Part shown: positions 1 through 64,000 of the stretch, piece by piece
Layout of the letters: each line of letters begins with the position of its first letter
How positions within the stretch are numbered: the stretch's first letter is position 1
Source: Cylindrospermum sp. NIES-4074
GTDB lineage: Bacteria > Cyanobacteriota > Cyanobacteriia > Cyanobacteriales > Nostocaceae
Direction: 5' to 3'
NCBI GenBank assembly: GCA_003994795.1
Contig: AP018269.1
Coordinates: 4,923,677-4,987,676, forward strand
DNA length: 64,000 bases
Program-made: the position numbers and the translations under genes
The notes under the pieces: model-generated
Databases searched by the model: none
What the model saw: the letters and a program-made list of their open reading frames with translations, nothing else
Told to the model about the DNA's origin: nothing

Positions 1-349
1 AAAGCCTTGCGGCTATGGTAGAAATCAACCGACTTCCTAAACCTTGGCCCTGGTAGTGCTTGAGGATATAAATAGCATACACCTCACCAGAATTTAGGCG
101 ATCGCTATTCCGCTCCTTCCCTCCACTAGCAAAACCAACTATTTGCCCAATTTCATCCTCAACAACATAGGTGAAAGCATCATCAGCCTGATTGCTGAGA
201 ATTTTTACCCATCTTTGCTCTCGTTCCTCATAAGATAGATTAGCCAGAAACTCATCTGGCATGATTTTTTGATAAGTTGTCCGCCAAGCTTCTATATGCA
301 CCTTAGCAATTGCTGAAGTATCATCTAAGTTAGCTTCGCGGATGATCAC
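1..349 (-). CDS. GNAT family N-acetyltransferase, 3' end outside window
   Basis: Reading the minus strand from a GTG at 349 gives an open frame of 116 codons that runs off the left edge. A GGAG Shine-Dalgarno lies a few bases upstream and an in-frame stop precedes it, so this start is well supported. The N-terminus (VIIREANLDDTSAIAKVH) and the later acetyl-CoA binding loop (a QGQGLGSRL segment after YAIYIL) are typical of the GNAT fold, where Q/R-x-x-G-x-G/A holds the pyrophosphate of acetyl-CoA. The substrate cannot be told; small-molecule or ribosomal-protein acetylation are both possible. The C-terminal strands lie outside the window. Confidence 0.85.
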   Translation of the reverse strand, partial: MIIREANLDDTSAIAKVHIEAWRTTYQKIMPDEFLANLSYEEREQRWVKILSNQADDAFTYVVEDEIGQIVGFASGGKERNSDRLNSGEVYAIYILKHYQGQGLGSRLISTIAARL

Positions 350-393
350 AATCTATCTCCTCACCAGACTTCATTTATTACTTAAATCACAAT

Positions 394-1209
394 TTATACT
401 TCTTCCTCTTCTGGCAAGGGAAAGATTTCTCCAGCCAAGTAAGCCGGAAATTGCTTTTGGAACTTTAGCCACGAAGTCATATCTTGACCCTCAATAAAGG
501 CTTTTGGCGCTTGCTTATACAGACCCATACGGGTATTAATTTCCGCTTGCAGTAGGGGAGGTAAATCCGTAAAACTATTAACCTTGCTGCCAGTAGCGCT
601 ATAAATTAAATGACCGTTGCGATCGCCCATTTTCATCCAAGGCAACCACGGGCCAATTCTATCCCAACTCAGCTTTAATTGCGTCACTGAAGGGATATCT
701 GAGTTAACTAAATCTGCTGTAGGGACAGTAATCTTAAACAATTCCGCCGCTTGATAAAATGGATTTGGGCTGTATTCAGCAAACTGCTCATCTTCTGCTA
801 AAGGATTGGGATAAGAAGGAAAAATATCAAACACAAAGGTAGTGCTATCACCTTCAATTTGGGCAGGAAATTTACCTTTAAACTTTCCTTGTACAGGACT
901 ATTTGCTACGTGCATTACCGTTATGGTTTCCTCTGTCCAAGGATTTTCCCATTTGTGCAATATCTCTTCTGTTTCTGGGTTTAGATAATAAGTCAATTCC
1001 CTAGAAGTAAAATCCCAGCTACCCTCAGCAGTCGCAATACACCGACTCACGCTCATGCCCACAATTTTAAACAGAAGTTTCCGCTTTTCACCAGGGACAA
1101 AACTATAAATTTTACCATTCCAAATTAGGAAAGTGGATTCGCTAGCATCGAGGGAAGAACGAGTTTTCACCCATTGTTGAGCATCAACTTCTTGGTTTTG
1201 AACTACCAT
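394..1209 (-). CDS. DUF1838 family protein
   Basis: A 271-residue soluble protein. I chose the ATG at 1209 because an AAGGAG ribosome site sits 7 bases upstream; the frame stays open to 1236 but without such a signal. The central part has the pattern of the DUF1838 family: a line about tetrapyrrole-free beta strands followed by a HKWENPWTEE segment, and a Trp/Pro-rich C-terminal half (GPWLPWMKMG). Family members occur in cyanobacteria and proteobacteria; no biochemical role is known to me. There is no signal peptide or membrane segment. It follows the acetyltransferase on the same strand with a 45-base gap counted from that gene's start, but is transcribed towards it, so the two may be co-transcribed. 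Family call is from memory of its motif, function unknown. Confidence 0.7.
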   Translation of the reverse strand: MVVQNQEVDAQQWVKTRSSLDASESTFLIWNGKIYSFVPGEKRKLLFKIVGMSVSRCIATAEGSWDFTSRELTYYLNPETEEILHKWENPWTEETITVMHVANSPVQGKFKGKFPAQIEGDSTTFVFDIFPSYPNPLAEDEQFAEYSPNPFYQAAELFKITVPTADLVNSDIPSVTQLKLSWDRIGPWLPWMKMGDRNGHLIYSATGSKVNSFTDLPPLLQAEINTRMGLYKQAPKAFIEGQDMTSWLKFQKQFPAYLAGEIFPLPEEEEV

Positions 1210-1327
1210 CCAGTTTCTCCTTATTAAACTTGACAAAAAAGGGATTTAAGGGTGTGAGTGTAAGAAGAATATATTTTACAGCGATTTTCAGGTAAATAGA
1301 CCACGCGGTAGGGAACATTGCTCATGA

Positions 1328-1522
1328 GTGTCAACTTAAGGTGAAACTCATGTCCCGCAAGGAACTGAAGTTCCTTGCTAATAACAAAAGTCATCTCAAG
1401 ATGACTAAATATCCCGAAAAATCTTTAGTCTACTTCAGTAGACTTTGGCTATTAGCCTGGAAATGAATTTCCAGGCGGGTGTGTAAGCCAAAGGACAAAG
1501 GATTTCTAGCTTAAGTTGACAC
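1328..1522. mobile_element. MITE-like element with 13-bp terminal inverted repeats and four hairpins
   Basis: The ends are a perfect 13-bp inverted repeat, GTGTCAACTTAAG at 1328-1340 and its complement at 1510-1522. Between them lie four hairpins in a row: 1357-1378 (9-bp stem, TGAA loop), 1390-1405, 1427-1444 (7-bp stem, TTCA loop) and 1455-1476 (9-bp stem, TGAA loop). No coding frame is convincing. This is the anatomy of a non-autonomous element, or of a structured RNA gene that is carried by one. I see no clean target-site duplication. Confidence 0.7.
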
Positions 1523-1777
1523 CAATGATCATTGCTGTGCCCCTACGACAAATGTGGTTCAAATAGATGAAAACTGCTGTAACTAAGTGATTTCCAAATA
1601 ATACCAAAACTATATAACGAATGCGATCGCCTCCGGCGGGCGGGTACGCCATCGCACATTTCGTCTCAAAACAACTTGAGAGCAGACAAAATGCTTTTAA
1701 CATCATCTGTTCAGCCATTAAGGGGAAGTTAACAAGTATATATCCTAGCCTTAACTATTATTATCTGTATAAAAGGA

Positions 1778-1783
1778 TATAAT
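1778..1783 (+). promoter_or_regulatory. Candidate -10 box for the first eCIS gene
   Basis: TATAAT matches the sigma-70 consensus and lies 83 bases before the ATG at 1866. No matching -35 hexamer is seen at normal spacing, so this is only a candidate. Confidence 0.3.
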
Positions 1784-1865
1784 TTCAGTCGAGAAAATTT
1801 CAGAAAAAATCCTTAGGATTAGAAGCTCACTGGCTAACTATACCCTCATCTATTGAGAATTTACC

Positions 1866-3371
1866 ATGCGCCTTCTCCAACCCAAGCCTACCACCATTTC
1901 CACCTTCATCCCCCCTACCAACTTGCCCCTGACAGCCAGGAATACACCAGCTTCCAGGTTAGCAGCTCTACAAGCGAGAAGCGATCGCAATCAGGTAGAT
2001 GACTTAAGTGCCGTTTCCCAAGTCCTCAAAGCCCAATATAAGCGGCAGCAAGCATCAAAACTGCAAGCCGAAACCCTCCCCGAAGAAGAGGAAAAGCAAG
2101 GCAAACTAGCACACCAAGCATCAAAGCTACAAGCCGAAACCCTGCCCGAAGAAGAAGAAAAGCAAGGCAAATCAGCACACCAAGCATCAAAACTGCAAGC
2201 CGAAACCCTGCCCGAAGAAGAGGAGAAGCAAGGCAAATCAGCACACCAAGGATCTAAATTACAGTTCCGACAGGTACAGGGTAAAGAAGATTGGCAAAAG
2301 CGAGCAAATCCTGCTGCAATATTCAGTGGTAGCGGTAATTCTTTATCTGCCAGCTTAATGGCCAAATATGAGCGTCTCATGCCCGGAGTTAGCTTAGGTC
2401 ACGTTAAAGTATTTCAAGGGGCATCAGTAGATGCAAGCCTTGCCCAAGCAGGCTTACAGGGATTGACAGATGGCACACAAATTGCTGTTTCCAGTCAAGC
2501 CCAGTCTGGTACTCTAGAGCATGAACTAGGGCACGTAGCCCAGCGACAAACACCAGGTTTCAACCTGAATGAAGGCAGTCGAGAAGGCTATGAACAGAAT
2601 GCTGACCAAATTTCTGCCCGTCTTGTCAGTAATCAGCCTGTAAGCCAGTTTCAAGGTTTAGCTAAAGGAAAACGAGCACTTGGCAGCGGTTCACATTCTC
2701 ATAGTGTTTTAGCAGCTAAGTGTACAGAGTGTGAAAAAGAGCAAGCTAAACCAGACTTAAAACTGGCAAAAACTATTTCTATCTCTGGTAAAGGACAATT
2801 ACAAGCATTTCCTGCCTTCACACAGCAGTATTGGACGGAATACTTAAGTTGTTACGCTAACATTGCAGCTGTTGTATTTGGAACTGCTCTAAGCTTGATG
2901 AAGGAATGTGGTGCCCAGGCCGCTCAAGCTATAGGTAGTGCTTTGTTGAGTGCTGCTGCATGGTTCAAAGATAGGACAGGAAACTTCTTTGCTGGCTTGG
3001 CCGCGTTTGTAGAGTCTTTGGGAATGGCTGTATCGGCACTTAAGTCTACAATTTTAACACTAGTCATCTGTGCAGTAACCGTTATGGCCTTGATTGTCGG
3101 TCTATTGACGGCAATTTGGTGTCTGATCTCAGCGACAATAAGATCCATAGAGAAGGCAAACAGAAAACTGCAAGAAGCAAAAGATCAGCAAGAGCGGCAG
3201 CGCTTACAGCAAGATATCCAAAACCTCCAACAAAATCAACAAAGACTACAACAGCAACACCAAGACTTGCAGCAAACTCAGCAAACCCTGCTGAACGAAG
3301 TCAACAGACAGCGTAGTCAGCAAGGTAAACAGCCCTGTGGAGTTAATGGTAGTCAGCTTGTTTGCCCTTAG
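1866..3371 (+). CDS. eCIS core-domain (DUF4157) protein, probable injection-system cargo
   Basis: 501 residues. Residues 1-62 form a leader shared with the protein at 5841. Residues 63-128 are three near-perfect 22-residue repeats (ASKLQAETLPEEEEKQGK plus a 4-residue tail) and a fourth broken one. Residues about 158-253 are the DUF4157 or 'eCIS core' domain, with the zinc-protease-like HELGH at 219-223. A CxxC lies at 286-289. A hydrophobic segment at about 393-422 can span or insert in a membrane, and residues 426-482 are a Gln-rich coiled coil. DUF4157 proteins are typically effectors or baseplate-associated proteins of contractile injection systems, so I infer that this is a cargo whose C-terminal half acts on membranes. 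Catalysis by HELGH is not proven for the family. Confidence 0.85.
   Translation: MRLLQPKPTTISTFIPPTNLPLTARNTPASRLAALQARSDRNQVDDLSAVSQVLKAQYKRQQASKLQAETLPEEEEKQGKLAHQASKLQAETLPEEEEKQGKSAHQASKLQAETLPEEEEKQGKSAHQGSKLQFRQVQGKEDWQKRANPAAIFSGSGNSLSASLMAKYERLMPGVSLGHVKVFQGASVDASLAQAGLQGLTDGTQIAVSSQAQSGTLEHELGHVAQRQTPGFNLNEGSREGYEQNADQISARLVSNQPVSQFQGLAKGKRALGSGSHSHSVLAAKCTECEKEQAKPDLKLAKTISISGKGQLQAFPAFTQQYWTEYLSCYANIAAVVFGTALSLMKECGAQAAQAIGSALLSAAAWFKDRTGNFFAGLAAFVESLGMAVSALKSTILTLVICAVTVMALIVGLLTAIWCLISATIRSIEKANRKLQEAKDQQERQRLQQDIQNLQQNQQRLQQQHQDLQQTQQTLLNEVNRQRSQQGKQPCGVNGSQLVCP
2054..2249 (+). repeat. Three 66-bp in-frame coding repeats
   Basis: Three direct copies of a 66-base unit encode 22-residue acidic repeats. 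They differ at only a few third-position bases (for example gaagaagag against gaagaggag), which points to recent expansion. The related gene at 5841 has only one copy of the unit. Confidence 0.85.
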
Positions 3372-3434
3372 TAAATAATATTTTTGAGAGCAACACGAAA
3401 AAGTGAGATTAAGTAGAAGGCCAGAAGGAAGAAG

Positions 3435-3451
3435 GGATAATATATTTATCC
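3435..3451 (+). terminator. Possible hairpin after the DUF4157 gene
   Basis: GGATAA and TTATCC form a 6-bp stem around TATAT, 64 bases after the stop codon. There is no clear T-run, so its role as a terminator is weakly supported. Confidence 0.25.
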
Positions 3452-3668
3452 TGCCAACTTCTGCCTTCCAGTTCTTGTAAAATGGAGAATAGTGTTGTTA
3501 TAGTTTGCCCTAAAAACTATATCAAGCGTGCATTTAGTTGACTTCCTAATAAGGAACTCATATATTCTTGGTACTTGCTGAATAAACTAATGATTTTAGA
3601 CAAGATTTCGCAGTTACAGCTACCAATTAATACTTCAAATCAGCAACACTATTTTTTGGGTATCTGAG

Positions 3669-5666
3669 ATGAGTTACTGCTTTAATCCTAACTGCCAAGA
3701 ACCCCAAAATCCCCCCGAAAGTTTAGTGTGTCAAAATTGTGGTTTACCTCTTTTGCTGAATCATGCAAATACTTCAGTTTATCGAGGACTCAAACTAATT
3801 GGTCAAGGTGGTTTTGGCAGAACTTTTTTAGCAGTAGATGAATCTCAACCATTAAAACCCCGTTGTGCAATCAAGCAGTTTTTTGCTCTCAACTCTAATT
3901 TTGTCACTCCTGAAATTAAAGCTAAACTGATTAATTCTGAAGTAGAACAACTCCAAAGACTAGACTCTCATCCAGGCATTCCTAAATTTTTGGGATACTT
4001 GGAGCAAGATGGCAATCATTACTTAATTCAAGAGTTTATTGATGGAGTAAATCTGGCAGAAGAACTAGCTGAAACAGGTAACTTTGACGAAGCTAAAATT
4101 CGTCAGGTACTGCAAAGTATTTTGAGTGTCTTGGATTTTATTCATTCCCAACAAGTAATTCACCGTGATATCAAACCAGAAAATATTATTCGTCGTCGAA
4201 GTGATGACCAACTAATTCTAGTTGATTTTGGAGCAGCTAAATTTGTCACCGGAGCCAACTTAGCTCAAACTGGAACAGTAATTGGTAGTCCCAAATATGC
4301 AGCACCAGAACAGGTATTTGGTAAAGCATCTTTCTCTAGTGATATTTACGGTTTAGGGGTTACTTGTATTTTCCTGCTCACTGGTACAGACCCTTTTGAA
4401 TTGTACTCATTTGCAGAAGACCGCTGGGTTTGGCAGGATTATTTACCTTCTCCTGTGAGTTCTTCTTTGAGTCGCATTCTAGACAAAATGATTAGTAGGG
4501 CAATCAATCAACGCTATCAATCAGCTGCGGCTGTGATGGCTGATTTAGAAACAGGTTTAATCTCAGTTGCTAATAATGAAAATACTCTATTAGCTACTGT
4601 CGCTAATCAACCATCAAATGTTATCTTATCAATATCAAAAACAGGCTTACAACCTCAACCTGACAAATGGAACTGTATTCTAGACTTGGAGACAAATATA
4701 TTCTCACCAGGTTACACTACAATTGATTTGAGTGCCGATGGAAAAATACTAGCTATTGCTGGCAGAGATTGTGCTGAAGTATGGCGTTTGGATACTCAAA
4801 CACTAGTTTCTAGTTTTGAGGTGAGAAATGCAAAGATTTCTATGAGTTCTGATGGACAGATATTAGTTAGTAATAATATTGTACTTCAAGAGACAGATGG
4901 GCCTGGTACCAAGGTATGGCATATACCTAGTAAAAACTTAATTCGTGGTTTAGAGACCAATTTGTTAGTGAGCCAGTCTATGAGCCTGAGTCCTGATTGT
5001 CGTACTCTAGCATTTGGTGGTGTGGGGGGGAGAATTCATATTTGGGATTTATCGACAGGAAAACGGCTGCATAAAATCTCTGGACATAGAGGTTGGTTTA
5101 AGTTTTTCCCTGCTGTCCACAGTCTAATTTATTTACCTAAATCCGTCCGAATGCCTGAGTTAACTGCACTGCTAGAAATTAACAAAACTACGATTCAACC
5201 ATCAGCCTCTAATCAGCTTTTAGCTAGTGCCAGTTTTGATAAAACTATCAAGATTTGGGATATTGATACCGGAAAATTGCTGAGAACTTTTTCACATCCT
5301 TCTACAACAATCGCTGTGACTCCTGATGGCAAAATGCTAGTGAGTGGTTCCTCAGATAAAACTATTAAATTCTGGGATTTATATAGTGGTGAATTAGTGC
5401 GAACTTTCTCTGTTCCTGGTATGGTATCCAAGATAGTTATAAGTCCAGATGGACAAACTTTAGTAGCAGGTGGTGGAGATAATAAGGAGGGTGCAATGTT
5501 GGTAATTTTAGACATAGTGACAGGAAATATCCTCGCTAATTTGGAGGGACATCAAACCAGAGTATGTGGTTTAAAGATGAGCAGTGATGGCAAGGTCTTG
5601 GTGAGTCAAGGTGGAAAGGTTGAAGTCAATTCAAACTCTCAATTAAAAATCTGGCAACTCTATTAG
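3669..5666 (+). CDS. Ser/Thr protein kinase with zinc ribbon and WD40 repeats
   Basis: 665 residues. An N-terminal zinc ribbon has paired cysteines at 4, 9, 21 and 24. The kinase domain spans about 38-295 with a glycine loop (GQGGFG, 45-50), the ATP-binding lysine K69 in CAIK, the catalytic HRD (HRDIKPEN, D167) and DFG (D186). Residues about 340-665 are WD40 repeats, seen as repeated SxDGxxLxSGSxDKTIKxWD patterns. This Hanks-type kinase with beta-propeller is a common cyanobacterial architecture; no transmembrane segment is evident. It sits between two proteins that share a cargo leader, so it may control assembly or firing of the injection system, but it could be an unrelated neighbour. All catalytic residues are present, so it should be active. 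Confidence 0.9.
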   Translation: MSYCFNPNCQEPQNPPESLVCQNCGLPLLLNHANTSVYRGLKLIGQGGFGRTFLAVDESQPLKPRCAIKQFFALNSNFVTPEIKAKLINSEVEQLQRLDSHPGIPKFLGYLEQDGNHYLIQEFIDGVNLAEELAETGNFDEAKIRQVLQSILSVLDFIHSQQVIHRDIKPENIIRRRSDDQLILVDFGAAKFVTGANLAQTGTVIGSPKYAAPEQVFGKASFSSDIYGLGVTCIFLLTGTDPFELYSFAEDRWVWQDYLPSPVSSSLSRILDKMISRAINQRYQSAAAVMADLETGLISVANNENTLLATVANQPSNVILSISKTGLQPQPDKWNCILDLETNIFSPGYTTIDLSADGKILAIAGRDCAEVWRLDTQTLVSSFEVRNAKISMSSDGQILVSNNIVLQETDGPGTKVWHIPSKNLIRGLETNLLVSQSMSLSPDCRTLAFGGVGGRIHIWDLSTGKRLHKISGHRGWFKFFPAVHSLIYLPKSVRMPELTALLEINKTTIQPSASNQLLASASFDKTIKIWDIDTGKLLRTFSHPSTTIAVTPDGKMLVSGSSDKTIKFWDLYSGELVRTFSVPGMVSKIVISPDGQTLVAGGGDNKEGAMLVILDIVTGNILANLEGHQTRVCGLKMSSDGKVLVSQGGKVEVNSNSQLKIWQLY

Positions 5667-5840
5667 TTATGTGTTCGTAATAGGCAAAAAACTTTATCAT
5701 TAAAAATCCTTGCTTTAATCATTGAATGTCGGATAGAATTACGTTGGTTATTTGATGATTTTTCGCTTGATATTCCTGGTACTAAAAAATCAAGAGTTAA
5801 CAGTTTCACTAGATAATTATGTAGGATTTAACAATCCATC

Positions 5841-6740
5841 ATGCGCGATCGCCTACTAAAACCCGCTTCTACTTTTATCCCACCTACCAGCAATACTCTA
5901 GTAGCCAGAGGTACACCAGCATCCAGGCTGGCATATCTACAAGCTAGAGCTGATCGCAATAAGGTAGACGACTTAAGCGTCGTTTCCCAAGTCCTCAAAG
6001 CCCAATATAAGCGGCAGCAAGCATCTAAACTGCAAGCCGAAACCCTGCCCGAAGAAGAAAAACAAGGAAGACTAGCACAGGCAAAATGTATTGGGTGTAA
6101 TAAATCACAGTTCCAACTAGGATCAACAGCAAAAACTGTTAGTACATCCGGTCAGGAACGACTTCAGGCTCTCGCTTTAGTAACAGATCAAAGTGCCTTG
6201 AAAAGGCAAGAGCAGCTTCCTGTAGAACATGAAGGGCAGTACTCTGCTAAAAGCCTTGTGGGGCCAGCTATTGCTGGAATAATTTGCGGAGCTATTGCTG
6301 GAATAGCAGCTGGTGGTGCAGCAACATTCGTTTTGCCTGGTTTTGGAACCGTTACCTTTGGCGCCGCTGCTGCTATTGAGGCGGCCGCATGGTGTGCTAT
6401 TGGTGGAGCCATTGCCGAGGAGGCGCTGACATTACTTGTAAAGCAAGTTTTACAATCTAGACGAGCTAGACAAGTTGAATCAGAAGGTGAGGATGAAAGT
6501 GAAGAAAAGCCATCTAAAAAGGATTGTAATACTGCGAAAAAACTCTTGAGGGATTATGAGCGGCTTGCAGAAAAGATAGGCTCGAAACTTACTCCCAAGA
6601 GGATTGGTGAGTTAAATGAAAAACGAGATGCAGGAATAATCACATCTTATGATTTACCAGGTGGAATACAAAAAGAATTTCCAGGTAAACTTAAGGGTAA
6701 GACGCTGAAGGAAATTGAGCAGTTATGTGGTAAGTCCTAA
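5841..6740 (+). CDS. Probable eCIS cargo with shared leader and C-terminal toxin-like domain
   Basis: 299 residues. Residues 4-79 match the leader of the protein at 1866 almost residue for residue, including one copy of the acidic repeat, and a CxxC follows at 83-86. There is no DUF4157 domain. Residues about 138-200 are a Gly/Ala-rich hydrophobic segment with glycine-zipper spacing (GxxxG), as in pore-forming or translocation segments of polymorphic toxins. Residues 228-299 form a compact basic C-terminal domain (RDYERLAEK...DLPGGIQKEF...EIEQLC) that I do not recognise. The next gene starts 20 bases downstream. Leader + hydrophobic middle + variable tail + adjacent small gene is the pattern of a toxin with its immunity protein; the toxic activity is an inference. 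Confidence 0.65.
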   Translation: MRDRLLKPASTFIPPTSNTLVARGTPASRLAYLQARADRNKVDDLSVVSQVLKAQYKRQQASKLQAETLPEEEKQGRLAQAKCIGCNKSQFQLGSTAKTVSTSGQERLQALALVTDQSALKRQEQLPVEHEGQYSAKSLVGPAIAGIICGAIAGIAAGGAATFVLPGFGTVTFGAAAAIEAAAWCAIGGAIAEEALTLLVKQVLQSRRARQVESEGEDESEEKPSKKDCNTAKKLLRDYERLAEKIGSKLTPKRIGELNEKRDAGIITSYDLPGGIQKEFPGKLKGKTLKEIEQLCGKS

Positions 6741-6760
6741 TCACAATTTATAAGAAGTAT

Positions 6761-7366
6761 ATGAGTTTTTACCCAGAGCTTGATGGTCTTAATCTAGTTG
6801 AACTAATTGAATGTTTCCAACATTCATACTTGGAAAATGAGGAGAGTTCTGTATATTATGATGAAGCAGCAATGCTCATCCGGCAGCAAGGTGAAGCAGG
6901 AATTGCCTTCTTGTTCGGACAGATTGAAAAGGCTAATTCAGTTCAGTTAAAAGGTATACTCCTGGCTTTGACTTTTCCTCCTCCAGTCGAAAATCCCCTG
7001 CTGCGATCGCTACTTTTGACTTACCTTCGAGATGATCGGCCTCTGATAATAGCAGAAGCGATTGACGGATTGAGAATGCTTGGTGCAAAAGATACTGTTG
7101 ATATAGTGCTGCCTTTACATATTCATCCAGATCCTTATGTGAGAGGTAGTGTCTTACGTTTTATGAGTCGCCTCTATCCAAACTCCTCACAACCATTGCT
7201 GATAGAAGCTCTTCAAGATCCTGATTACATTGTGAGAGAAAATGCCATTGATGAATTAGATGATTTGGGAGCCGTTGAAGCTGTGGCAAATATCCGTCCA
7301 CTACTTACTGATTCTCATCCCCATGTTCGACAAGCTGCTGAGACAGCAATTCAGAATTTAGCCTGA
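6761..7366 (+). CDS. HEAT-repeat protein, candidate immunity protein
   Basis: 201 residues, all helical and acidic. Residues about 85-200 contain three to four HEAT repeats with the usual pattern of a D-P turn and following V/R-x-x-A (DPDYIVRENAIDEL, HPHVRQAAETAI). The gene begins 20 bases after the stop of the putative toxin gene and is surely co-transcribed with it. HEAT-repeat proteins act as protein-binding scaffolds; in polymorphic toxin loci small HEAT/ARM-like or SUKH-like proteins often bind and block the toxin. A phycobilin-lyase-like or other scaffold role is possible because cyanobacteria carry many HEAT proteins, but no lyase gene is near. Confidence 0.75.
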   Translation: MSFYPELDGLNLVELIECFQHSYLENEESSVYYDEAAMLIRQQGEAGIAFLFGQIEKANSVQLKGILLALTFPPPVENPLLRSLLLTYLRDDRPLIIAEAIDGLRMLGAKDTVDIVLPLHIHPDPYVRGSVLRFMSRLYPNSSQPLLIEALQDPDYIVRENAIDELDDLGAVEAVANIRPLLTDSHPHVRQAAETAIQNLA

Positions 7367-7537
7367 GATGTGCTTTTATTAATAGGACTGAGGAGCAACA
7401 GGATCGCATATCTCTCTCCTAAAAACTAGACCTGACATTAAGATAGATATATTGCTATTCAGGGGTGGTTAATCTATTAACTATTTTTAAGAGCCTCGTA
7501 AGTTCAGTAGTCGTAAATTATTTATGTACCTTGATTT

Positions 7538-9595
7538 ATGAAGCACAGCGCTGAAAGTCTAATAGAGGCTGATGAACCTCAAGAAATCGATGATTCCTTT
7601 TATCTCACTATGGAGGTAATGAAGGTACGCTCAATGTTGCAAAAGTCTATTTTTATTAAACAAGCTTATCAAGACGGCATTGCTATTGAGGAAATATTAG
7701 AGAATTTCCCGGAAATTGAGATTGAATTATCAGAATATAGCCCTCTAGCTGAACTTTCCAGACTATTTAACTTATCCTTATTTGAACAGTATGTTTTATT
7801 GCTTTGTGCGGCTGTAGAAATAGACCCTTTGATTGGCGAACTATGTGCGGAAGTTCAGGGAAATCAACTATTAAGTTTTCCGACCATCCGGTTAGCTTTG
7901 GATGTAATACCAGAAGAAACATGGAATGCTTTTACTCCCGAAGCTCCCTTGCGACGCTGGCAATTAATTGATATTGATATTCAACAGACTCAAAAACTAA
8001 TCATCAGCCCTCTACAAATTGACCATAGCATTCTGTTTTACTTGCTGGGTAAGGGGTATATTGATCAGAAGTTGATGGGGATTACAGAATCAATTGCTGT
8101 TGATACTGTGGGTGGAAAACCTCTACAACCTTCCCACCAAAAAATTGCCGAGCAATTAGCAGCAGTCTGGTCAGATAATTATGATGGGTCTACTTATCCT
8201 CTAATCCAATTCTGTGGAGGTGAACGTTCGGTTAAGCAATCTATTATTGCCTCTGCTTGTGTTTTAGCAGGGTTCAATTTGAGTCGGATTTCCATTGCCA
8301 CATTATCTACTTCTCCCGCGTCGGGGTCTGGGTCTAGCCCTCTAAATCTCCTCAAGCAGCGATGGGAACGAGGGGCAAAATTGACTCGCAGTATCCTCCT
8401 ATTGGACTGTGACGAGATCAATTCAGCCGATACCGCCCAAATGCAAGCTTTGTCTCAATTAGTAGAGAGTTTGCGATCGCCATTGGTAATTACTAGCCAA
8501 CAAAGACAATTCTTTTCTGGGCGATCGCTAATTACCTTTGATATCCCTCAGCTTACACCAGATGAGCAGCAAGCAGAATGGCAGTTTAACCTGGGCAAAA
8601 ATGCGATCGCCTTTGAAAGTCAAATTAAAACCCTGGTTTCCCAATTCAACTTGAGTGCCAGCGCTATCCAAACCGTTTGTCTACAAGCATTCAGTCAAGC
8701 ATCCCCCCATGCTCATAACGGCAAGACTCAAACCGACCTTAGTCAAATTCTTTGGCATCTCTGCCGTCTCCAAGCCCGTCCTGCTCTCGACCACCTAGCA
8801 ACACGCATCGAAACCCAATTCACCTGGGATGATTTGATACTACCACCAGCCACCAAACAGGCACTCCAGCAAATTTATCACCATGTCCAATATCGCCAGC
8901 AAGTCTATAACGACTGGCAAATGGTCAACAAACAAGGGCGGGGATTGGGTATCAACGCCCTATTTTATGGCAGCAGTGGACTGGGCAAAACCACCACCGC
9001 AGAGATAATTGCCAAGGAACTGCACCTGGATCTTTACCGCATAGATTTGAGTGCTGTAGTCAGTAAATATATTGGTGAAACCGAAAAAAATCTATCTCAA
9101 ATCTTTGATGCTGCCGAATCTGGGGGTGTGGTGCTGCTATTTGATGAAGCCGATGCTCTGTTTGGTAAACGCTCTCAAGTCAAAGAAGCCAAAGACCGCT
9201 ATGCAAACATGGAGGTAAGTTATTTACTGCAACGAATGGAAACCTACCGAGGATTATCAATTCTCACCACCAACCGGGAAGATGATATGGATGGAGCCTT
9301 TCGGCGCAGGTTACGCTTCATTGTCGAGTTTCCTTTTCCCAAAGTTCCAGAGCGGATTCAACTGTGGAAACGGGCTTTTCCGCCCCAGATTCCCACTGAG
9401 GGTTTAGATATGGAAAAACTAGCCCAACTTGATGCTACTGGCGCAACTATCCGCAGTATTGCCCTGAATGCGGCGTTTTTGGCGGCAGCAGCGGGGGAGC
9501 CAGTCAAGATGACCCATATGTTGCAGGCTACCCGTCAGGAGATTACAAAACTGGGTAAGTCCTTAACAGCTAGGGATATTGAAGACTGGGTGTAA
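7538..9595 (+). CDS. eCIS-associated AAA+ ATPase (tandem AAA, first degenerate)
   Basis: 685 residues. The C-terminal AAA+ module (about 470-685) has Walker A GSSGLGKTT (478-486), Walker B LLFDEAD (533-539), a sensor-1 TTNRE and paired arginines (RRRLRF) as finger. Residues about 200-400 look like a second AAA domain that has lost its P-loop (GGERSVKQ) but keeps a Walker-B-like LLLDCDE near 287-293. This tandem form is that of the ATPase found in nearly every eCIS cluster (Afp15/Pvc15 type), thought to act in assembly or cargo loading. The DUF4255 gene follows 38 bases later. Start at ATG 7538 is the first in frame. Confidence 0.85.
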   Translation: MKHSAESLIEADEPQEIDDSFYLTMEVMKVRSMLQKSIFIKQAYQDGIAIEEILENFPEIEIELSEYSPLAELSRLFNLSLFEQYVLLLCAAVEIDPLIGELCAEVQGNQLLSFPTIRLALDVIPEETWNAFTPEAPLRRWQLIDIDIQQTQKLIISPLQIDHSILFYLLGKGYIDQKLMGITESIAVDTVGGKPLQPSHQKIAEQLAAVWSDNYDGSTYPLIQFCGGERSVKQSIIASACVLAGFNLSRISIATLSTSPASGSGSSPLNLLKQRWERGAKLTRSILLLDCDEINSADTAQMQALSQLVESLRSPLVITSQQRQFFSGRSLITFDIPQLTPDEQQAEWQFNLGKNAIAFESQIKTLVSQFNLSASAIQTVCLQAFSQASPHAHNGKTQTDLSQILWHLCRLQARPALDHLATRIETQFTWDDLILPPATKQALQQIYHHVQYRQQVYNDWQMVNKQGRGLGINALFYGSSGLGKTTTAEIIAKELHLDLYRIDLSAVVSKYIGETEKNLSQIFDAAESGGVVLLFDEADALFGKRSQVKEAKDRYANMEVSYLLQRMETYRGLSILTTNREDDMDGAFRRRLRFIVEFPFPKVPERIQLWKRAFPPQIPTEGLDMEKLAQLDATGATIRSIALNAAFLAAAAGEPVKMTHMLQATRQEITKLGKSLTARDIEDWV

Positions 9596-9633
9596 TTAGA
9601 GTGTTTTGTTGTGTTTAACTCAAGAGAATCCTT

Positions 9634-10932
9634 ATGAGTAATGATGTTGCGATCGCCTCTGTAACTGCTACCTTAAAGTACGTTTTACAAGAGGGCGTAA
9701 GTAGAAACGGAACTGCGATCGAAGTAACCACCCTTCCCCCCAATACCGAAGGTGAAGGAATTCCTGAATTGGGTGTAAATCTCTATCTCTACCGTATCAC
9801 TCCTAATGTGGCAATGGCTAACTCAGACCTGCGCCCCCGTCGTCCTAAAGGAGATGTGATCAAACGATTTCAGAGCGCCCTTGACCTGCATTACTTGATC
9901 ACCTTTTACGGTGATGAAGCCAAGTTAGAAACCCAAAAGCTCTCTGGTATAGTCATTCGCACCTTGATGGACAATGCGATTCTGACACCAGAGATGATTA
10001 CCCAAGCGATCGCACTCTCCACCGACCCAGACCTAGAACGCTCCGATTTAACTGATCAATCTGAACAGGTAAAAGTGACCCCGACATCCCTGTCTACGGA
10101 CGAGCTATCTAAAATTTGGTCAACTCTTGTACAAACACCCTACCGTCTGTGCTTGGCTTATCAAGCCAGTGTGGTGATGCTCGAAAGCAACAAACCAGGA
10201 GAACTCCCCCTACCTCTACGAGAAAGTCGATTCCATATCTTCTCAGAGCAGCCTGTCATTGAACGCATCTTACCCGATACTGGACAAAGACAACCCATAC
10301 TGGCAGACAGCACTTTACTAATTCAGGGCAAGCAGTTAGCAGGGCTAGAAACCAGAGTGCAACTTGGTTCCCAAAAATTCTTGCCCCAAAGTGTCACTCC
10401 TAACCAGATTACACTTTCCCTGGCGGCCTTACCCCGTGAAGAACTGCGGGCAGGTCTCCAGAGTGTGCAGATCATTCACCTCAAACCGAGTGGCCCTGAC
10501 CTATTAACCATTACAGCCCTAGAATCTAATGCAGTTGCTTTAGTGTTATGCCCCACTATTCAATTTGTTAGGGTCGATTCTTTACAAATTAATCGCAAAG
10601 GCATTGGAGATGGACAGATTACAGTCGGGTTAGATTTGCCAGTGGGGACAGTTCAGGGTGTGCTATTACTGCTCAACGAAACGGGGAGCAATTCCCAAGA
10701 TGGTTTGAGCAATTACATTTTTCGGGCAGAGCGTCGAGAAGTTGAAACGCACTCAGTAGTGTTCTTGCTCCAGAATGTCAAGATAGGAAGCTACCTAGTG
10801 AGAGTGCAAGTTGATGGAGCAGAGAGTCCGCTTGGGGTAGATACTAATCCCCAAAGTGTCAACTTTGATAAGTACTTTGAACCTCAGTTAGTGATTGAGG
10901 AAATGAGGACACCACACTCCATAGGTAGGTGA
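9634..10932 (+). CDS. DUF4255 protein, eCIS tail terminator (Pvc16/Afp16 type)
   Basis: 432 residues. Residues about 5-190 carry the DUF4255 domain: an N-terminal helix VASVTATLKYVLQEG, a beta strand with LGVNLYLYRITPN and a helical LHYLITFYGD. In contractile injection systems this family caps the tube and sheath end and sets length. Residues about 215-410 are all-beta and look like two immunoglobulin/IPT-like domains (a P-x-x-G-x-x-QPILADSTLLIQGKQL pattern), a fusion that is common in the cyanobacterial branch. It lies 38 bases after the AAA gene. An AAGAGAA ribosome site precedes the ATG. Confidence 0.85.
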   Translation: MSNDVAIASVTATLKYVLQEGVSRNGTAIEVTTLPPNTEGEGIPELGVNLYLYRITPNVAMANSDLRPRRPKGDVIKRFQSALDLHYLITFYGDEAKLETQKLSGIVIRTLMDNAILTPEMITQAIALSTDPDLERSDLTDQSEQVKVTPTSLSTDELSKIWSTLVQTPYRLCLAYQASVVMLESNKPGELPLPLRESRFHIFSEQPVIERILPDTGQRQPILADSTLLIQGKQLAGLETRVQLGSQKFLPQSVTPNQITLSLAALPREELRAGLQSVQIIHLKPSGPDLLTITALESNAVALVLCPTIQFVRVDSLQINRKGIGDGQITVGLDLPVGTVQGVLLLLNETGSNSQDGLSNYIFRAERREVETHSVVFLLQNVKIGSYLVRVQVDGAESPLGVDTNPQSVNFDKYFEPQLVIEEMRTPHSIGR

Positions 10933-11023
10933 AAAAACCTGATCATTTTCCAATACCTTAGCCAATTTACGAGTCTTGGGAATAGGGTTGACCTGAGTGA
11001 ATACGACCTTGCATAGCTCACAT

Positions 11024-11142
11024 CTTGCACCAGTTATTGAATGCCAATTTTTGTAGGGTGGGCAATGCTTTTATTGCCATGAAACCCCGATTCTTACGTC
11101 ACGGGCATTGCCCACCGTTGGGTTAATTAAAAATGGTGCAAG
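11024..11142 (+). mobile_element. 119-bp palindromic MITE-like repeat, copy 1
   Basis: The ends are CTTGCACCA and TGGTGCAAG, and inner arms GGGTGGGCAATGC and GCATTGCCCACC form a long stem. The same element is present in inverted orientation at 33890-34008. No protein is encoded. Confidence 0.75.
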
Positions 11143-11330
11143 ATATCAGATAGGTAAGTTTGTGGAAAATCTTGGTCAATAAAATAGCCAATTTTTGTAG
11201 GGTGGGCAATGCTTTTATTGCCATGAAACCCCGATTCTTACGTCACGAGCATTGCCCACCGTTGGGTTAATTAAAAATGGTGCAAGATATCAGATAGATA
11301 AGTTTGTGGAAAATCTTGGTCAATAAAATA
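11043..11330 (+). repeat. Tandem duplication, two 144-bp units
   Basis: 11043-11186 and 11187-11330 are direct repeats that differ at only about two positions. Each unit holds most of the palindromic element plus about 45 bases of its right flank, so the duplication happened after the element inserted. Confidence 0.85.
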
Positions 11331-11951
11331 GGCGTTTGTTTTTGAGTCTCGCATTTTTATAGTTTCGTGGACATATAAAAAAGCTCGGCAGTAGGCTTTC
11401 AGGTCAATAATGCCGACTGCGGGATTACGTTGACGGCAATCAGAAAGAAGGTGATGGGACAAGTTGACCAGAAAAAATGAAAGATTTGCCGCATTAGTCT
11501 ATCAATTAATAAATTAAGAGTTGGGATTAGGCAATTTATAATTAATTACCCATTTCCCAACTCTTGAATGTTTATCATCACTTTTCTGAAATACTGATGC
11601 TCAAGTACTTATTCTTCAGATTTGATGAAGAAGAATGCAGAGCCAGGGACAATATTAATTCCTCGATAGATTATTGGCAACAAAGCTAGATTTAGACCAA
11701 ATTTGACAAGTTTAACTCTTATATAAGAGCATGAATGCTAGAGATTCATTTATTAATTAATTATTTCTATAAAAATTTCTCTTTTAATTTCCAATTTTAT
11801 TTTTAAAACAGACTTATTGAAGGAAAAGGGAAGCTAAATTTTGTATTTTAGCCAATTTAATACAAAACATATTTTGATATGTTTGCTTCCCTTTAATATC
11901 AGGAAATTTCTACCACAAATGAAGAGTTGTTGCGAAATTATAACTATCTTC
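11331..11951. other. Intergenic region with fossil ORF and palindromes
   Basis: A minus-strand frame (about 11505-11271) has protein-like composition but no start or ribosome site, and its tail is made of the repeat next door; it may be a gene remnant. An 11-bp inverted repeat AAGAGTTGGGA sits at 11516-11526 with its partner at 11555-11565. Confidence 0.4.
11825..11894 (-). terminator. Nested hairpin downstream of the Trp-rich gene
   Basis: AAAGGGAAGC (11825-11834) and GCTTCCCTTT (11885-11894) are perfect 10-bp arms, with an inner hairpin AAACATA/TATGTTT. On the minus strand it lies 57 bases after the stop of the gene at 11952 and is followed by a T-rich run, so it fits a terminator for that gene. 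Confidence 0.5.
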
Positions 11952-12548
11952 CTACGGCAATAGTGCTGGTGGCGCATATACATCGCGATAGAAGGTTAGT
12001 TGTTCACTCTTGAAGTAGCAACCACCCCGATGTCCCCGACGTACCCAAGCAACCATTCCTTTGGATGTGGTTTCGTTGGTTTCATTGTCCACACAGTTCC
12101 ATTCAAAGTGAACAAATTCACGCCAAAAGAAAACAATTGGCCAGCACATTGTTACCCCAGTTTGTGCAATTAATGCCCACCAATGTTGCTCTCTATCTTG
12201 TTGGGCTACCGTGCCCACAAAGGGCCCATCCTGACAAAAATAGACTAAATTTTTGTGATACTCAACAGTTAAGATATCACCTCTTCCTTGTCTTAAGGCT
12301 TCACAATGTGTGGGCCACCAATCCTTATTTTCTTGTTCAATTTGCGCCCAGGTATAGTTAGCATCTACTGCTGGAACTTCATCTTCTTTCAGACTACCGT
12401 AATATAGAGCCTTTTCAATTAATTCAGTCTGTTTCTCTGGAGAAACAAGTCCAGGCCGTGAGTAGTCTGCTTCCAAACCCCAAAAAGTGTAATAATTAAC
12501 TGGTTTTTGAGCTAGCAATTGTCGCAATTGTTCAAATTCGTCTGCCAT
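11952..12548 (-). CDS. Unrecognised Trp-rich protein
   Basis: 198 residues with an AAGGAG ribosome site before the ATG. I do not recognise a family. The protein is rich in Trp (about 11), His and Glu, has no signal peptide and no clear membrane span, and contains a hydrophobic TGVTMCWPIVFFWREF stretch near residue 130 and a GHRGGCYFKSEQLTFY ending. It lies 125 bases downstream of the DJ-1-like gene and 0.9 kb downstream of the AGE-family gene, all on the minus strand with good ribosome sites, so the three may form one transcription unit. Terminal codons are followed by a strong hairpin. Confidence 0.7.
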   Translation of the reverse strand: MADEFEQLRQLLAQKPVNYYTFWGLEADYSRPGLVSPEKQTELIEKALYYGSLKEDEVPAVDANYTWAQIEQENKDWWPTHCEALRQGRGDILTVEYHKNLVYFCQDGPFVGTVAQQDREQHWWALIAQTGVTMCWPIVFFWREFVHFEWNCVDNETNETTSKGMVAWVRRGHRGGCYFKSEQLTFYRDVYAPPALLP

Positions 12549-12673
12549 GATTTCTACTCCTTGAGTAAATTATATTTCCTATTTAAGTTGAGCCTAAACA
12601 AGGCAGGATACAGAAAAGTCAGAGCCTAAAATCTCAGATTCTGCTATCCTGCGCTAGCCAAGAGATTTATGGT

Positions 12674-13285
12674 TTAATAACCTTTTTTCAGCAACTCAGC
12701 GTAATATGTTTCCATGAATTCTTGAACCGCAAAAGGATGTCTACCAGAGACAAGATTCCCGTCAACATGGGAACCGGCTAATTGCTGATGAACGGCATCG
12801 TAGGCAAGTTTTGCACCTGCGTTTAAAACGTCATAAATAATGTTATGACCACAAGTAACTGTCCGTCCAGCAAGTGCAGTTGGGTCTGATGTAAAAATCC
12901 ACAAAGAATGACAAATTGTACCTACAGTGATTTCTGGATCTCTCAACGCATCTATAGCAAATTTACTGGCTGTTGGCAGTTCTTTTGGTCTGCCATCTGG
13001 GCCTTCTTCTACTATTGGTTCATAGCGGATCATGTCCATCGCATATCCGCCAACAGCGACGAAACCGGTGTATTCAGTTAAAACAACGTCTCCAATATCT
13101 TTGGTAACTGTGATTGTTTCGCTGGGGTTATTGTTGTTAAAAAACACTGCTTCAGAAGCACCTCTGAGATAGCCAATGAACTCTACTTCAAAACCCCTAA
13201 CAGGAAAAAAGTTTTGGAAAGCAGCAGTTTCAGTGCCATCGTAATGGGAGTCTAGTAAAACAGCAATTTTGCGTGGTCTAACCAT
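12674..13285 (-). CDS. DJ-1/PfpI family protein
   Basis: 203 residues. The start ATG at 13285 follows an AAGAG site. The class I glutamine-amidotransferase-like fold of DJ-1/PfpI is shown by the opening strand KIAVLLDSHYDGTE, the GFVAVGGY loop and the nucleophile elbow with Cys125-His126 in GTICHSL. Proteins with this C-H pair act as proteases, deglycases or chaperones under stress; the exact activity cannot be chosen from sequence. The insertion around residues 85-102 with a GPDGRP turn is longer than in short PfpI proteins. It lies between a secreted sugar-epimerase-like protein and an unknown protein on the same strand. Confidence 0.85.
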   Translation of the reverse strand: MVRPRKIAVLLDSHYDGTETAAFQNFFPVRGFEVEFIGYLRGASEAVFFNNNNPSETITVTKDIGDVVLTEYTGFVAVGGYAMDMIRYEPIVEEGPDGRPKELPTASKFAIDALRDPEITVGTICHSLWIFTSDPTALAGRTVTCGHNIIYDVLNAGAKLAYDAVHQQLAGSHVDGNLVSGRHPFAVQEFMETYYAELLKKGY

Positions 13286-13431
13286 GAGATTCTCTTTTGA
13301 AAATAGTTATTGGAATCAATTTTGAAAGAAATCAACTTACTAGCCATAACTAGCTACATTTTCCTAACTCAGTTATTTGTGCCACTAGCAAGTTGATTAT
13401 CATTCACCTTCAGGTAGATTTCATTCAGTTT

Positions 13432-15027
13432 TTACCGCACATCAACAAAGGTCACTTTTTGTTGTGGGTAACCTGGAAGTGCGTCGATGCCAGTAGGATC
13501 AACTGATTGTACTTTGGCTGAATATATGTAAGGACGGATTTCAGTTGAGTCAGTAGGAACTTCTTGGAATGCAAAATACAGTGTGCTGGGCAAATCGTGA
13601 ATTTCTTGTCCAGTCAAATAACCGACAATTGCGTGTTCAAAGGTGTGGAAAGCATTTTTCCAAGAGTGTTGTTTGGGGAAGCGGATGTCAGGTAGGTTGT
13701 CTGCTGCATTTACCCAATGCCAAACACCTTTGTGTTCATGGTCTACCATATACTTAAACCAGTAAGCATAGGTTGTGGGTAAATATTGAGCGTAAGAAGG
13801 ATCTCTCAAGCTGAAAGTTGCAGCAACTTGATCCAATTCAGCTAAAATCCACCACTCTTTGTCTCTTTCTATCTGACCATATTGGTTGACTCTACGTCCC
13901 CAAGTACCATCTTCTAAAAACGCTGTTTCTAAGATTTTGTGAGCAGCATCTTGAGCAAACAATACTAATTCGTAGTGTTGGGTCAGTTTACCGATGGTGT
14001 AAATCAGCCACAAAGTTTTGATGGAGTGACCGAAATCAGTATGGTCAGTTCCTAGTTTCTTGTTTTCAGAAGTGGTGATAGCTCCCCAGAATATATTCTT
14101 GTCAGGAGTATAGAATTGTGTGCTCATGATGTTGGCAAGATGCACCAAATCATCTTCCCACTCTTTCTTGAGTTCTACCCCACCAAATGTATCAGGCAGA
14201 ATGGGGGTGAGCAAAATCATGTAAGCGTAGACTTGATCAAGTTGAGCTACCAATTCTCTTTGATCAGTGCTAGCTTCGTCAGAATTTTCTTTGACCCAAG
14301 AAATTAAATCCCACTCTTTATCGTAGTATGTGTCAAAAATGTAATTTTTGACGTTCACGATGTCTTGTAAAATCAACGGATCTCTGGTCAGGTAGTAGAA
14401 ATAAGCTAAACCAGAAAGAGCATAGGTCATATCTTGACTGATGCGTTGTTTTGGTGTGGGCCGACCAACAAAGGTCGTATCATCAGCATCAAAATAGGTA
14501 GCTGCTCCACCTGTTCCTTTACCAATTATTTCTGGCTCAGTTAGGCTATCTTCTAAAGCATACTGACGCAAGAAATTTACACCATTTTTGGCCCATTGAA
14601 GATATTCTGGATTGCCTGTTAGGTTATAAGCGACACCGTAGGCAAACACTTGTCTTGACTTGGCTCTTACATACTCTCTATCGAGATTAACGATGCCCGG
14701 AACTGGGTTTGCCAATTCTGGACAGAGATTAGCAAGGTCATACAAAGTGCCGTCATTACACCTGTAGGTAGGAAAATTCCCATCTTCGGGACGGGCTTCT
14801 TCCTTTGTCCAGAAAGGTAAGAGGTCATCTTCAAGATGCTCTAACCATCTCGCTCCAGTAGGTACGGCGTTGATGATTAGGTCTATGTTATTGACAGGAT
14901 ACTGCTTGGACTCAACTAGTGCTTGAGCTGTGGGAACTCCTAAAGATATGAGGAAAAACATCACGCTTAAGCACAGGCTGAGAGCTTTCTGAAAGAAAGC
15001 TTTGCTAACTAGCCGTTTTTTAGTCAC
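13432..15027 (-). CDS. Secreted AGE-family (N-acylglucosamine 2-epimerase-like) protein
   Basis: 531 residues from a GTG at 15027, chosen because GGAG lies 9 bases upstream; the frame continues to a TTG at 15042 without support. Residues 1-36 are a signal peptide (basic start, hydrophobic core, cleavage after TAQA). The mature part has the repeated helix pairs of an (alpha/alpha)6 barrel: DMTYALSGLAYFY, DHTDFGHSIKTLWLIY, EWWILAELDQVAATF and SWKNAFHTFEHAIVGYL, which resemble the active-site helices of AGE/cellobiose-epimerase proteins with conserved His. Export suggests it works on periplasmic or extracellular sugars. Substrate unknown. It is about 100 residues longer than typical cytosolic AGE enzymes owing to an N-terminal insertion with CNDGTLYDLANLC. 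Confidence 0.75.
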   Translation of the reverse strand: MTKKRLVSKAFFQKALSLCLSVMFFLISLGVPTAQALVESKQYPVNNIDLIINAVPTGARWLEHLEDDLLPFWTKEEARPEDGNFPTYRCNDGTLYDLANLCPELANPVPGIVNLDREYVRAKSRQVFAYGVAYNLTGNPEYLQWAKNGVNFLRQYALEDSLTEPEIIGKGTGGAATYFDADDTTFVGRPTPKQRISQDMTYALSGLAYFYYLTRDPLILQDIVNVKNYIFDTYYDKEWDLISWVKENSDEASTDQRELVAQLDQVYAYMILLTPILPDTFGGVELKKEWEDDLVHLANIMSTQFYTPDKNIFWGAITTSENKKLGTDHTDFGHSIKTLWLIYTIGKLTQHYELVLFAQDAAHKILETAFLEDGTWGRRVNQYGQIERDKEWWILAELDQVAATFSLRDPSYAQYLPTTYAYWFKYMVDHEHKGVWHWVNAADNLPDIRFPKQHSWKNAFHTFEHAIVGYLTGQEIHDLPSTLYFAFQEVPTDSTEIRPYIYSAKVQSVDPTGIDALPGYPQQKVTFVDVR

Positions 15028-15917
15028 GCCGAATGTCTCCAATTTACTTGCAAATTGCTCATTTTTGTGAGATGGTTCTACGGTTTTGTTACTTAGAATC
15101 AGGTTTTTTCTGAGAGCTTTAAACTACAAAATCCCTAGAATCTGGGCTTTGGTAAATAGCTAAAAGCTTACTAAGTACCCAGTGAGTTATTCACAGGTTA
15201 AATGAAAGTTATGGTGTTATTTTTTGCAGAAAATTTACCCAAGACACATAGTAAAACAAAAGATTTTTCTCTAATCAGAGAAAAGAACTTTGTAAAAAAA
15301 CTTTTTTTATCTAATCAGAGAAAAATACTAGCAAACATCAAATTCACTTAAAACTTAAGTGATAAGTTTAAAATATTTGTATAAATAAAAGCAGTAATTT
15401 TTTGCACAATATTATCAGAAAAAAATGAAATAAAGCGCATTTAGCAAGGGTTTTAGCTGTTATAGAAGCTTTCGCACCACTAAAAGATTTTGCCAAAGAA
15501 AGTATAATAGTTTATGTAAAGAAATTTTGTTAATCTCTTAATTAAGAATACATTAATACACTTAGCTTTGTGCTGATTGCTTCCCATATTTGTTGCTGTT
15601 ACTGTATTTGGGCAGAAGTGGTCAAGTGTTAAGAAAAGCACCCCTAATGAGCGATCACTTCAGAAAATCTTAGTAAAAAATCCAACGTTAATACCTGTAA
15701 CTATCTATGTGTCCAATCAAACTTAATTGACACAAGGTGCTGCTATTTCATGAGTAAATAGTTATTAAGTAAGACCCCTGTTCTCTGACTAAAGATATAG
15801 GTGCAGTGCGGGCTTCAAGAGATTATATATGCAGGGTCTGTTTATGGTACAATACTTACCAAACAAGGATTTTAGCCTAATTTTAAAAATACTGAAATCT
15901 CTACTTCCTCTTACGGA
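15028..15917. other. Long AT-rich intergenic region between divergent genes
   Basis: About 890 bases without a gene. It contains two copies of a CTAATCAGAGAAAA motif, the first as a hairpin TTTCTCT-AATC-AGAGAAA at about 15267-15287 and the second at about 15310-15325. These may be regulatory sites for the secreted AGE gene, which reads away from here. The rest is AT-rich and featureless. Confidence 0.4.
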
Positions 15918-16577
15918 ATGTGGGAAAATTGTGAGAAAGCCAAGAAAAAGTTAAATGCAGAGTGCCTGATGACAGCTACAACTACACCTGATTTTACCAG
16001 CGTGCTATTCCAGGCGGCGACTGCCTACCGAGGGCAAGGGAGCAAACTCCCTACCACGTCTTTATTAGTCGATGCGTTGCTACAAGCAGAAAAAGCCACT
16101 AAGCACCAACGACTAACTTATCCTTTTGAGTCTCTTGTGGGCAAATGGCGGCTTTGCTTTGCCACAGGAACTCGCAAAGTTAGAAAGCGGGGGGGAATTA
16201 TTTTAGGTAAAGGCTTTTATCTGCCCAAATTTGTTGCAGCGCAGATTTCCTTTAGTGCCGCTTTAGGAGAAGATGCAGGTAGAGGCGAAATTGGTAATCA
16301 AGTTAAATTGGGTTCAGTGTTGTTGAAACTCACTGGCCCAGCCAAATATTTGGGCAAGAAAAATTTATTGGCCTTTGACTTTACGCAGATGCTCTTTAGT
16401 TTGTTTGGTCTTGCTGTTTACAATGGGCAGATTCGCTCTGGTAAAGTGCAAGCAGAGGATTTTTACAACCAGCCCATAGCTAAACTGCCGTTCTTTGCAT
16501 TCTTTTTGGTGACGGAAGATTTTATTGCCGCTCGTGGTCGTGGGGGAGGGCTAGCACTATGGATTCGAGAAACTTAA
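15918..16577 (+). CDS. PAP/fibrillin-like (plastid-lipid-associated) protein
   Basis: 219 residues from the first ATG. A second ATG at 15969 gives a start MTATTTPDF that looks more like a natural N-terminus; neither has a strong ribosome site. The motif LVGKWRLCFATGTRK near residue 72 and the following beta-barrel strands resemble the PAP/fibrillin family, lipocalin-like proteins linked to thylakoid lipids and photoprotection in cyanobacteria and plastids. The C-terminal FFLVTEDFIAARGRGGGLALWIRE fits the closing strands. No signal peptide. Assignment rests on motif resemblance, so moderate. Confidence 0.6.
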   Translation: MWENCEKAKKKLNAECLMTATTTPDFTSVLFQAATAYRGQGSKLPTTSLLVDALLQAEKATKHQRLTYPFESLVGKWRLCFATGTRKVRKRGGIILGKGFYLPKFVAAQISFSAALGEDAGRGEIGNQVKLGSVLLKLTGPAKYLGKKNLLAFDFTQMLFSLFGLAVYNGQIRSGKVQAEDFYNQPIAKLPFFAFFLVTEDFIAARGRGGGLALWIRET

Positions 16578-16591
16578 AGGCGTCGCAAAAA

Positions 16592-16847
16592 AGGGTGTAG
16601 GGGTTAGGGTGTGGGGTGTAGGGGAAGAGGAGAAGAGGGGTGTGGGGGTTAGGGTGTGGGGTGTAGGCGAAGAGGAGAAGAGGGGTGTAGGGGAAGAGGA
16701 GAAGAGGGGTGTGGGGGTTAGGGTGTGGGGTGTAGGCGAAGAGGAGAAGAGGGGTGTAGGCGAAGAGGAGGAAAGGGAGAAGGGGGAAATATTTTTTCTC
16801 TGTCTCTTCCCCACACCCCACACCCCACACCCCACACCCCACACCCC
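16592..16847. repeat. G-rich minisatellite followed by CCCCACA heptamer array
   Basis: From 16592 to about 16790 the plus strand is built of repeats of GGGGTGTGGGGGTTAGGGTG and GAAGAGGAGAAGAGG units; from about 16809 to 16847 there are five CCCCACA heptamers. The two parts are largely complementary and can fold on each other. It lies between the convergent genes at 15918 and 16856, a usual place for cyanobacterial heptamer repeats (STRR type). Several long frames across it are repeat artefacts. Confidence 0.9.
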
Positions 16848-16855
16848 CTCTTTCC

Positions 16856-17977
16856 TCACCCTCCAAAACCAGGAATTAAACGCTTGAGGGCACGACCGAC
16901 AACATCCCCATAGCGTAATTCGCCACACAGGACTTTACCCATGATTTGAACACCAGCAGGACGCTTGACACCAGCTTTATAACCAATGCCAGGGAAGCGA
17001 TAAAATGCTCCTGCTAATTTTTGTGCCCAAGCCATATCAGCACCCCACTGTTCATTAATAGCATCGCTATATTTTGTTAAAGCGTTGATGTCACCAGCAA
17101 GGGCTTCGTTAATGGCTGCCGCTGCTAGCAAACCGCTAAAAATTGAAGGGCGGATGCCTTCTGCTGTGAAGGGGTCAACTACACAAGCGGCTTCTCCAGC
17201 CAAAATGGCGTTTTGGGTATGCAGCTTTTGATTACCATCCCACAAGCAAAGGGGATGACCATACTGTTTACTAGTTTTGACATCTATGTTGAATGATTGG
17301 GCGTACTCATCCAAAACTTTTTTGAAGTCTTGGGGTTCGTTGCCGATAAAGGTACCAACGCCGATAGAATAACCATCAGCTTTGGGAAAGTTCCAAATGT
17401 AGCCATTTTTGACCAGTCCAAACTCAAAGTGCGCCGTGTCTTTCTTCTCCACAGTGGCGGCTACTTCTGCTTCTAAGGCTCCTGATAGACGGCGTTTGCG
17501 GTCTTTGAAGCCTAGCCATTTTGCCATAGGCCCTTTAGCACCATCAGCAGCGATTAAGTAGCGGCCTGTAACTGGGCCATTGGCTGTGTTGACTTGCCAA
17601 TAGTCACCTTTAAACTCAATGCCAGTCACTTCTGTATTGTCTTGCAGTTCAGCCCCTTGTTTCTGGGCTTGCTGCACTAGGAAATGGTCAAAAACATCTC
17701 GCCGCACCATCCAGAATGGTTCTTTAATTCCTATTTTCCCTTCTACAGGGTCGCCTAATTTCCATGTAAAGCGAAGGGAGTCTATTTTTAAAGAAACCGC
17801 TGGGCTAAAGTCAAAGTCAAACCATTGGGCAATTACAGGTGAGACACCACCGCCACAAGGTTTATATCTTGGCAGGGATTCTTTTTCTAAAACTAATACT
17901 GAGCGACCTTGTTTGGCTAAATGGTATGCTGCTGTTCCACCAGCTGGGCCAGCACCGACGATGATGCAGTCGTACAT
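16856..17977 (-). CDS. Geranylgeranyl reductase family FAD protein
   Basis: 373 residues. The N-terminal Rossmann motif GAGPAGGTAAYHL (8-20) with E at the end of strand two (VLEKE) binds FAD. The PCGGG turn near residue 41 and the later GEAACVVDPFTAEGI motif near 265-280 are typical of the geranylgeranyl reductase / digeranylgeranylglycerophospholipid reductase group of flavoproteins. ChlP itself is usually about 405 residues, so this is likely a paralogue acting on another isoprenoid or a related hydroxylase. It is downstream of frr on the same strand, with an AT-rich 435-base gap, so it is probably transcribed separately. Confidence 0.85.
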   Translation of the reverse strand: MYDCIIVGAGPAGGTAAYHLAKQGRSVLVLEKESLPRYKPCGGGVSPVIAQWFDFDFSPAVSLKIDSLRFTWKLGDPVEGKIGIKEPFWMVRRDVFDHFLVQQAQKQGAELQDNTEVTGIEFKGDYWQVNTANGPVTGRYLIAADGAKGPMAKWLGFKDRKRRLSGALEAEVAATVEKKDTAHFEFGLVKNGYIWNFPKADGYSIGVGTFIGNEPQDFKKVLDEYAQSFNIDVKTSKQYGHPLCLWDGNQKLHTQNAILAGEAACVVDPFTAEGIRPSIFSGLLAAAAINEALAGDINALTKYSDAINEQWGADMAWAQKLAGAFYRFPGIGYKAGVKRPAGVQIMGKVLCGELRYGDVVGRALKRLIPGFGG

Positions 17978-18412
17978 ATGGCTGAATTTTTGTTCCTGAA
18001 TTTAGTTGCTTTTTTTGAATATCTCTGTATTCTACGGTGAGTCTCTTTGACCGGAATTTAACTGAATTCTTACGTTTTGCTGCTGTAAGTTTAATGGCAT
18101 TCAGTTTTATCTAGTTAAACATTTATTTTGCAGTAAACATTTATTTATAAAACTGCTGCTTTCATTAATTCATGTTCAATATTACTCTATGATTAGGTTA
18201 TTTGGCTTTAACTTTATTGATAATTTTAGTGTATTGATATTTTGGTTTGATTTTTTTGAATAAACGTTTCTAGAATACAATTCTTGAGTGCTATCCATTA
18301 AAAAGTTTTCAATAAGTAATAATCATTTTTTGTAAATTTATAGTAAATATTTTTATCTTGCATGAAGGCTGAGGAATTTAGGTATAATTCCTCAACTTTC
18401 AGGGGTTACAGT
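17978..18412. other. AT-rich intergenic region with hairpin after frr
   Basis: An 8-bp perfect hairpin (GAGGAATT / AATTCCTC, 18371-18393) lies 20 bases downstream of frr and may end that transcript, though no T-run follows on the minus strand. The rest is AT-rich and presumably holds the promoter of the reductase gene. Confidence 0.4.
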
Positions 18413-18961
18413 TTACACTGTTGAGATATCTTTCTCTTTTTCTGCCAGCAGTTCATTGACTTTGGCAGTGTATTTGTCTGTCAACTTTTGCAGTTTGTCT
18501 TGTTGATCCCGTGCTTCATCTTCCGAGATTTCGGCGTTTTTCTCCTGTTTGCGAATGGAGTCTATAGCATCGCGGCGAATATTGCGAATGCCTACTCGAC
18601 CTTCTTCAGCATATTTGGCAGCAAGTTTGGCTAATTCTTTCCGGCGATCGCTTGTTAAGGGCGGAATGTTCAACCGAATTACAGAACCGTCGTTGCTGGG
18701 GGTTAAACCCACATCGGATAAAGAAATTGCCTTTTCAACTATATTCAGGCTACTGCGATCGTAGGGCTGAATTAAGATTGTTGAAGCATCCGGTGTGCTA
18801 ATGTTTGCTAGGGATTTTAGGGGTGTAGGTGTACCGTAATATTCCACCTGTACCTTGTCTAATAAACTCGCATTGGCGCGACCAGTGCGAATTGTGTTAA
18901 AAGCGCGTTGAGTAGCCTCAACGGTCTTTTGCATCGTACTCTCAGCTTCAGCTAATTTCAC
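18413..18961 (-). CDS. frr: Ribosome recycling factor
   Basis: 182 residues, the usual RRF length. The start is a GTG at 18961 with GGAGG five bases before it; the frame extends to an upstream ATG but the family begins at KLAEAESTM. Signature segments are all there: [19 protein letters not shown], the hinge region [16 protein letters not shown]-like LIQPYDRS and the final three-helix bundle ([17 protein letters not shown]). It splits post-termination ribosomes together with EF-G. It overlaps the end of pyrH by 14 bases, the usual bacterial pyrH-frr pair, so translation is likely coupled. Confidence 0.98.
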
Positions 18962-19676
18962 AAGAACCTCCCACAAGGGTGCCGATAGATTCTCCCATGA
19001 CTGCTCGGTGGATGTTACCTCGCACCGTTAAGTCAAATACAAGAATGGGGATATTATTTTCTTTACACAAGGCGATCGCAGTACTATCCATTACTCGCAA
19101 ATCTTTGGCTAAAACGTGCGCGTAGGTGAGGCTAGTGAAACGTTTGGCGTCAGGATAAAGCTGGGGGTCAGCATCGTAGATTCCATCTACTTTGGTGGCT
19201 TTAAAAATCACTTCGGCGTCAATTTCTGCGGCTCTTAAGGCCGCAGTGGTGTCAGTCGTAAAGAAAGGATTTCCTGAGCCAGCACCAAAAATTACCACCC
19301 GCCCTTTTTCAAGATGACGGATGGCACGACGGCGAATATACGGTTCAGCTAATTCTTGCATAGCGATCGCAGTTTGTACCCGCGTCTGTACCCCTGTGCG
19401 TTCCAGCGAATCTTGCAGCGTCATGGCATTCATTACCGTGGCAATCATCCCTATGTAGTCAGCGGTTGCCCTGTCCATCCCCGCTGACGCCGCTTTGACG
19501 CCCCGAAAAATATTGCCGCCGCCAACGACGATGGCGAGCTGAACGCCAGTGGCTACCACCTCTCCTACTTCTTGGGCTATTCCTTTCACCACTTCTGGAT
19601 CAATGCCATAGCCCATATTGCCCATTAAGGCTTCACCGCTCAGTTTGAGTAAAACCCGTCGGTAATTCGTTCCCAT
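18948..19676 (-). CDS. pyrH: Uridylate kinase (UMP kinase)
   Basis: 242 residues from ATG 19676 ([19 protein letters not shown] is the family start; the frame is open further upstream without support). Conserved amino-acid-kinase motifs include [15 protein letters not shown] for nucleotide phosphates, [17 protein letters not shown] for UMP and the [13 protein letters not shown]-like [14 protein letters not shown] segment. It makes UDP from UMP for pyrimidine synthesis, as a cytosolic hexamer inhibited by UTP in the family. First gene of the pyrH-frr pair. Confidence 0.98.
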
Positions 19677-19715
19677 GAAGTTTCGCTTTATCAAAAAAGT
19701 TGCAATTGCCTCCAA

Positions 19716-20077
19716 TTTAAGATAGCAGTACAGTGACCATCTGTGTCTACTTGCGCCACACTAATGCAATCCCTACTTGTTCTGTTGTCGGCAACTGTTG
19801 GCAAACGCGAACAGCGTGACGTTAGCCATAGCCTGCGCTTTGCGCTTAAAAAACGAGCTATAACTTTACCTCCCCCTCTTCCCCTATTCCCTGTGAAGAG
19901 TTCCCTACCTGTACGAGTAAGTTCATGAATCAAATAGGATTCCTATATGTCTAAATTTTATTTTAAATAATTAAAAAAATTCATCAAAATAAAAACAGCG
20001 ATGCTTGTGGTAAGTCGCTCAAGTCTCAGCCTTGTATTCAAAGCCTAGTTCAAAGCCTAGTATTTATAAAATTCCCC
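19716..20077. other. Divergent intergenic region with degenerate REP-like sequence
   Basis: Between divergent pyrH and the hydrolase gene. It contains a GC-rich patch near 19800-19855 ending in GCCTGCGCTTTGCGCTT, a sequence also inside the MITE copies at 33519 and 63321. Short frames here are not convincing genes. Confidence 0.4.
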
Positions 20078-21004
20078 ATGACAACCTCTACTTCTACAAC
20101 CGCAGTTACTTCCACAAAAGCCTGGATTTGGCAAGGTTTTTCTATTTGCTATCAAACCCAAGGAACCACTGGCCCAGCTGTAGTTCTGGTGCATGGCTTT
20201 GGGGCCTCGTGGTGGCACTGGCGGAAGAATATACCCGTGCTAGCGGAGAATTGCCGTGTTTATGCCATTGATTTGATTGGCTTTGGTGGTTCGGCTAAAC
20301 CTCAACCTGGTGAAAAATTTGCCTACACACTGGAAAACTGGGGACAACAACTAGCAGATTTTTGTCGGGAAGTAGTGGGTGAACCAGCTTTTTTAGTAGG
20401 AAATTCTATTGGCTGTATCGTAGTTATGCAAGCAGCAGTCAGTAACCCGGATGTAGCTTTAGGAGTTGCCTTACTCAACTGTTCCCTACGACTGTTGCAC
20501 GATCGCAAACGAGTAACTCTACCCTGGACTCGTCGTTTCGGAGCACCCTTACTCCAAAGCCTATTATCCATTAAACCAATTGGTGAATTCTTTTTCAATC
20601 AAGTTGCTAAACCAAAAACAGTGCGGAAGATTCTGCTGCAAGCCTATGCGAATGCAGAAATGGTGACAGACGAATTGGTAGATATTTTGATGTCACCAGC
20701 CAGTGATCCTGGTGCTGTAGCCGTATTTCTAGCTTTTACGGCTTATTCCACAGGCCCCTTACCAGAAGACCTGTTACCGATGCTACCCTGTCCAGCGATT
20801 ATTTTGTGGGGAACAGCTGATCCTTGGGAACCAATTGAGTTAGGTAGAGAATTAGCCAATTATCCGCAGGTGCAAAAATTCATTCCCTTAGAAGGAGTAG
20901 GACATTGCCCCCAAGATGAAGCCCCTGAGTTAGTTAACCCCATTCTACAAGATTGGATTTGGGAGCGATCGGCTATATTAGACACGGCAAAATTCGAGGC
21001 ATAA
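20078..21004 (+). CDS. Alpha/beta hydrolase
   Basis: 308 residues. The fold is clear from the HGFGASWWHW oxyanion loop (39-48), nucleophile elbow GNSIG with Ser110, acid Asp248 in LWGTADPWEP and His276 in GVGHCPQDE. This gives a complete catalytic triad. The sequence is like the cyanobacterial/plastid group of hydrolases near pheophytinase and related esterases; chlorophyll-derivative or lipid ester substrates are possible but not shown. No signal peptide. A bidirectional hairpin follows the stop. Confidence 0.85.
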   Translation: MTTSTSTTAVTSTKAWIWQGFSICYQTQGTTGPAVVLVHGFGASWWHWRKNIPVLAENCRVYAIDLIGFGGSAKPQPGEKFAYTLENWGQQLADFCREVVGEPAFLVGNSIGCIVVMQAAVSNPDVALGVALLNCSLRLLHDRKRVTLPWTRRFGAPLLQSLLSIKPIGEFFFNQVAKPKTVRKILLQAYANAEMVTDELVDILMSPASDPGAVAVFLAFTAYSTGPLPEDLLPMLPCPAIILWGTADPWEPIELGRELANYPQVQKFIPLEGVGHCPQDEAPELVNPILQDWIWERSAILDTAKFEA

Positions 21005-21025
21005 TCCCCACCCAAAAACCCTATT

Positions 21026-21064
21026 CATCCCATCACCGCTCATACAAGTGTCGGCGATGGGATG
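21026..21064. terminator. Bidirectional terminator-like hairpin
   Basis: CATCCCATC (21026-21034) pairs perfectly with GATGGGATG (21056-21064), extended by an inner CCG/CGG. It lies between the converging hydrolase gene and the last bacteriocin precursor, so it can stop both transcripts. No long T-run. Confidence 0.6.
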
Positions 21065-21077
21065 TCTGCTGAATTGG

Positions 21078-21338
21078 CTAGAAAATTTCACCACCTAATC
21101 CACCTAATCCACCTAATCCACCGTTGAAGCCACCAAATGAGCTATAGCGGCCATATCCGAAACTAGTCCCACCTGATACACCACCAATTAATGGTACTGC
21201 CGCTACTGGAAATACGTCTGGTATAGCTGGTATGACTGGTATAGCTGGGAAAGTAAAGAGTTGTCCCCCAGCCATAAGCTGCTGTTCTTCTGTGGATAAT
21301 TCCACAAGTAACTCAGATTGCATGATTTGATCAAGCAT
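21078..21338 (-). CDS. Double-glycine-leader peptide precursor 12 (Gly-rich core)
   Basis: 86 residues from ATG 21338, preceded by the conserved box TGAGGCAAACAATC that marks this family. The leader SELLVELSTEEQQLMAGG ends with the GG site cut by C39 peptidases. The core has PAIPVIPAIPDVFP followed by GG-rich repeats (GGLGGLGGLGG). It is the most distal of four precursors downstream of the exporter gene. Resembles the 'CTB family bacteriocin' precursors of cyanobacteria. Bioactivity unknown. Confidence 0.75.
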   Translation of the reverse strand: MLDQIMQSELLVELSTEEQQLMAGGQLFTFPAIPVIPAIPDVFPVAAVPLIGGVSGGTSFGYGRYSSFGGFNGGLGGLGGLGGEIF

Positions 21339-21436
21339 GATTGTTTGCCTCAATTTTGTGTATAGGCGTGTAATACCTATCTTTGTTAATCGCAAAGTTT
21401 CAACTATGAAATTAACGAGTTATTAGGCTTTACCGA

Positions 21437-21739
21437 CTAGTAGGGGCGGGGGTAGGGATAGGGATACGGGCGGGGGTACGGGCGGGGGTAGGGATAGGGA
21501 TACGGGCGGGGGTACGGGCGGGGGTAGTAGCCACCAGGGTACGGATATGGGCGGGGGTGGTAGCCGCCAGGGTAGCCGCCAGGGTGGCCGCCAGGGTAGC
21601 CACCAGGGTAGCCGCCAGGGTGGCCACCAGGATAGCCGCCAGGGTAGCCACCGAAGCCGAATTGTCCCCCTGATGTAAGCTCCTGTTCCTCTGTGGATAA
21701 CTCCACCAGCAAATCAGATGTAACGTCTTGATTTGACAT
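21437..21739 (-). CDS. Double-glycine-leader peptide precursor 11 (PGGY and PRPY repeats)
   Basis: 100 residues from ATG 21739 after the box TGAGGTTAAGAATC. Leader SDLLVELSTEEQELTSGG. The core is an extreme low-complexity chain: seven or more PGG-Y/H units, then PRPYPYP-like repeats to the end. Such Gly/Tyr/Pro chains recall structural or matrix peptides more than classical bacteriocins, so the exported product may be an adhesive or sheath peptide. The DNA is a minisatellite, which invites length variation. Confidence 0.75.
   Translation of the reverse strand: MSNQDVTSDLLVELSTEEQELTSGGQFGFGGYPGGYPGGHPGGYPGGYPGGHPGGYPGGYHPRPYPYPGGYYPRPYPRPYPYPYPRPYPRPYPYPYPRPY
21440..21655 (-). repeat. Minisatellite encoding PGGY/PRPY repeats
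   Basis: Two adjoining arrays inside precursor 11: a GGGTAGCCRCC-type array (about 21540-21655) and a GGGCGGGGGTAGGGATA-type array (about 21440-21540), plus-strand notation. Both stay in frame. Confidence 0.85.
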
Positions 21740-22402
21740 GATTCTTAACCTCAATTCTTACACAGGTTCTATATACATAATCAAAACCTATGTATATAAG
21801 ACCTATTACTCTCACTTTTAAACGGATTTTTTAAAGATTAAATTATTCTGAAGTTAGAAATAACCAGGTTAAATATCTAGCTTTTGGCTCACGCCAAATA
21901 TTCTCCTAAATTGAATATTTTTCTTCTAATTGCTACCGAAAATATCACCTGAGAAAGATGAATAGTTTGATTTTCAATTAAATTTTTCTAATTTTGAATT
22001 TTGAATTCAAAAAAGTCAAATTACATTTGCAGCCAAAAAAGGGCGAAAACTGATGCGGAGAATAATTTTCATAAATTCCCCATATCAGCTTTAACCCAAT
22101 ACGGTTCAGTTAAGAGGATGTCTGAAAAGTTTTTGGTGATGTATCAAGCACCCGCAGATCCCCCCTTACCCCCCTTAAAAAGGGGGGAAAAGTTCTTAAA
22201 GTCCCCCTTTTTAAGGGGGATTTAGGGGGATCTCGATCAATTCTGATACTTCTCAGACATCCTCTAAGGCTTAACTCTTTGTCAAAGTCAATTTTTTAAC
22301 GAACCTCGTTCGCGTAGCGTCTCGCAGAATTGGAGACGCAAAGAAAAATAACCCATCAAAATTAATGACATCAACCATTAGTCTGTAGGCTTTGCTAACT
22401 TC
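21740..22402. other. Intergenic region between precursors 11 and 10
   Basis: Besides the 151-bp element it has AT-rich sequence and a GC-rich REP-like patch CGCGTAGCGTCTCGC near 22310-22330. No further leader-like frame was found here. Confidence 0.4.
22114..22264. mobile_element. 151-bp MITE with 12-bp terminal repeats and TAA target duplication
   Basis: Ends are GAGGATGTCTGA and TCAGACATCCTC, flanked on both sides by TAA (22111-22113 and 22265-22267). The interior is a large palindrome built on CCCCCTTTTTAAGGGGG arms. A 3-bp TNA duplication and this type of end fit a non-autonomous derivative of an IS5/IS1031-like element; the family is from memory. Confidence 0.8.
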
Positions 22403-22567
22403 TTAGAAGCGACCTGGAAAGAAAGAAAATGGAGAAAAGCGACGTGAAGAAAAGCGACGTGGAGAGTAGCCACCTCGGAAGCCACCTCGATAGCCACCAC
22501 CTAAAACCTCTTGTTGTTCCGTAGATAACTCCACAAGCAAATCATCTGTAACGATGGAACTTGACAT
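22403..22567 (-). CDS. Double-glycine-leader peptide precursor 10 (small, Arg/Phe/Gly core)
   Basis: A 54-residue gene too short for usual ORF calling. ATG at 22567 follows the family box GTGAGGCGAATAATT. The leader TDDLLVELSTEQQEVLGG is plainly homologous to its neighbours. The core of about 30 residues is GYRGGFRGGYSPRRF followed by SSRRFSPFSFFPGRF, strongly basic and aromatic. This RGG/RRF composition fits a cationic membrane-active peptide or a nucleic-acid/exopolymer-binding peptide. Stop TAA at 22403. Confidence 0.8.
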   Translation of the reverse strand: MSSSIVTDDLLVELSTEQQEVLGGGYRGGFRGGYSPRRFSSRRFSPFSFFPGRF

Positions 22568-22817
22568 AATTATTCGCCTCACTTACTTAAGAAAAAGGTG
22601 TAACACCATATTTTTATTATTAATTACTTTCCTGGATTTTAAATTATTCTTAGGCTATAAATAGACCACTCAATATCTACTTCTTTTGGTTAATGCAATT
22701 GATGAAAATTTTACTGCTTTTATAAGAATATTGAAAAATAAAAAATATATTCTTATAGAAACATGACATAGAGTGTCTCTATAAGAAGTTAAGTTGAATG
22801 AATTTAGAGCCTGTTTT

Positions 22818-23126
22818 CTAGGAAAATAATCCACCTAAAAATTTGCCAAATAAGTTTTTTCTACCTCGACTGATATTTGGCAAGGTAAATGTTGTAGAAG
22901 ATGCAATGGTAAGTTGTGAAAACTTGTATTTAGTATTTTGTGTACCTGACTCAACACCAGCTAGATTTAAGTTGCTATTTGCTTCTGTTTCTATGTTGGT
23001 TACTTGAAAGTAAAAATTACTACCTCCTACTATATTTAGGCTTTGTCCAGCCGTGAGACTTTCTTGTTCAGCTTCAGACAAATTGCTGAATAATTCAGGA
23101 TGATTGACTTCGTTATTTTCAGACAT
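22818..23126 (-). CDS. Leader-type peptide precursor 9, first gene after the exporter
   Basis: 102 residues from ATG 23126; a longer frame to 23189 lacks support. The leader PELFSNLSEAEQESLTAGQ matches the family pattern but ends AGQ, not GG. It also lacks the conserved box seen before the other precursors. The core is Asn/Thr-rich (SNFYFQVTNIETEANSN) and ends in a basic stretch RGRKNLFGKFLGGLFS. It starts 70 bases after the ABC transporter stop, so it is likely in the same operon. It may be a diverged precursor or an accessory peptide. Confidence 0.65.
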   Translation of the reverse strand: MSENNEVNHPELFSNLSEAEQESLTAGQSLNIVGGSNFYFQVTNIETEANSNLNLAGVESGTQNTKYKFSQLTIASSTTFTLPNISRGRKNLFGKFLGGLFS

Positions 23127-23196
23127 AGTAAGGATTATTAAATGTGCGATTTGCAGACATAGTATAAGTATTATCTCCTCACACAACACAAAAGTT

Positions 23197-25365
23197 TTAC
23201 ACTGTTAAAAACTTTAAATGCTCTCCTTTCTGAGAAAGAAAAGTCTCCAGAGTACCTTGTATTTGTACCTGACCTTTATCTAGCAGTACAATCCAATCAG
23301 CCCGATTGACCACGCTGGGACGATGGGTAATCAAGATTGTGGTTTTACCTTGTCGGTACTCCAAGAGTCGGTCTAAAACGTGACCTTCACTAACTGGATC
23401 TAGTCCCGCAGTGGCTTCGTCTAAAATCAATACAGGTGGATTAGTGAGGATACCTCTGGCGATCGCTAATCTTTGTCTTTGTCCACCAGAGAGATTTGCC
23501 CCAAATTCCCCCAACACAGTCTGATACTTATTGGGAAGTTGACTGATAAAGCCGTCTGCATCAGCAATCTCGCAAGCTTGAACAATTTCCTCAAAGCCAA
23601 TGTAAGGGCTTCCTAAACGGAAATTCTCTAAAATTGAGCGACTCCAAAAATGAGGTTCTTGGGGCACATAAACTACTTGTTGTCGCAAACAATCTAAAGC
23701 CAAGTCTTGGATATTAAAAAAGCCAATGCGGATATTGCCAGAATTCGGCTGATATAAACCTCCTATCAGTTTTGCTAAAGTGCTTTTACCACAGCCTGAT
23801 TGACCAATCAAAGCAATTACTTTCCCTCCAGGCAGTTTGAGAGAAAAATCTTCTAATAAGTCAACTCTTCCCGCATGGTGAAATGTGAGATGAGAACAGC
23901 GAATGTCTGCATCACTAGCAATTTGTGCCACTGGTTTTTGACTACCTCCCACTACTTCTGGTGTGGCGTCAATAACTTCTAACAAACGCGAAATTGCTGT
24001 TTGAGAGCGAAAATATGAATCCACAAAGCCAACTAACATGTTAATTAAGCCCAGAACATTCACCTGTAAGGCATTAAAAGCTAGCATTTGACCGATGGTT
24101 AATTTGCCATTAATCACCAAGGTACTTCCAAACCCCAGTAAAGCCACACCGCCAATGGTAGAAAGAAGTTTAGCAACAGTACCATTAATAATGCCGATTT
24201 GAATAGTGCTAAAAGTGAGATTAGCTAGGCGACCAAAACGACTTTGAAATTCATCCCAAAATTGGGGAGCAGCATTTGTGGTTTTGATGACCTGTGCCCC
24301 CTTAAAAGTTTCCACTAAAACCCCTTGATTTTCTGCTCCCAAAACCAAGAGACTGCGGGTTTTTTGTTGGAGAATGGGTAAGAAAGGCAAAGTAGATAAA
24401 GTTATTAATCCAGCAATGGCGATGACTGCTATGGTTAATTCCCAGCTATAAAATAGCATTAAAGCAAAAGAAATTCCGGCAATGAAACACTGGCTTGGTA
24501 TAAGAATTACCACCTGTGATACTAATTGGTTAATTTCATTGATGTCACCCAGTCGGCTGGTAATTTCTCCACTGCGGCGTGACTCGTAATAATTCAAAGG
24601 TAATTGGAGAATTTTCCGCCCAAACTCTAAGACTAGTCCTAATTGTAGACGTTGCCCAAAGTGAGCAATCATGGTGGCTTGTAATACTTGTAAACTACTG
24701 CTAAACACAGTCATAGCGACAACAGCTGATACTACGACTGTGAGTAACTGGGTATCACCTCTGACGAGGACATCATCTGTAAGCAGTTGGATTAAAACGG
24801 GGGTTCCCAGAGCTAATAAACCCAAAACTATATTAATCATTAAAACTTGAGTTAGCAATCCCCGATAAGGCAAAATGCGCTGGAAAAAACGGATGAATCC
24901 ATTTTTTGATTGTTCTTGGGGCTGCTGAGAAAAGCGGTCTGGATCAGGCTCTAGTAAGAGCATGACCCCATTCCAAGATGCGGTTAATTCTTCTCGATTA
25001 ATATAACGAATCCCTACAGCCGGATCGGCAATAACGTAGTTTTTGCCCCGCTTGTCGTATAAAACAACCCAGTGATACCCCCGCCAATGAATAATTGCTG
25101 GTAGTTGGATTTCTGTAATTCTGTCTATGATTGCAGGTGAGGCTTTAACTGCCCTAGCATTAAAACCTAGATTTTCCGAGCCACGTTTTAAACCCAGTAA
25201 GGTTGTTCCCAGCTGTCCTGTTCCTACTGCTTCTCGGCTTTTATTTATGCTCAAAAAGCGTCCGTAATGCTTGTAAATCGAAACTAAGCAAGCTGCTCCA
25301 CAGTCTTCCTCGCTGGACTGGAGAACACACTGATAATTTCGTTTGAATTTGAGTAGATCAAACAT
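23197..25365 (-). CDS. Peptidase-containing ABC exporter (C39 PCAT)
   Basis: 722 residues. The N-terminal C39 peptidase (1-130) has Cys22 in EEDCGAAC, His98 in GYHWVVLY and Asp114 in IADPA, a full catalytic set that cuts after double glycine. Residues about 160-440 hold six membrane helices, and the C-terminal nucleotide-binding domain has Walker A GQSGCGKST, signature LSGGQRQRLAIARG, Walker B LILDEATAGLD and H-loop ITHRPS. This is the classical bacteriocin/peptide exporter that cleaves and pumps leader peptides. It lies 49 bases after the HlyD gene, with precursors both upstream and downstream. Confidence 0.95.
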   Translation of the reverse strand: MFDLLKFKRNYQCVLQSSEEDCGAACLVSIYKHYGRFLSINKSREAVGTGQLGTTLLGLKRGSENLGFNARAVKASPAIIDRITEIQLPAIIHWRGYHWVVLYDKRGKNYVIADPAVGIRYINREELTASWNGVMLLLEPDPDRFSQQPQEQSKNGFIRFFQRILPYRGLLTQVLMINIVLGLLALGTPVLIQLLTDDVLVRGDTQLLTVVVSAVVAMTVFSSSLQVLQATMIAHFGQRLQLGLVLEFGRKILQLPLNYYESRRSGEITSRLGDINEINQLVSQVVILIPSQCFIAGISFALMLFYSWELTIAVIAIAGLITLSTLPFLPILQQKTRSLLVLGAENQGVLVETFKGAQVIKTTNAAPQFWDEFQSRFGRLANLTFSTIQIGIINGTVAKLLSTIGGVALLGFGSTLVINGKLTIGQMLAFNALQVNVLGLINMLVGFVDSYFRSQTAISRLLEVIDATPEVVGGSQKPVAQIASDADIRCSHLTFHHAGRVDLLEDFSLKLPGGKVIALIGQSGCGKSTLAKLIGGLYQPNSGNIRIGFFNIQDLALDCLRQQVVYVPQEPHFWSRSILENFRLGSPYIGFEEIVQACEIADADGFISQLPNKYQTVLGEFGANLSGGQRQRLAIARGILTNPPVLILDEATAGLDPVSEGHVLDRLLEYRQGKTTILITHRPSVVNRADWIVLLDKGQVQIQGTLETFLSQKGEHLKFLTV

Positions 25366-25414
25366 GGTCTTTAGTCTTATTGAATTAGTACAAGAATTCA
25401 GCAGAGTGAAGTGA

Positions 25415-26929
25415 TTAGATATTGCTGATTAATCTGCCTTTTCTGAGAATGAACTGAAGGACTGTTTCCCGTCGGGAAATGATATCAGCTCGACCTTCCA
25501 TCCCCGATTGGAGACGACATTGGCGATCGCCTCTACCCACATATAGAGTTTCTGGCTCAACAGTTACCTCATAAGCTGAAACCTGGGGAACATCAGACAT
25601 GGCGCCGTTTCTTGCCAGTGGTAGGGCATCGGGTGCAACTGTTTTTACAGTGCCTTTAAGGGTGCCATAGTCGGGATAAGGGCAAGCTGAAACCTGCATC
25701 TGGACTTGTTGACCCGCTTTCACCTTGTCAATATCTTGAGCCGGGACACGAGCCTTAATTAGCAGAGGAGCATTTAGGGGCGCAATTTGGGCGATCGCTT
25801 CACTCGGTTGCACTACCTGTCCGGGGTTGCGGAGATTCAGTTGCAGCAATGTGCCAGTAATAGGCGATCGAATCACACTTTTATTGAGGTCAGTTTCTAT
25901 TTGTTGCAGTTCTTGACGGTTACGCACCAATTGCTTTTGTGCTTCCAAGCGCTGCTGGCTCAGAGTCTCTCGTTCTTTTTTCAAACCCGCTAAGGTAGCT
26001 TTACCCTTATACTGTTCTTGCTTAATCCGTTCTGATGCTACTTTAACCGCCGCATTGCTGGGATTAAGCGCCGCTTTCGCCTTTGCGAGGTTTGTTTCGG
26101 CGACTTGAACAGCTTGTTGTTTGTCTTCTAGGAGATTTTTCGCGGTAGCTTTAGCTTCTTCTAGCTTTGCTTGGGCAGATTTAAAGGCTTGTTCTTTTTC
26201 CTCAACTAGATTGCGAGCGATCGCTCCTGATGAGAGAATTGACTGCAATCTGTCTCGTTGCAACTTAGCCAACTTCAAAGCGGCTTCTGCTTCTTCTACA
26301 GTCGCCGTCAGGACTTTTCCCTGCTGCAATCGCTTCAGTTGCGCCTGAGCTACAGTCAAAGCAGTTTGAGCCTGGATCATTTCCGCATTAGCTTTAATTT
26401 GCTGATCATCATAGTTGCGTTGGCTACCACCCAGATCAGCTTGTGCAGCAATGATTGTGCGGTTAACTAAATTCGTCTCAGCCACCATTTGAGCATCGAT
26501 TTGAGCCAGTTGAGCATCGATTTGAGCCAGTTGTAATTGACTTTGCCCAATTGTGTTTTGGAGCTGATTTTTTTGAGTTTGCAGCCGGGAAGCATCAACG
26601 TAGGCGATCGCATCCCCCTGATTCACCAGCTGATTTTCTTGCACCTCAATTCTTTGTACAGTGCCAGTAATAGGCGACTGCACTACCCGCAGTTCTCCTA
26701 CAGGTCGGATATTGGCAGGAACTTTAACTGTGACATTGTAATGCAGAACAGATGTGAGACTCATCCCTGCCATAAAGATACTTAGCATCACTCCCCCCCC
26801 AATGCTAGTCCATTTATTGATATGGGGGAGAAACTCATTAGCTTCAACTAAATGGAGCTGCTCTGGAATCGGTTCATTAAACCGATCCCAAAAATAGTTT
26901 TCCTCACGGCGTAAGGAGTTTGAGTTCAC
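25415..26929 (-). CDS. HlyD-family membrane fusion protein
   Basis: 504 residues from GTG 26929, which follows AAAGGTG; the open frame continues upstream to 27076 but those residues look non-conserved. One membrane helix lies at about 43-65 (TSIGGGVMLSIFMAGMSL). Then come a biotinyl-lipoyl half-motif (VQSPITGTVQRIEVQENQLVN), a long coiled coil of about 220 residues, the second lipoyl half (IRSPITGTLLQLNLRNPGQ) and a beta-barrel. It links the inner-membrane C39 exporter to an outer-membrane TolC-like channel, giving export through both membranes. Start of the HlyD-ABC unit. Confidence 0.92.
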   Translation of the reverse strand: MNSNSLRREENYFWDRFNEPIPEQLHLVEANEFLPHINKWTSIGGGVMLSIFMAGMSLTSVLHYNVTVKVPANIRPVGELRVVQSPITGTVQRIEVQENQLVNQGDAIAYVDASRLQTQKNQLQNTIGQSQLQLAQIDAQLAQIDAQMVAETNLVNRTIIAAQADLGGSQRNYDDQQIKANAEMIQAQTALTVAQAQLKRLQQGKVLTATVEEAEAALKLAKLQRDRLQSILSSGAIARNLVEEKEQAFKSAQAKLEEAKATAKNLLEDKQQAVQVAETNLAKAKAALNPSNAAVKVASERIKQEQYKGKATLAGLKKERETLSQQRLEAQKQLVRNRQELQQIETDLNKSVIRSPITGTLLQLNLRNPGQVVQPSEAIAQIAPLNAPLLIKARVPAQDIDKVKAGQQVQMQVSACPYPDYGTLKGTVKTVAPDALPLARNGAMSDVPQVSAYEVTVEPETLYVGRGDRQCRLQSGMEGRADIISRRETVLQFILRKGRLISNI

Positions 26930-27761
26930 AGCATTGCACCTTTTGTTTTGAATTGAAACATCAACAAAAACTAGGGTTATCTCATGTTGCCAGATAACTC
27001 TACATAACTTGATTGCAAATCCTCTGCTATAGAAAAATAACCGTCTGCGGTAATATTCCACAGGGAATAGAAGCAAATTCTTCTCCTAGCCGCCACATCT
27101 CCCACAGCAATAGCTAGCTTATGCCAGATTGTTTCAGCAATGCGATCGCTTTAGGTAACTTCTGAAAAAATCACCCTAAAAAAGGCTTATTTAGCTCACT
27201 AATTATTGACTAAAACGAAAATTAGCAAAACATCCTAGAAAACTGGGTGTATATAAAATTCCTGTTTGATTTGTGAAAAACCGACATATACCTACATTCT
27301 CTCTTGCCTATTACCTATTACCTCTGATCTTGTGAAATAGTAAAATGTGCTGCCAAAACTAGCAAACATCAAAGTTTATCATGCTGTATAATCAGTAGTG
27401 GGGGAAGAGAAAGGAAAGCGCTGGGCGCGAAGATAACCTTTCTCCTATCTCGAACGTGGGCAACTCGTTGAGAAAGAAAATAGAGGAGACAGCTCAAACT
27501 CCCTCAAAGTCCTCACTTACGTTGAGCGAGTGATCATCTCCTCTACCCCTCTTCTTAGGTTCCAAGATAAAGGATTCCAGAGCTTTTCTCGCAGATTTAG
27601 TTTCACATAGCATAATTAGTTAAATACTTGGTTGTGCAAAAGTCAAAATCAGAAAATATCTTCTAGCATTGCTCAGTACCACAGCAACCGACTTGTAAAT
27701 TTTAGCTAGGAGAAGAAGAAACTTGTAGTAACTGACTTTTTTAGGTTGCCTAGTGGAGTAA
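26930..27761. other. Intergenic region between HlyD gene and precursor 8
   Basis: About 830 bases. Probably contains the promoter of the HlyD-ABC unit. A GAGGAGA / TCTCCTC inverted pair lies at about 27484-27543. The stretch around 27655-27700 resembles the segment near 31520-31600, a relic of the precursor duplications. No gene seen. Confidence 0.45.
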
Positions 27762-28037
27762 TTAAAAGACTGGTGGTGGAGATAACGCTGTCCAATTACT
27801 AGGGATGGCTCCCCCGAAGCCTGAAAAATTTTGTGCCGCCGTATTAATAACTCTATCCAAGCCAGTAGCAAAAATGTTGTTGCCTTGGGGACTAGAAATA
27901 TTAGATTCCAAAAAAGCTTTAAGTGTTTCAGCGTAATTGGTATTATTCATCTCAAAGTCAGCACTACCCGCTAGCAGCTCTTGTTGTTCATCAGATAATG
28001 TGACAAACAATTCAGATATAATGATTTGCTTTGACAT
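27762..28037 (-). CDS. Double-glycine-type leader precursor 8
   Basis: 91 residues from ATG 28037, preceded by TGAAGCTAACAATC, a one-base variant of the family box. Leader SELFVTLSDEQQELLAGS ends GS, not GG. The core opens ADFEMNNTNYAETL, a diverged form of the ADFELAGSNYANR motif of precursors 1-4, and has a conserved INTAAQNF segment. Closest precursor to the exporter genes on the upstream side. Confidence 0.75.
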   Translation of the reverse strand: MSKQIIISELFVTLSDEQQELLAGSADFEMNNTNYAETLKAFLESNISSPQGNNIFATGLDRVINTAAQNFSGFGGAIPSNWTALSPPPVF

Positions 28038-28224
28038 GATTGTTAGCTTCACTCATCCCACATCTTTTGAGTAGGGGGGAAAGAGTAAGATAAAAAATTG
28101 ATTTATTCTTCACTGTTGACTCTTCGAGAACCCTACTCATCTCAAGTCTGCCTAAAAGCACTCTCAGAAAGAGAACTGGTTTTTTGCAGATTACCTGTGG
28201 GAATGATTCTGCGGTTTGACCGAT

Positions 28225-28524
28225 TCAACCATTTACTTCGCTAACTGCGGTAAAAGGTGGCAAGATCATCGAATCTTGTGCCCCAGTAGCAGTACCTTTA
28301 CCCTGACCTACAGAATTGCCAAGACTACCTGTTGGCCCAGAGGTGGTTGTCCCCCGTGTACTAAGAGTAGATAAGACAGTTTCTGAACCATCTTGTAGCG
28401 CTCTCCCTAGAGGAGGTACTCGCGTGTTACCAATAGTAATACCATTTTGTCCACCAGATAGCAGTTCCTGTTGCTCATCAGATAACGCTACAAACCAGTT
28501 TAGTGTGTTCATGTGTTTTGACAT
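28225..28524 (-). CDS. Double-glycine leader precursor 7
   Basis: 99 residues from ATG 28524 after GTGAGGCTAATTATT. Leader LNWFVALSDEQQELLSGG. The core is diverged (QNGITIGNTRVPPLGRAL) but keeps TTSGPTGSLGNSVGQ and TGAQD, matching the SGPAGSTGNSIG and TAAQD segments of its paralogues. Thr/Gly/Ser-rich, no Cys. Confidence 0.75.
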   Translation of the reverse strand: MSKHMNTLNWFVALSDEQQELLSGGQNGITIGNTRVPPLGRALQDGSETVLSTLSTRGTTTSGPTGSLGNSVGQGKGTATGAQDSMILPPFTAVSEVNG

Positions 28525-28722
28525 AATAATTAGCCTCACTTAACCTACTTTTGTTAGCTATGGGAAGGTAGTAATAACGACTCTGGTTGAATATTTATCC
28601 TTAGGAGTAATGCGGGGACGCGAAAAGTTTTTTTGACCAGCAATTACGCCCAATTGATATAGGATGAGAAATCTTTTTCATCTGGTTGATCACTTTTGAG
28701 AATGCTTCAGAGTTGAGCCAGT

Positions 28723-29049
28723 TCAGGATATTGCCACAAAACTAGTAGCTGGTGTAATAGCGCTATTTCCTAAGCTGCCAGGGATGGGCACATTTAAGCC
28801 TCCTAAGGGAGGAAATCCTTGACCACCAAAGGATAAAATACTTTGTGTGCCACTATTGATGTCCGAAAGCTGAGTATTGGTGTTTGTGATGTTACCTTGG
28901 GGGCCAGCAGTGTTTGTGGTCTTTGTCACTGCTAGCTTTTGAGCAAAATTGTTGCTGTTTTGCTGAGAGTCAGCACCACCAGTTAGCAGTTCCTGTTGTT
29001 CATCAGTTAACTCAACAAACCACTGCGATATGATACTTTGATTGAGCAT
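28723..29049 (-). CDS. Double-glycine leader precursor 6
   Basis: 108 residues from ATG 29049 after GTGAGGCAAACAATC. Leader SQWFVELTDEQQELLTGG. Core ADSQQNSNNFAQKL is Asn/Gln-rich, with NTAGPQGNITNTN in the position of SGPAGSTGNS and a Gly/Pro/Leu tail. No Cys and no obvious modification sites. Confidence 0.75.
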   Translation of the reverse strand: MLNQSIISQWFVELTDEQQELLTGGADSQQNSNNFAQKLAVTKTTNTAGPQGNITNTNTQLSDINSGTQSILSFGGQGFPPLGGLNVPIPGSLGNSAITPATSFVAIS

Positions 29050-29223
29050 GATTGTTTGCCTCACGTACTTTTCAAACAAATATTTCAGAGACTGACTCGT
29101 TGATACAGCTTTCCCTGAGGCAAAAAGCCAGACAGTTCAGTTGAGACAGAATGGAGAATGATACTGCTTTTCGGTAGGGTAAGGAAAAACTGGATACATT
29201 CTTGATTATTTAGCGATCGCTTG

Positions 29224-29556
29224 TCAGCCTACTATGCCTCCTGCTCTGGGAGCAACACCACCTGTTGCCAAGCCGGTAAGAATCGGCGCAGCACCCAAGA
29301 CACCAACAGTAGGCAAAGTAGGCGCACCCAATCCCAACAAATCTTGTGCTCCGGTATCGACGGCGGAAGTAGTACCGATAGAGTTGCCTGTGCTACCAGC
29401 TGGCCCCGAAGCAGTTATCCCTTGTACATTTGCCGCTGGGATAGGATTACTATAGTTACTACCAGATAGTTCAAAGTCGGCGCTACCAGCTAGCAGTTCC
29501 TGTTGTTCATCAGTTAACTCAACGAACAACTCGGAGGCGATGATGTGATGCGACAT
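29224..29556 (-). CDS. Double-glycine-type leader precursor 5
   Basis: 110 residues from ATG 29556, with GAGGGGCTAACAAGC upstream. Leader SELFVELTDEQQELLAGS (GS end, as in precursor 8). Core starts ADFELSGSNYSN, then ASGPAGSTGNSIGTTSAV, a TGAQDLLGLGAP segment and VGVLGAAPILTGLA; it follows the shared core plan of the family closely. Confidence 0.8.
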   Translation of the reverse strand: MSHHIIASELFVELTDEQQELLAGSADFELSGSNYSNPIPAANVQGITASGPAGSTGNSIGTTSAVDTGAQDLLGLGAPTLPTVGVLGAAPILTGLATGGVAPRAGGIVG

Positions 29557-29607
29557 GCTTGTTAGCCCCTCTTGTGTAATTCTCAAGCAAAATATTCGAG
29601 CAACCCA

Positions 29608-29922
29608 CTATATTCCTATTCCCCCTAAGCCTCCAGCTGGTAAGCCTGTCAGAATCGGTGCAGCACCCAAAGCACCAACATTAGGCAAAGCTGGCGCACC
29701 CAATCCCAACAAATCTTGGGCCGCAGTATTAACAGCCGAAGTTTGACCCGCAGAGTCAGCAAAACTGCCATTAGGCCCAGAAAAAGTTGTCCCCCGTAAA
29801 GTTGTAAATCTATTAGCATAATTGCTGCCAGCCAGCTCAAAGTCTGCACCACCAACTAGCAGTTCTTGTTGCTGAGTTGATAACTCAACACATAACTTAG
29901 ATGTAATCATGTGATTTGACAT
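29608..29922 (-). CDS. Double-glycine leader precursor 4
   Basis: 104 residues from ATG 29922; the frame stays open to 30060 but lacks ribosome signals there, while TGAAACTAACAATT lies just before this ATG. Leader TSKLCVELSTQQQELLVGG. Core ADFELAGSNYANRF, FSGPNGSFADSAGQTSAV, NTAAQDLLGLGAPALP and GALGAAPILTGLP. The leader has an unusual Cys. Confidence 0.8.
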   Translation of the reverse strand: MSNHMITSKLCVELSTQQQELLVGGADFELAGSNYANRFTTLRGTTFSGPNGSFADSAGQTSAVNTAAQDLLGLGAPALPNVGALGAAPILTGLPAGGLGGIGI

Positions 29923-30124
29923 AATTGTTAGTTTCACCAAAGTAGTCCTTAAACAAAGGATTCTAGAAACCGAGTTACAAACGCAGTAGGAAAAGAAACT
30001 AGGGGCGTTCACATTGTCGATCGCCAACACACTTGGGAAGTTTGAGGTGCTACATTTCATAACCCATGCAGTATTCTCTGTCTAGATAAAAGAAGCCCTT
30101 TCGTCTAATAGCAGTTTTGCTGGT

Positions 30125-30418
30125 TTAGGTTGCGGCTAAACCGGTGAGAATTGGTGCAGCGCCCAAAGCACCAACATGAGGTAAATGAGGCACACCTAAT
30201 CCCAACAAGTCTTGGGCTGCGGTATTGACGGCAGATGTAGTACCGATTGATTTGCCAGTGCTACCAGCTGGGCCGGAAGCAGTTGTCCCCTGTAAACTTG
30301 CTTGTCTGTTGGCATAATTACTGCCAGCCAATTCAAAGTCGGCACCACCAGCTATAAGCTCTTGTTGCTCATTGGATAATACAACAAACAATTCAGATGC
30401 GATATTTTGATGTGACAT
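30125..30418 (-). CDS. Double-glycine leader precursor 3
   Basis: 97 residues from ATG 30418 after CGAGGTTAACAACC. Leader SELFVVLSNEQQELIAGG. Core ADFELAGSNYANRQ, TASGPAGSTGKSIG, AAQDLLGLGVPHLPHVG and GALGAAPILTGLAAT, ending there without the Gly-rich tail of precursors 1 and 2. Two extra His in the core. Confidence 0.8.
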   Translation of the reverse strand: MSHQNIASELFVVLSNEQQELIAGGADFELAGSNYANRQASLQGTTASGPAGSTGKSIGTTSAVNTAAQDLLGLGVPHLPHVGALGAAPILTGLAAT

Positions 30419-31020
30419 GGTTGTTAACCTCGTTTACGTAATTTTTAAACAAAGGATTCCAGGGGCTGACTCATAGATGCAGTTTCTCCTCTGGTAAAAA
30501 ACCAGATGGTTGAGTTGTGCAAATCGGAGAACAGCAAAATTCTGGAATCCCCACCTGCCTTGTGTGTTTTAGGAGCCGAAACCAAGAGTGCCCAAGTTTT
30601 TCAGTACCACCGCAACCGCAGAGTTGACACTGCTGCCTGAAAAAACTCTGCAAACATCTGTTATATCAAGTCCGGTTAATTACTTGTAATAAGTTTGGAC
30701 TTGTTGGTAATAGCTGTTTCCCGATTACCATTACCAATTACCGTTCGGAGTTCGGCGAAGGCTCACTCGAGCCGCTGACGCTCACGGCGAAGCCCATTAC
30801 CCATTACCAGCCCTCACAGATATGATAAGTATTCAACCGGACATGATATTAGTGATTTGCGATCGCCATTGCAGATTTGCATAGGAGAAACTTGATTGTG
30901 GATAGTCTGAGAACTTTCGCGCACCATTCCCTGCCGATATGGCAAATGATATGGGTCACTTATGGGGATGATTCAATGGTTTGGCTACTTCAGGTGATAA
31001 ATCTGCGCCTGGAAAGCGTC
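30419..31020. other. Long intergenic spacer between precursors 3 and 2
   Basis: About 600 bases. The segment nearest precursor 3 (30430-30520) is homologous to the regions upstream of precursors 2 and 6, so the duplication unit includes promoter and 5' leader. A REP-like patch CTCACTCGAGCCGCTGACGCTCACGGCGAAG lies near 30760-30795 (given here in part), and a HIP1 site near 30860. Confidence 0.5.
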
Positions 31021-31392
31021 TTATAGAGGAGATCCAAAGCCAAAGCCGCCTAAAGGACTGGTTAGGGCAGGATTGGCGAAAGCTTGTCCGCTGGTAGCTG
31101 GGCCTTCTGCCAAGCCAGTGAGAATTGGTGCAGCACCCAATGCACCGACTGTAGGCACAGCAGGCGCACCCAGTCCCAACAAGTCTTGTGCTGCGGTATT
31201 GACTGCGGAAGTAGTACCGATAGAGTTGCCTGTGCTGCCAGCTGGGCCAGAAGCAGTTGTTCCCTGTAAACTTGCCAGTCTGTTGGCGTAGTTACTGCCA
31301 GCCAATTCAAAATCTGCGCCGCCAGCGACAAACTGCTGTTGCTCATCAGATAAAACGACAAACAACTCGGATGCGATATTTTGATGTGACAT
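31021..31392 (-). CDS. Double-glycine leader precursor 2
   Basis: 123 residues from ATG 31392 after AAGTGAGGCTAACAATC, the consensus box. Leader SELFVVLSDEQQQFVAGG. Core ADFELAGSNYANRL, TASGPAGSTGNSIGTTSAV, NTAAQDLLGLGAPAVPTVG and GALGAAPILTGLA, then a longer tail rich in Pro, Gly and Phe (GGFGFGSPL). Nearly identical to precursor 1 through the middle. Confidence 0.8.
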   Translation of the reverse strand: MSHQNIASELFVVLSDEQQQFVAGGADFELAGSNYANRLASLQGTTASGPAGSTGNSIGTTSAVNTAAQDLLGLGAPAVPTVGALGAAPILTGLAEGPATSGQAFANPALTSPLGGFGFGSPL

Positions 31393-31909
31393 GATTGTTA
31401 GCCTCACTTACGTACTTTTCCAAGACAGGATTCCAGAGATTAACTTAAATAGATGCAATCTACTCTCTGGCAAAAAGCCAAATGATTGGGTTGTGCAAAA
31501 AAGTAAATTGCAGGAAATCTTCTAGAATCCGCAGTTGCTGACTCCCAAGGGAAATAAACCCAGAGCGCCTAGATTGCTCAGTACCATCATGACCGCAGGT
31601 TTAACACTGCTGTTTCTGAGAAACTGCACAATGTGACCTCTGCAATAATCAGTAAATTCTTCTGCATCACAATTGCAGATTTGCGATAGGGGAAAGAAGA
31701 ACTTAGCTCTTTTAGATCAAGTCTGTCTCATTGCTGATCAACAAACTCTCCGCGTCTCCATATCTTCGCATCAGTCTTAATGATCAGTATTCAACTGGAC
31801 TCGATATTATTTCCCCCTCCCACCATTCCCTGCCTAGATAGGCGAAGCGCTCTGGTGTGACATTTGTTCTTTGGGTCACCTATGGGAATGGTTGAATGAT
31901 TTGGCTGGT
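31393..31909. other. Intergenic spacer between precursors 2 and 1
   Basis: About 520 bases, similar to the spacers at 29057-29220 and 30419-30560 near the precursor start. It includes GATTCCAGAGATTAAC and CTCTGGCAAAAAGCCA blocks, repeated before several precursors. No coding frame with a leader. Confidence 0.5.
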
Positions 31910-32242
31910 TTAGATGATGCCGCCTAAGCCACCTAAGCCCCCTGCTGCGGGAGTTGCTGCTAAACCAGTGAGAATTGGTGCAGCACCCAAAGCACCAACG
32001 GTAGGCACAGCAGGCGCACCCAATCCCAACAAGTCTTGGGCTGCGGTATTGACGGCTGATGTAGTACCGATTGAGTTGCCTGTGCTGCCAGCTGGGCCGG
32101 ATGTAGTGGTTCCCTGTAAGTTTGCCAGTCTGTTGGCGTAGTTACTGCCAGCCAACTCAAAGTCAGCTCCACCAGCTACAAGCTCCTGTTGTCCGTCAGA
32201 TAATGCAACAAACAACTCGGATGCAATATTTAGATTTGACAT
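31910..32242 (-). CDS. Double-glycine leader precursor 1 (most upstream)
   Basis: 110 residues from ATG 32242 after AAGTGAGGCTAACAATA. Leader SELFVALSDGQQELVAGG. Core ADFELAGSNYANRL, TTSGPAGSTGNSIGTTSAV, NTAAQDLLGLGAPAVPTVG, GALGAAPILTGLA and a GGLGGLGG tail. It is the first gene of the array in the direction of transcription. No lanthipeptide, radical-SAM or other modifying enzyme is near, so products are probably unmodified. Confidence 0.8.
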   Translation of the reverse strand: MSNLNIASELFVALSDGQQELVAGGADFELAGSNYANRLANLQGTTTSGPAGSTGNSIGTTSAVNTAAQDLLGLGAPAVPTVGALGAAPILTGLAATPAAGGLGGLGGII

Positions 32243-32475
32243 TATTGTTAGCCTCACTTACGAATCTTAGGTGTGTGAACCTAAGAACTTAACTATAAGC
32301 ATTGTTTCCTGGGAATTCATAAATCCAGAGGTAGAATTCAAACTTGCATTTTTACTTCTCAAAGTAGATATAAGCAAAACTTGTATGTGTTTTCTCTATA
32401 TTAATTAATAGTCTTGGAGAAGTAATGGTGATTATTCAATGACAAAGAAATTCCGATTCTTCAGATGGCATCCTT

Positions 32476-33087
32476 TTATAAGGTGTCCCACCGGAATTCA
32501 GCCAACATTAATAAGCAGAAAACCATTAGGGCACCAGTGGTGAGAAACTGCCAAGGGCCAACATAAGGCAAGATAAAAATTCCCAGTATGTGAATTATGC
32601 CTATGAAAATGACAGCACGCGATCGCACTGCCAGCCCTGTACAAAAGTAGCAGATTGCACTTAATCCTAACCACAAGGCACATAAGTGTATTAATATGTT
32701 GCCCCAACCGAGGAAAATACTTCCATCGGTTAATATTACTCCCAATATCAACAGTAATACCCAGCAATATAGCGCCCAGCTAACTTTGTTAAGTTTTACC
32801 CAATAATTTGTCCAAACTACCATCGCTGCGATACCAATACAGCTAAGGATTGACCATAAAGTAGCTTGTAAACTCCAGCTAACAGGGAAAAATTGGGCGG
32901 TGATAAACATGGGGATAAGTAGCAAACTCCACAATATACAAGCTTGATCGATGCGTGTATAAAATGTGGAATAAAGCCGAATTTTGCCAATTTGCCAGTT
33001 AATGTGCCACAGTCCTTCCATTTCTTCAATTTCCACGGTTAACTGCTTGCGACACAGAGGTGGTTTTGAATAATTAAAAAAGCTCAT
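32476..33087 (-). CDS. Unrecognised multi-pass membrane protein
   Basis: 203 residues from ATG 33087; a TTG at 33123 with AAAGG close by is an alternative start. After about 45 soluble residues there are six likely membrane helices (for example SLLLIPMFITAQFF, LYCWVLLLILGVIL, ILIHLCALWLGLSAICYF, VIFIGIIHILGIFILPYVG). No family is recognised. It lies directly upstream of the precursor array on the same strand, separated by 230 bases. Integral-membrane proteins next to bacteriocin genes are sometimes immunity proteins; nothing in the sequence proves that here. Confidence 0.7.
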   Translation of the reverse strand: MSFFNYSKPPLCRKQLTVEIEEMEGLWHINWQIGKIRLYSTFYTRIDQACILWSLLLIPMFITAQFFPVSWSLQATLWSILSCIGIAAMVVWTNYWVKLNKVSWALYCWVLLLILGVILTDGSIFLGWGNILIHLCALWLGLSAICYFCTGLAVRSRAVIFIGIIHILGIFILPYVGPWQFLTTGALMVFCLLMLAEFRWDTL

Positions 33088-33175
33088 TTTTTTAAGAAAA
33101 ACTAAATTTCCGATAAATTTCAATTACCTTTCTTACTTTCTATATAAGTTGATTAATGCCTTCATTCCACTCTGT

Positions 33176-33500
33176 CTTGAGTGATAAATTTAGCATTGTT
33201 ATATTTAAATATTGGCAGAAATACGGCTTTAGTATAGTAACAATTAAAAATGCACACAATGTGACGTAAATAATAAAATTGCGTCTATCTGTGGTTTTAT
33301 TTTCATTAACTTAATCTTCGCCAGAGGTTGAGTGGCTGCTAAACCTTGAGTGATAAATTTAGCATTATTTTATTATAATGTTGGCAAAAATACGGTTTAT
33401 TATAGTAATAGCTAAAGACGCACGACAAATAACACAGATCATAAAATTACGTCTATCTATGGTTTTGCTTTCATAAACTTTATTTTTGCCAGAGGTTGAT
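33176..33500 (+). repeat. Diverged 169-bp tandem repeat
   Basis: 33176-33344 and 33345-33500 align over their length, sharing CTTGAGTGATAAATTTAGC at the start and GCCAGAGGTTGA near the end, with scattered changes. AT-rich, non-coding. Confidence 0.75.
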
Positions 33501-33518
33501 ATTATTACTAGTTTATTT

Positions 33519-33790
33519 GTAAGCATTCAGCTATCAGCGGTCAGCAGTCAGCGTTCGACGCTCGCTCACGCCGTAAGCGCAAAGCGCAGGCTTGTCTGCG
33601 ACACGCTCCGCGAACCGCCAACGCGTAGCGTTCCGCAGGAAAGTCTAAAACCGTTTTTTAGACTGAAGTTTAAGGGTTTTGAGTTGGAGAGAGGAGACTC
33701 ACACTAAAAGCGATTAGTAATCCATCTGTCAGAATGCTCATAAATTCCTGAAGATAGCTGATAGCTGATAGCTGACGGCTGAATGCTTAC
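33519..33790 (+). mobile_element. 272-bp MITE with 8-bp target duplication, copy A
   Basis: Ends GTAAGCATTCAGC and GCTGAATGCTTAC are inverted repeats, and both sides are flanked by GTTTATTT (33511-33518 and 33791-33798), a perfect 8-bp target-site duplication. The interior carries GC-rich palindromic sequence and a GTCTAAAA hairpin. A second copy is at 63321 in the opposite orientation. Confidence 0.9.
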
Positions 33791-33889
33791 GTTTATTTAG
33801 GATTCCTGTTGGATTAAAAAAACAGTGTACATTTGAAGTTTCACCTCTACCCCTCTGCTTCCCTCTTGCAAGAGTGCCTTTTCTGATAT

Positions 33890-34008
33890 CTTGCACCATT
33901 TTTAATTAACCCAAAGGTGGGCAATGCCCGTGACGTAAGAATCGGGGTTTCATGGCAATAAAAGCATTGCCCACCCTACAAAAATTGGCATTCAATAACT
34001 GGTGCAAG
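33890..34008 (-). mobile_element. 119-bp palindromic MITE-like repeat, inverted copy
   Basis: Reverse complement of the element at 11024-11142, with the same CTTGCACCA / TGGTGCAAG ends and GCAATGCCC stems, nearly identical over 119 bases. Confidence 0.8.
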
Positions 34009-34316
34009 AGTGCCTTTTACGAGTAATAAGCTGATACGCATTGAATTTTTCAAGCTGAAAACTTCACAACAAGGCTTTCAGGCTCCACAAAGTACAATTG
34101 ATATGCGCGACAGCTGATCAAGTCTGGCAAATTAGTTTGTGGTCAGCCAAAAGCGAGTGCAATGAAGTGGAACGTGTTGAAGCGCAGCGTCCCGGAGACA
34201 TAGCAATCCCAACCCCTTGCGACCTCTCTACGCGACGCTGCGGGAACCTCGCTGTTGACAAGCATTCTACCGGACTTGACACTCTCCGCAATGCCTACAT
34301 ATCAACCATTTCTCAA

Positions 34317-35048
34317 TCAATTCAGTTCCAGTAGTTTAGTTAAAATAAAAGCTAATGCTGCACTACCTAAAGGAACTGTCAAATTGTCAATACCCAAAAA
34401 AGAAATAGCTTCTAAGGCAGTGGCTATAACTGCTACTAACAGTGATATTACCCAAGTTTGCCAAATGTTTCCTTGTGTTCCTAGTAAAATTAAACTGCTG
34501 ACGATATAGCTAATGGCGGTCATGGTCAAGGAACCTTCCCAGCTTTTTTGGGCCCCAAAGATTTTATACTTATGTTTCCCAAAGCGCTGCCCAATTAAGG
34601 CTGCTAGTCCATCGCCCCAGGCCATAATCATAATGCCTAATGCGGCGTACTGGGGTTGCTGCAAGTGCCAGAACCAAGCAACTAAAATACCAACACTGAC
34701 AGCGTAAAAGAATGTCCCTAAACTCCGGCGTCCAACGCTGTTAATACCGGGGAGAATGGGCAAGATGTAGGACAATAAGGTGATGGCACTCGCTAAAATT
34801 GAAGCTGTAATCCCCACAAATGCGGGAATATCTAGCCACCAAGCGAGCAAAATTACATGACCAGTACCAATATGAACTATTTTCCTCACGATTTCCGGAT
34901 CGCTATTGGTGAAGCGATTTACTCCCCAAGCGATCGCCAGAACAAATAACACCCAAGCTGCGGCGATCGCCTCCGGCGCACCAGGGGTGAACGCAATTTG
35001 CAGCCATAACGGGGGAATAGACTCTAAGCCAGTAAATATACTCAACAA
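34317..35048 (-). CDS. Phytol kinase / diacylglycerol-polyprenol kinase family membrane protein
   Basis: 243 residues with six to seven membrane helices. The family motifs are RKIVHIGTGH near residue 54, WGDGLAALIGQRFGKHKY near 143 and KSWEGS near 168, which match the CTP-dependent phytol kinases (VTE5, Slr1652) and dolichol kinases. In cyanobacteria this activity recycles phytol from chlorophyll for tocopherol and fatty-acid phytyl esters. The gene diverges from yidD with a 58-base gap. Substrate assignment is by family. Confidence 0.85.
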   Translation of the reverse strand: MLSIFTGLESIPPLWLQIAFTPGAPEAIAAAWVLFVLAIAWGVNRFTNSDPEIVRKIVHIGTGHVILLAWWLDIPAFVGITASILASAITLLSYILPILPGINSVGRRSLGTFFYAVSVGILVAWFWHLQQPQYAALGIMIMAWGDGLAALIGQRFGKHKYKIFGAQKSWEGSLTMTAISYIVSSLILLGTQGNIWQTWVISLLVAVIATALEAISFLGIDNLTVPLGSAALAFILTKLLELN

Positions 35049-35106
35049 GGATGCAATTGGGAATTTTTTACTTTCGTTACCACTTTATTAGATTTTAGTG
35101 ACCGGA

Positions 35107-35352
35107 ATGAAACTATTATTGATTTGGCTGATTAAAGGCTATCGTCTATTTATTTCGCCCCTGTTTCCCCCCACTTGTCGCTTTCAACCAACTTGTTCTA
35201 TGTATGCCATTCAAGCAGTTGAAAGGTTTGGTGTCTGGCGCGGTGGCTGGATGGCGACTCGGCGGATTTTGCGCTGTCATCCGTTTCACCCAGGTGGTTA
35301 TGATCCGGTGCCAGAGTTGAAAAAATCATCTTGTTGCGAACACAGCGAATAA
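35107..35352 (+). CDS. yidD: Membrane protein insertion efficiency factor YidD
   Basis: 81 residues from ATG 35107 ([19 protein letters not shown], the usual family opening; an in-frame GTG lies at 35098). The hallmark cysteine pattern [15 protein letters not shown] and the [23 protein letters not shown] segment identify YidD. It is an amphipathic helix protein at the inner face of the cytoplasmic membrane that helps YidC insert proteins. A Cys-rich tail (SSCCEH) ends it. Confidence 0.95.
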
Positions 35353-35404
35353 TAGCAAATTAAGTTAACAGTCCAAATACAAGTATTCCCAATCTAAAGT
35401 TGGC

Positions 35405-36112
35405 ATGAGACCTTATCATCAAATCCAGATTATCGAATGTGGGGAACCACTGGTAGAGATTCCGTTAGAACAGTTTGCGGTGGAATCTCCCCATCCTTAT
35501 GAGAAATTGGGTGCAACCTATGGAGAACATTCCCCTTATTATCTTCGCCAAAGTGTGATTGAGCGGTTGCTGGAAGGGCAAAATTATTTACAATTGCTGC
35601 GTCCTGGGTGGCAGATTCAAATTTTTGATGCTTATCGCCCGGTAGCTGTACAGCAGTTTATGGTAGATTACAGCTTTGCAACTGCGGTTAGAGATAAGGG
35701 ATTAACTGCGGCGGATTTATCACCAAACCAACGCCAAGAGATTTGGCAAGCGGTTTATGAAATTTGGGCTGTACCGAGTTTGGATGCAAAAACTCCTCCT
35801 CCTCACAGTACGGGGGCGGCGGTGGATATTACGCTGGTAGATGATGGGGGGCAAATTGTGGATATGGGTTCGCCAATTGATGAGATGTCGGTGCGATCGC
35901 ATCCCGATTACTATAGCAATAGCGACCAACCCGCAGCACAACAGTATCACGCCCACCGACTGTTGTTACAAGAAGTGATGTCCAAGGCGGGATTTCACCG
36001 CAATCCCAGAGAATGGTGGCATTTTTCCTTTGGTGATCAAATGTGGGCTTGGCAGCATAATCAATCAAATCCAACTCATCCCGTTACAGCAATTTACGGA
36101 CGGCTTGTATAG
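35405..36112 (+). CDS. D-alanyl-D-alanine dipeptidase (M15D, VanX-like)
   Basis: 235 residues. Zinc-site motifs of M15 peptidases are present: the arginine-bearing FDAYRP near 80, HSTGAAVDITL (His and Asp ligands) near 139 and EWWHFSFGD (catalytic Glu and His ligand) near 206. VanX-type enzymes split D-Ala-D-Ala; outside resistance clusters they serve in peptidoglycan recycling, which is the likely role here since no vanH/vanA is near. No signal peptide, so cytosolic. It follows yidD by 52 bases. Confidence 0.88.
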   Translation: MRPYHQIQIIECGEPLVEIPLEQFAVESPHPYEKLGATYGEHSPYYLRQSVIERLLEGQNYLQLLRPGWQIQIFDAYRPVAVQQFMVDYSFATAVRDKGLTAADLSPNQRQEIWQAVYEIWAVPSLDAKTPPPHSTGAAVDITLVDDGGQIVDMGSPIDEMSVRSHPDYYSNSDQPAAQQYHAHRLLLQEVMSKAGFHRNPREWWHFSFGDQMWAWQHNQSNPTHPVTAIYGRLV

Positions 36113-36120
36113 TTGCGTTA

Positions 36121-36594
36121 CTAGGCATCCTGAGGATTTAGTTCCCTCAACTCGTCGGTGGTGTACGTTCCTATAGGACTCCAAACTAAATAAGGAAGAA
36201 GTAACAACGTTGCTAGTCCAGAAATTGGTAAAACGCAGATGGCGAGAACAATGGCTGTAATCATTCCCGCTAGCCCAATAATTTCTCCGGCTTTGAGGCT
36301 GCGAAATCTCAGCATCAGCGGGATGTAAGCGACGGTGATTATTTCCACCAAAAGGTATAAACCCATTAGCAACCAGGTAATTATGCTGCCGGGATTGTTT
36401 TCCCAAACCATATAAGCTGAAGCGGCACCGCAGATGAAAATTATCATCCAGATGAGAGGGATTAGCTGTTCAAAAACTAGCCACCGGGGGCGACTTAATT
36501 TGGTAAACCATCTCACATCCCGTGGGGTTATGAAGAAACTACCAAAGGCAATTAAAAAAGTTACAGCCCCAATTACCACCCAAGATTGCATCAT
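36121..36594 (-). CDS. TspO/MBR family protein, copy 1
   Basis: 157 residues, five membrane helices. Family signs are the Trp/Pro-rich first loop (PRWLVFEQLIPLIW), W in IIFICGAASAYMVWE and LLLLPYLVWSPIGTY in helix five. TspO proteins bind tetrapyrroles and are linked to stress and porphyrin handling. AAGGA precedes the ATG. It lies 8 bases from the stop of the convergent dipeptidase gene. A paralogue lies next to it. Confidence 0.8.
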   Translation of the reverse strand: MMQSWVVIGAVTFLIAFGSFFITPRDVRWFTKLSRPRWLVFEQLIPLIWMIIFICGAASAYMVWENNPGSIITWLLMGLYLLVEIITVAYIPLMLRFRSLKAGEIIGLAGMITAIVLAICVLPISGLATLLLLPYLVWSPIGTYTTDELRELNPQDA

Positions 36595-36682
36595 TTTGCT
36601 TCCTTGCCTGTGTATTTTGTCAAGTCCTACACTGCAAGTTTGATGATTTAAGGTATGGTTTTAATCAGTCACAGGTGGGAAT

Positions 36683-37156
36683 TTAAGCATCTTCAGGGTT
36701 AAGACGACTCATCTCCCAAGTGGTATAGGTGCCGATAGGACTCCACAGCAAATAAGGAAGTAATAACAATGCTGCCCAACCAGAGATAGGTAAGACTGCG
36801 AGTGTGATTAAAGCACAGATCATGAATCCTGTAGCGCCAATAATTGTACCCACTTTGAGACTATGAAATCGGCACATGACAGGGGTGTAGGCAATGGTAA
36901 AAATTTCTAGCAATACGTAGAAAGCCATCATTAACCAAGTAGCGCTGTTTCCTGGGTTATGTTCCCAGACAATATAAGCTGACCAAGCACCACAGATAAA
37001 TATCGTTGTCCAAATTAGGGGAATTGCGGCCTCAAAAGTTAGCCATCTGGGTCTTCGTAAGCGCTGGAACCATTGGCGATCGCTTGGCGTAATCAAATTA
37101 GCTGCTAAGGCAACCACAAAAGCCACAGCCCCAATCCCCATCCAAGATTTAATCAT
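36683..37156 (-). CDS. TspO/MBR family protein, copy 2
   Basis: 157 residues, the same length as and clearly homologous to the gene at 36121 (shared ITP-x-D-x-x-WF, RPRWL, LLLLPYLxWSPIGTYTT, LNPxDA ending). The pair arose by tandem duplication, is 88 bases apart and likely co-transcribed, this one first. Five membrane helices. Divergence is moderate, so the two have probably separated in function. Confidence 0.8.
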   Translation of the reverse strand: MIKSWMGIGAVAFVVALAANLITPSDRQWFQRLRRPRWLTFEAAIPLIWTTIFICGAWSAYIVWEHNPGNSATWLMMAFYVLLEIFTIAYTPVMCRFHSLKVGTIIGATGFMICALITLAVLPISGWAALLLLPYLLWSPIGTYTTWEMSRLNPEDA

Positions 37157-37406
37157 ATTGCCTTATCCTTTGCAATCTGCCAATAACGACAGCATTCTGC
37201 TATTGCTGCCCATACCTTCAATATCACGCATTCTGGCATGATTTAGATTAACTAAGATTCCGCCGACAGGATGGATAGTGGTTGACTGGTTGTGTGATGT
37301 TATTCCCGAAGATATGCAGTGATTCTGTCTGTGGGTGGGGTTATGGAGTCAGGCGATGGAAATATTCTTTGTAAGTGCGGGATAAGCCAAGCAAACGGGA
37401 ACACAT

Positions 37407-37976
37407 ATGCAAACTGAATCGGAAGTGCGATCGCTAGCACCAACAATGCAAGGAATTGCTAAGACTATTCGCCTCACTGGCTGGATTACCTTGTGGGTAC
37501 AATTGGGACTAGCAATGGTTTCTAGTTTAGCTTTGTTGTTTGCAGCTACCGGTCGTCGCTTTGCTCAACAAACAAATACAGGTTTGGGAGTAGGGATATT
37601 TTGGGCTGTGTGCGGAATTGTGGTGTTATTATTTAGCGTGTATTGGGATTTTCGTTACACTCAAATTGGTAAAAAATTAGCAAATCCTAACCCGGCTCTA
37701 CATCCTAGCAAGGCAGATACTATTCGAGCTATCCGATTGGGAATTATGGTGAGTTTACTGGGGATATTATTAACCATCTTGGGAGGGAGCGCAACGGTGG
37801 GAGTGCTAGTGGCAAAATCTATTTCCCAAACTCCCGGAGTGGCAATCACTAACCCCTACAGAACTATACGCGCCCTAGATGTGTTTGTGATGGTGGCAAA
37901 TATCTACGGAATTGCAGCGCATTTTGCAGGAACTGTGGCTTCGATATGGTTGCTAGAACGAGTCCATCAACACTAA
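37407..37976 (+). CDS. DUF3611 family membrane protein
   Basis: 189 residues with four membrane helices (about 25-45, 62-82, 108-134, 158-182). The segment GITKTIRLTGWITLWVQLGL-like opening (here AKTIRLTGWITLWVQLG) and NPNPALHPSKADTIRAIRLG match DUF3611, a family confined to cyanobacteria and plastids. It is unstudied as far as I know; thylakoid or envelope location is likely. Start ATG 37407. Confidence 0.8.
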   Translation: MQTESEVRSLAPTMQGIAKTIRLTGWITLWVQLGLAMVSSLALLFAATGRRFAQQTNTGLGVGIFWAVCGIVVLLFSVYWDFRYTQIGKKLANPNPALHPSKADTIRAIRLGIMVSLLGILLTILGGSATVGVLVAKSISQTPGVAITNPYRTIRALDVFVMVANIYGIAAHFAGTVASIWLLERVHQH

Positions 37977-38130
37977 ATTGTAGGTTGGGTTGAGGGACGT
38001 TCGCGTAGCGTGCCGGAGGCATAACCCAACATTTCTCATTGATATAACTAATATTATGTTTGGTTAATCACTTATAATTAAAGTAGGTTGGGGAACCCCC
38101 GGACAAGAGTGGCTCCCCAGCCTACACAAG
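37977..38130. repeat. Two inverted-repeat units after DUF3611
   Basis: TAGGTTGGGTT (37981) pairs with AACCCAACA (about 38023) around a CGTAGCGTGCCGG REP-like core. A second stem GTAGGTTGGGGA (38083-38094) pairs with TCCCCAGCCTAC (38114-38125) with one mismatch. Both may stop transcripts. Confidence 0.55.
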
Positions 38131-38170
38131 TATTTCTATCTCATACGTTGATATTAAAAGATTAAATCAT

Positions 38171-38419
38171 GTGCAGTATCAAATAGAATTTAAGCCTAAA
38201 GCTATTAAAGATTTACAGCAGCTTCCTGTGAATATTAGAGAGCGAATTATCAGTAAAATTGATGCAATGCAAGATAATTTACAGGGTGATGTAAAACATC
38301 TAACTAACTTTACACCAGAATATCGTTTAAGGGTTAGTGATTTTCGGGTGTTGTTTGAATTAGAGGAAGAGACTATAATGATTTATAGGGTTAAGCATCG
38401 TAGTAAAGCTTATGAATAA
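38171..38419 (+). CDS. RelE/ParE family toxin
   Basis: 82 residues from GTG 38171. The ParE/RelE fold is seen in YQIEFKPKAIKDLQQLP, LTNFTPEYRLRVSDFRVLFE and the closing IYRVKHRSKAYE, with the basic residues R/K used by RelE-like mRNA interferases (R61, R65, H76, R77). Toxin first and antitoxin second (14-base gap) is the HigBA/RelBE-reverse order common in cyanobacteria. Confidence 0.88.
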   Translation: MQYQIEFKPKAIKDLQQLPVNIRERIISKIDAMQDNLQGDVKHLTNFTPEYRLRVSDFRVLFELEEETIMIYRVKHRSKAYE

Positions 38420-38433
38420 AAGGAGATAAACAA

Positions 38434-38631
38434 ATGATTGAATTACATCCTGAATTTTTAACGAAAAATGGACAAAAGGAATTTGCTATTTTACCTTATG
38501 AGGAGTTTCTGAAAATTCAGGAATTGTTAGAAGACTTAGAAGATTTAAAAGACTTGAGAGAAGCAAAACAAGAAGAAAAAAATAGTCCTTCTATAGCTTT
38601 AGATGAAGTAAAGAAGATGTTAATATTTTGA
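38434..38631 (+). CDS. Antitoxin partner of the RelE/ParE toxin
   Basis: 65 residues, strongly acidic, with AAAGGAG seven bases before the ATG. The N-terminal half (HPEFLTKNGQKEFAILPYEEFLKIQELLEDL) is like the Phd/YefM-type beta-helix domain, and the acidic C-terminal helix should wrap the toxin. It probably represses its own promoter with the toxin. Confidence 0.82.
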   Translation: MIELHPEFLTKNGQKEFAILPYEEFLKIQELLEDLEDLKDLREAKQEEKNSPSIALDEVKKMLIF

Positions 38632-38747
38632 GTTGTATGTTGGGTTTTGTCCCTAAATCCAACCCACGAACTACTTCTATAATTGACTGAAAGTAAAATA
38701 CCTGATATTTTGGAGTAGCATGGAGTAATACCATAGACAGAAAATCT

Positions 38748-38840
38748 ATGAATAATCTCTTACAACAAGCGTTTGCTGTCGTTTCACAGCTACCTGAAGC
38801 CGAACAGAATGCGATCGCACAACTGATTAAACACCTATAG
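38748..38840 (+). pseudogene. Truncated antitoxin-like gene
   Basis: ATG to TAG, 30 codons. The product begins NNLLQQAFAVVSQLP and EAEQNAIAQLI, the usual N-terminus of a large cyanobacterial antitoxin family that normally runs to 70-90 residues. Here a stop follows at once, so this is a broken remnant. No toxin follows it. Confidence 0.55.
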
Positions 38841-38887
38841 ATTTTATGCAATTTGCTGGGATTGCTAGGGTTGAAGACAGCATGATT

Positions 38888-39076
38888 TTAACAACGCGAT
38901 CGCAGCAAAGATAAAAATTCCGCCAAATCAACTAATCCTTCAGCTTCCTGTCTTTCTGCTAAAGTCAATACCTCACCAGCATCTTGACGATCTAATAAAA
39001 ATTGTAACCGCGCTTGAACAGCTTCAGGAAGTTGAAAATAAGCTAAGTTAACGGGAATCTCAATTACTTCAGGCAT
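38888..39076 (-). CDS. Small antitoxin-like protein, probably orphan
   Basis: 62 residues from ATG 39076 after AGGGAAA. The sequence (PEVIEIPVNLAYFQLP, LDRQDAGEVLTLAERQEAEGL and VDLAEFLSLLR) matches a widespread cyanobacterial small protein that usually precedes an HNH-endonuclease-like partner. Here the last codons read RSRC then stop, and no partner follows, so the pair has been broken. Frame upstream of 39076 is open but lacks signals. Confidence 0.7.
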   Translation of the reverse strand: MPEVIEIPVNLAYFQLPEAVQARLQFLLDRQDAGEVLTLAERQEAEGLVDLAEFLSLLRSRC

Positions 39077-39237
39077 ATAATTTTTCCCTACACTTGCCAA
39101 TTGAAAAAATCTGTAGTCTATCGTCTGAAAGTGTGACTGTAAATAACTTGTCGGTAGAGTGCTCGCCCAAACGCACCCTACAATCATACCATCTTCTATA
39201 ATTGATCAAATAACCTGCACACTTTAGGCATGAGACT

Positions 39238-42120
39238 GTGACAGAAACCGGAAAATACAAAGATACTGTAAAGCTACCCAAGACTAAGTTTGATATGCGG
39301 GCTAACGCTAGCAAGCGGGAACCCGAAATCCAGAAATTCTGGGAAGAAAACCAGATTTATTCTCAGCTTTCGCAAAATAACCCCGGCGAATTATTTATAC
39401 TGCACGATGGGCCTCCCTACGCTAACGGCTCGTTGCATATTGGTCATGCCTTAAATAAGATTCTCAAAGATATTATTAACCGTTACCAATTACTTAAAGG
39501 GCGTAAAGTTCGCTACGTTCCTGGCTGGGATTGTCACGGATTGCCAATTGAGTTGAAAGTTCTGCAAAATATGAAATCAGCAGAACGGCAAAATTTGACG
39601 CCGTTGCAATTGCGACAAAAGGCTAAGGAATTCGCCCTCAATACGGTGAATGACCAACGCGAAAGCTTTAAGCGTTATGGTGTTTGGGGTGACTGGGATA
39701 ACCCTTATTTGACGCTGAAGCCGGAATATGAAGCAGCACAAATTGGCGTTTTCGGGCAGATGTTCTTAAAAGGTTACATCTATCGCGGTTTGAAGCCAGT
39801 TCACTGGAGTCCCAGTTCTAAAACTGCTTTGGCTGAGGCGGAGTTAGAATATCCTGAAGGTCACACTTCCCGCAGTATTTATGCTGCTTTTCCGGTGACG
39901 GGGGTTTCTGAGGCGTTGAAATCAAGTTTGGCGGCATATCTGCCGGATTTGGGTGTGGCTATCTGGACTACTACTCCTTGGACTATTCCGGGGAATTTAG
40001 CTGTGGCTGTGAATGCAGATTTGCAGTATGCGGTGGTGGAGGTGTCACGCAGAGACGCAGAGGCGCAACAGGAATACAAGTATCTGATTGTGGCGGCTGA
40101 TTTGGTGGAAAGTTTATCTGCAAAGCTGGAAACCGAGTTAACCGTAAAAGCCACATTTAAAGGGAAGGATTTAGAACATACTACTTACCGTCATTCTCTG
40201 TTTGATAGGGAAAGTCCGGTGGTTGTGGGTGGTGATTATATTACGACTGATTCGGGTACGGGGCTGGTACATACTGCTCCCGGTCATGGTCAAGAAGATT
40301 ACATTGTGGGACAGCGTTATGGTTTGCCTATCCTTGCGCCTGTTGATGATAATGGTAATTTCACGGCTGAGGCGGGTAAATTTGTTGGCTTAAATGTGCT
40401 GGGTGATGGAAATCAGGCGGTGATTGATGCGCTGACTGAGGCGGGTTCTTTGTTGAAGGAGGAAGCTTATCAACACAAGTATCCTTATGATTGGCGGACG
40501 AAGAAACCAACGATTTTCCGGGCGACTGAACAATGGTTTGCTTCGGTGGAGGGATTTCGGGAAGCTGCACTAAATGCGATCGCCTCCGTAAGATGGATTC
40601 CTGCTCAAGGTGAAAACCGCATTACCCCAATGATAGCAGAACGTTCTGATTGGTGCATCTCCCGTCAGCGCAGTTGGGGCGTACCTATTCCGGTGTTTTA
40701 TGATGAAACCACGGGGGAAGTATTGCTAAACGCGGAAATTATCAACCACGTGCAAGCAATTATCGCTGAAAAGGGTTCTGATGCTTGGTGGGAACTGTCG
40801 GTTGAGGAATTGTTACCAGAACAATACCGCAACAATGGCAAGACTTACCGCAGAGGTACAGATACAATGGATGTCTGGTTTGATTCTGGCTCATCTTGGG
40901 CAGCAGTTGCCAAGCAGCGTCCTGAATTGCGCTATCCTGCTGATATTTACTTGGAAGGTTCAGATCAACATCGCGGCTGGTTCCAGTCCAGTTTGCTGAC
41001 TAGTGTAGCAGTTAACGGCATTGCACCTTACAAAACAGTGTTAACTCACGGTTTCGCGGTGGATGAACAAGGGAAAAAGATGAGTAAATCGGTGGGGAAT
41101 GTGGTTGATCCCCAGTTGATTCTTCAGGGTGGAAAAGACCAGAAAAAAGAACCCGCTTATGGTGCAGATGTGCTGCGGTTGTGGGTGTCGTCGGTTGATT
41201 ATTCCTCTGATGTGCGTTTGGGAAGCAATATCATTAAGCAACTGGCAGATGTGCGGAATAAAATTCGCAATACGGCGCGGTTCTTGTTGGGTAGCTTGGA
41301 TGATTTTAACCCAGAAACAGATGCAGTACCTTTTGAGGAATTGCCAGAACTGGATAAATATATGCTGCACCGCATCCGTGAGGTGTTTAATGAGGTGACG
41401 GAAGCTTTTGACAGTTTCCAATTCTTCCGCTTTTTCCAAACGGTGCAGAATTTCTGCGTGGTGGATTTATCCAACTTCTATTTAGACGTGGCGAAGGATA
41501 GACTGTATATCAGTTATGAAGATGCTTTCCGTCGTCGCAGCTGTCAAACGGTGTTACAGATTGCCTTAGAGAACTTAGCAAAAGCGATCGCACCTGTATT
41601 ATGTCACATGGCAGAAGATATCTGGCAATTTATCCCCTACAAAACACCGTATAAATCAGTGTTCGAGGCTGGTTGGGTACAGTTAGAGGATAAATGGGAA
41701 AATCCAGATTTGGCAGAGTTTTGGGAAGCACTGCGTCAACTCCGCACTGATGTTAATAAGGTGTTAGAACAAGCCAGGGTGGAAAAAATGATTGGTTCTT
41801 CCCTAGAAGCGAAAGCCTTGATTTATGTACCTCACGAACAGTTAGGTGCTGCTATCAAAGCCTTTAACCCTGTTAGCGGTAACGGAATTGACGAACTGCG
41901 GTATTTATTCCTAACTTCTCAGGTGGAAATATTAGATGCTGCTGACGCACTGCAAGGGGTGAAATATACGACGCAGACAGAGGACTGGTATATTGGGATA
42001 GTGAAAGCAGAGGGGCAAAAGTGCGATCGCTGTTGGAACTATTCTACCCATGTTGGCGAATCTGCTGAACACCCGTTACTTTGTGAACGTTGCATCCCCG
42101 CCTTAGCTGGCGAATTTTAA
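39238..42120 (+). CDS. ileS: Isoleucyl-tRNA synthetase
   Basis: 960 residues from GTG 39238. Class I motifs are HIGH in GSLHIGHALNK (67-70) and KMSKS in GKKMSKSVGN (about 611-615). An editing domain lies between (about 200-400, with GTGLVHTAPGHG). The C-terminal zinc finger CDRCWNYS and CERC (about 927-955) is that of bacterial type-1 IleRS. Function: charging of tRNA-Ile in the cytosol. No T-box leader is visible upstream, as expected for cyanobacteria. Confidence 0.98.
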   Translation: MTETGKYKDTVKLPKTKFDMRANASKREPEIQKFWEENQIYSQLSQNNPGELFILHDGPPYANGSLHIGHALNKILKDIINRYQLLKGRKVRYVPGWDCHGLPIELKVLQNMKSAERQNLTPLQLRQKAKEFALNTVNDQRESFKRYGVWGDWDNPYLTLKPEYEAAQIGVFGQMFLKGYIYRGLKPVHWSPSSKTALAEAELEYPEGHTSRSIYAAFPVTGVSEALKSSLAAYLPDLGVAIWTTTPWTIPGNLAVAVNADLQYAVVEVSRRDAEAQQEYKYLIVAADLVESLSAKLETELTVKATFKGKDLEHTTYRHSLFDRESPVVVGGDYITTDSGTGLVHTAPGHGQEDYIVGQRYGLPILAPVDDNGNFTAEAGKFVGLNVLGDGNQAVIDALTEAGSLLKEEAYQHKYPYDWRTKKPTIFRATEQWFASVEGFREAALNAIASVRWIPAQGENRITPMIAERSDWCISRQRSWGVPIPVFYDETTGEVLLNAEIINHVQAIIAEKGSDAWWELSVEELLPEQYRNNGKTYRRGTDTMDVWFDSGSSWAAVAKQRPELRYPADIYLEGSDQHRGWFQSSLLTSVAVNGIAPYKTVLTHGFAVDEQGKKMSKSVGNVVDPQLILQGGKDQKKEPAYGADVLRLWVSSVDYSSDVRLGSNIIKQLADVRNKIRNTARFLLGSLDDFNPETDAVPFEELPELDKYMLHRIREVFNEVTEAFDSFQFFRFFQTVQNFCVVDLSNFYLDVAKDRLYISYEDAFRRRSCQTVLQIALENLAKAIAPVLCHMAEDIWQFIPYKTPYKSVFEAGWVQLEDKWENPDLAEFWEALRQLRTDVNKVLEQARVEKMIGSSLEAKALIYVPHEQLGAAIKAFNPVSGNGIDELRYLFLTSQVEILDAADALQGVKYTTQTEDWYIGIVKAEGQKCDRCWNYSTHVGESAEHPLLCERCIPALAGEF

Positions 42121-42126
42121 CCCGTA

Positions 42127-42173
42127 GAGCAGGCGTCTCGCCTGCTCACTCTGGACAGGCGAGACGCCTGTCC
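42127..42173. terminator. Double hairpin after ileS
   Basis: Two perfect 9-bp stems with 3-base loops follow the ileS stop: GAGCAGGCG-TCT-CGCCTGCTC (42127-42147) and GGACAGGCG-AGA-CGCCTGTCC (42153-42173). Their cores are also complementary to each other. This is a strong stop for transcription or a REP pair. Confidence 0.6.
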
Positions 42174-42227
42174 TACGCTTTCAAATATGCCAAAATTAGA
42201 TAAACCGCACGGTTAACGGAGAATATT

Positions 42228-42788
42228 ATGACCGTAACCACCGCCAAATGGAGTCTAGAAGACTATCACCGCATGATTGAAATTGGTCTTTTAGAAAGTC
42301 GTCACGTTGAGCTATTGAACGGAGAAATTGTTAATATGCCACCAGAGGGGCCGGAACACGCCCAACTTAGCACAGATGCAGCTGACTACCTGCGAGAACT
42401 CCTAACTCAAAAAGCACTAGTGCGCGATGCTAAACCCATTACCATCCCAGAAAGCAATTCTGAACCAGAACCAGATTTAGCAATTGTCGAACCAAACCGC
42501 GCTATTTATCGAACCCGTCACCCTTACCCAGAAAACATTTTTTGGCTAATTGAATATGCTAATAGCAGTTTAAGCAAAGATTTAGACACCAAACGCAAAA
42601 TCTATGCAACTGCTGGAATTCCAGAACATTGGGTTGTAGACTTAAAACATCACCAAGTGAAAATCCTGCGTCAACCAGCCGATGGTGATTATCGCTCAGA
42701 AATTACCTTAACAGAGGGAGAAATCAGTCCCTTAGCGTTTCCAGAAATTACCATATCTGTACAGCAATTGTTGAAAGGGGAATGTTAG
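42228..42788 (+). CDS. Uma2 family (DUF820) endonuclease-like protein
   Basis: 186 residues with GGAG before the ATG. The restriction-endonuclease-like core is PEPDLAIVEP (Asp), then FWLIEYANSSLSKDLDTKRKIYATAGIPEHWVVD with Glu-x-x and Lys of the PD-(D/E)xK pattern. The family is hugely expanded in cyanobacteria and its biological role is unclear. Not linked to neighbours. Confidence 0.88.
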   Translation: MTVTTAKWSLEDYHRMIEIGLLESRHVELLNGEIVNMPPEGPEHAQLSTDAADYLRELLTQKALVRDAKPITIPESNSEPEPDLAIVEPNRAIYRTRHPYPENIFWLIEYANSSLSKDLDTKRKIYATAGIPEHWVVDLKHHQVKILRQPADGDYRSEITLTEGEISPLAFPEITISVQQLLKGEC

Positions 42789-42840
42789 AAATAAATGTAG
42801 AGACATTAGATGCAACATCTCTACATTTTCCCCTCTCATA

Positions 42841-43014
42841 CCCTTTCTCTTAAAAGTTGATACACATAATTGATATTAGCCCCCCTTTTTAAGGGGAGCC
42901 ACTGCTCGACTAGGGTTTCCCGGCTTAAAACCATTTCTCTTAAAGCTTGATACACATGATTGATATTAGCCCCCCTTTTTAAGGGGGGTTGGGGGGATCT
43001 CATTTGTAGGGAAT
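42841..43014 (+). repeat. Dispersed CCCCCCTTTTTAAGGGG repeat, two copies
   Basis: Two direct copies with 90-base period (from 42841 and 42931) share TTTCTCTTAAA-G-TTGATACACAT, TTGATATTAGC and CCCCCCTTTTTAAGGGG. A third is at about 57380-57435, and the same GC-rich core is inside the coding repeat at 45145-45444. Confidence 0.8.
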
Positions 43015-43029
43015 TGCTATCAGCACTAT

Positions 43030-43914
43030 TTACAACTTCTGCAACAACTCCTGAGTTAACTGATTGAAAGCCTTAGAACCAGCCGAATTAGGATTAAGCA
43101 AAACCGCCGGCATAAAACTATCAACAGCCTTAGCCACATTCACATCAACCGGAATTTGTGCCTGACAAATTTTATCAACACCAAAATCTTCAATAACGCG
43201 GTGCATCACTTGTTTGTAATATCTACCAGTAAGCAGGTTAGCGCTAGACATACTAAAGACAATACCCAGCATTTTGATATCAATCTTAGCTTCTATTTCG
43301 TGACTATCTTTTAATTGGGCAATGCGTCTTTCAAGTAATTGAATACCCACTACAGATAAAGGTTCTGGTTTAGCAGGCAGGATATAGAAATCACTAGCAG
43401 CTAAAGCGCTACGAGTCAAGAGATTATAACCAGGAGCGCAATCTAAAAGAATAAAATCATATTCTTCACGAACTGGTTTTAAAATGTTATTAATCAAAAC
43501 CCTTTCAAAGCGGTTCCAAATCCTTTCAAAATCTTGTTCACCCAAAGCAACTGATTGTTGATGCAGCATTTCTGAAACAACAAATTCATCATATAAATCA
43601 ATATCTCCCGGTAACAAATCTAGTCCAGGGAGATTACATACTTTAGAGTGAACAATATCCCGAATTGTCAGTTTAGCATCAGGATCAGGATTGATAACTT
43701 CGTCGAGCAAATACCTAAAAGTTTTTCTTTGTTTGCGACGCTTGGCAAATTCCAAAGGTGACATCAAACTGAGTGTGGCACTAATTTGGCTATCTAAATC
43801 TAAGACAAGCACCCGCTTACCATGATTTTTCGCCAAACAAGTCGCTAAATTGACAGTGAGGGTAGTTTTACCAACACCACCTTTCATATTTGCCGTTGCA
43901 ATTACATATCCCAT
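43030..43914 (-). CDS. ParA family ATPase
   Basis: 294 residues, with GAGGAA before the ATG. The deviant Walker A KGGVGKTTL (11-19), switch-I DLDSQ and Walker B FILLDCAPG are those of ParA/Soj/MinD-type ATPases. The long insert after VRE and the LLNPNSAGSKAFNQL tail fit the chromosomal ParA group. No parB follows. It is downstream of the nuclease/translocase operon on the same strand, with a 165-base gap, so it may be part of it or may be independent. Such ATPases position DNA or complexes in the cell. Confidence 0.9.
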   Translation of the reverse strand: MGYVIATANMKGGVGKTTLTVNLATCLAKNHGKRVLVLDLDSQISATLSLMSPLEFAKRRKQRKTFRYLLDEVINPDPDAKLTIRDIVHSKVCNLPGLDLLPGDIDLYDEFVVSEMLHQQSVALGEQDFERIWNRFERVLINNILKPVREEYDFILLDCAPGYNLLTRSALAASDFYILPAKPEPLSVVGIQLLERRIAQLKDSHEIEAKIDIKMLGIVFSMSSANLLTGRYYKQVMHRVIEDFGVDKICQAQIPVDVNVAKAVDSFMPAVLLNPNSAGSKAFNQLTQELLQKL

Positions 43915-44079
43915 TGGTTAATTCCTCTGATGACGCATTCCCATCTAGGTAGCGTACACATTACCTAATTTATTTAAATCTTCGCTAAATTTAATCTTTT
44001 TCGGGATGCAAAAAAGTTCTTTTAGCGATATGTTATCGCTGCAAGCAGTCAGATTATAACAGTGCGTGGTGTGTTTGGT

Positions 44080-46983
44080 CTAAGCTGAAGGTAAGCGAAT
44101 AGTTTTTACTAATAGACTTTGTAAACGATATAGTTGAGCGCCTGCTTGGTAAAGTAAATCACCTTTGCCCAACAGATAAGCTGCTGCTGTTTGTTTTCCC
44201 CCCAAGACAATGCTAGAATCTGCCTCACTGGCGGTGCGTAGGGCAACTCGTCCAGGCAAATTTGAGCGAATGATTGGGGTGACAATACTGGCTTCTGGGC
44301 GTTGTGTGGCAATAATGAGATGAATTCCCGCAGCCCTTGCCATTGCTCCCAGACGCTTAATGCTTTGTTCCAGTACTGTGCGGATTTCTTTTTCTGCCAT
44401 AAAGTCGGCATATTCATCAAAAATGCAGACAATGCGGGGTAAAGGCTGGGGAGAACGTTGATTGTAGGTACTCAAATCTGCACACTTAGCTTTTTCAAAC
44501 CGCTGGTAACGGGACTCCATCTCTGCAACCAGTCCTTCCATCAATTCTATGGCGCGATCGCTATCTTTGACGACTGGGGAATACAACCAAGGCATCTGCT
44601 CAAATTCTGGAAAGGTGACGCGCTTGGGATCAACCAGGGCGATTTTCAAGTTTTGGGGAGAATGGCGGTAGAGTAGACTCAGAAGTAGCGATCGCAAAAA
44701 CTCACTCTTACCACTGCCGGTTGTCCCACCCACCAAAAAATGACAAGTATTCGGATCAGATAAATCAGCCTCTAACAATTCCCCTTCAATACTCACCCCA
44801 ATAGCAATTTTGACAGATGCTGTTGCAGGTAAAGATTGCGGCTGAATATACTCCTCAAACCCGGCAATTTGCCTATCTGCACGGGGCAAATCAATACTCA
44901 CATATCCAGCTTGAGGAGCAATTAATGGTGGATATTCTAACCCCAGTTGTACTTGTAAATCAGCCGAAAATTTCAGCAATGAATTTACTCTTATACCGAG
45001 ATTAGGTTTAAGTTTTACTCGGATAAATGCCGGACTCACAGCAGCACCATGATACTCGACACCAACCCCAAAAGATTGCAGAGTATTAACCAAAGCTTCC
45101 CCTATTTTATCAGCATTGATAACTGTCTCCTCCCTTGGTAAGGGGCGTTGGGGAGGATCTAAATTTAGCTCAACATCAATAGATTGCTCCCCCCTTTTTA
45201 AGGGGGGTTGGGGGGGATCTAAATTTAGCTTAACATCAATAGATTGCTCCCCCCTTTTTAAGGGGGGTTGGGGGGGATCTAAATTTAGCTCAACATCAAT
45301 AGATTGCTCCCCCCTTTTTAAGGGGATTTGAGGAGGATCTAAATTTAGCTCAACATCAATAGATTGCTCCCCCCTTTTTAAGGGGGGTTGGGGAGGATCT
45401 AAATTTAGCTCAACATCAATAGATTGCTCCCCCCTTTTTAAGGGGAGCCACTGCGTTGGACGGGTTTCCCGGCTTAAAGCAAGTGGCGTGGGTTGGGGGG
45501 GATCTGATTCGACATCAAACAAAGTCTGACACTTTTGTTGCTGGGGGCAAATTTCGCACAAGTGAGGTTGAGTTGTGGCTGGCGGTGGGTTAGGATTCGG
45601 TGCTTCCCAAGCCAGCCATTGCTGCATCTGCAATAATTTATAGGGAATTAATTGATGCACCGTACTTTCTAACTGTTCCCAAGAATATTTATACTCTTTA
45701 AACTCTGGTAAAACGCAGTAAACCGCAGAGTCAACCGCTACCTTTTTCTTTTGCCATAGCATATAACTATAGAGAGAAACTTGGGCTAATTGTGCTGCTG
45801 GATCTACAGGTTGATAGGTTTTAAACTCCACCATACAAAGGCGTTTTAGTTGACAGTTGAAAACCAAGCAATCAAATTCTCCTCTTACCAGTTGCTTGGT
45901 TCCATCAGGTAAATTAAAGTAATGCTCAATATTGCGTTCTTCAGAGACAAAAGTATTACCAATAACTGTCTCTGCACTGCAAAAACGCCGATTAATTATC
46001 AATAATTCAGTGAATTGTCTAATTAGTCCTTGCATTCCCTGCCAAACTTGCAGTAAAGCTGATGCTTTACTAGCATCCTTACTAACAGTTTCTTGTAAAT
46101 AGGGAAAAAATTTGATTTGATAAAATATTTGTTGAATTTGCGACGAGATTTCGTCTATATTTAGCTGGGATGCAGGTAAATTAAACAGGTCTTTAAATTG
46201 TGTTTCAGTAATAACTAATTTAACAAAATCATCGGCTAGTTGGTGAAAACAGTTACCAATGCCTGAAGAGGTATTTTTAGGAAAAAATATTGCCTTATCG
46301 CCAAATTTATGATTTAGATAAAATAGGCGGGGACACTCAAAAGCAACTCTGACTTTAGTAGGAGTTAAAGATGAACTTTCGGATTTAGCTGTTGATTTCT
46401 TAGAAACATTCTTTACCATAGTAAAAATATCACTGGCTGCATTAGGGTTAGAAATTTCAAGTAAGCGGCGATGCACAGCAGCCAGATAAACTGTATCCAT
46501 CGCTGCATATTGTAGCTGCTTTTGACTCAGAGGGCGCTTTCCCCAGTCGCTTTTTCCTTCTTCTGCATCTACATTAGAAAAGTGACAAAGTTCAGCAGCT
46601 AAGGTTTTTAGTTTTAAGTTGGTAGTTTGTAAGACTTTGCGGTTAATCTTTTGGGCTAGTTTTAAAGTACAAGTTACATTTTGTGCTAAATTTTTCCCTA
46701 GATACTTTAAATCAAAGCTAGCGCTATGAAAGACTTTTTCTATTTGGGGATTAACCATAATTTGGTTAATAAAAAAATCTGCTAAATCCTGCTTACCCAA
46801 AACATCGAATAGGTAAGCAGATTCCCCAGTTAAATCTGTAGGATCAGCCAATATCTGAATTAATGCTAATTTGGGAAATGGGGTATTCCAATCAGCAACT
46901 TCTGTATCTAGCCAGAGGGTTTTAGCTAAGGCTAGTTGAGATATTTGCTTATGGATTTCAGAAGCGTCTGTCAGATAGTGCAT
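44080..46983 (-). CDS. Three-module fusion: DEDDy exonuclease, Cas4-like Fe-S nuclease, FtsK-like translocase
   Basis: 967 residues. Residues 1-185 are an RNase D-type exonuclease with Asp26/Glu28 (WLDTEV), Asp91 (SASFDLKYL) and the Tyr159-x3-Asp163 pair, so DEDDy is complete. Residues about 208-490 are a RecB/Cas4-like nuclease: Cys217, His247, Asp371, Glu386-x-Lys388 and Gln398, with Cys476, Cys479 and Cys485 completing a four-Cys iron-sulfur site. Residues 514-613 are five 20-residue repeats. Residues about 630-967 are an FtsK/SpoIIIE motor with Walker A GGTTGSGKS (752-760), DPKR and Walker B IFDEYADF. There are no membrane helices. The parts imply a machine that moves along DNA while degrading it. 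It is third in an operon behind a P-loop ATPase gene (29-base gap). Confidence 0.9.
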   Translation of the reverse strand: MHYLTDASEIHKQISQLALAKTLWLDTEVADWNTPFPKLALIQILADPTDLTGESAYLFDVLGKQDLADFFINQIMVNPQIEKVFHSASFDLKYLGKNLAQNVTCTLKLAQKINRKVLQTTNLKLKTLAAELCHFSNVDAEEGKSDWGKRPLSQKQLQYAAMDTVYLAAVHRRLLEISNPNAASDIFTMVKNVSKKSTAKSESSSLTPTKVRVAFECPRLFYLNHKFGDKAIFFPKNTSSGIGNCFHQLADDFVKLVITETQFKDLFNLPASQLNIDEISSQIQQIFYQIKFFPYLQETVSKDASKASALLQVWQGMQGLIRQFTELLIINRRFCSAETVIGNTFVSEERNIEHYFNLPDGTKQLVRGEFDCLVFNCQLKRLCMVEFKTYQPVDPAAQLAQVSLYSYMLWQKKKVAVDSAVYCVLPEFKEYKYSWEQLESTVHQLIPYKLLQMQQWLAWEAPNPNPPPATTQPHLCEICPQQQKCQTLFDVESDPPQPTPLALSRETRPTQWLPLKRGEQSIDVELNLDPPQPPLKRGEQSIDVELNLDPPQIPLKRGEQSIDVELNLDPPQPPLKRGEQSIDVKLNLDPPQPPLKRGEQSIDVELNLDPPQRPLPREETVINADKIGEALVNTLQSFGVGVEYHGAAVSPAFIRVKLKPNLGIRVNSLLKFSADLQVQLGLEYPPLIAPQAGYVSIDLPRADRQIAGFEEYIQPQSLPATASVKIAIGVSIEGELLEADLSDPNTCHFLVGGTTGSGKSEFLRSLLLSLLYRHSPQNLKIALVDPKRVTFPEFEQMPWLYSPVVKDSDRAIELMEGLVAEMESRYQRFEKAKCADLSTYNQRSPQPLPRIVCIFDEYADFMAEKEIRTVLEQSIKRLGAMARAAGIHLIIATQRPEASIVTPIIRSNLPGRVALRTASEADSSIVLGGKQTAAAYLLGKGDLLYQAGAQLYRLQSLLVKTIRLPSA
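45145..45444 (-). repeat. 60-bp in-frame repeats derived from an intergenic repeat
   Basis: Five 60-base units encode PLKRGEQSIDVELNLDPPQ-type repeats in the linker of the fusion protein. The unit contains CCCCCCTTTTTAAGGGG, the core of the dispersed intergenic repeat, plus a TAAATTTAGCTCAACATCAAT spacer that is specific to this array. Confidence 0.9.
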
Positions 46984-47012
46984 TGGCTGATAACATCAAA
47001 TTTAAAGGTAGA

Positions 47013-49094
47013 TTATTTTTGAGGGACTAAGCAAATTAATTGGGCTGCTGGCGGTGCTTGAGGGTCAAGAATGTTAATTTTATTTTCCTGACATAGTTGT
47101 TGAATCAATACATTAATTTGAGATTCACTCACTGTTGAAAATTTGCTGCGGGCATTTTCAATTAAAATATGTCTTGCCAGAAAGTGCTGAGTTGCGACTA
47201 GATTTAATAAGTAATCTTTACATTCCGTCACCCCTGGTGGTACTGGTGTTACGGCAACTTTTGTGTCATTTTTTTTAACCGTAACCTTAATTGGCTCAAC
47301 AATCTTTTTAATTATTCCCAAATCCTGTAATAAAGAGCAGCCTTCTAATATTTTCGACTCACGGATGAGGGTTTGTAAATTTTTTAAGCCAATGGTTTTA
47401 TTTCCTATTACTAAGTCTCCCTCACGAGCTTCTCTAACTAAGCTTTGATAAGTAGCTAAGTAGTGAACAGAGTTAATATGTGGGGTGATGTGATGATGAG
47501 GAAAATTGGTAAAAATTTTGATATAGCTTTGATAGCCCTTATTGTTGGAATTACCTAAAACTTCTGCACGAATGAGATACAAGGTTAAAGATGGATCTGT
47601 TTTAAGTGCTTTATTACAAGCTTCCATGACATAGTAGAAACTAGTCATATTACCATCTTCTGTCCAGACAACTCCTAAACGTCCAGACTTACCTAGCAAT
47701 TGATATTCTAGTGAATAACTAGCATACTTTGTGCCAGTAAACAGAGGAGTTTTAATTTTATCTACTTGCAAAGTTACTAAAGCTTCTTGCAACATCTGAA
47801 TTAGATCCGGTGCGGAGAAATGGCGAAACCGTGTGATTTGCTGTTGAACCTTATTAAACTCATCGAGCCATTTCAATTTAAAGGCTGCTAGTAGTGTTTG
47901 CTCATCATTTTCTACTTCAAGTTCTCTGTCAAATTTAAACTCTCCTTTGCTACCAGCAGCCAACCATTCTTTGTAAGATTGAAAAACAAATTGACCAAAT
48001 CTTATTACATTTCTAGGGTCAGTTTTGCCACCTGGAAATTCTTCTTCTAAATATTGACGATTTAACGGATAAATAGGAGATGAAGGTTGAGGATTTGCTA
48101 TGCTGTTTAGAGAATAAAGACGAGATGCTAAAAGTGATTCTGCCTGTTGTAAATTGATAGGTTTTAAAGAAACTTGTTGATTTACTCTGTCTTTATCGGA
48201 CTGATCCATTTGTTTATAATGGTTTTTCCAAATATCAGTGTTGAGGCTGATAATAATCAGGAAATTTTTGTCCTCATCGTGAATTTTAGTATTGATATCA
48301 AACAATTTTTGCAAAGCCCGTGAACCATCAGAAAAGCGGGCAATGCTGTTTAGCTGATCAAAGCACAGTACAATTGGTTGAGTATCGCCAGCGATTCTAC
48401 TAAAATTAGCTAGGGTTTCTCTTGCTGCTTCTTCTGTATCAATAGACTTTTTAATGCGTAAATTTTGCAGAGAATCTTCGCTCAAGTCATCACCGCGCAA
48501 CCACTCACAAGCTAAGTAGTAGAGTTGTAAATTATTTAGGTCATGCAGCACGCCGAAAAAAATGTCTGCATTGTATATACCTACTTGTTTGTAGATATCT
48601 TTGAATTTGTTGATGAATCTCTTTTTATCACTTCGCAACAAATCAAGTACGTCATCTTTTAAAATGCGATCTTTAACACCGCGTTGCTTGATAGCAGTTA
48701 AAACCTTATCTAGCCAAAGCAGTAACTGAGAATCTTTTTGTCCCTCTGGAACTTTCATTAAACTATCAACGGTGTAACGCAAAATATGCCGCCAAATGCT
48801 ATCGATTTGAGGAAATGGCGGAATATAAACAAAAAATGCTTTAGCATTGAGTTTTTTCTTAAGCCTACCCAAAAGATAACTTTTACCAGAACCACCATCT
48901 CCATCAAGTATTAAAGTGCGTGTGTGATGATCTTGAGCAACTTGAGCAAGTGTTGCTTCTATTGTGGAAATTGCGCCTTGATGGATAGAATCAACTGTAG
49001 GTTCTGGCTGCTGCTGTTCAAGCCAAAAGTTATTAGAAGTAAAGTTATCGAAGGGGTTGATACTCCTGAGAATAATTTCATCGATAGATGCCAT
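47013..49094 (-). CDS. P-loop ATPase of the nuclease/translocase operon
   Basis: 693 residues, with AAAGAG before the ATG. Walker A is DGDGGSGKS (64-72) and Walker B IVLCFDQLNS (Asp246 followed by Gln, not Glu). Residues 1-390 form the ATPase with STAND/ORC-like helices; residues about 400-600 are an alpha/beta domain (LYLIRAEVLG, YQSLVREAREGDLVIG) of unknown fold; residues about 610-690 read as a winged helix. Replacement of the catalytic Glu of the Walker B by Gln may mean slow hydrolysis or a DNA-sensing switch. It lies 11 bases after the winged-helix gene and 29 bases before the fusion gene. Confidence 0.75.
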   Translation of the reverse strand: MASIDEIILRSINPFDNFTSNNFWLEQQQPEPTVDSIHQGAISTIEATLAQVAQDHHTRTLILDGDGGSGKSYLLGRLKKKLNAKAFFVYIPPFPQIDSIWRHILRYTVDSLMKVPEGQKDSQLLLWLDKVLTAIKQRGVKDRILKDDVLDLLRSDKKRFINKFKDIYKQVGIYNADIFFGVLHDLNNLQLYYLACEWLRGDDLSEDSLQNLRIKKSIDTEEAARETLANFSRIAGDTQPIVLCFDQLNSIARFSDGSRALQKLFDINTKIHDEDKNFLIIISLNTDIWKNHYKQMDQSDKDRVNQQVSLKPINLQQAESLLASRLYSLNSIANPQPSSPIYPLNRQYLEEEFPGGKTDPRNVIRFGQFVFQSYKEWLAAGSKGEFKFDRELEVENDEQTLLAAFKLKWLDEFNKVQQQITRFRHFSAPDLIQMLQEALVTLQVDKIKTPLFTGTKYASYSLEYQLLGKSGRLGVVWTEDGNMTSFYYVMEACNKALKTDPSLTLYLIRAEVLGNSNNKGYQSYIKIFTNFPHHHITPHINSVHYLATYQSLVREAREGDLVIGNKTIGLKNLQTLIRESKILEGCSLLQDLGIIKKIVEPIKVTVKKNDTKVAVTPVPPGVTECKDYLLNLVATQHFLARHILIENARSKFSTVSESQINVLIQQLCQENKINILDPQAPPAAQLICLVPQK

Positions 49095-49105
49095 AAACTT
49101 GCTCT

Positions 49106-49963
49106 TTAATTCACTGTGAGTTGAATGAAAAATAGCGGACTTCCTGAACGCTGGCTAATTCCGGCGTTAACTTGCTCCTGGGTGTAGTGTTGAGCATCTA
49201 CAAGCCCTCTCAGTTCAATTTGGTCATTTTTTTGCAAACGATACAGCACTTGATCTAATTCTTCCCGTGACAGAGGCGGTTGTAACTTTTGCCGTAGATG
49301 AAAAATGGGTAAATAATTTTCTGTACCCAATTCCCTATCTAATTTCTCGATAATTCGTAAAATTTCTTCATCACTGGGATTGAGGATTGTTTCTACACCT
49401 GACTTTTCATCAAGAGGTAGTGGAGGAGAAACTGGTTCTGGCTTAACCCGTAAATTCTTCCGCAAAAATCGTAGGTAATTACTCAGCAGTTCCAAGCTGA
49501 TGACAGGGTTAGAGCCTTTGTTAGGGCTGTATTCATCCCGTAAATACTCAATTCCTCTTGCAGTTAGCCAAACTTCAGCTTTATTCTTTGCCTTTTTGAT
49601 TTCGGCTGCAATCAATCCCCGTTCACTCAAGCTTTTCAATATCTCGCTTCGTTCCGCAGCTTTTAGTGAGGTGATTTTGCTGGGGGTGATTTTACCAGCA
49701 GCTTTACTTATCTTCTCCAGCGCTTTACGTTCTTTGTCACTGATGGGTAACTCGGCTGAATCTAGTTTTAGTAGGGCTTGACCAGGGGGTAAAATCTTAA
49801 CTGTGGCAATCTCACGAGAATAGTCTACCAATTCGCGATCGCCTAAATCTCGACAAATCTTATCCTTCCCTTTAAAAGAGTTGAAGGCGCTAGCACTCAG
49901 GTTGGAGCGATAATTCTCACATCCCAACAGCTTTAAGAGGAACTTTAACTCATTCGTTTCCAT
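49106..49963 (-). CDS. Winged-helix protein, first gene of the nuclease/translocase operon
   Basis: 285 residues. Residues about 75-150 look like one winged helix (ISKAAGKITPSKIT, LKSLSERGLIAAEIKKAKNKAEVWLTARG). Residues about 218-285 form a second (YLPIFHLRQKLQPPLSREEL, LYRLQKNDQIELRGL and a final SPLFFIQL strand), like the wHTH next to ATPases in several DNA-directed conflict loci. No enzymatic motifs. It probably binds DNA and regulates, or docks, the ATPase encoded next to it. I do not recognise a named family. Confidence 0.65.
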   Translation of the reverse strand: METNELKFLLKLLGCENYRSNLSASAFNSFKGKDKICRDLGDRELVDYSREIATVKILPPGQALLKLDSAELPISDKERKALEKISKAAGKITPSKITSLKAAERSEILKSLSERGLIAAEIKKAKNKAEVWLTARGIEYLRDEYSPNKGSNPVISLELLSNYLRFLRKNLRVKPEPVSPPLPLDEKSGVETILNPSDEEILRIIEKLDRELGTENYLPIFHLRQKLQPPLSREELDQVLYRLQKNDQIELRGLVDAQHYTQEQVNAGISQRSGSPLFFIQLTVN

Positions 49964-50202
49964 GCGGGTAATCTGGCTATATACGACTCAGGACTACTTT
50001 AGCTTGAACAGCAAAAATTGACACATGTTTTTTATTATAACTACTGCTAGTGCTAATAACTACATTAGGCTGCGCGATGACGCCTTAACTGCTCCCTGAG
50101 TAGGCAATTTTTTCTATCCAACACTTTCCACCATGCATCAAATACTTTGAGTAATAATTTTTTATGTAAAAATAACTTGAAATCACAGGAGACATACCTT
50201 AA

Positions 50203-51438
50203 GTGACAACTTCCTCAATTCGCACATTATTCATCACAAAAGAAGTGCCTTATCCAACTATTGCTGGATTAAGTTTGCGTATCTGGCAAAACATCAACAT
50301 CATGATGAAATTTGGCCCTGTTGGTGTTTTTTCAGCTTCAAACTGGAATCCTAAAAACACATCTCTACCTGGGGTTGGTATATGGAAACATTGCAACGTT
50401 GCTCAACAACGTTCAAGCTGGGAAAAACTCAACTTTCGCTTGTGGTGGTTCAATTCATACAGACATTCAGATGCAGATTGGTCTTATGCAAACACTGCTG
50501 TTCAGGAATTAGACAAACTTCTGACACAATTTAAACCAGATTTAGTAATTATAGAGGAGGTTTGGCTATACCCCTATTTAAAAACTGTTCAAAATCATAA
50601 ATGTCAAATTATATTGGATAACCATAACGTAGAAGCGTCGCTGTGGTCACAAACACACCGTTCTATTAAAGGTCTAAAAGCAAAACTGAAAGCAAAGATT
50701 CAACTAGACCACCTGAAGACAATAGAAAAAGATTTTAGTAGCCGAGTCAACCAAGTCTGGGTATGCAGCAAAGAAGATGTAAGTTTGATGCACCAGTTTT
50801 ACGGGCAAGTAGCAGCCACTCATGATGTGCCTAATGGTATCAATGTGGGGCATTATGACTGTGTGCGCTCCGGTGAAATTAGTCTGCCGTTAGGATTAGA
50901 AGATACACGGCGAAATATATTGTTTTTAGGTCAGCTTTCATACCCACCCAATACCGTGGCGGCTGAGTTACTAATTAACCAAATATTCCCCCGAATTAGG
51001 GAACTTTACCCTGATAGCCGTTTACTGCTGGTAGGACGTAAACCCACTCAATTTATGCAGGAAGCAGCCATGCGTTCCCCCGAAATTATCGTTACTAACG
51101 CTGTACCCGATGTTCGACCCTATTTAGCGGCTGCTAGCCTCATGATTGTACCCTTACTTGAGGGTGGAGGTACACGCCTAAAAATTGTTGAAGCCTTTGC
51201 TGCTGGCTGTCCTGTTATCAGCACTGCTAAGGGTGCGGAGGGAATTAAAGCCATCGATGGGGAACACCTACTAATTAGAAATGAGGTCGAGGAAATAGTT
51301 GAGGGTGTGTGTCAACTTTGGTCAAATCCTGCTTTGGGAGAAAAATTGGCGCATTCTGCCTATGAACTAGTACAGGCAGAATATTCTTGGGAAGCGGTGG
51401 GTCGTAAGGTAGAGAAACTTATCACCCAAATGTTTTGA
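50203..51438 (+). CDS. Glycosyltransferase family 4-type protein
   Basis: 411 residues from GTG 50203, with AGGAG about 13 bases upstream. GT-B fold: an N-terminal domain with IIEEVWLYPYL and a C-terminal domain with LFLGQLSYPPN, LLLVGRKP and the E-x7-E nucleotide-sugar motif GGGTRLKIVEAFAAGCPVIS. Related to the protein at 54729. Likely transfers sugar in polysaccharide or glycolipid synthesis; acceptor unknown. Confidence 0.88.
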   Translation: MTTSSIRTLFITKEVPYPTIAGLSLRIWQNINIMMKFGPVGVFSASNWNPKNTSLPGVGIWKHCNVAQQRSSWEKLNFRLWWFNSYRHSDADWSYANTAVQELDKLLTQFKPDLVIIEEVWLYPYLKTVQNHKCQIILDNHNVEASLWSQTHRSIKGLKAKLKAKIQLDHLKTIEKDFSSRVNQVWVCSKEDVSLMHQFYGQVAATHDVPNGINVGHYDCVRSGEISLPLGLEDTRRNILFLGQLSYPPNTVAAELLINQIFPRIRELYPDSRLLLVGRKPTQFMQEAAMRSPEIIVTNAVPDVRPYLAAASLMIVPLLEGGGTRLKIVEAFAAGCPVISTAKGAEGIKAIDGEHLLIRNEVEEIVEGVCQLWSNPALGEKLAHSAYELVQAEYSWEAVGRKVEKLITQMF

Positions 51439-51453
51439 AAAGCCTATCTAAAA

Positions 51454-52275
51454 TTAGACAGTTTTTTCCAGCACGATGCACTGAGTGAGAACTTTATTAA
51501 CTACTAAAAAATCATCTAAACAATTTAAAATCTGATGATGATCAAACTCAGGATAACCATACAATTCTCCAGGATTACCAATTTTAAGTTTTAATCCAGA
51601 TTCCTCAACTAGAGAACTAACTGAGATATTAGAACCATATTTATTAGAGACTTGATTAGTAAAAGGATAACAGTCTAGGAATAAATCTATCGTTGCTAAA
51701 AACAATCCACCTGGTTTTAAAATCCGCCCAATTTCTTTTACAAGTGACGCCACTTCTTGTGAAGGTATATGTTCAATTGCAGAGACAGAGAAAACCCGAT
51801 CATAATGATTACTCTCCAGTTTGGCATTTTGGAGAAAATCTTGAATAAATTTTACCCTGCCGCCAAAAGCATTATTTAAGTGATCAAAATCATCTTTAGA
51901 AAATATCCAATCAACTTTTTCACTAGGATTAATTAGAGGATCAACGGAGGTAATATCTAGTCCCGCTTCAGCCAAGACAAATTGAAAACCAGAAGCGCCA
52001 GCACCAACTTCAACTGCACTCATACCCGGTTGTAGTGGGGTAGCTAAAAAACACCAAGGATATTCAAAAATTCGGGTTAGGCTATTAACTTGAAAGCCGA
52101 AACTGCCAATTTTTCTAATTAGAAAATGAGGCAACTTATAGCGGTTACGCCAAGTAAAATTATTTCCAGGAATTTGGGAATTGACATATTGATACCACCA
52201 ATTTGCCCCAACAGGTGCTTTATGCTTTTGATTCCAAGCATTAAACTCAGGAGGAATATTCTTAGGTGCTAACAT
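51454..52275 (-). CDS. Class I SAM-dependent methyltransferase
   Basis: 273 residues from ATG 52275, chosen because AAAGGAG lies upstream; the frame is open to 52314. SAM-binding motif I is VEVGAGASGFQF, acid loop DITSVDP, motif IV VFSVSAIEHIP and post-I GGRVKFIQDF. It converges with the glycosyltransferase gene (15-base gap). Its place among four glycosyltransferases suggests methylation of a sugar or of a chain end. Substrate unknown. Confidence 0.88.
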   Translation of the reverse strand: MLAPKNIPPEFNAWNQKHKAPVGANWWYQYVNSQIPGNNFTWRNRYKLPHFLIRKIGSFGFQVNSLTRIFEYPWCFLATPLQPGMSAVEVGAGASGFQFVLAEAGLDITSVDPLINPSEKVDWIFSKDDFDHLNNAFGGRVKFIQDFLQNAKLESNHYDRVFSVSAIEHIPSQEVASLVKEIGRILKPGGLFLATIDLFLDCYPFTNQVSNKYGSNISVSSLVEESGLKLKIGNPGELYGYPEFDHHQILNCLDDFLVVNKVLTQCIVLEKTV

Positions 52276-52451
52276 AATGTAGCTATCTCCTTTGTAAATT
52301 AGTTTAATCAGCAATAGAATAGACTGTATTTCTAATCAACCAGTGCCTGAAAGCGCTGATTCAATATAATACTAAACGTACTTATTCTTAGCTTAAAATG
52401 AATGAAATAATAGTATCTCATTTTGGGATAAAAGCAAGCAAATTTCTGCAT

Positions 52452-53399
52452 TTATCCCCGCATTTGCCGCAAAATCCCAAACGCCTTACCCCGCAACCCA
52501 ACTGGTAACAGCGATAATCCTAAACCAGTCCAAGCTTTAACAGTTGAAAAAGACTTACCAGCTAAAACTAACTCTCTACCTTTTTGTGTTTCCCCCTTTT
52601 CAATTAAACGCAAACCTAATAATAATTGGGTTTCTATCAGCCGATTTTGTCTGATTTTCTCTAACTTCTCCGACTCAAACTTATAACTTTCTAAGTAGCG
52701 GACTTTATCATATAAATAAGGAATTGCCCGATTAATACCTTGCTGTTCTGCATGGACACGATATTCCATTAACAATTGTGGTAAATAATAGCCCTTTTTA
52801 CCAGCCAAAGCTAGCCGCACAAATAAATCATTATCTTCACAATTTTGCATATTTGGCAGCATAAAGCCCAAATCTTGCAACGTTTGACGGCGAAATAATG
52901 TTGCTCCAACTTGAAAGCTTTGCTGAAGAAATACAACTTCCAGTAGATTATCTACCACACCTGATGGTAAATTTTTTCTCCCCCAGCGCCGAGAATTTTC
53001 TTGAGTTTGCGCTTCATCTCGAACATTGTTAATATCAATAATCCAATGGTCTGTGCCTACAAAATCAATGCTAGAGTCTTGATCAAGTATCGCCGCAGTC
53101 TGGGCAAGAAAATCACTAGTTAGTCGGTCATCATCATCGAATTTAATAAAATATTCGCCCCTAGCAGCATCAAAACCAGAGCGCATATTATTGCTTTTAC
53201 CAATATTTTGCTGATGGCGAATATATTTAATTCTGTTGTCTGTATATTGCGACATCAACTCAGGTGTGCTATCACTAGAACCATCATCACAGACAATTAT
53301 TTCAAAGTTTTCTTCAGACTGTTTGAGTACACTTTCAATAGCATAAGGTAGTAGGCTATCGCGATTAAAAGTAGGAATGCAAACCGTAATTTTAGGCAC
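52452..53399 (-). CDS. Glycosyltransferase family 2
   Basis: 315 residues from GTG 53399. GT-A fold: ITVCIPTFNRDSLLPYAIESVL, ICDDGSSDST (DDGS), KFDDDDR as the metal-binding DxD and an ED-like CEDNDLF. Inverting transfer from NDP-sugar is expected. It lies 51 bases after the next glycosyltransferase-like gene on the same strand, so they are likely co-transcribed. Confidence 0.92.
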   Translation of the reverse strand: MPKITVCIPTFNRDSLLPYAIESVLKQSEENFEIIVCDDGSSDSTPELMSQYTDNRIKYIRHQQNIGKSNNMRSGFDAARGEYFIKFDDDDRLTSDFLAQTAAILDQDSSIDFVGTDHWIIDINNVRDEAQTQENSRRWGRKNLPSGVVDNLLEVVFLQQSFQVGATLFRRQTLQDLGFMLPNMQNCEDNDLFVRLALAGKKGYYLPQLLMEYRVHAEQQGINRAIPYLYDKVRYLESYKFESEKLEKIRQNRLIETQLLLGLRLIEKGETQKGRELVLAGKSFSTVKAWTGLGLSLLPVGLRGKAFGILRQMRG

Positions 53400-53450
53400 A
53401 ATTTCTCATCTCTAAATTATATACTTATGCTTAATAAACTCTTGAAATGT

Positions 53451-54464
53451 TCAAGATATAGCTCTTTTGATTTTGGTGGCTACCCTGTCTAGCATTCGAT
53501 TAGTTTTTTTGATTATGCTTGGTGGTGTTAGATGTTTTGGTCTGAGTTCTGGCTGTTTAAGAAAGCGATAGTGTAAAAACTCATGTTGATAAGGAATATT
53601 GACATCTTCTCCTTGACATAAATTGGCAAAGTCTCTAGAAGAGTAACCCATATAATGAATGCGATGAATTGCTTTTAATCCATCTTGATTATAAAGAACA
53701 TTATCAATATTCACAAAGGGATCTGCGTTAGCACAATTACCAGTTTTATCCTGCCCATTAGGGCTGAGTGTAAAGTTAAATAGTTGACGGTTGCAGCGCA
53801 AAGTCATGTAATTAAACAAAAAAGCATCATCCCAGCATCGAGGTATCCACTCTATTTCACCTTTCTCAATTAATAAATTCTGTAGGTATTCAATTTCTAA
53901 GGGACTGAAGATACCTTTCTTTGAGCCAAAAAAGCTGGAACAATGTAACTTTTCACGAACATCATTGATTTGATATAAACCAGATTGCTCGATGATTTCT
54001 AAATTTAAAGCTGCGTCTTCTATTGACTTTTTGTGTTCCCAATCATCGAATATGAAATCATAGGTTTCCAGCTTCTCTAACAGATTATCCAGCGGCTTCA
54101 TTGCTAGGCTATCAGCATCGTAAAATACAAATTTATCAAAATCTCCATCAAAAACACATAGCTTTCTGAGTAAGGGGCTTTTGTACCAAGGATTATAGGA
54201 TAAAGTTATCTGCTTGACTTCAGGATGATTTGCCCAAACCTGCTCTGCAAAATTGTCCCAGCGTTGAATTGAATCTCTATTTTCGTAAAGTGTGACGTGC
54301 TTACGAGAATTAATTTCTTGCTGCACACGGTCTAGTTGCTCGTCATAGGGAATAATACAAATAGGAATATCTGGGCTAACATTTACCTCAATGCTATTTA
54401 GCAAAGCTACTAATTGGTCACATACCACATCATTAGCTAGGGTGTAAATGCCGAAAGATTCCAT
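53451..54464 (-). CDS. Putative GT-A glycosyltransferase (Npun_R2821/R2822-like family)
   Basis: 337 residues with AAGGAC before the ATG. It opens SFGIYTLANDVVCDQLVALLNSI, like a cyanobacterial family named after Nostoc punctiforme genes (from memory). The segment FDKFVFYDADSLAM holds a DxD motif as in GT8/GT-A enzymes, and DDAFLFNYMTLRCNR lies near the active site. Probably a sugar transferase in the same pathway as the GT2 gene. The basic tail may bind membranes. Confidence 0.7.
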   Translation of the reverse strand: MESFGIYTLANDVVCDQLVALLNSIEVNVSPDIPICIIPYDEQLDRVQQEINSRKHVTLYENRDSIQRWDNFAEQVWANHPEVKQITLSYNPWYKSPLLRKLCVFDGDFDKFVFYDADSLAMKPLDNLLEKLETYDFIFDDWEHKKSIEDAALNLEIIEQSGLYQINDVREKLHCSSFFGSKKGIFSPLEIEYLQNLLIEKGEIEWIPRCWDDAFLFNYMTLRCNRQLFNFTLSPNGQDKTGNCANADPFVNIDNVLYNQDGLKAIHRIHYMGYSSRDFANLCQGEDVNIPYQHEFLHYRFLKQPELRPKHLTPPSIIKKTNRMLDRVATKIKRAIS

Positions 54465-54728
54465 GTTTACAAGTCCTTTTATCTTAAGTATTTGAGTAAA
54501 TCAAGCAATATATAGCCTAAATATGGCATCAATTCTGACTACGGATAATATAAGAGATAGGAAGATACCCAGTGATGACATTGAATTGATTAAAGTTCTA
54601 AATCCTAACATAATGGTATTACACGTTTTTCAGACAAAGGTTATGAGTATAGTAGACAATTTTTACTATACAGTCAATTTTATATGCATCATGATTTGAG
54701 TTAGTTACATTCCCAGTTCATTAGTTTT

Positions 54729-55940
54729 ATGAAAATCTTAATGCTATCAGCCACCTTTCCCTACCCACCGACGAGGGGGGGAACCCAGGTGAGGACGTTT
54801 AATTTACTGAAATATCTGAGTCAACACCATTCTATTACTTTGGTGACTCAGAATGATGCTGATGTGAGAGAATCGGAAATAACAGCATTGCGGAATTGTG
54901 TGGAACATTTAGAGGTTTTTGATCGTCCTCGTGATTCTGGCACTTCTGGCAGTATAATTAAGAAAATTCAACGCTTTAGTACATTTCTCCTACAGGGTAC
55001 GCCCCCAAGTGTACTTAATCGCTATTCACTGGAAATGCAAGCATGGATTGAGAATTTTGTGAATGCGGGTAAATGTGATGTGATTACCTGTGAACACAGT
55101 GTTAATGAAATTTATGTGCGATCGCATTTTCAAAACCAGATAAAAACTATAGTCAATGTCCATAGTTCTGTTTATGGTACTTGTCTTAACCAGTTATCAA
55201 CTGGCACATCAGAGAATAAGTTAAGAGACCAAATTACTCTGCCACTGTTGCGTCGTTATGAAAAAAGCTACTGTTCTAAGTTCTCAAACATTGTCGTCAC
55301 AACAGCAGAAGATAAACAACAACTGCAACAGTTCAACCCTCAAGCCGAAATTGCAGTAATTCCCAATGGTGTAGATTTGGTTAGTTTTCCCAATCGTAAC
55401 AGTGATCCTGGGGGACAGCGTTTAATTTTTATTGGGGCAATGGATAATTTAGCAAACATCGATGCTGTTTGTTTTTTCAGTAATGAAGTGTTACCTGAAA
55501 TTCAAAAACATTATCCAAATGCAATTTTTGATATTGTCGGTTCTCGCCCTGCACCGGAAGTTTTGGCGCTAAAAGGAAAGCCAGGAATTAATGTAATTGG
55601 GGCTGTGCCTTCGATGGCAGAGTATTTACATCAAGCTACCCTCTGCGTTGTGCCGATGCGGACTGGGTTTGGGATCAAAAATAAGACTTTAGAGGCAATG
55701 GCAGCAGGTGTACCGATTGTAGCAAGCGATCGCGGTTTAGAAGGACTAACGGTGGATAAACCACTGCTAGCATTACGCGCAAATCAGCCCACAGAGTACA
55801 TTACAGCCATTCGGCAAATATTTGAACAGCCACAACTGCGATTTGAACTCTCTCGCAACGCTAGACAACTTGTAGAAACTGAATTCACTTGGGATATTGC
55901 CGGTAAACGCTATGAGCAAGTATGTTTGGGGAATTATTGA
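54729..55940 (+). CDS. Glycosyltransferase family 4
   Basis: 403 residues. GT-B fold with an N-terminal ATFPYPPTRGGTQVRTFNL loop and a C-terminal FIGAMDNLANID, IFDIVGSRP and EAMAAGVPIVAS with preceding GFGIKNKTLE (E-x7-E). This is the PelF/sugar transferase-like group whose members often make exopolysaccharide (STP1/WsaF type not excluded). The secreted thioredoxin-like gene follows by 63 bases. Confidence 0.92.
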   Translation: MKILMLSATFPYPPTRGGTQVRTFNLLKYLSQHHSITLVTQNDADVRESEITALRNCVEHLEVFDRPRDSGTSGSIIKKIQRFSTFLLQGTPPSVLNRYSLEMQAWIENFVNAGKCDVITCEHSVNEIYVRSHFQNQIKTIVNVHSSVYGTCLNQLSTGTSENKLRDQITLPLLRRYEKSYCSKFSNIVVTTAEDKQQLQQFNPQAEIAVIPNGVDLVSFPNRNSDPGGQRLIFIGAMDNLANIDAVCFFSNEVLPEIQKHYPNAIFDIVGSRPAPEVLALKGKPGINVIGAVPSMAEYLHQATLCVVPMRTGFGIKNKTLEAMAAGVPIVASDRGLEGLTVDKPLLALRANQPTEYITAIRQIFEQPQLRFELSRNARQLVETEFTWDIAGKRYEQVCLGNY

Positions 55941-56003
55941 TGCGGAAATTTCTCTAGACAATCTGAATCCTTTTCTTAAACCTTGATTCTCAACCCTAAA
56001 TCT

Positions 56004-57281
56004 ATGAAATTGAACACTTTTACACATCCGGCTGCATTCATATTACTTAGTTTCAGTTTGTGGCAATCTGCTCAAGCGCAAACCCCGGTGGCTGTAAATT
56101 CCCAGTTATCTCAAGAAGTTACCGCGCTGCGACAACAGGGTTCTAGGGGGTTGCAAACATTTCTCAAGTCCCATGCTTCAGCTATGTCATCCCCAGAAAC
56201 CCGCGCTGCTTTAGATGCACTTTGTCAACAGCGAGACTGTTACGCCTCGCGTCTGTACTGGTATACTGACATAGAGCAAGCGAAAGCAGCAGCTAAAGTC
56301 AGCGGTAAACCGATACTATCTCTGCGGTTACTGGGTAGGCTAGATCAAGATTTGAGTTGTGCTAACAGTCGCTTTTTTCGGGTGGCGCTATACCCCAATG
56401 CGGAGATTTCCCAACTATTAAGTGAGCGATATATTTTACATTGGCAATCAGTGCGCCCAGCGCCTAAAATCACGATTGATTTTGGTGATGGAAGGCAGAT
56501 GCAACGGACGATTACAGGGAATAGTATTCATTACATTCTTGATGCCGAGGGACGCCCTATAGATGCCATTCCGGGGTTATATGGCCCCAAGGCATTTTTA
56601 CGTCAGTTACAGCAAGGGGAAGTGGCAGTAAAGGAGTATGGGAAACTTGCTCCCAGCGATCGCGCAACTTATTTACAACGATACCATCGCGATCGCCTAA
56701 ATTCAATCCAAACCCAATGGGTAGCTGATTTATCCCGGTTAGGGATCAAAACCCCTCCCCAGCTGGTGGAAACTCCCACACCTACCGCAGAAGTAGCCGG
56801 CTCTCTGGCAGTTTCTAAAAGTATGGTAGAAACCCCAATGCTGAGAGCTATTCGCACTGTTGGACGAAATCAAACCGCTTTAGAAGAAATCACAGATCAG
56901 CAAGCTTGGAATAAAATCGCCCAACTCTATACCGCTGATGCCAAGCTAGATAAAAATAGCATCTCTTTAATTAGAGCTAAAAAGTTTCAGTCTGCAAATA
57001 ATCAGGCAGATAGTTTATCAAAATTAGTGAAAAATTTTGAAACCACAATGGCTGTAGATACAGTCAGAAATGAATATACATTGCATAACAAAATTCATCA
57101 ATGGTTTATCCAGGGTTATGAGACAAATAATGTAGAAACGCTCAATGAGAAAGTTTACGCTCAACTGTTTTTAACACCTAGTTCTGACCCCTGGTTAGGG
57201 CTGCTACCCAGCGACAGTTACAGCGCAATTGATAATGATGGCATCCGTCAAACTGCTGTAGAACCTGAATTTTCCCGTTAA
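56004..57281 (+). CDS. Secreted protein with thioredoxin-like region
   Basis: 425 residues from ATG 56004; a TTG frame opens 21 bases earlier. Residues 1-26 are a signal peptide ending SAQA. Residues about 85-200 (TDIEQAKAAAKVSGKPILSLRLLGRLDQDLSC...) resemble thioredoxin-fold proteins of the DUF255/Thioredoxin_7 kind but the CxxC is absent; three Cys (CQQRDC and SCAN) remain. The rest is helical. Periplasmic or extracellular, function unknown. Confidence 0.6.
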   Translation: MKLNTFTHPAAFILLSFSLWQSAQAQTPVAVNSQLSQEVTALRQQGSRGLQTFLKSHASAMSSPETRAALDALCQQRDCYASRLYWYTDIEQAKAAAKVSGKPILSLRLLGRLDQDLSCANSRFFRVALYPNAEISQLLSERYILHWQSVRPAPKITIDFGDGRQMQRTITGNSIHYILDAEGRPIDAIPGLYGPKAFLRQLQQGEVAVKEYGKLAPSDRATYLQRYHRDRLNSIQTQWVADLSRLGIKTPPQLVETPTPTAEVAGSLAVSKSMVETPMLRAIRTVGRNQTALEEITDQQAWNKIAQLYTADAKLDKNSISLIRAKKFQSANNQADSLSKLVKNFETTMAVDTVRNEYTLHNKIHQWFIQGYETNNVETLNEKVYAQLFLTPSSDPWLGLLPSDSYSAIDNDGIRQTAVEPEFSR

Positions 57282-57667
57282 GTCTCTCTAGCAAGCTGCC
57301 AACCTTCCCAGAGGTCGTGCAGTTTTAACCAGCCTTGCTACAAGACTTGGATAGTATCTTTGTCACCCTGTCATACAATTTCTCTTAAAGCTTGATACAT
57401 GTGATTGATCTTAGCCCCCCTTTTTAAGGGGAGCCGACGAAAAGCGTATTTTCCCCGCGTTGAGCGAACTGGCGTGGGCTGGGGATATCTTATTTGTTTC
57501 CACCTTATGGGGAATTGGTATCAGCTACTAATAAAGCTTGGCGGAAATAAACAGACCATTAAAAATTCGGGAAAAGCCTGTGTAATTTGCTTTTTTAATT
57601 TTGAATTTTGAATCTTTAATTCCGCCCTGCGTTACTAGGGATATTCAGGCGTATTCGAGGCAATATT
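57282..57667. other. Intergenic region with dispersed repeat
   Basis: Contains one copy of the TTTCTCTTAAAGCTTGATACA / CCCCCCTTTTTAAGGGG repeat (about 57380-57435) with a changed tail. Otherwise no gene. It lies between converging genes. Confidence 0.5.
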
Positions 57668-58945
57668 TTAATCAATGTCTGAACCTAAAACTTCATCTGC
57701 AAGATATTTATAATGCTCTAGCTTGTCTCTACATATTTGAATAAATTTAGTATTCTCTTGATCATACTGTTTATTTATCCTTTGAATATCATCAATTCCT
57801 ATATTTTCTAATTTCTCTTTATTTCTTTCTTTGACTCGAAAGTATTCTATAATCAAGGCTTCGGCTCTTAACTCTAAATCTTTCAATTCTTCTAATTTGA
57901 ATATTTCCTTTTCTTTGATTTTACGAAGATTTTCTTTGCTAGTTTTATATTTATCTTCTTTTTCAAGAATTTCTTCATAAAGCCCTTGCTTAGAGAGCAT
58001 TTTTACCAAAATAGGAGAAATTTCAATTATAATAAATAAAAGAGTTATCAATCCGTTAGTTGAAGCAACAGTGGGATCTCTCTTGGATAATTTTTCTAAA
58101 GCGGAAAGCCTCTCTAAAAGACTACCAGTAGTTGTTATATTTCTTTCTAGCTGTTGCTGCGGAGAAATGTTCAGACGAGTTACAGCTTCTCCCAATCTTG
58201 AAACTCGCCGATTTATAAGATTTTTCTTTTCGCCGCCTAGCTCTTGTATTCTATTCCTTAAAATCTTGATTTTCTGTTCTAATTCCTGCCTAAGCTCATC
58301 TTTCTCTTTATAAATGCTACCTCGTCCAGGTTTACCTGTTCCACTTGAACCTTCTACTTCTTGAATAACATCTGAAGTCGCTTTGTAAAGCTCACTTGAG
58401 CGTAGCGTTTCCTCTTCCGTCAAATACTGGATTTCTGCATTTATTTCATTTATTCTTTTAGATTCCCCGCTATTCTCCCATTCTTCTTGTTGCTTCCGCC
58501 TCGCTTCTCTTTTTCTTTCAACTTCTACTTCTTGTAATTCTTGGTTTATTTCCCTCTCGAATAGCCTTAATTCAAGGGGTTTGGCAACTACTAGGCTTAA
58601 TAAAACTGCTATACTTAGCCGAAGAATAGATGTCATGAAGAATTGCCGTCTTGAAGCAGATTTTCCCTGATTTGCAGTTAATATGAAGAAACGATCTAGG
58701 TTGAAAATTGTACAGCCCCAAACAGTACCTAAAGCAATTGAAATCGGAACAGAACTAAAAACCGTAAAAAGTGCATATCCTCCTGAGAAGAAAGCCATTA
58801 TTGAGGTTAAGACGACAGTTATGCCAATCGATTCATATTTATATCTTTCTGTTAAGCAAATTTCTCGCGCCAAAACTTCATGATTTGCACCAGCAGACCA
58901 GATTAAAAAATTTTGTAAAGCATTGAGTTTAACTTTGTTTTTCAC
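57668..58945 (-). CDS. DUF4407 membrane protein
   Basis: 425 residues from GTG 58945, with AAGGAC upstream. The N-terminus fits DUF4407: FLIWSAGANHEVLAREICLTERYKYESIG, then helices at about 35-60 and 65-85, IFNLDRFFIL and a third helix at about 105-125. Residues 130-270 are a long charged coiled coil, a fourth helix lies at about 308-330 and a second coiled coil ends the protein. Family role unknown; the shape is of an inner-membrane anchor with a large helical domain. Last gene of a four-gene operon, 88 bases after the SPFH gene. Confidence 0.8.
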   Translation of the reverse strand: MKNKVKLNALQNFLIWSAGANHEVLAREICLTERYKYESIGITVVLTSIMAFFSGGYALFTVFSSVPISIALGTVWGCTIFNLDRFFILTANQGKSASRRQFFMTSILRLSIAVLLSLVVAKPLELRLFEREINQELQEVEVERKREARRKQQEEWENSGESKRINEINAEIQYLTEEETLRSSELYKATSDVIQEVEGSSGTGKPGRGSIYKEKDELRQELEQKIKILRNRIQELGGEKKNLINRRVSRLGEAVTRLNISPQQQLERNITTTGSLLERLSALEKLSKRDPTVASTNGLITLLFIIIEISPILVKMLSKQGLYEEILEKEDKYKTSKENLRKIKEKEIFKLEELKDLELRAEALIIEYFRVKERNKEKLENIGIDDIQRINKQYDQENTKFIQICRDKLEHYKYLADEVLGSDID

Positions 58946-59033
58946 GTCAAAGTCCTTGTTTCAACCCAGATTAATTAAATTCAGTCTCGCTCACTACAGT
59001 GAAGAATGCATGAAAAATCAGCACTCCCTAACT

Positions 59034-61565
59034 TCAATCATCAGCAGCAGGGGGTAAGTTTTCCCGTTGTTGTGGGATATTAATTTGATTAATTTGTCTC
59101 GTAGATTTTAAAGAGTCCCTTAGGACTTCTAGAAATGCCATCTGCATAGCACTTGCTTGGACTATATCTCCTCCATTGGAATTGTTACCACTACCACCAA
59201 TAAATACTTCTGGTAACTTGATCTGTGCATTAGCGTGTGCTTCAGCCCATCTTCCTTCCAATTCAATTTGCGCGTAAACCTCTGGAGTGAGGATTTTGAC
59301 TCTTTCACGAAATTCGTTAATATCGATATCTTTAATCTGCTTCTTGTAAGTTGAGTCTATCCCCAATTCTCGTTCTTTTCGGTTTAACTCAAGATTATCT
59401 TTTATTTGTTGTACCTGTGCGTCTGATTGTGCTTTTATAAGATCAGTCTGAGTATTAAGATTTGTAATTTCCTGATTTTGCTGGGCTTTTACAAGATTAG
59501 CCTGAGCTTTATTTATTTCCTGTTGGTTGATCAGGTTCTGACGTTGCCGCTCCGTTAGCTCTTCTCGTTCATAGTTCTTAGCTTGTTCTTCCAGAATCTT
59601 ACGAGCTTTTAATAGTTTCTCTAATTCATCAGGCAAATCAATTTCGGTAATCACTGTCTTGACTGACTGTACACCATAATCGTTAAGAGCTTCCCTAATA
59701 TATTCTGCGGCTCCCTGCTGAATCTCGAATCGCTTTTCTAGAAAATCAAGAGCCTCATTATCTTGAGCAGAAATCCGAAAATAGCTGTCAATCATTGGAC
59801 TTAGAACTTTAGTTACCAAATTCTTGATAGCAGGGGCTTTCTCTATCTGAAGAGAATTAGATAGCTCTAATTTCAAGGGATCAATCGATTGAGCACCAAC
59901 TTTTAGAATCATTACAGGAGCATCTTCCTCCGCTATACTGATAATTTGAGTCACTTGCATATTAAATGTGAATCCATCTTTAGAACGAAGCTTCAAAGGC
60001 TCAAGAGTTTTATCGTAATTTTCGGTTGGTTTACCTTCGGATTTAGACCAATTCAAAATAATTTCGTTAGTTGGGACAATCTGTATACTTTTGATTCTTG
60101 TGTTAATAGCATATTTCCCTGGTCGAAGCGGTTTCTTTTGCACTCCTTTAAATCCCTCATCGACAAGTCGGGAGCTATTTTTAATATCACTATCAGCCAC
60201 TTTACCGATATAAGAAATAACCACTCCAACCTTCTCCGCAAGAATTTCAATTAATGGTACTTGTTCAACTTGAACGAACCAGGGGTTGAGGTTCCAAGAA
60301 CCTTCTGACAAAAACTCTTGCTGTAACCCTTTATAACCTCCCAATTCTATAAACTTCTGTGCTTCTTGAAAATGGTTATGCTCTGTAATGATAGAGCCAG
60401 CAATTTCTCCTTCTGGAAGAGTTTTGCCATCTAGAGTAGTAATAATTCCAATCTTATCTCTGTCAACTGTATAAACTTTTAACTGGTCAGGTTTTATATT
60501 GTACTGAGCAGCATTAGCGGTGGTAATAACAATAAACAAGTCAGTATTGATTTGATAATCACCTGCTGTCAGAATAGGCAATTGCTTTCCCTTCTGACCA
60601 CCATTATTAATAAAAGCCTGAGCATCTTCAAAGTTAGAGCATTCGACCACTTTTCCCAAAATTCGCTCTTCTGGTCTGGACGCACCATCATTGGCAACGA
60701 CTAAACCAATTTCTCCTGGAGGAATATGCGTGACTGAAACTATTGATATTTCAAATAATTCAGTATTAATTTGGTAGTCACCAGCAGTCAGAATTGCCAG
60801 TTGCTTACCACTCTGCCCCCCATTGTTAAGAAAAGCTTGAGCGTCTTGAAAGCTATTACATTCCACTACTTTACCAAAGGTTCGACCTAGTGATAGAGGC
60901 TTACCATCCCTAGCTCGAACTAAACCAATCTGACCAGCCTGAATCCGAACACATGGAAACCTTTCTACCTTAAACATATCCGTGTTAATATAATAAGTAG
61001 CGGCGGTTAGAATTGCCAATTGCTTACCACTTTCACCTCCATTATTAATAAAATTTTTAGGGTCTTGAAAGCTATTGCATTCCACTACTTTACCAAAGGT
61101 TCGACCCGGTGGTAGAGGCTTACCATCTCTAGCTTCAACAATTCCAACTTTATCTTTAGCAATACGAGTAGCTTCTCGCTTTTCAACAGAAAACAATTCT
61201 GTATTAATCCAATAAGTCCCAGTTCTCAAAATAGCTCGTTGTTTTCCCCTTTGCCCACCATTTTGGATAAATGCCCTGGCATCTTGAAAATTGTTACACT
61301 CGACAACTTTACCGAAGTTTTCACCAGATAACAAACTCGCACCATCCTTAGCTTCGACTAGACCAATCTCATGGGAAGCAATATAGATAGCTTTATCCTT
61401 ACGAATCTCGACATTAGGCAGATATGTATGCCATCCAGGACGAAGAATCTCAGCTTGCCAACCTACTTCTCCATTAAGTGAAATTCGACAACCAGCAGGG
61501 AGGGGACGACCAATTTTTTTATAGACAATTCCAATTTCATCTTGTTCAATGTGAATAAGTAGCAT
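59034..61565 (-). CDS. SPFH-domain protein with seven N-terminal repeats, vault-like layout
   Basis: 843 residues, AGGAG before the ATG. Residues about 7-497 contain seven related repeats of about 73 residues. The best four (66-132, 138-205, 212-276, 285-347) share GLV-x-A-x-DG, FGKVVECN-FQD-A-FI-NGGQ-GKQ-AILT and Y-INTELF. Residues about 500-650 are an SPFH/band-7 domain and 645-760 an unbroken charged helix, then a flexible tail. There is no membrane helix. Major vault protein has the same order: many small beta repeats, an SPFH-like shoulder, a long cap helix. Whether this one forms a vault or a flotillin-like raft is open. One base separates it from the GUN4 gene, so translation is coupled. 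Confidence 0.8.
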   Translation of the reverse strand: MLLIHIEQDEIGIVYKKIGRPLPAGCRISLNGEVGWQAEILRPGWHTYLPNVEIRKDKAIYIASHEIGLVEAKDGASLLSGENFGKVVECNNFQDARAFIQNGGQRGKQRAILRTGTYWINTELFSVEKREATRIAKDKVGIVEARDGKPLPPGRTFGKVVECNSFQDPKNFINNGGESGKQLAILTAATYYINTDMFKVERFPCVRIQAGQIGLVRARDGKPLSLGRTFGKVVECNSFQDAQAFLNNGGQSGKQLAILTAGDYQINTELFEISIVSVTHIPPGEIGLVVANDGASRPEERILGKVVECSNFEDAQAFINNGGQKGKQLPILTAGDYQINTDLFIVITTANAAQYNIKPDQLKVYTVDRDKIGIITTLDGKTLPEGEIAGSIITEHNHFQEAQKFIELGGYKGLQQEFLSEGSWNLNPWFVQVEQVPLIEILAEKVGVVISYIGKVADSDIKNSSRLVDEGFKGVQKKPLRPGKYAINTRIKSIQIVPTNEIILNWSKSEGKPTENYDKTLEPLKLRSKDGFTFNMQVTQIISIAEEDAPVMILKVGAQSIDPLKLELSNSLQIEKAPAIKNLVTKVLSPMIDSYFRISAQDNEALDFLEKRFEIQQGAAEYIREALNDYGVQSVKTVITEIDLPDELEKLLKARKILEEQAKNYEREELTERQRQNLINQQEINKAQANLVKAQQNQEITNLNTQTDLIKAQSDAQVQQIKDNLELNRKERELGIDSTYKKQIKDIDINEFRERVKILTPEVYAQIELEGRWAEAHANAQIKLPEVFIGGSGNNSNGGDIVQASAMQMAFLEVLRDSLKSTRQINQINIPQQRENLPPAADD

Positions 61566-61566
61566 T

Positions 61567-62445
61567 TTATGTGTCTCCTGAAAAACAAGTTTCTATTCGA
61601 GGTAAAAAGTGTTTGAAGCTTTCCTGCCATGTTACAAACTGATCAATGGCAGCAGGAAATCTAAAAGAGGGCAAATGTCCCTTCGGAGCATCTAGAGAAA
61701 AATTTAGCCCTTCAAAATTTCTTAGCCAACTCTTATTAATTCGCCAACCTACTTGATTACTAAAATCATCAAAGATTGCACGTTCAAACTTACCTGGTTT
61801 ACCATCAACACTCAGCCAAATATTCCTTTGTACACTGAAACCAAATTGACCTCTACTAGCATCTAGCCAGAGTTGATCAATTATCAGAATATCTGAGCAA
61901 GAAAAATTGGCAATATTTTCAGATTTTAACCAGCCTTCTTTTTGTCTCTTAGCCACTTGGAGAATAATCTGAGTTGTTTCTAAATCAGCCTCTTTCCACT
62001 GATGGTTTACTAGTAATTCACGCAGACTGGTATAGTTACCTTTAATTTGCTCATGAATAACAAGTTTTGAAATAGGCTTGATATTTTCAATTTCATTTTT
62101 ATTTATTTCTTTTGTTGTGTTACTTTGTTTCGTAGAATCTGTTTCTTTTTGGCAGATTTCTAGGATATATGGAAAATCTCCCCCATGCTGAATTTGATCA
62201 GGATGAATTTTAGGGGATTGCAATCTCGCATCTAAATCTCTAATTTCTCCATGCAAAGAGTCTATTCTAATGTCTATGTCTTGAATTTCTTTTTCAGCCG
62301 TTTTAATCTTTTCCTTTAGTTCAAATTTTTGAGATGGGCTATCAATATATGCAAGTTCTTTTTTAAAATAAGCGATTTTTTCATAATTAGTGATTTTAGT
62401 ATTATCTAACTCAATCAACAATTTTTCTAGCCTTTCTTTCGACAT
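61567..62445 (-). CDS. GUN4-domain protein with coiled-coil N-terminus
   Basis: 292 residues, AAGGTAA before the ATG. Residues 1-75 are a coiled coil with a KFELKEKIK motif that recurs in the upstream protein. Residues about 137-285 are a GUN4 domain: LRELLVNHQWKEADLETT, DQLWLDASRGQFGFSVQ, VGWR and the conserved FSLDAPKGHLPS. GUN4 binds Mg-protoporphyrin and its precursor in chlorophyll synthesis, but GUN4 domains fused to other parts are common in cyanobacterial signalling. Here the linkage to SPFH and DUF4407 proteins suggests a porphyrin-sensing input. Confidence 0.85.
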   Translation of the reverse strand: MSKERLEKLLIELDNTKITNYEKIAYFKKELAYIDSPSQKFELKEKIKTAEKEIQDIDIRIDSLHGEIRDLDARLQSPKIHPDQIQHGGDFPYILEICQKETDSTKQSNTTKEINKNEIENIKPISKLVIHEQIKGNYTSLRELLVNHQWKEADLETTQIILQVAKRQKEGWLKSENIANFSCSDILIIDQLWLDASRGQFGFSVQRNIWLSVDGKPGKFERAIFDDFSNQVGWRINKSWLRNFEGLNFSLDAPKGHLPSFRFPAAIDQFVTWQESFKHFLPRIETCFSGDT

Positions 62446-62448
62446 TAT

Positions 62449-62928
62449 TTACCTTCTTACTAATCGCTCAATGGCTTTCCACGTTTTGTACATGATCCCT
62501 TGCGTATCCATCTCCAGTTCGTAGGATGCGATCATGGGAATTAACGGTAAAGCCACCTTCAATTTGGCTGAGGCTGACTTATCCAAATCGTTTAACTTGG
62601 CTTGGATATCTTGTAACAATGAGAGTAATTGCGGAGGATATTCAGAATGAGAAATACACTCAATAGCTTCAACCGCTTGCTTTACTTGAACCAGTTGAGT
62701 GGTTGCTTCTTCTTCGGAGATAACAATTGCATCACTAGAATAAATTTGCCAATACTCCTGTTCGTATCGACGGATATCGGGAAGAATTTCTCGCTTAATC
62801 CTTTGCTTGAGTTCAAATTTGGCAGAGTCGCTATCTCTAATAACCAGTGCTTTTTGAAACTCTCCTAGCCTTTCATAAAGCAAATCTAAGACTTCTTTTA
62901 AATCGGCTAACCTTATGCGATCGCTCAT
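62449..62928 (-). CDS. Small helical protein, first gene of the SPFH operon
   Basis: 159 residues, all helical, from ATG 62928. Residues 1-60 (DLKEVLDLLYERLGEFQKALVIRDSDSAKFELKQRIK) look like a small effector-associated (EAD-like) adaptor and share SxSxKFELKxxIK with the GUN4 protein 3 bases downstream. The rest (QLVQVKQAVEAIE and a final WKAIERLVRR amphipathic helix) has no known motif. I infer that the two meet by the shared domain. No ribosome site is evident. Confidence 0.65.
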   Translation of the reverse strand: MSDRIRLADLKEVLDLLYERLGEFQKALVIRDSDSAKFELKQRIKREILPDIRRYEQEYWQIYSSDAIVISEEEATTQLVQVKQAVEAIECISHSEYPPQLLSLLQDIQAKLNDLDKSASAKLKVALPLIPMIASYELEMDTQGIMYKTWKAIERLVRR

Positions 62929-63849
62929 GGTCGTTAGTGCTGTAAAGTTTATTAGTCATAGTATAATCCCCCTTCCGCATTTTCTCTTGTATCCCACATT
63001 CCGCACTCTTAACTGTCACAAGCGGTAATTACTGAGGTAAAAAAGCCAAGCAAGAATAAAAAGAGACATTGCTGCTCAAATGTCTTTTTGAGCGAGGAAT
63101 GGGAAATAGGGAACAGGGGAAATTTGGGGATTTTGAGCACGTCACCCCTCAAATGTGTTCACAAACACAGTGAAATTTAAAATAAAGTCTATACCTTTGG
63201 TAGTAGTGCCTTGATTCTTGGGGTAGAAGTTGGGAGAGATATTAACAGTTAACGTAATAAAAAATGGCGATCATTATCACAAGTTGCAAATTAACGAGGG
63301 AGTGTTCAAGCAGGTTAAACGTAAGCATTCAGCCGTCAGCTATCAGCTATCAGCAATTTTCAAGAATTTATGAGCATTCTGACAAAGGGATTACTAATTA
63401 CGTTTGGTGTAAGTTTCCCCAACGCAAAACCCTTAAACTCAGTCTAAAAAGTGGTTTTAGACTTTCCTGCGGAACGCTACGCGTTGGCGGTTCGCGGAGC
63501 GTGTCGCAGACAAGCCTGCGCTTTGCGCTTACGGCGTGAGCGAGCGTCGAACGCTGACTGCTGACCGCTGATAGCTGAATGCTTACAGTTAAACAGAGTG
63601 ATAATTTGCAGCCAAAGTATCAGGAAACTCAGGTTAAGTTGACAAAGATAAGTTTCCAGCAGAAAAATACTGTTCAACAGAGTTAAATCTCTTACCAAGA
63701 AGAACTTTATCTCAAATCTCCCAGAATTCCTCATAATTTACTCTGCAATTGGGGATCAGCTTAATCTCAAATCTAAAATTAGCACTGTCAAGCCGCAGTG
63801 GCAGGGATGCTGGCAGCACAAGCATTGAAAACCGAGGTGCAAATTTGGT
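62929..63849. other. Intergenic region with MITE copy B
   Basis: Upstream of the SPFH operon. Outside the MITE (63321-63586) it holds AT-rich sequence that must include the operon promoter. No gene seen; frames here come from the MITE. Confidence 0.5.
63321..63586 (-). mobile_element. 266-bp MITE, copy B, with target duplication
   Basis: Inverted relative to the copy at 33519-33790, with the same GTAAGCATTCAGC / GCTGAATGCTTAC ends and the same GC-rich middle. Flanks are GGTTAAAC and AGTTAAAC, an 8-bp target duplication with one mismatch. Confidence 0.9.
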
Positions 63850-64000
63850 ATGAACTGGTCTACATCTCTACAGCAATTTCAGGACTTTGCTTTATTCAGA
63901 TTTCCGCAACCGCCCTACTTCTTACTCTTAATTGGTTTGATAATTAGCCTCAGTTGCGTTTTACCGTTTGTTCTCACACTGCGACAACTATTGAAATATT
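63850..64000 (+). CDS. Membrane protein, N-terminus only
   Basis: ATG at 63850 opens a frame that runs off the window (50 codons). After a 25-residue start rich in Phe and Gln (TSLQQFQDFALFRFPQPPYF) there is a clear membrane helix (LLLIGLIISLSCVLPFVLTL). No family can be told from this fragment. GAGGTG lies about 12 bases upstream. Confidence 0.55.
   Translation, partial: MNWSTSLQQFQDFALFRFPQPPYFLLLIGLIISLSCVLPFVLTLRQLLKY

What the first reader, a model, noticed from the sequence alone, without database searches (positions are those of the whole stretch)
44080..49963. Candidate DNA-processing system: winged-helix + P-loop ATPase + DEDDy/Cas4/FtsK fusion
Three genes with gaps of 11 and 29 bases encode a DNA-binding protein, an ATPase and one chain that joins a complete DEDDy exonuclease, a complete Fe-S Cas4/RecB-like nuclease and an FtsK motor. 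Seen: all catalytic residues (Asp26, Glu28, Asp91, Tyr159/Asp163; Asp371, Glu386, Lys388, four Cys; Walker A and B). Known: each module acts on DNA in repair or defence. Inference: a processive nuclease machine aimed at foreign DNA or at damaged ends. I know no named defence system with this fusion.
Basis: partly seen in the sequence, partly recalled or inferred. Interest (0 to 1): 0.9.

Follow-up and report, generated by a model that had tools for sequence, protein, structure and literature searches.

The report
Cyanobacterial FtsK-nuclease defence-type operon
A three-gene cyanobacterial operon looks like a DNA-pumping shredder of a recently predicted defence class, and most related genomes keep either it or an unrelated nuclease pair, rarely both.

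Summary
Observation confirmed: three tight minus-strand genes encode a winged-helix protein (W), an Orc/Cdc6-type AAA+ ATPase (A) and a DEDDy exonuclease / Fe-S Cas4-like nuclease / FtsK fusion. The 17 residues checked are invariant in 50 of 50 aligned fusions. W sits beside A in 106 of 108 distinct neighbourhoods; W-A-fusion occurs in 68. The operon fits a class already predicted in print, 'HerA/FtsK capture' systems (PMC10853773, section 22): a new member, not a new kind.

New here: of 80 genomes of the host family, 42 carry the fusion's nuclease domain, 31 an intact HSDR_N-nuclease/ParA protein (beside a ParB_N-like gene), one both (Fisher p = 1.4e-13; 18 independent pairs, median p = 0.0002). 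They often share one slot beside a core ParA gene, with remnants of one beside the other. dndC, a DNA phosphorothioation gene, is in 78 of 80 and broken or missing in 4 of the 8 genomes with neither module. These may be interchangeable restriction arms, but no linkage to dnd was found, one fusion genome lacks dndC, and exceptions with both modules exist. Function untested.

The parts
49106..49963 (-). W: 285-aa protein with a predicted chain of three winged-helix-like domains; first gene of the operon
47013..49094 (-). A: 693-aa Orc/Cdc6-type AAA+ ATPase; alpha-beta-beta-beta-alpha-beta stretch (aa 428-508) between AAA+ and a C-terminal winged helix; Walker B reads D-Q
44080..46983 (-). Fusion: DEDDy 3'-5' exonuclease + Fe-S PD-(D/E)XK (Cas4/AddB-like) nuclease + FtsK-alpha + FtsK motor, 967 aa
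46459..46980 (-). DEDDy exonuclease domain of the fusion (aa 2-175)
   Evidence: D26, E28, D91, Y159, D163 invariant in 50 of 50; nearest solved relatives are NrnC/diDNase and RNase D/Rrp6 types
45526..46368 (-). PD-(D/E)XK nuclease domain with four cysteines (aa 206-486)
   Evidence: D371, E386, K388, C217, C476, C479, C485 invariant in 50 of 50
45127..45445 (-). 60-bp tandem repeat, 5.3 copies, in the linker of the fusion; not part of the function proposed
   Evidence: the 51 other fusions listed are shorter, 836-931 aa
44884..45114 (-). FtsK-alpha domain of the fusion (aa 624-700)
   Evidence: 1.5e-6
44296..44820 (-). FtsK/SpoIIIE motor domain of the fusion (aa 722-896)
   Evidence: 1.5e-40; SspH is the best PADLOC match; hhalign to one SspH prob 99.9, 38% identity over 262 columns
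43030..43914 (-). ParA-family ATPase, 294 aa: a core chromosomal neighbour and marker of the slot, probably not a component
   Evidence: in 79 of 80 family genomes, against 42 of 80 for the fusion's nuclease domain

Best explanation
The operon encodes a counter-invader nuclease-translocase of the predicted HerA/FtsK-capture class. Inferred mechanism: W and the Orc/Cdc6-type ATPase A bind and mark target DNA, A acting as an ATP-held loader or switch (its Walker-B glutamate is replaced by Gln/Asn). They recruit the fusion, whose FtsK motor pumps double-stranded DNA past its Fe-S Cas4-like nuclease and its DEDDy 3'-5' exonuclease, which cut or degrade it. In the host's family this task appears redundant with a non-homologous module (HSDR_N-type nuclease fused to ParA, plus a ParB_N-like protein): a genome usually keeps one and lets the other decay. 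Shown: gene content, catalytic residues, predicted folds, conserved order, patchy presence, the either/or pattern and the remnants. Inferred: target, activity, order of events, redundancy.
For: The 17 residues checked are invariant in 50 of 50 fusions. W beside A in 106 of 108 distinct loci; W-A-fusion in 68; tandem A A in 21. Modular variation typical of conflict systems: TPR-pentapeptide-DEDD-nuclease-FtsK (L064) and DEDD-protein kinase-FtsK with the nuclease in a separate gene (L077). Copy without the DEDD domain on a conjugative plasmid of Pseudanabaena PCC 7367, of another order. Patchy within genera. Motor closest to SspH and mad8 among PADLOC models; a related motor lies beside dndC-dndD on a Burkholderia plasmid. 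A has an Orc/Cdc6 fold. Either/or: fusion nuclease 42, intact HSDR_N-ParA 31, both 1, neither 8 of 80, Fisher 1.4e-13; 18 independent pairs on a ParA tree, opposite direction in 13.1 on average, same in 0.2, median p 0.0002 (range 0.0001-0.006). Same slot swapped between glycosyltransferase genes and core ParA. Remnants: FtsK piece beside intact HSDR_N-ParA in G077; A without fusion in G282 and G309, and W-A with only the DEDD part in G278, each beside HSDR_N-ParA; broken HSDR_N-ParA in fusion genomes G303, G361, G686, G689. Class description in print: PMC10853773 section 22.
Against: No activity or phage data. Among gene families recurring in 5 or more loci, read by eye, I recognised no defence family beside it; recurrent neighbours include ParA, ileS and glycosyltransferases, so it is not in an obvious defence island. 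No confirmed relative of A in IMG/VR (600 pattern matches, none confirmed). Nearly every family genome holds one of the two modules (72 of 80), which would also fit a housekeeping role. Both modules intact in one locus: L118, L130, L147, G681; and with a divergent HSDR_N-ParA in L080, L127 and G703. In L051, L105, L112 both are present, but the HSDR_N-type catalytic Asp is Gly. The 80-genome HSDR_N-ParA search used one query at E <= 1e-30 and can miss the divergent subfamily, as it did in G191.
Confidence: 0.55

Rival explanations
1. Phosphorothioate-coupled restriction (a specific version of the best explanation, not exclusive of it): W-A-fusion and the HSDR_N-ParA/ParB_N pair are alternative restriction arms of the core dndBCDE-like modification of these cyanobacteria, attacking DNA that lacks the sulfur mark.
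For: A dndC match above the curated cut-off is in 78 of 80 family genomes; the host has DGQHR/DndB-like, DndC, DndD and DndE genes. dndC is broken or missing in 4 of 8 genomes with neither module (G333, G698, G690, G688) against 2 of 72 others (G142 missing, G270 split), p = 6e-4; in G333 and G698 dndD is also in pieces and dndB is missing or a fragment. 45 of 47 phylum genomes with a strong A have dndC, counting G333 whose A is a fragment and dndC broken. PMC8569181 (passages read) reports that among cyanobacteria dnd clusters are only in Cyanobacteriales and that dndFGH is absent there. The motor resembles that of SspH, from a phosphorothioate-based system.
Against: No dnd gene in 253 fetched loci (L009-L261) except the Burkholderia plasmid locus L181. 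The phylum overlap follows the clade: within the order it is 45 of 93 with dndC against 2 of 12 without, p = 0.061. G142 has the fusion with all residues checked but no dndC; G063 has A without dndC. G201 and G695 have an unbroken dndC and neither module. G333 and G698 are one genus, so the broken cases are about three events; G690's break could be a sequencing error and G688 is a draft.
Confidence: 0.25
2. Housekeeping: the module is a DNA-end processing or chromosome segregation machine, a function that either of two modules can supply.
For: 72 of 80 family genomes have at least one module; RecC family found in 0 of 80 (E. coli control positive; AddAB was not searched); the fusion is the only strong FtsK_SpoIIIE match in the host genome; core ParA beside it.
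Against: Lost within genera, strong A in only 47 of 386 phylum genomes, present on a conjugative plasmid, accessory-domain swapping, no FtsK membrane or gamma domain listed by Pfam.
Confidence: 0.2
3. The either/or pattern is only allele exchange at one hotspot: cassettes replace each other by recombination in the flanks, and have no shared function.
For: Shared flanking genes and the same slot for both cassettes.
Against: In 10 genomes the fusion and in 9 the intact HSDR_N-ParA is not in the ParA slot; none of these 19 has both. Seven are clear relocations (same contig far away, or ParA absent): G679, G286, G142, G342, G240, G168, G701. Of the other 12, 11 are on separate contigs and one is 13 kb off. 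Decayed remnants lie beside the surviving module.
Confidence: 0.2

Closest known systems
HerA/FtsK capture systems with Orc/CDC6 ATPase (Rakesh, Aravind, Krishnan 2024, PMC10853773)
   Same: Orc/CDC6 AAA+ with C-terminal wHTH and a domain between them, active REase, FtsK with FtsK-alpha, wHTH protein, 3'-5' exonuclease fused to FtsK in some, pentapeptide fusions and second Orc/CDC6 copies in some
   Different: Here all nuclease and motor parts are one chain in a stable cyanobacterial lineage; the string 'cyanobacter' is absent from the paper's main text (figures and supplements not seen) and the sections read report no either/or partner
SspFGH (PMC8092258, passages read)
   Same: SspH ends in the closest FtsK motor found; three genes with a Walker-A protein
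   Different: A does not match SspF and W does not match SspG; no ssp modification gene was noticed beside it (not searched as such); SspH has about 1400 further N-terminal residues
DndFGH
   Same: Three-gene module with P-loop protein, wHTH protein and HerA/FtsK translocase with a nuclease (from PMC10853773, passages and sections read)
   Different: DndH family TIGR03237 gave no match in 80 genomes, but no control rang either
MADS (mad7/mad8)
   Same: The PADLOC mad8 model matches the motor
   Different: The motor is the only match; no other mad model matched W, A or the fusion
RecBCD/AddAB and HerA-NurA (recalled)
   Same: Motor plus nuclease acting on dsDNA
   Different: FtsK motor rather than SF1 helicase; two nucleases on the motor chain; an Orc/Cdc6 partner

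Membership tests
Orc/CDC6 HerA/FtsK capture system | Orc/CDC6-family AAA+ ATPase | tested here: met
Orc/CDC6 HerA/FtsK capture system | inactive REase between AAA+ and C-terminal wHTH | tested here: inconclusive
   Model has an alpha-beta-beta-beta-alpha-beta stretch at aa 428-508 and a C-terminal winged helix; E479 invariant without Lys two residues on; this domain was not searched alone
Orc/CDC6 HerA/FtsK capture system | active REase | tested here: met
   PDDEXK_1, D371/E386/K388 in 50 of 50; activity not tested
Orc/CDC6 HerA/FtsK capture system | HerA/FtsK motor, one set with FtsK-alpha | tested here: met
Orc/CDC6 HerA/FtsK capture system | protein with wHTH domains | tested here: met
Orc/CDC6 HerA/FtsK capture system | 3'-5' exonuclease fused to HerA/FtsK (a subset) | tested here: met
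Orc/CDC6 HerA/FtsK capture system | anti-invader activity | not testable with these tools
   predicted in print, no assay here
SspFGH | SspH-type FtsK motor | tested here: met
SspFGH | SspF and SspG homologues | tested here: not met
   PADLOC none at E <= 1 for W and A; hhalign against one SspF and one SspG: probability 3.4 and 0.4
DndFGH | DndH (TIGR03237) | tested here: inconclusive
   0 of 80 but no control rang
Phosphorothioate restriction arm | genetic linkage to dnd modification genes | tested here: not met
   tblastn of five host Dnd proteins against 253 loci: only the Burkholderia locus L181
Phosphorothioate restriction arm | dependence on the modification | tested here: inconclusive
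   co-decay p = 6e-4 against exceptions G142, G063
Cell-division FtsK | N-terminal membrane domain and C-terminal gamma domain | tested here: not met
   Pfam lists neither for the 967-aa fusion at E <= 1

The most novel reading that the evidence does not exclude
Nostocaceae-type cyanobacteria carry an ancient core DNA phosphorothioation system said in print to lack a restriction arm. The missing arm is there but unlinked, and comes in two unrelated, largely mutually exclusive forms: the Orc/Cdc6-FtsK-DEDDy-Cas4 machine of this window and an HSDR_N-ParA nuclease with a ParB_N-like partner. Genomes swap one for the other, and tend to lose the modification when they lose both.
Probability: 0.25. 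Interest if true: 0.85.

Novelty: new member of a known kind. Interest (0 to 1): 0.6.

Why it matters
If the either/or rule holds, two machines with no common descent do the same job, one can be read against the other, and a swap experiment shows it directly. If the phosphorothioation link holds, it answers what the apparently solitary dnd clusters of cyanobacteria are for (PMC8569181 calls an original antioxidant role highly probable because restriction components were not seen) and gives a restriction module encoded far from its modification genes, which neighbourhood-based defence finders would miss.

Tried and rejected
ParA (43030-43914) as a component: rejected, it is core (79 of 80). SspFGH membership: rejected at sequence level. 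Phage or viral origin of A: no confirmed relative in IMG/VR. RecBCD replacement: RecC absent from 80 of 80, so no complementary pattern could be tested; AddAB not searched. Physical linkage to dnd: none found. The HSDR_N-ParA protein on plasmids: no match at 1e-25. Whether the Pseudanabaena plasmid or its host has dndC was not settled; the plasmid is not among the 30 listed rows of 2342. No MADS paper among the 10 listed. No solved-structure sequence relative of A at E <= 0.1. PMC8569181 lists dndH among genes enriched in Nostocales, while PMC10853773 (section 12) says earlier DndH counts included proteins sharing only the C-terminal P-loop domain; that the fusion is one of those is my guess, not tested.

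Selection effects: alignment A4 came from a scan whose patterns included PIVLCFD[QN], so its Walker-B count (Q or N in 80 of 81) is biased; in A1, 28 sequences not chosen that way, I read Q or N in 27. In one search ORFs without a usable ATG start or stop, with N, or outside the length limits were left out; A3, A4 and A5 also leave out a few of those listed. In some searches, 9 of 117 loci were dropped as duplicates (identical longest A). Many loci end at contig ends, so 'no fusion part' in 28 of 108 is an upper bound. One search counts 267 of 388, but many are weak; I read 47 of 386 strong (E < 1e-50), one of them a fragment (G333). 'Fusion present' means its PD-(D/E)XK domain; G353, G229 and G306 have shorter frames (492, 691, 711 aa). 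'Intact' HSDR_N-ParA means a full-length match in a frame of about 440 aa or more; G700, counted as 'neither', has it split over two frames.
Full report

How conserved. Strong A matches are in 47 of 386 sampled cyanobacterial genomes, all in the host's order; one further copy, without the exonuclease domain, is on a conjugative plasmid of Pseudanabaena PCC 7367. Variants show domain swapping: TPR and pentapeptide repeats added (L064), or a protein kinase in place of the nuclease, which is then a separate gene (L077).

What it belongs to. PMC10853773 (abstract; sections 12, 17, 19, 22 and 26 read) describes neighbourhoods with an Orc/CDC6 ATPase, REases, HerA/FtsK, wHTH proteins and sometimes a 3'-5' exonuclease fused to HerA/FtsK, and predicts counter-invader function. 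The operon meets the features tested, except that the inactive REase inside A remains inconclusive. Hence a new member of a known, so far only predicted, kind. A follow-up on BREX (PMC12839542, passages read) again treats HerA/FtsK with ORC/Cdc6 and wHTH proteins as a recurring anti-invader theme.

The slot and the either/or rule. The downstream ParA gene is core: 79 of 80 family genomes. Between it and glycosyltransferase genes, many genomes carry either W-A-fusion or a pair on the opposite strand: a ParA protein with an N-terminal HSDR_N-like domain (weak Pfam match at or below the curated cut-off, D...ExK motif kept) and a ParB_N-like protein. Over 80 genomes: fusion nuclease 42, intact HSDR_N-ParA 31, both 1 (G681), neither 8; Fisher p = 1.4e-13. 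On a tree of the core ParA DNA, 18 independent pairs differ in the fusion; the other module goes the opposite way in 13.1 on average and the same way in 0.2, median p = 0.0002. ParA is linked to the slot, so this tree may share its history. Remnants lie beside the surviving module, for example an FtsK piece in G077 and split or shortened HSDR_N-ParA in G303 and G361. In 19 genomes the surviving module is outside the slot, yet none has both; seven of these are clear relocations, 11 are on other contigs and could be contig breaks, one is 13 kb off.

Limits of the rule. Both modules can be intact together: L118, L130, L147 and G681, and with a divergent HSDR_N-ParA in L080, L127 and G703. In Laspinema and its kin (L051, L105, L112) both are present but the HSDR_N-type catalytic Asp has become Gly; in the other HSDR_N-ParA rows the D-E-K triad is kept, except L104 and L258, which lack that region. 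The divergent subfamily was not surveyed in the 80 genomes; G191, counted as 'neither', has it, and G700 has the common form split over two frames.

A possible link to DNA phosphorothioation. dndC is in 78 of 80 family genomes, far from the operon in the host, and the host has dndB-like, dndC, dndD and dndE genes. It is broken or missing in 4 of 8 genomes with neither module, against 2 of 72 others (p = 6e-4). In G333 and G698 the dnd cluster has decayed beyond dndC. PMC8569181 (passages read) reports that among cyanobacteria dnd clusters occur only in Cyanobacteriales, without dndFGH, and takes restriction to be absent. Against: no dnd gene lies near any fetched module locus; the phylum-wide overlap (45 of 47) is mostly shared ancestry (p = 0.061 within the order); G142 keeps a complete fusion without dndC; G201 and G695 have dndC and neither module. 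I rate this link at 0.25.

Mechanism. Best reading: A and W recognise or load on target DNA, the FtsK motor pumps it, and the two nucleases cut and degrade it. That A binds but poorly hydrolyses ATP is inferred from Q or N after the Walker-B Asp. How self is spared is unknown: absence of a mark, DNA ends, or an invader-specific signal are all open. A housekeeping role remains possible because most family genomes (72 of 80) keep at least one of the two modules.

Novelty statement. Listings from the held library showed no title or abstract that describes the either/or pair or a restriction partner for cyanobacterial dnd; I opened five papers, in parts. The library lacks most subscription journals and all preprints.

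Noticed in passing
window 45127-45445: 60-bp tandem repeat, 5.3 copies, in frame in the fusion's linker; short stretches elsewhere in the host genome match that linker region.
   Followed up: partly
L002 (host genome C1:6122304-6122864): DEDD protein in a 307-aa frame, 54% identical to the fusion's exonuclease domain; it may be the source of that domain.
   Followed up: no
L077:10508-13873: DEDD - protein kinase - FtsK fusion, with the PD-(D/E)XK nuclease as a separate nearby gene.
   Followed up: no
L064:3810-8432: 1540-aa version with TPR and pentapeptide repeats in front of the exonuclease.
   Followed up: no
L048, L050, L051, L063, L068, L070, L074: Loci with two tandem A genes (W-A-A); in 10 of 108 distinct loci a ParA-like gene, mostly of the HSDR_N-ParA kind, follows on the other strand within three genes.
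   Followed up: partly
L188:7175-7864: 229-aa gene beside the ParB_N-like gene with a ZorC (EH signature) match, 8.6e-7.
   Followed up: no
G142 (loci L061, L204): Single-contig genome in which neither core ParA nor dndC was found, but W-A and an intact fusion are kept at separate places.
   Followed up: partly
L181:4076-9032: Burkholderia glumae plasmid with dndC, a small protein, dndD and a short FtsK motor in a row.
   Followed up: no
window 42228-42788: Uma2-family putative nuclease gene between ileS and ParA.
   Followed up: no
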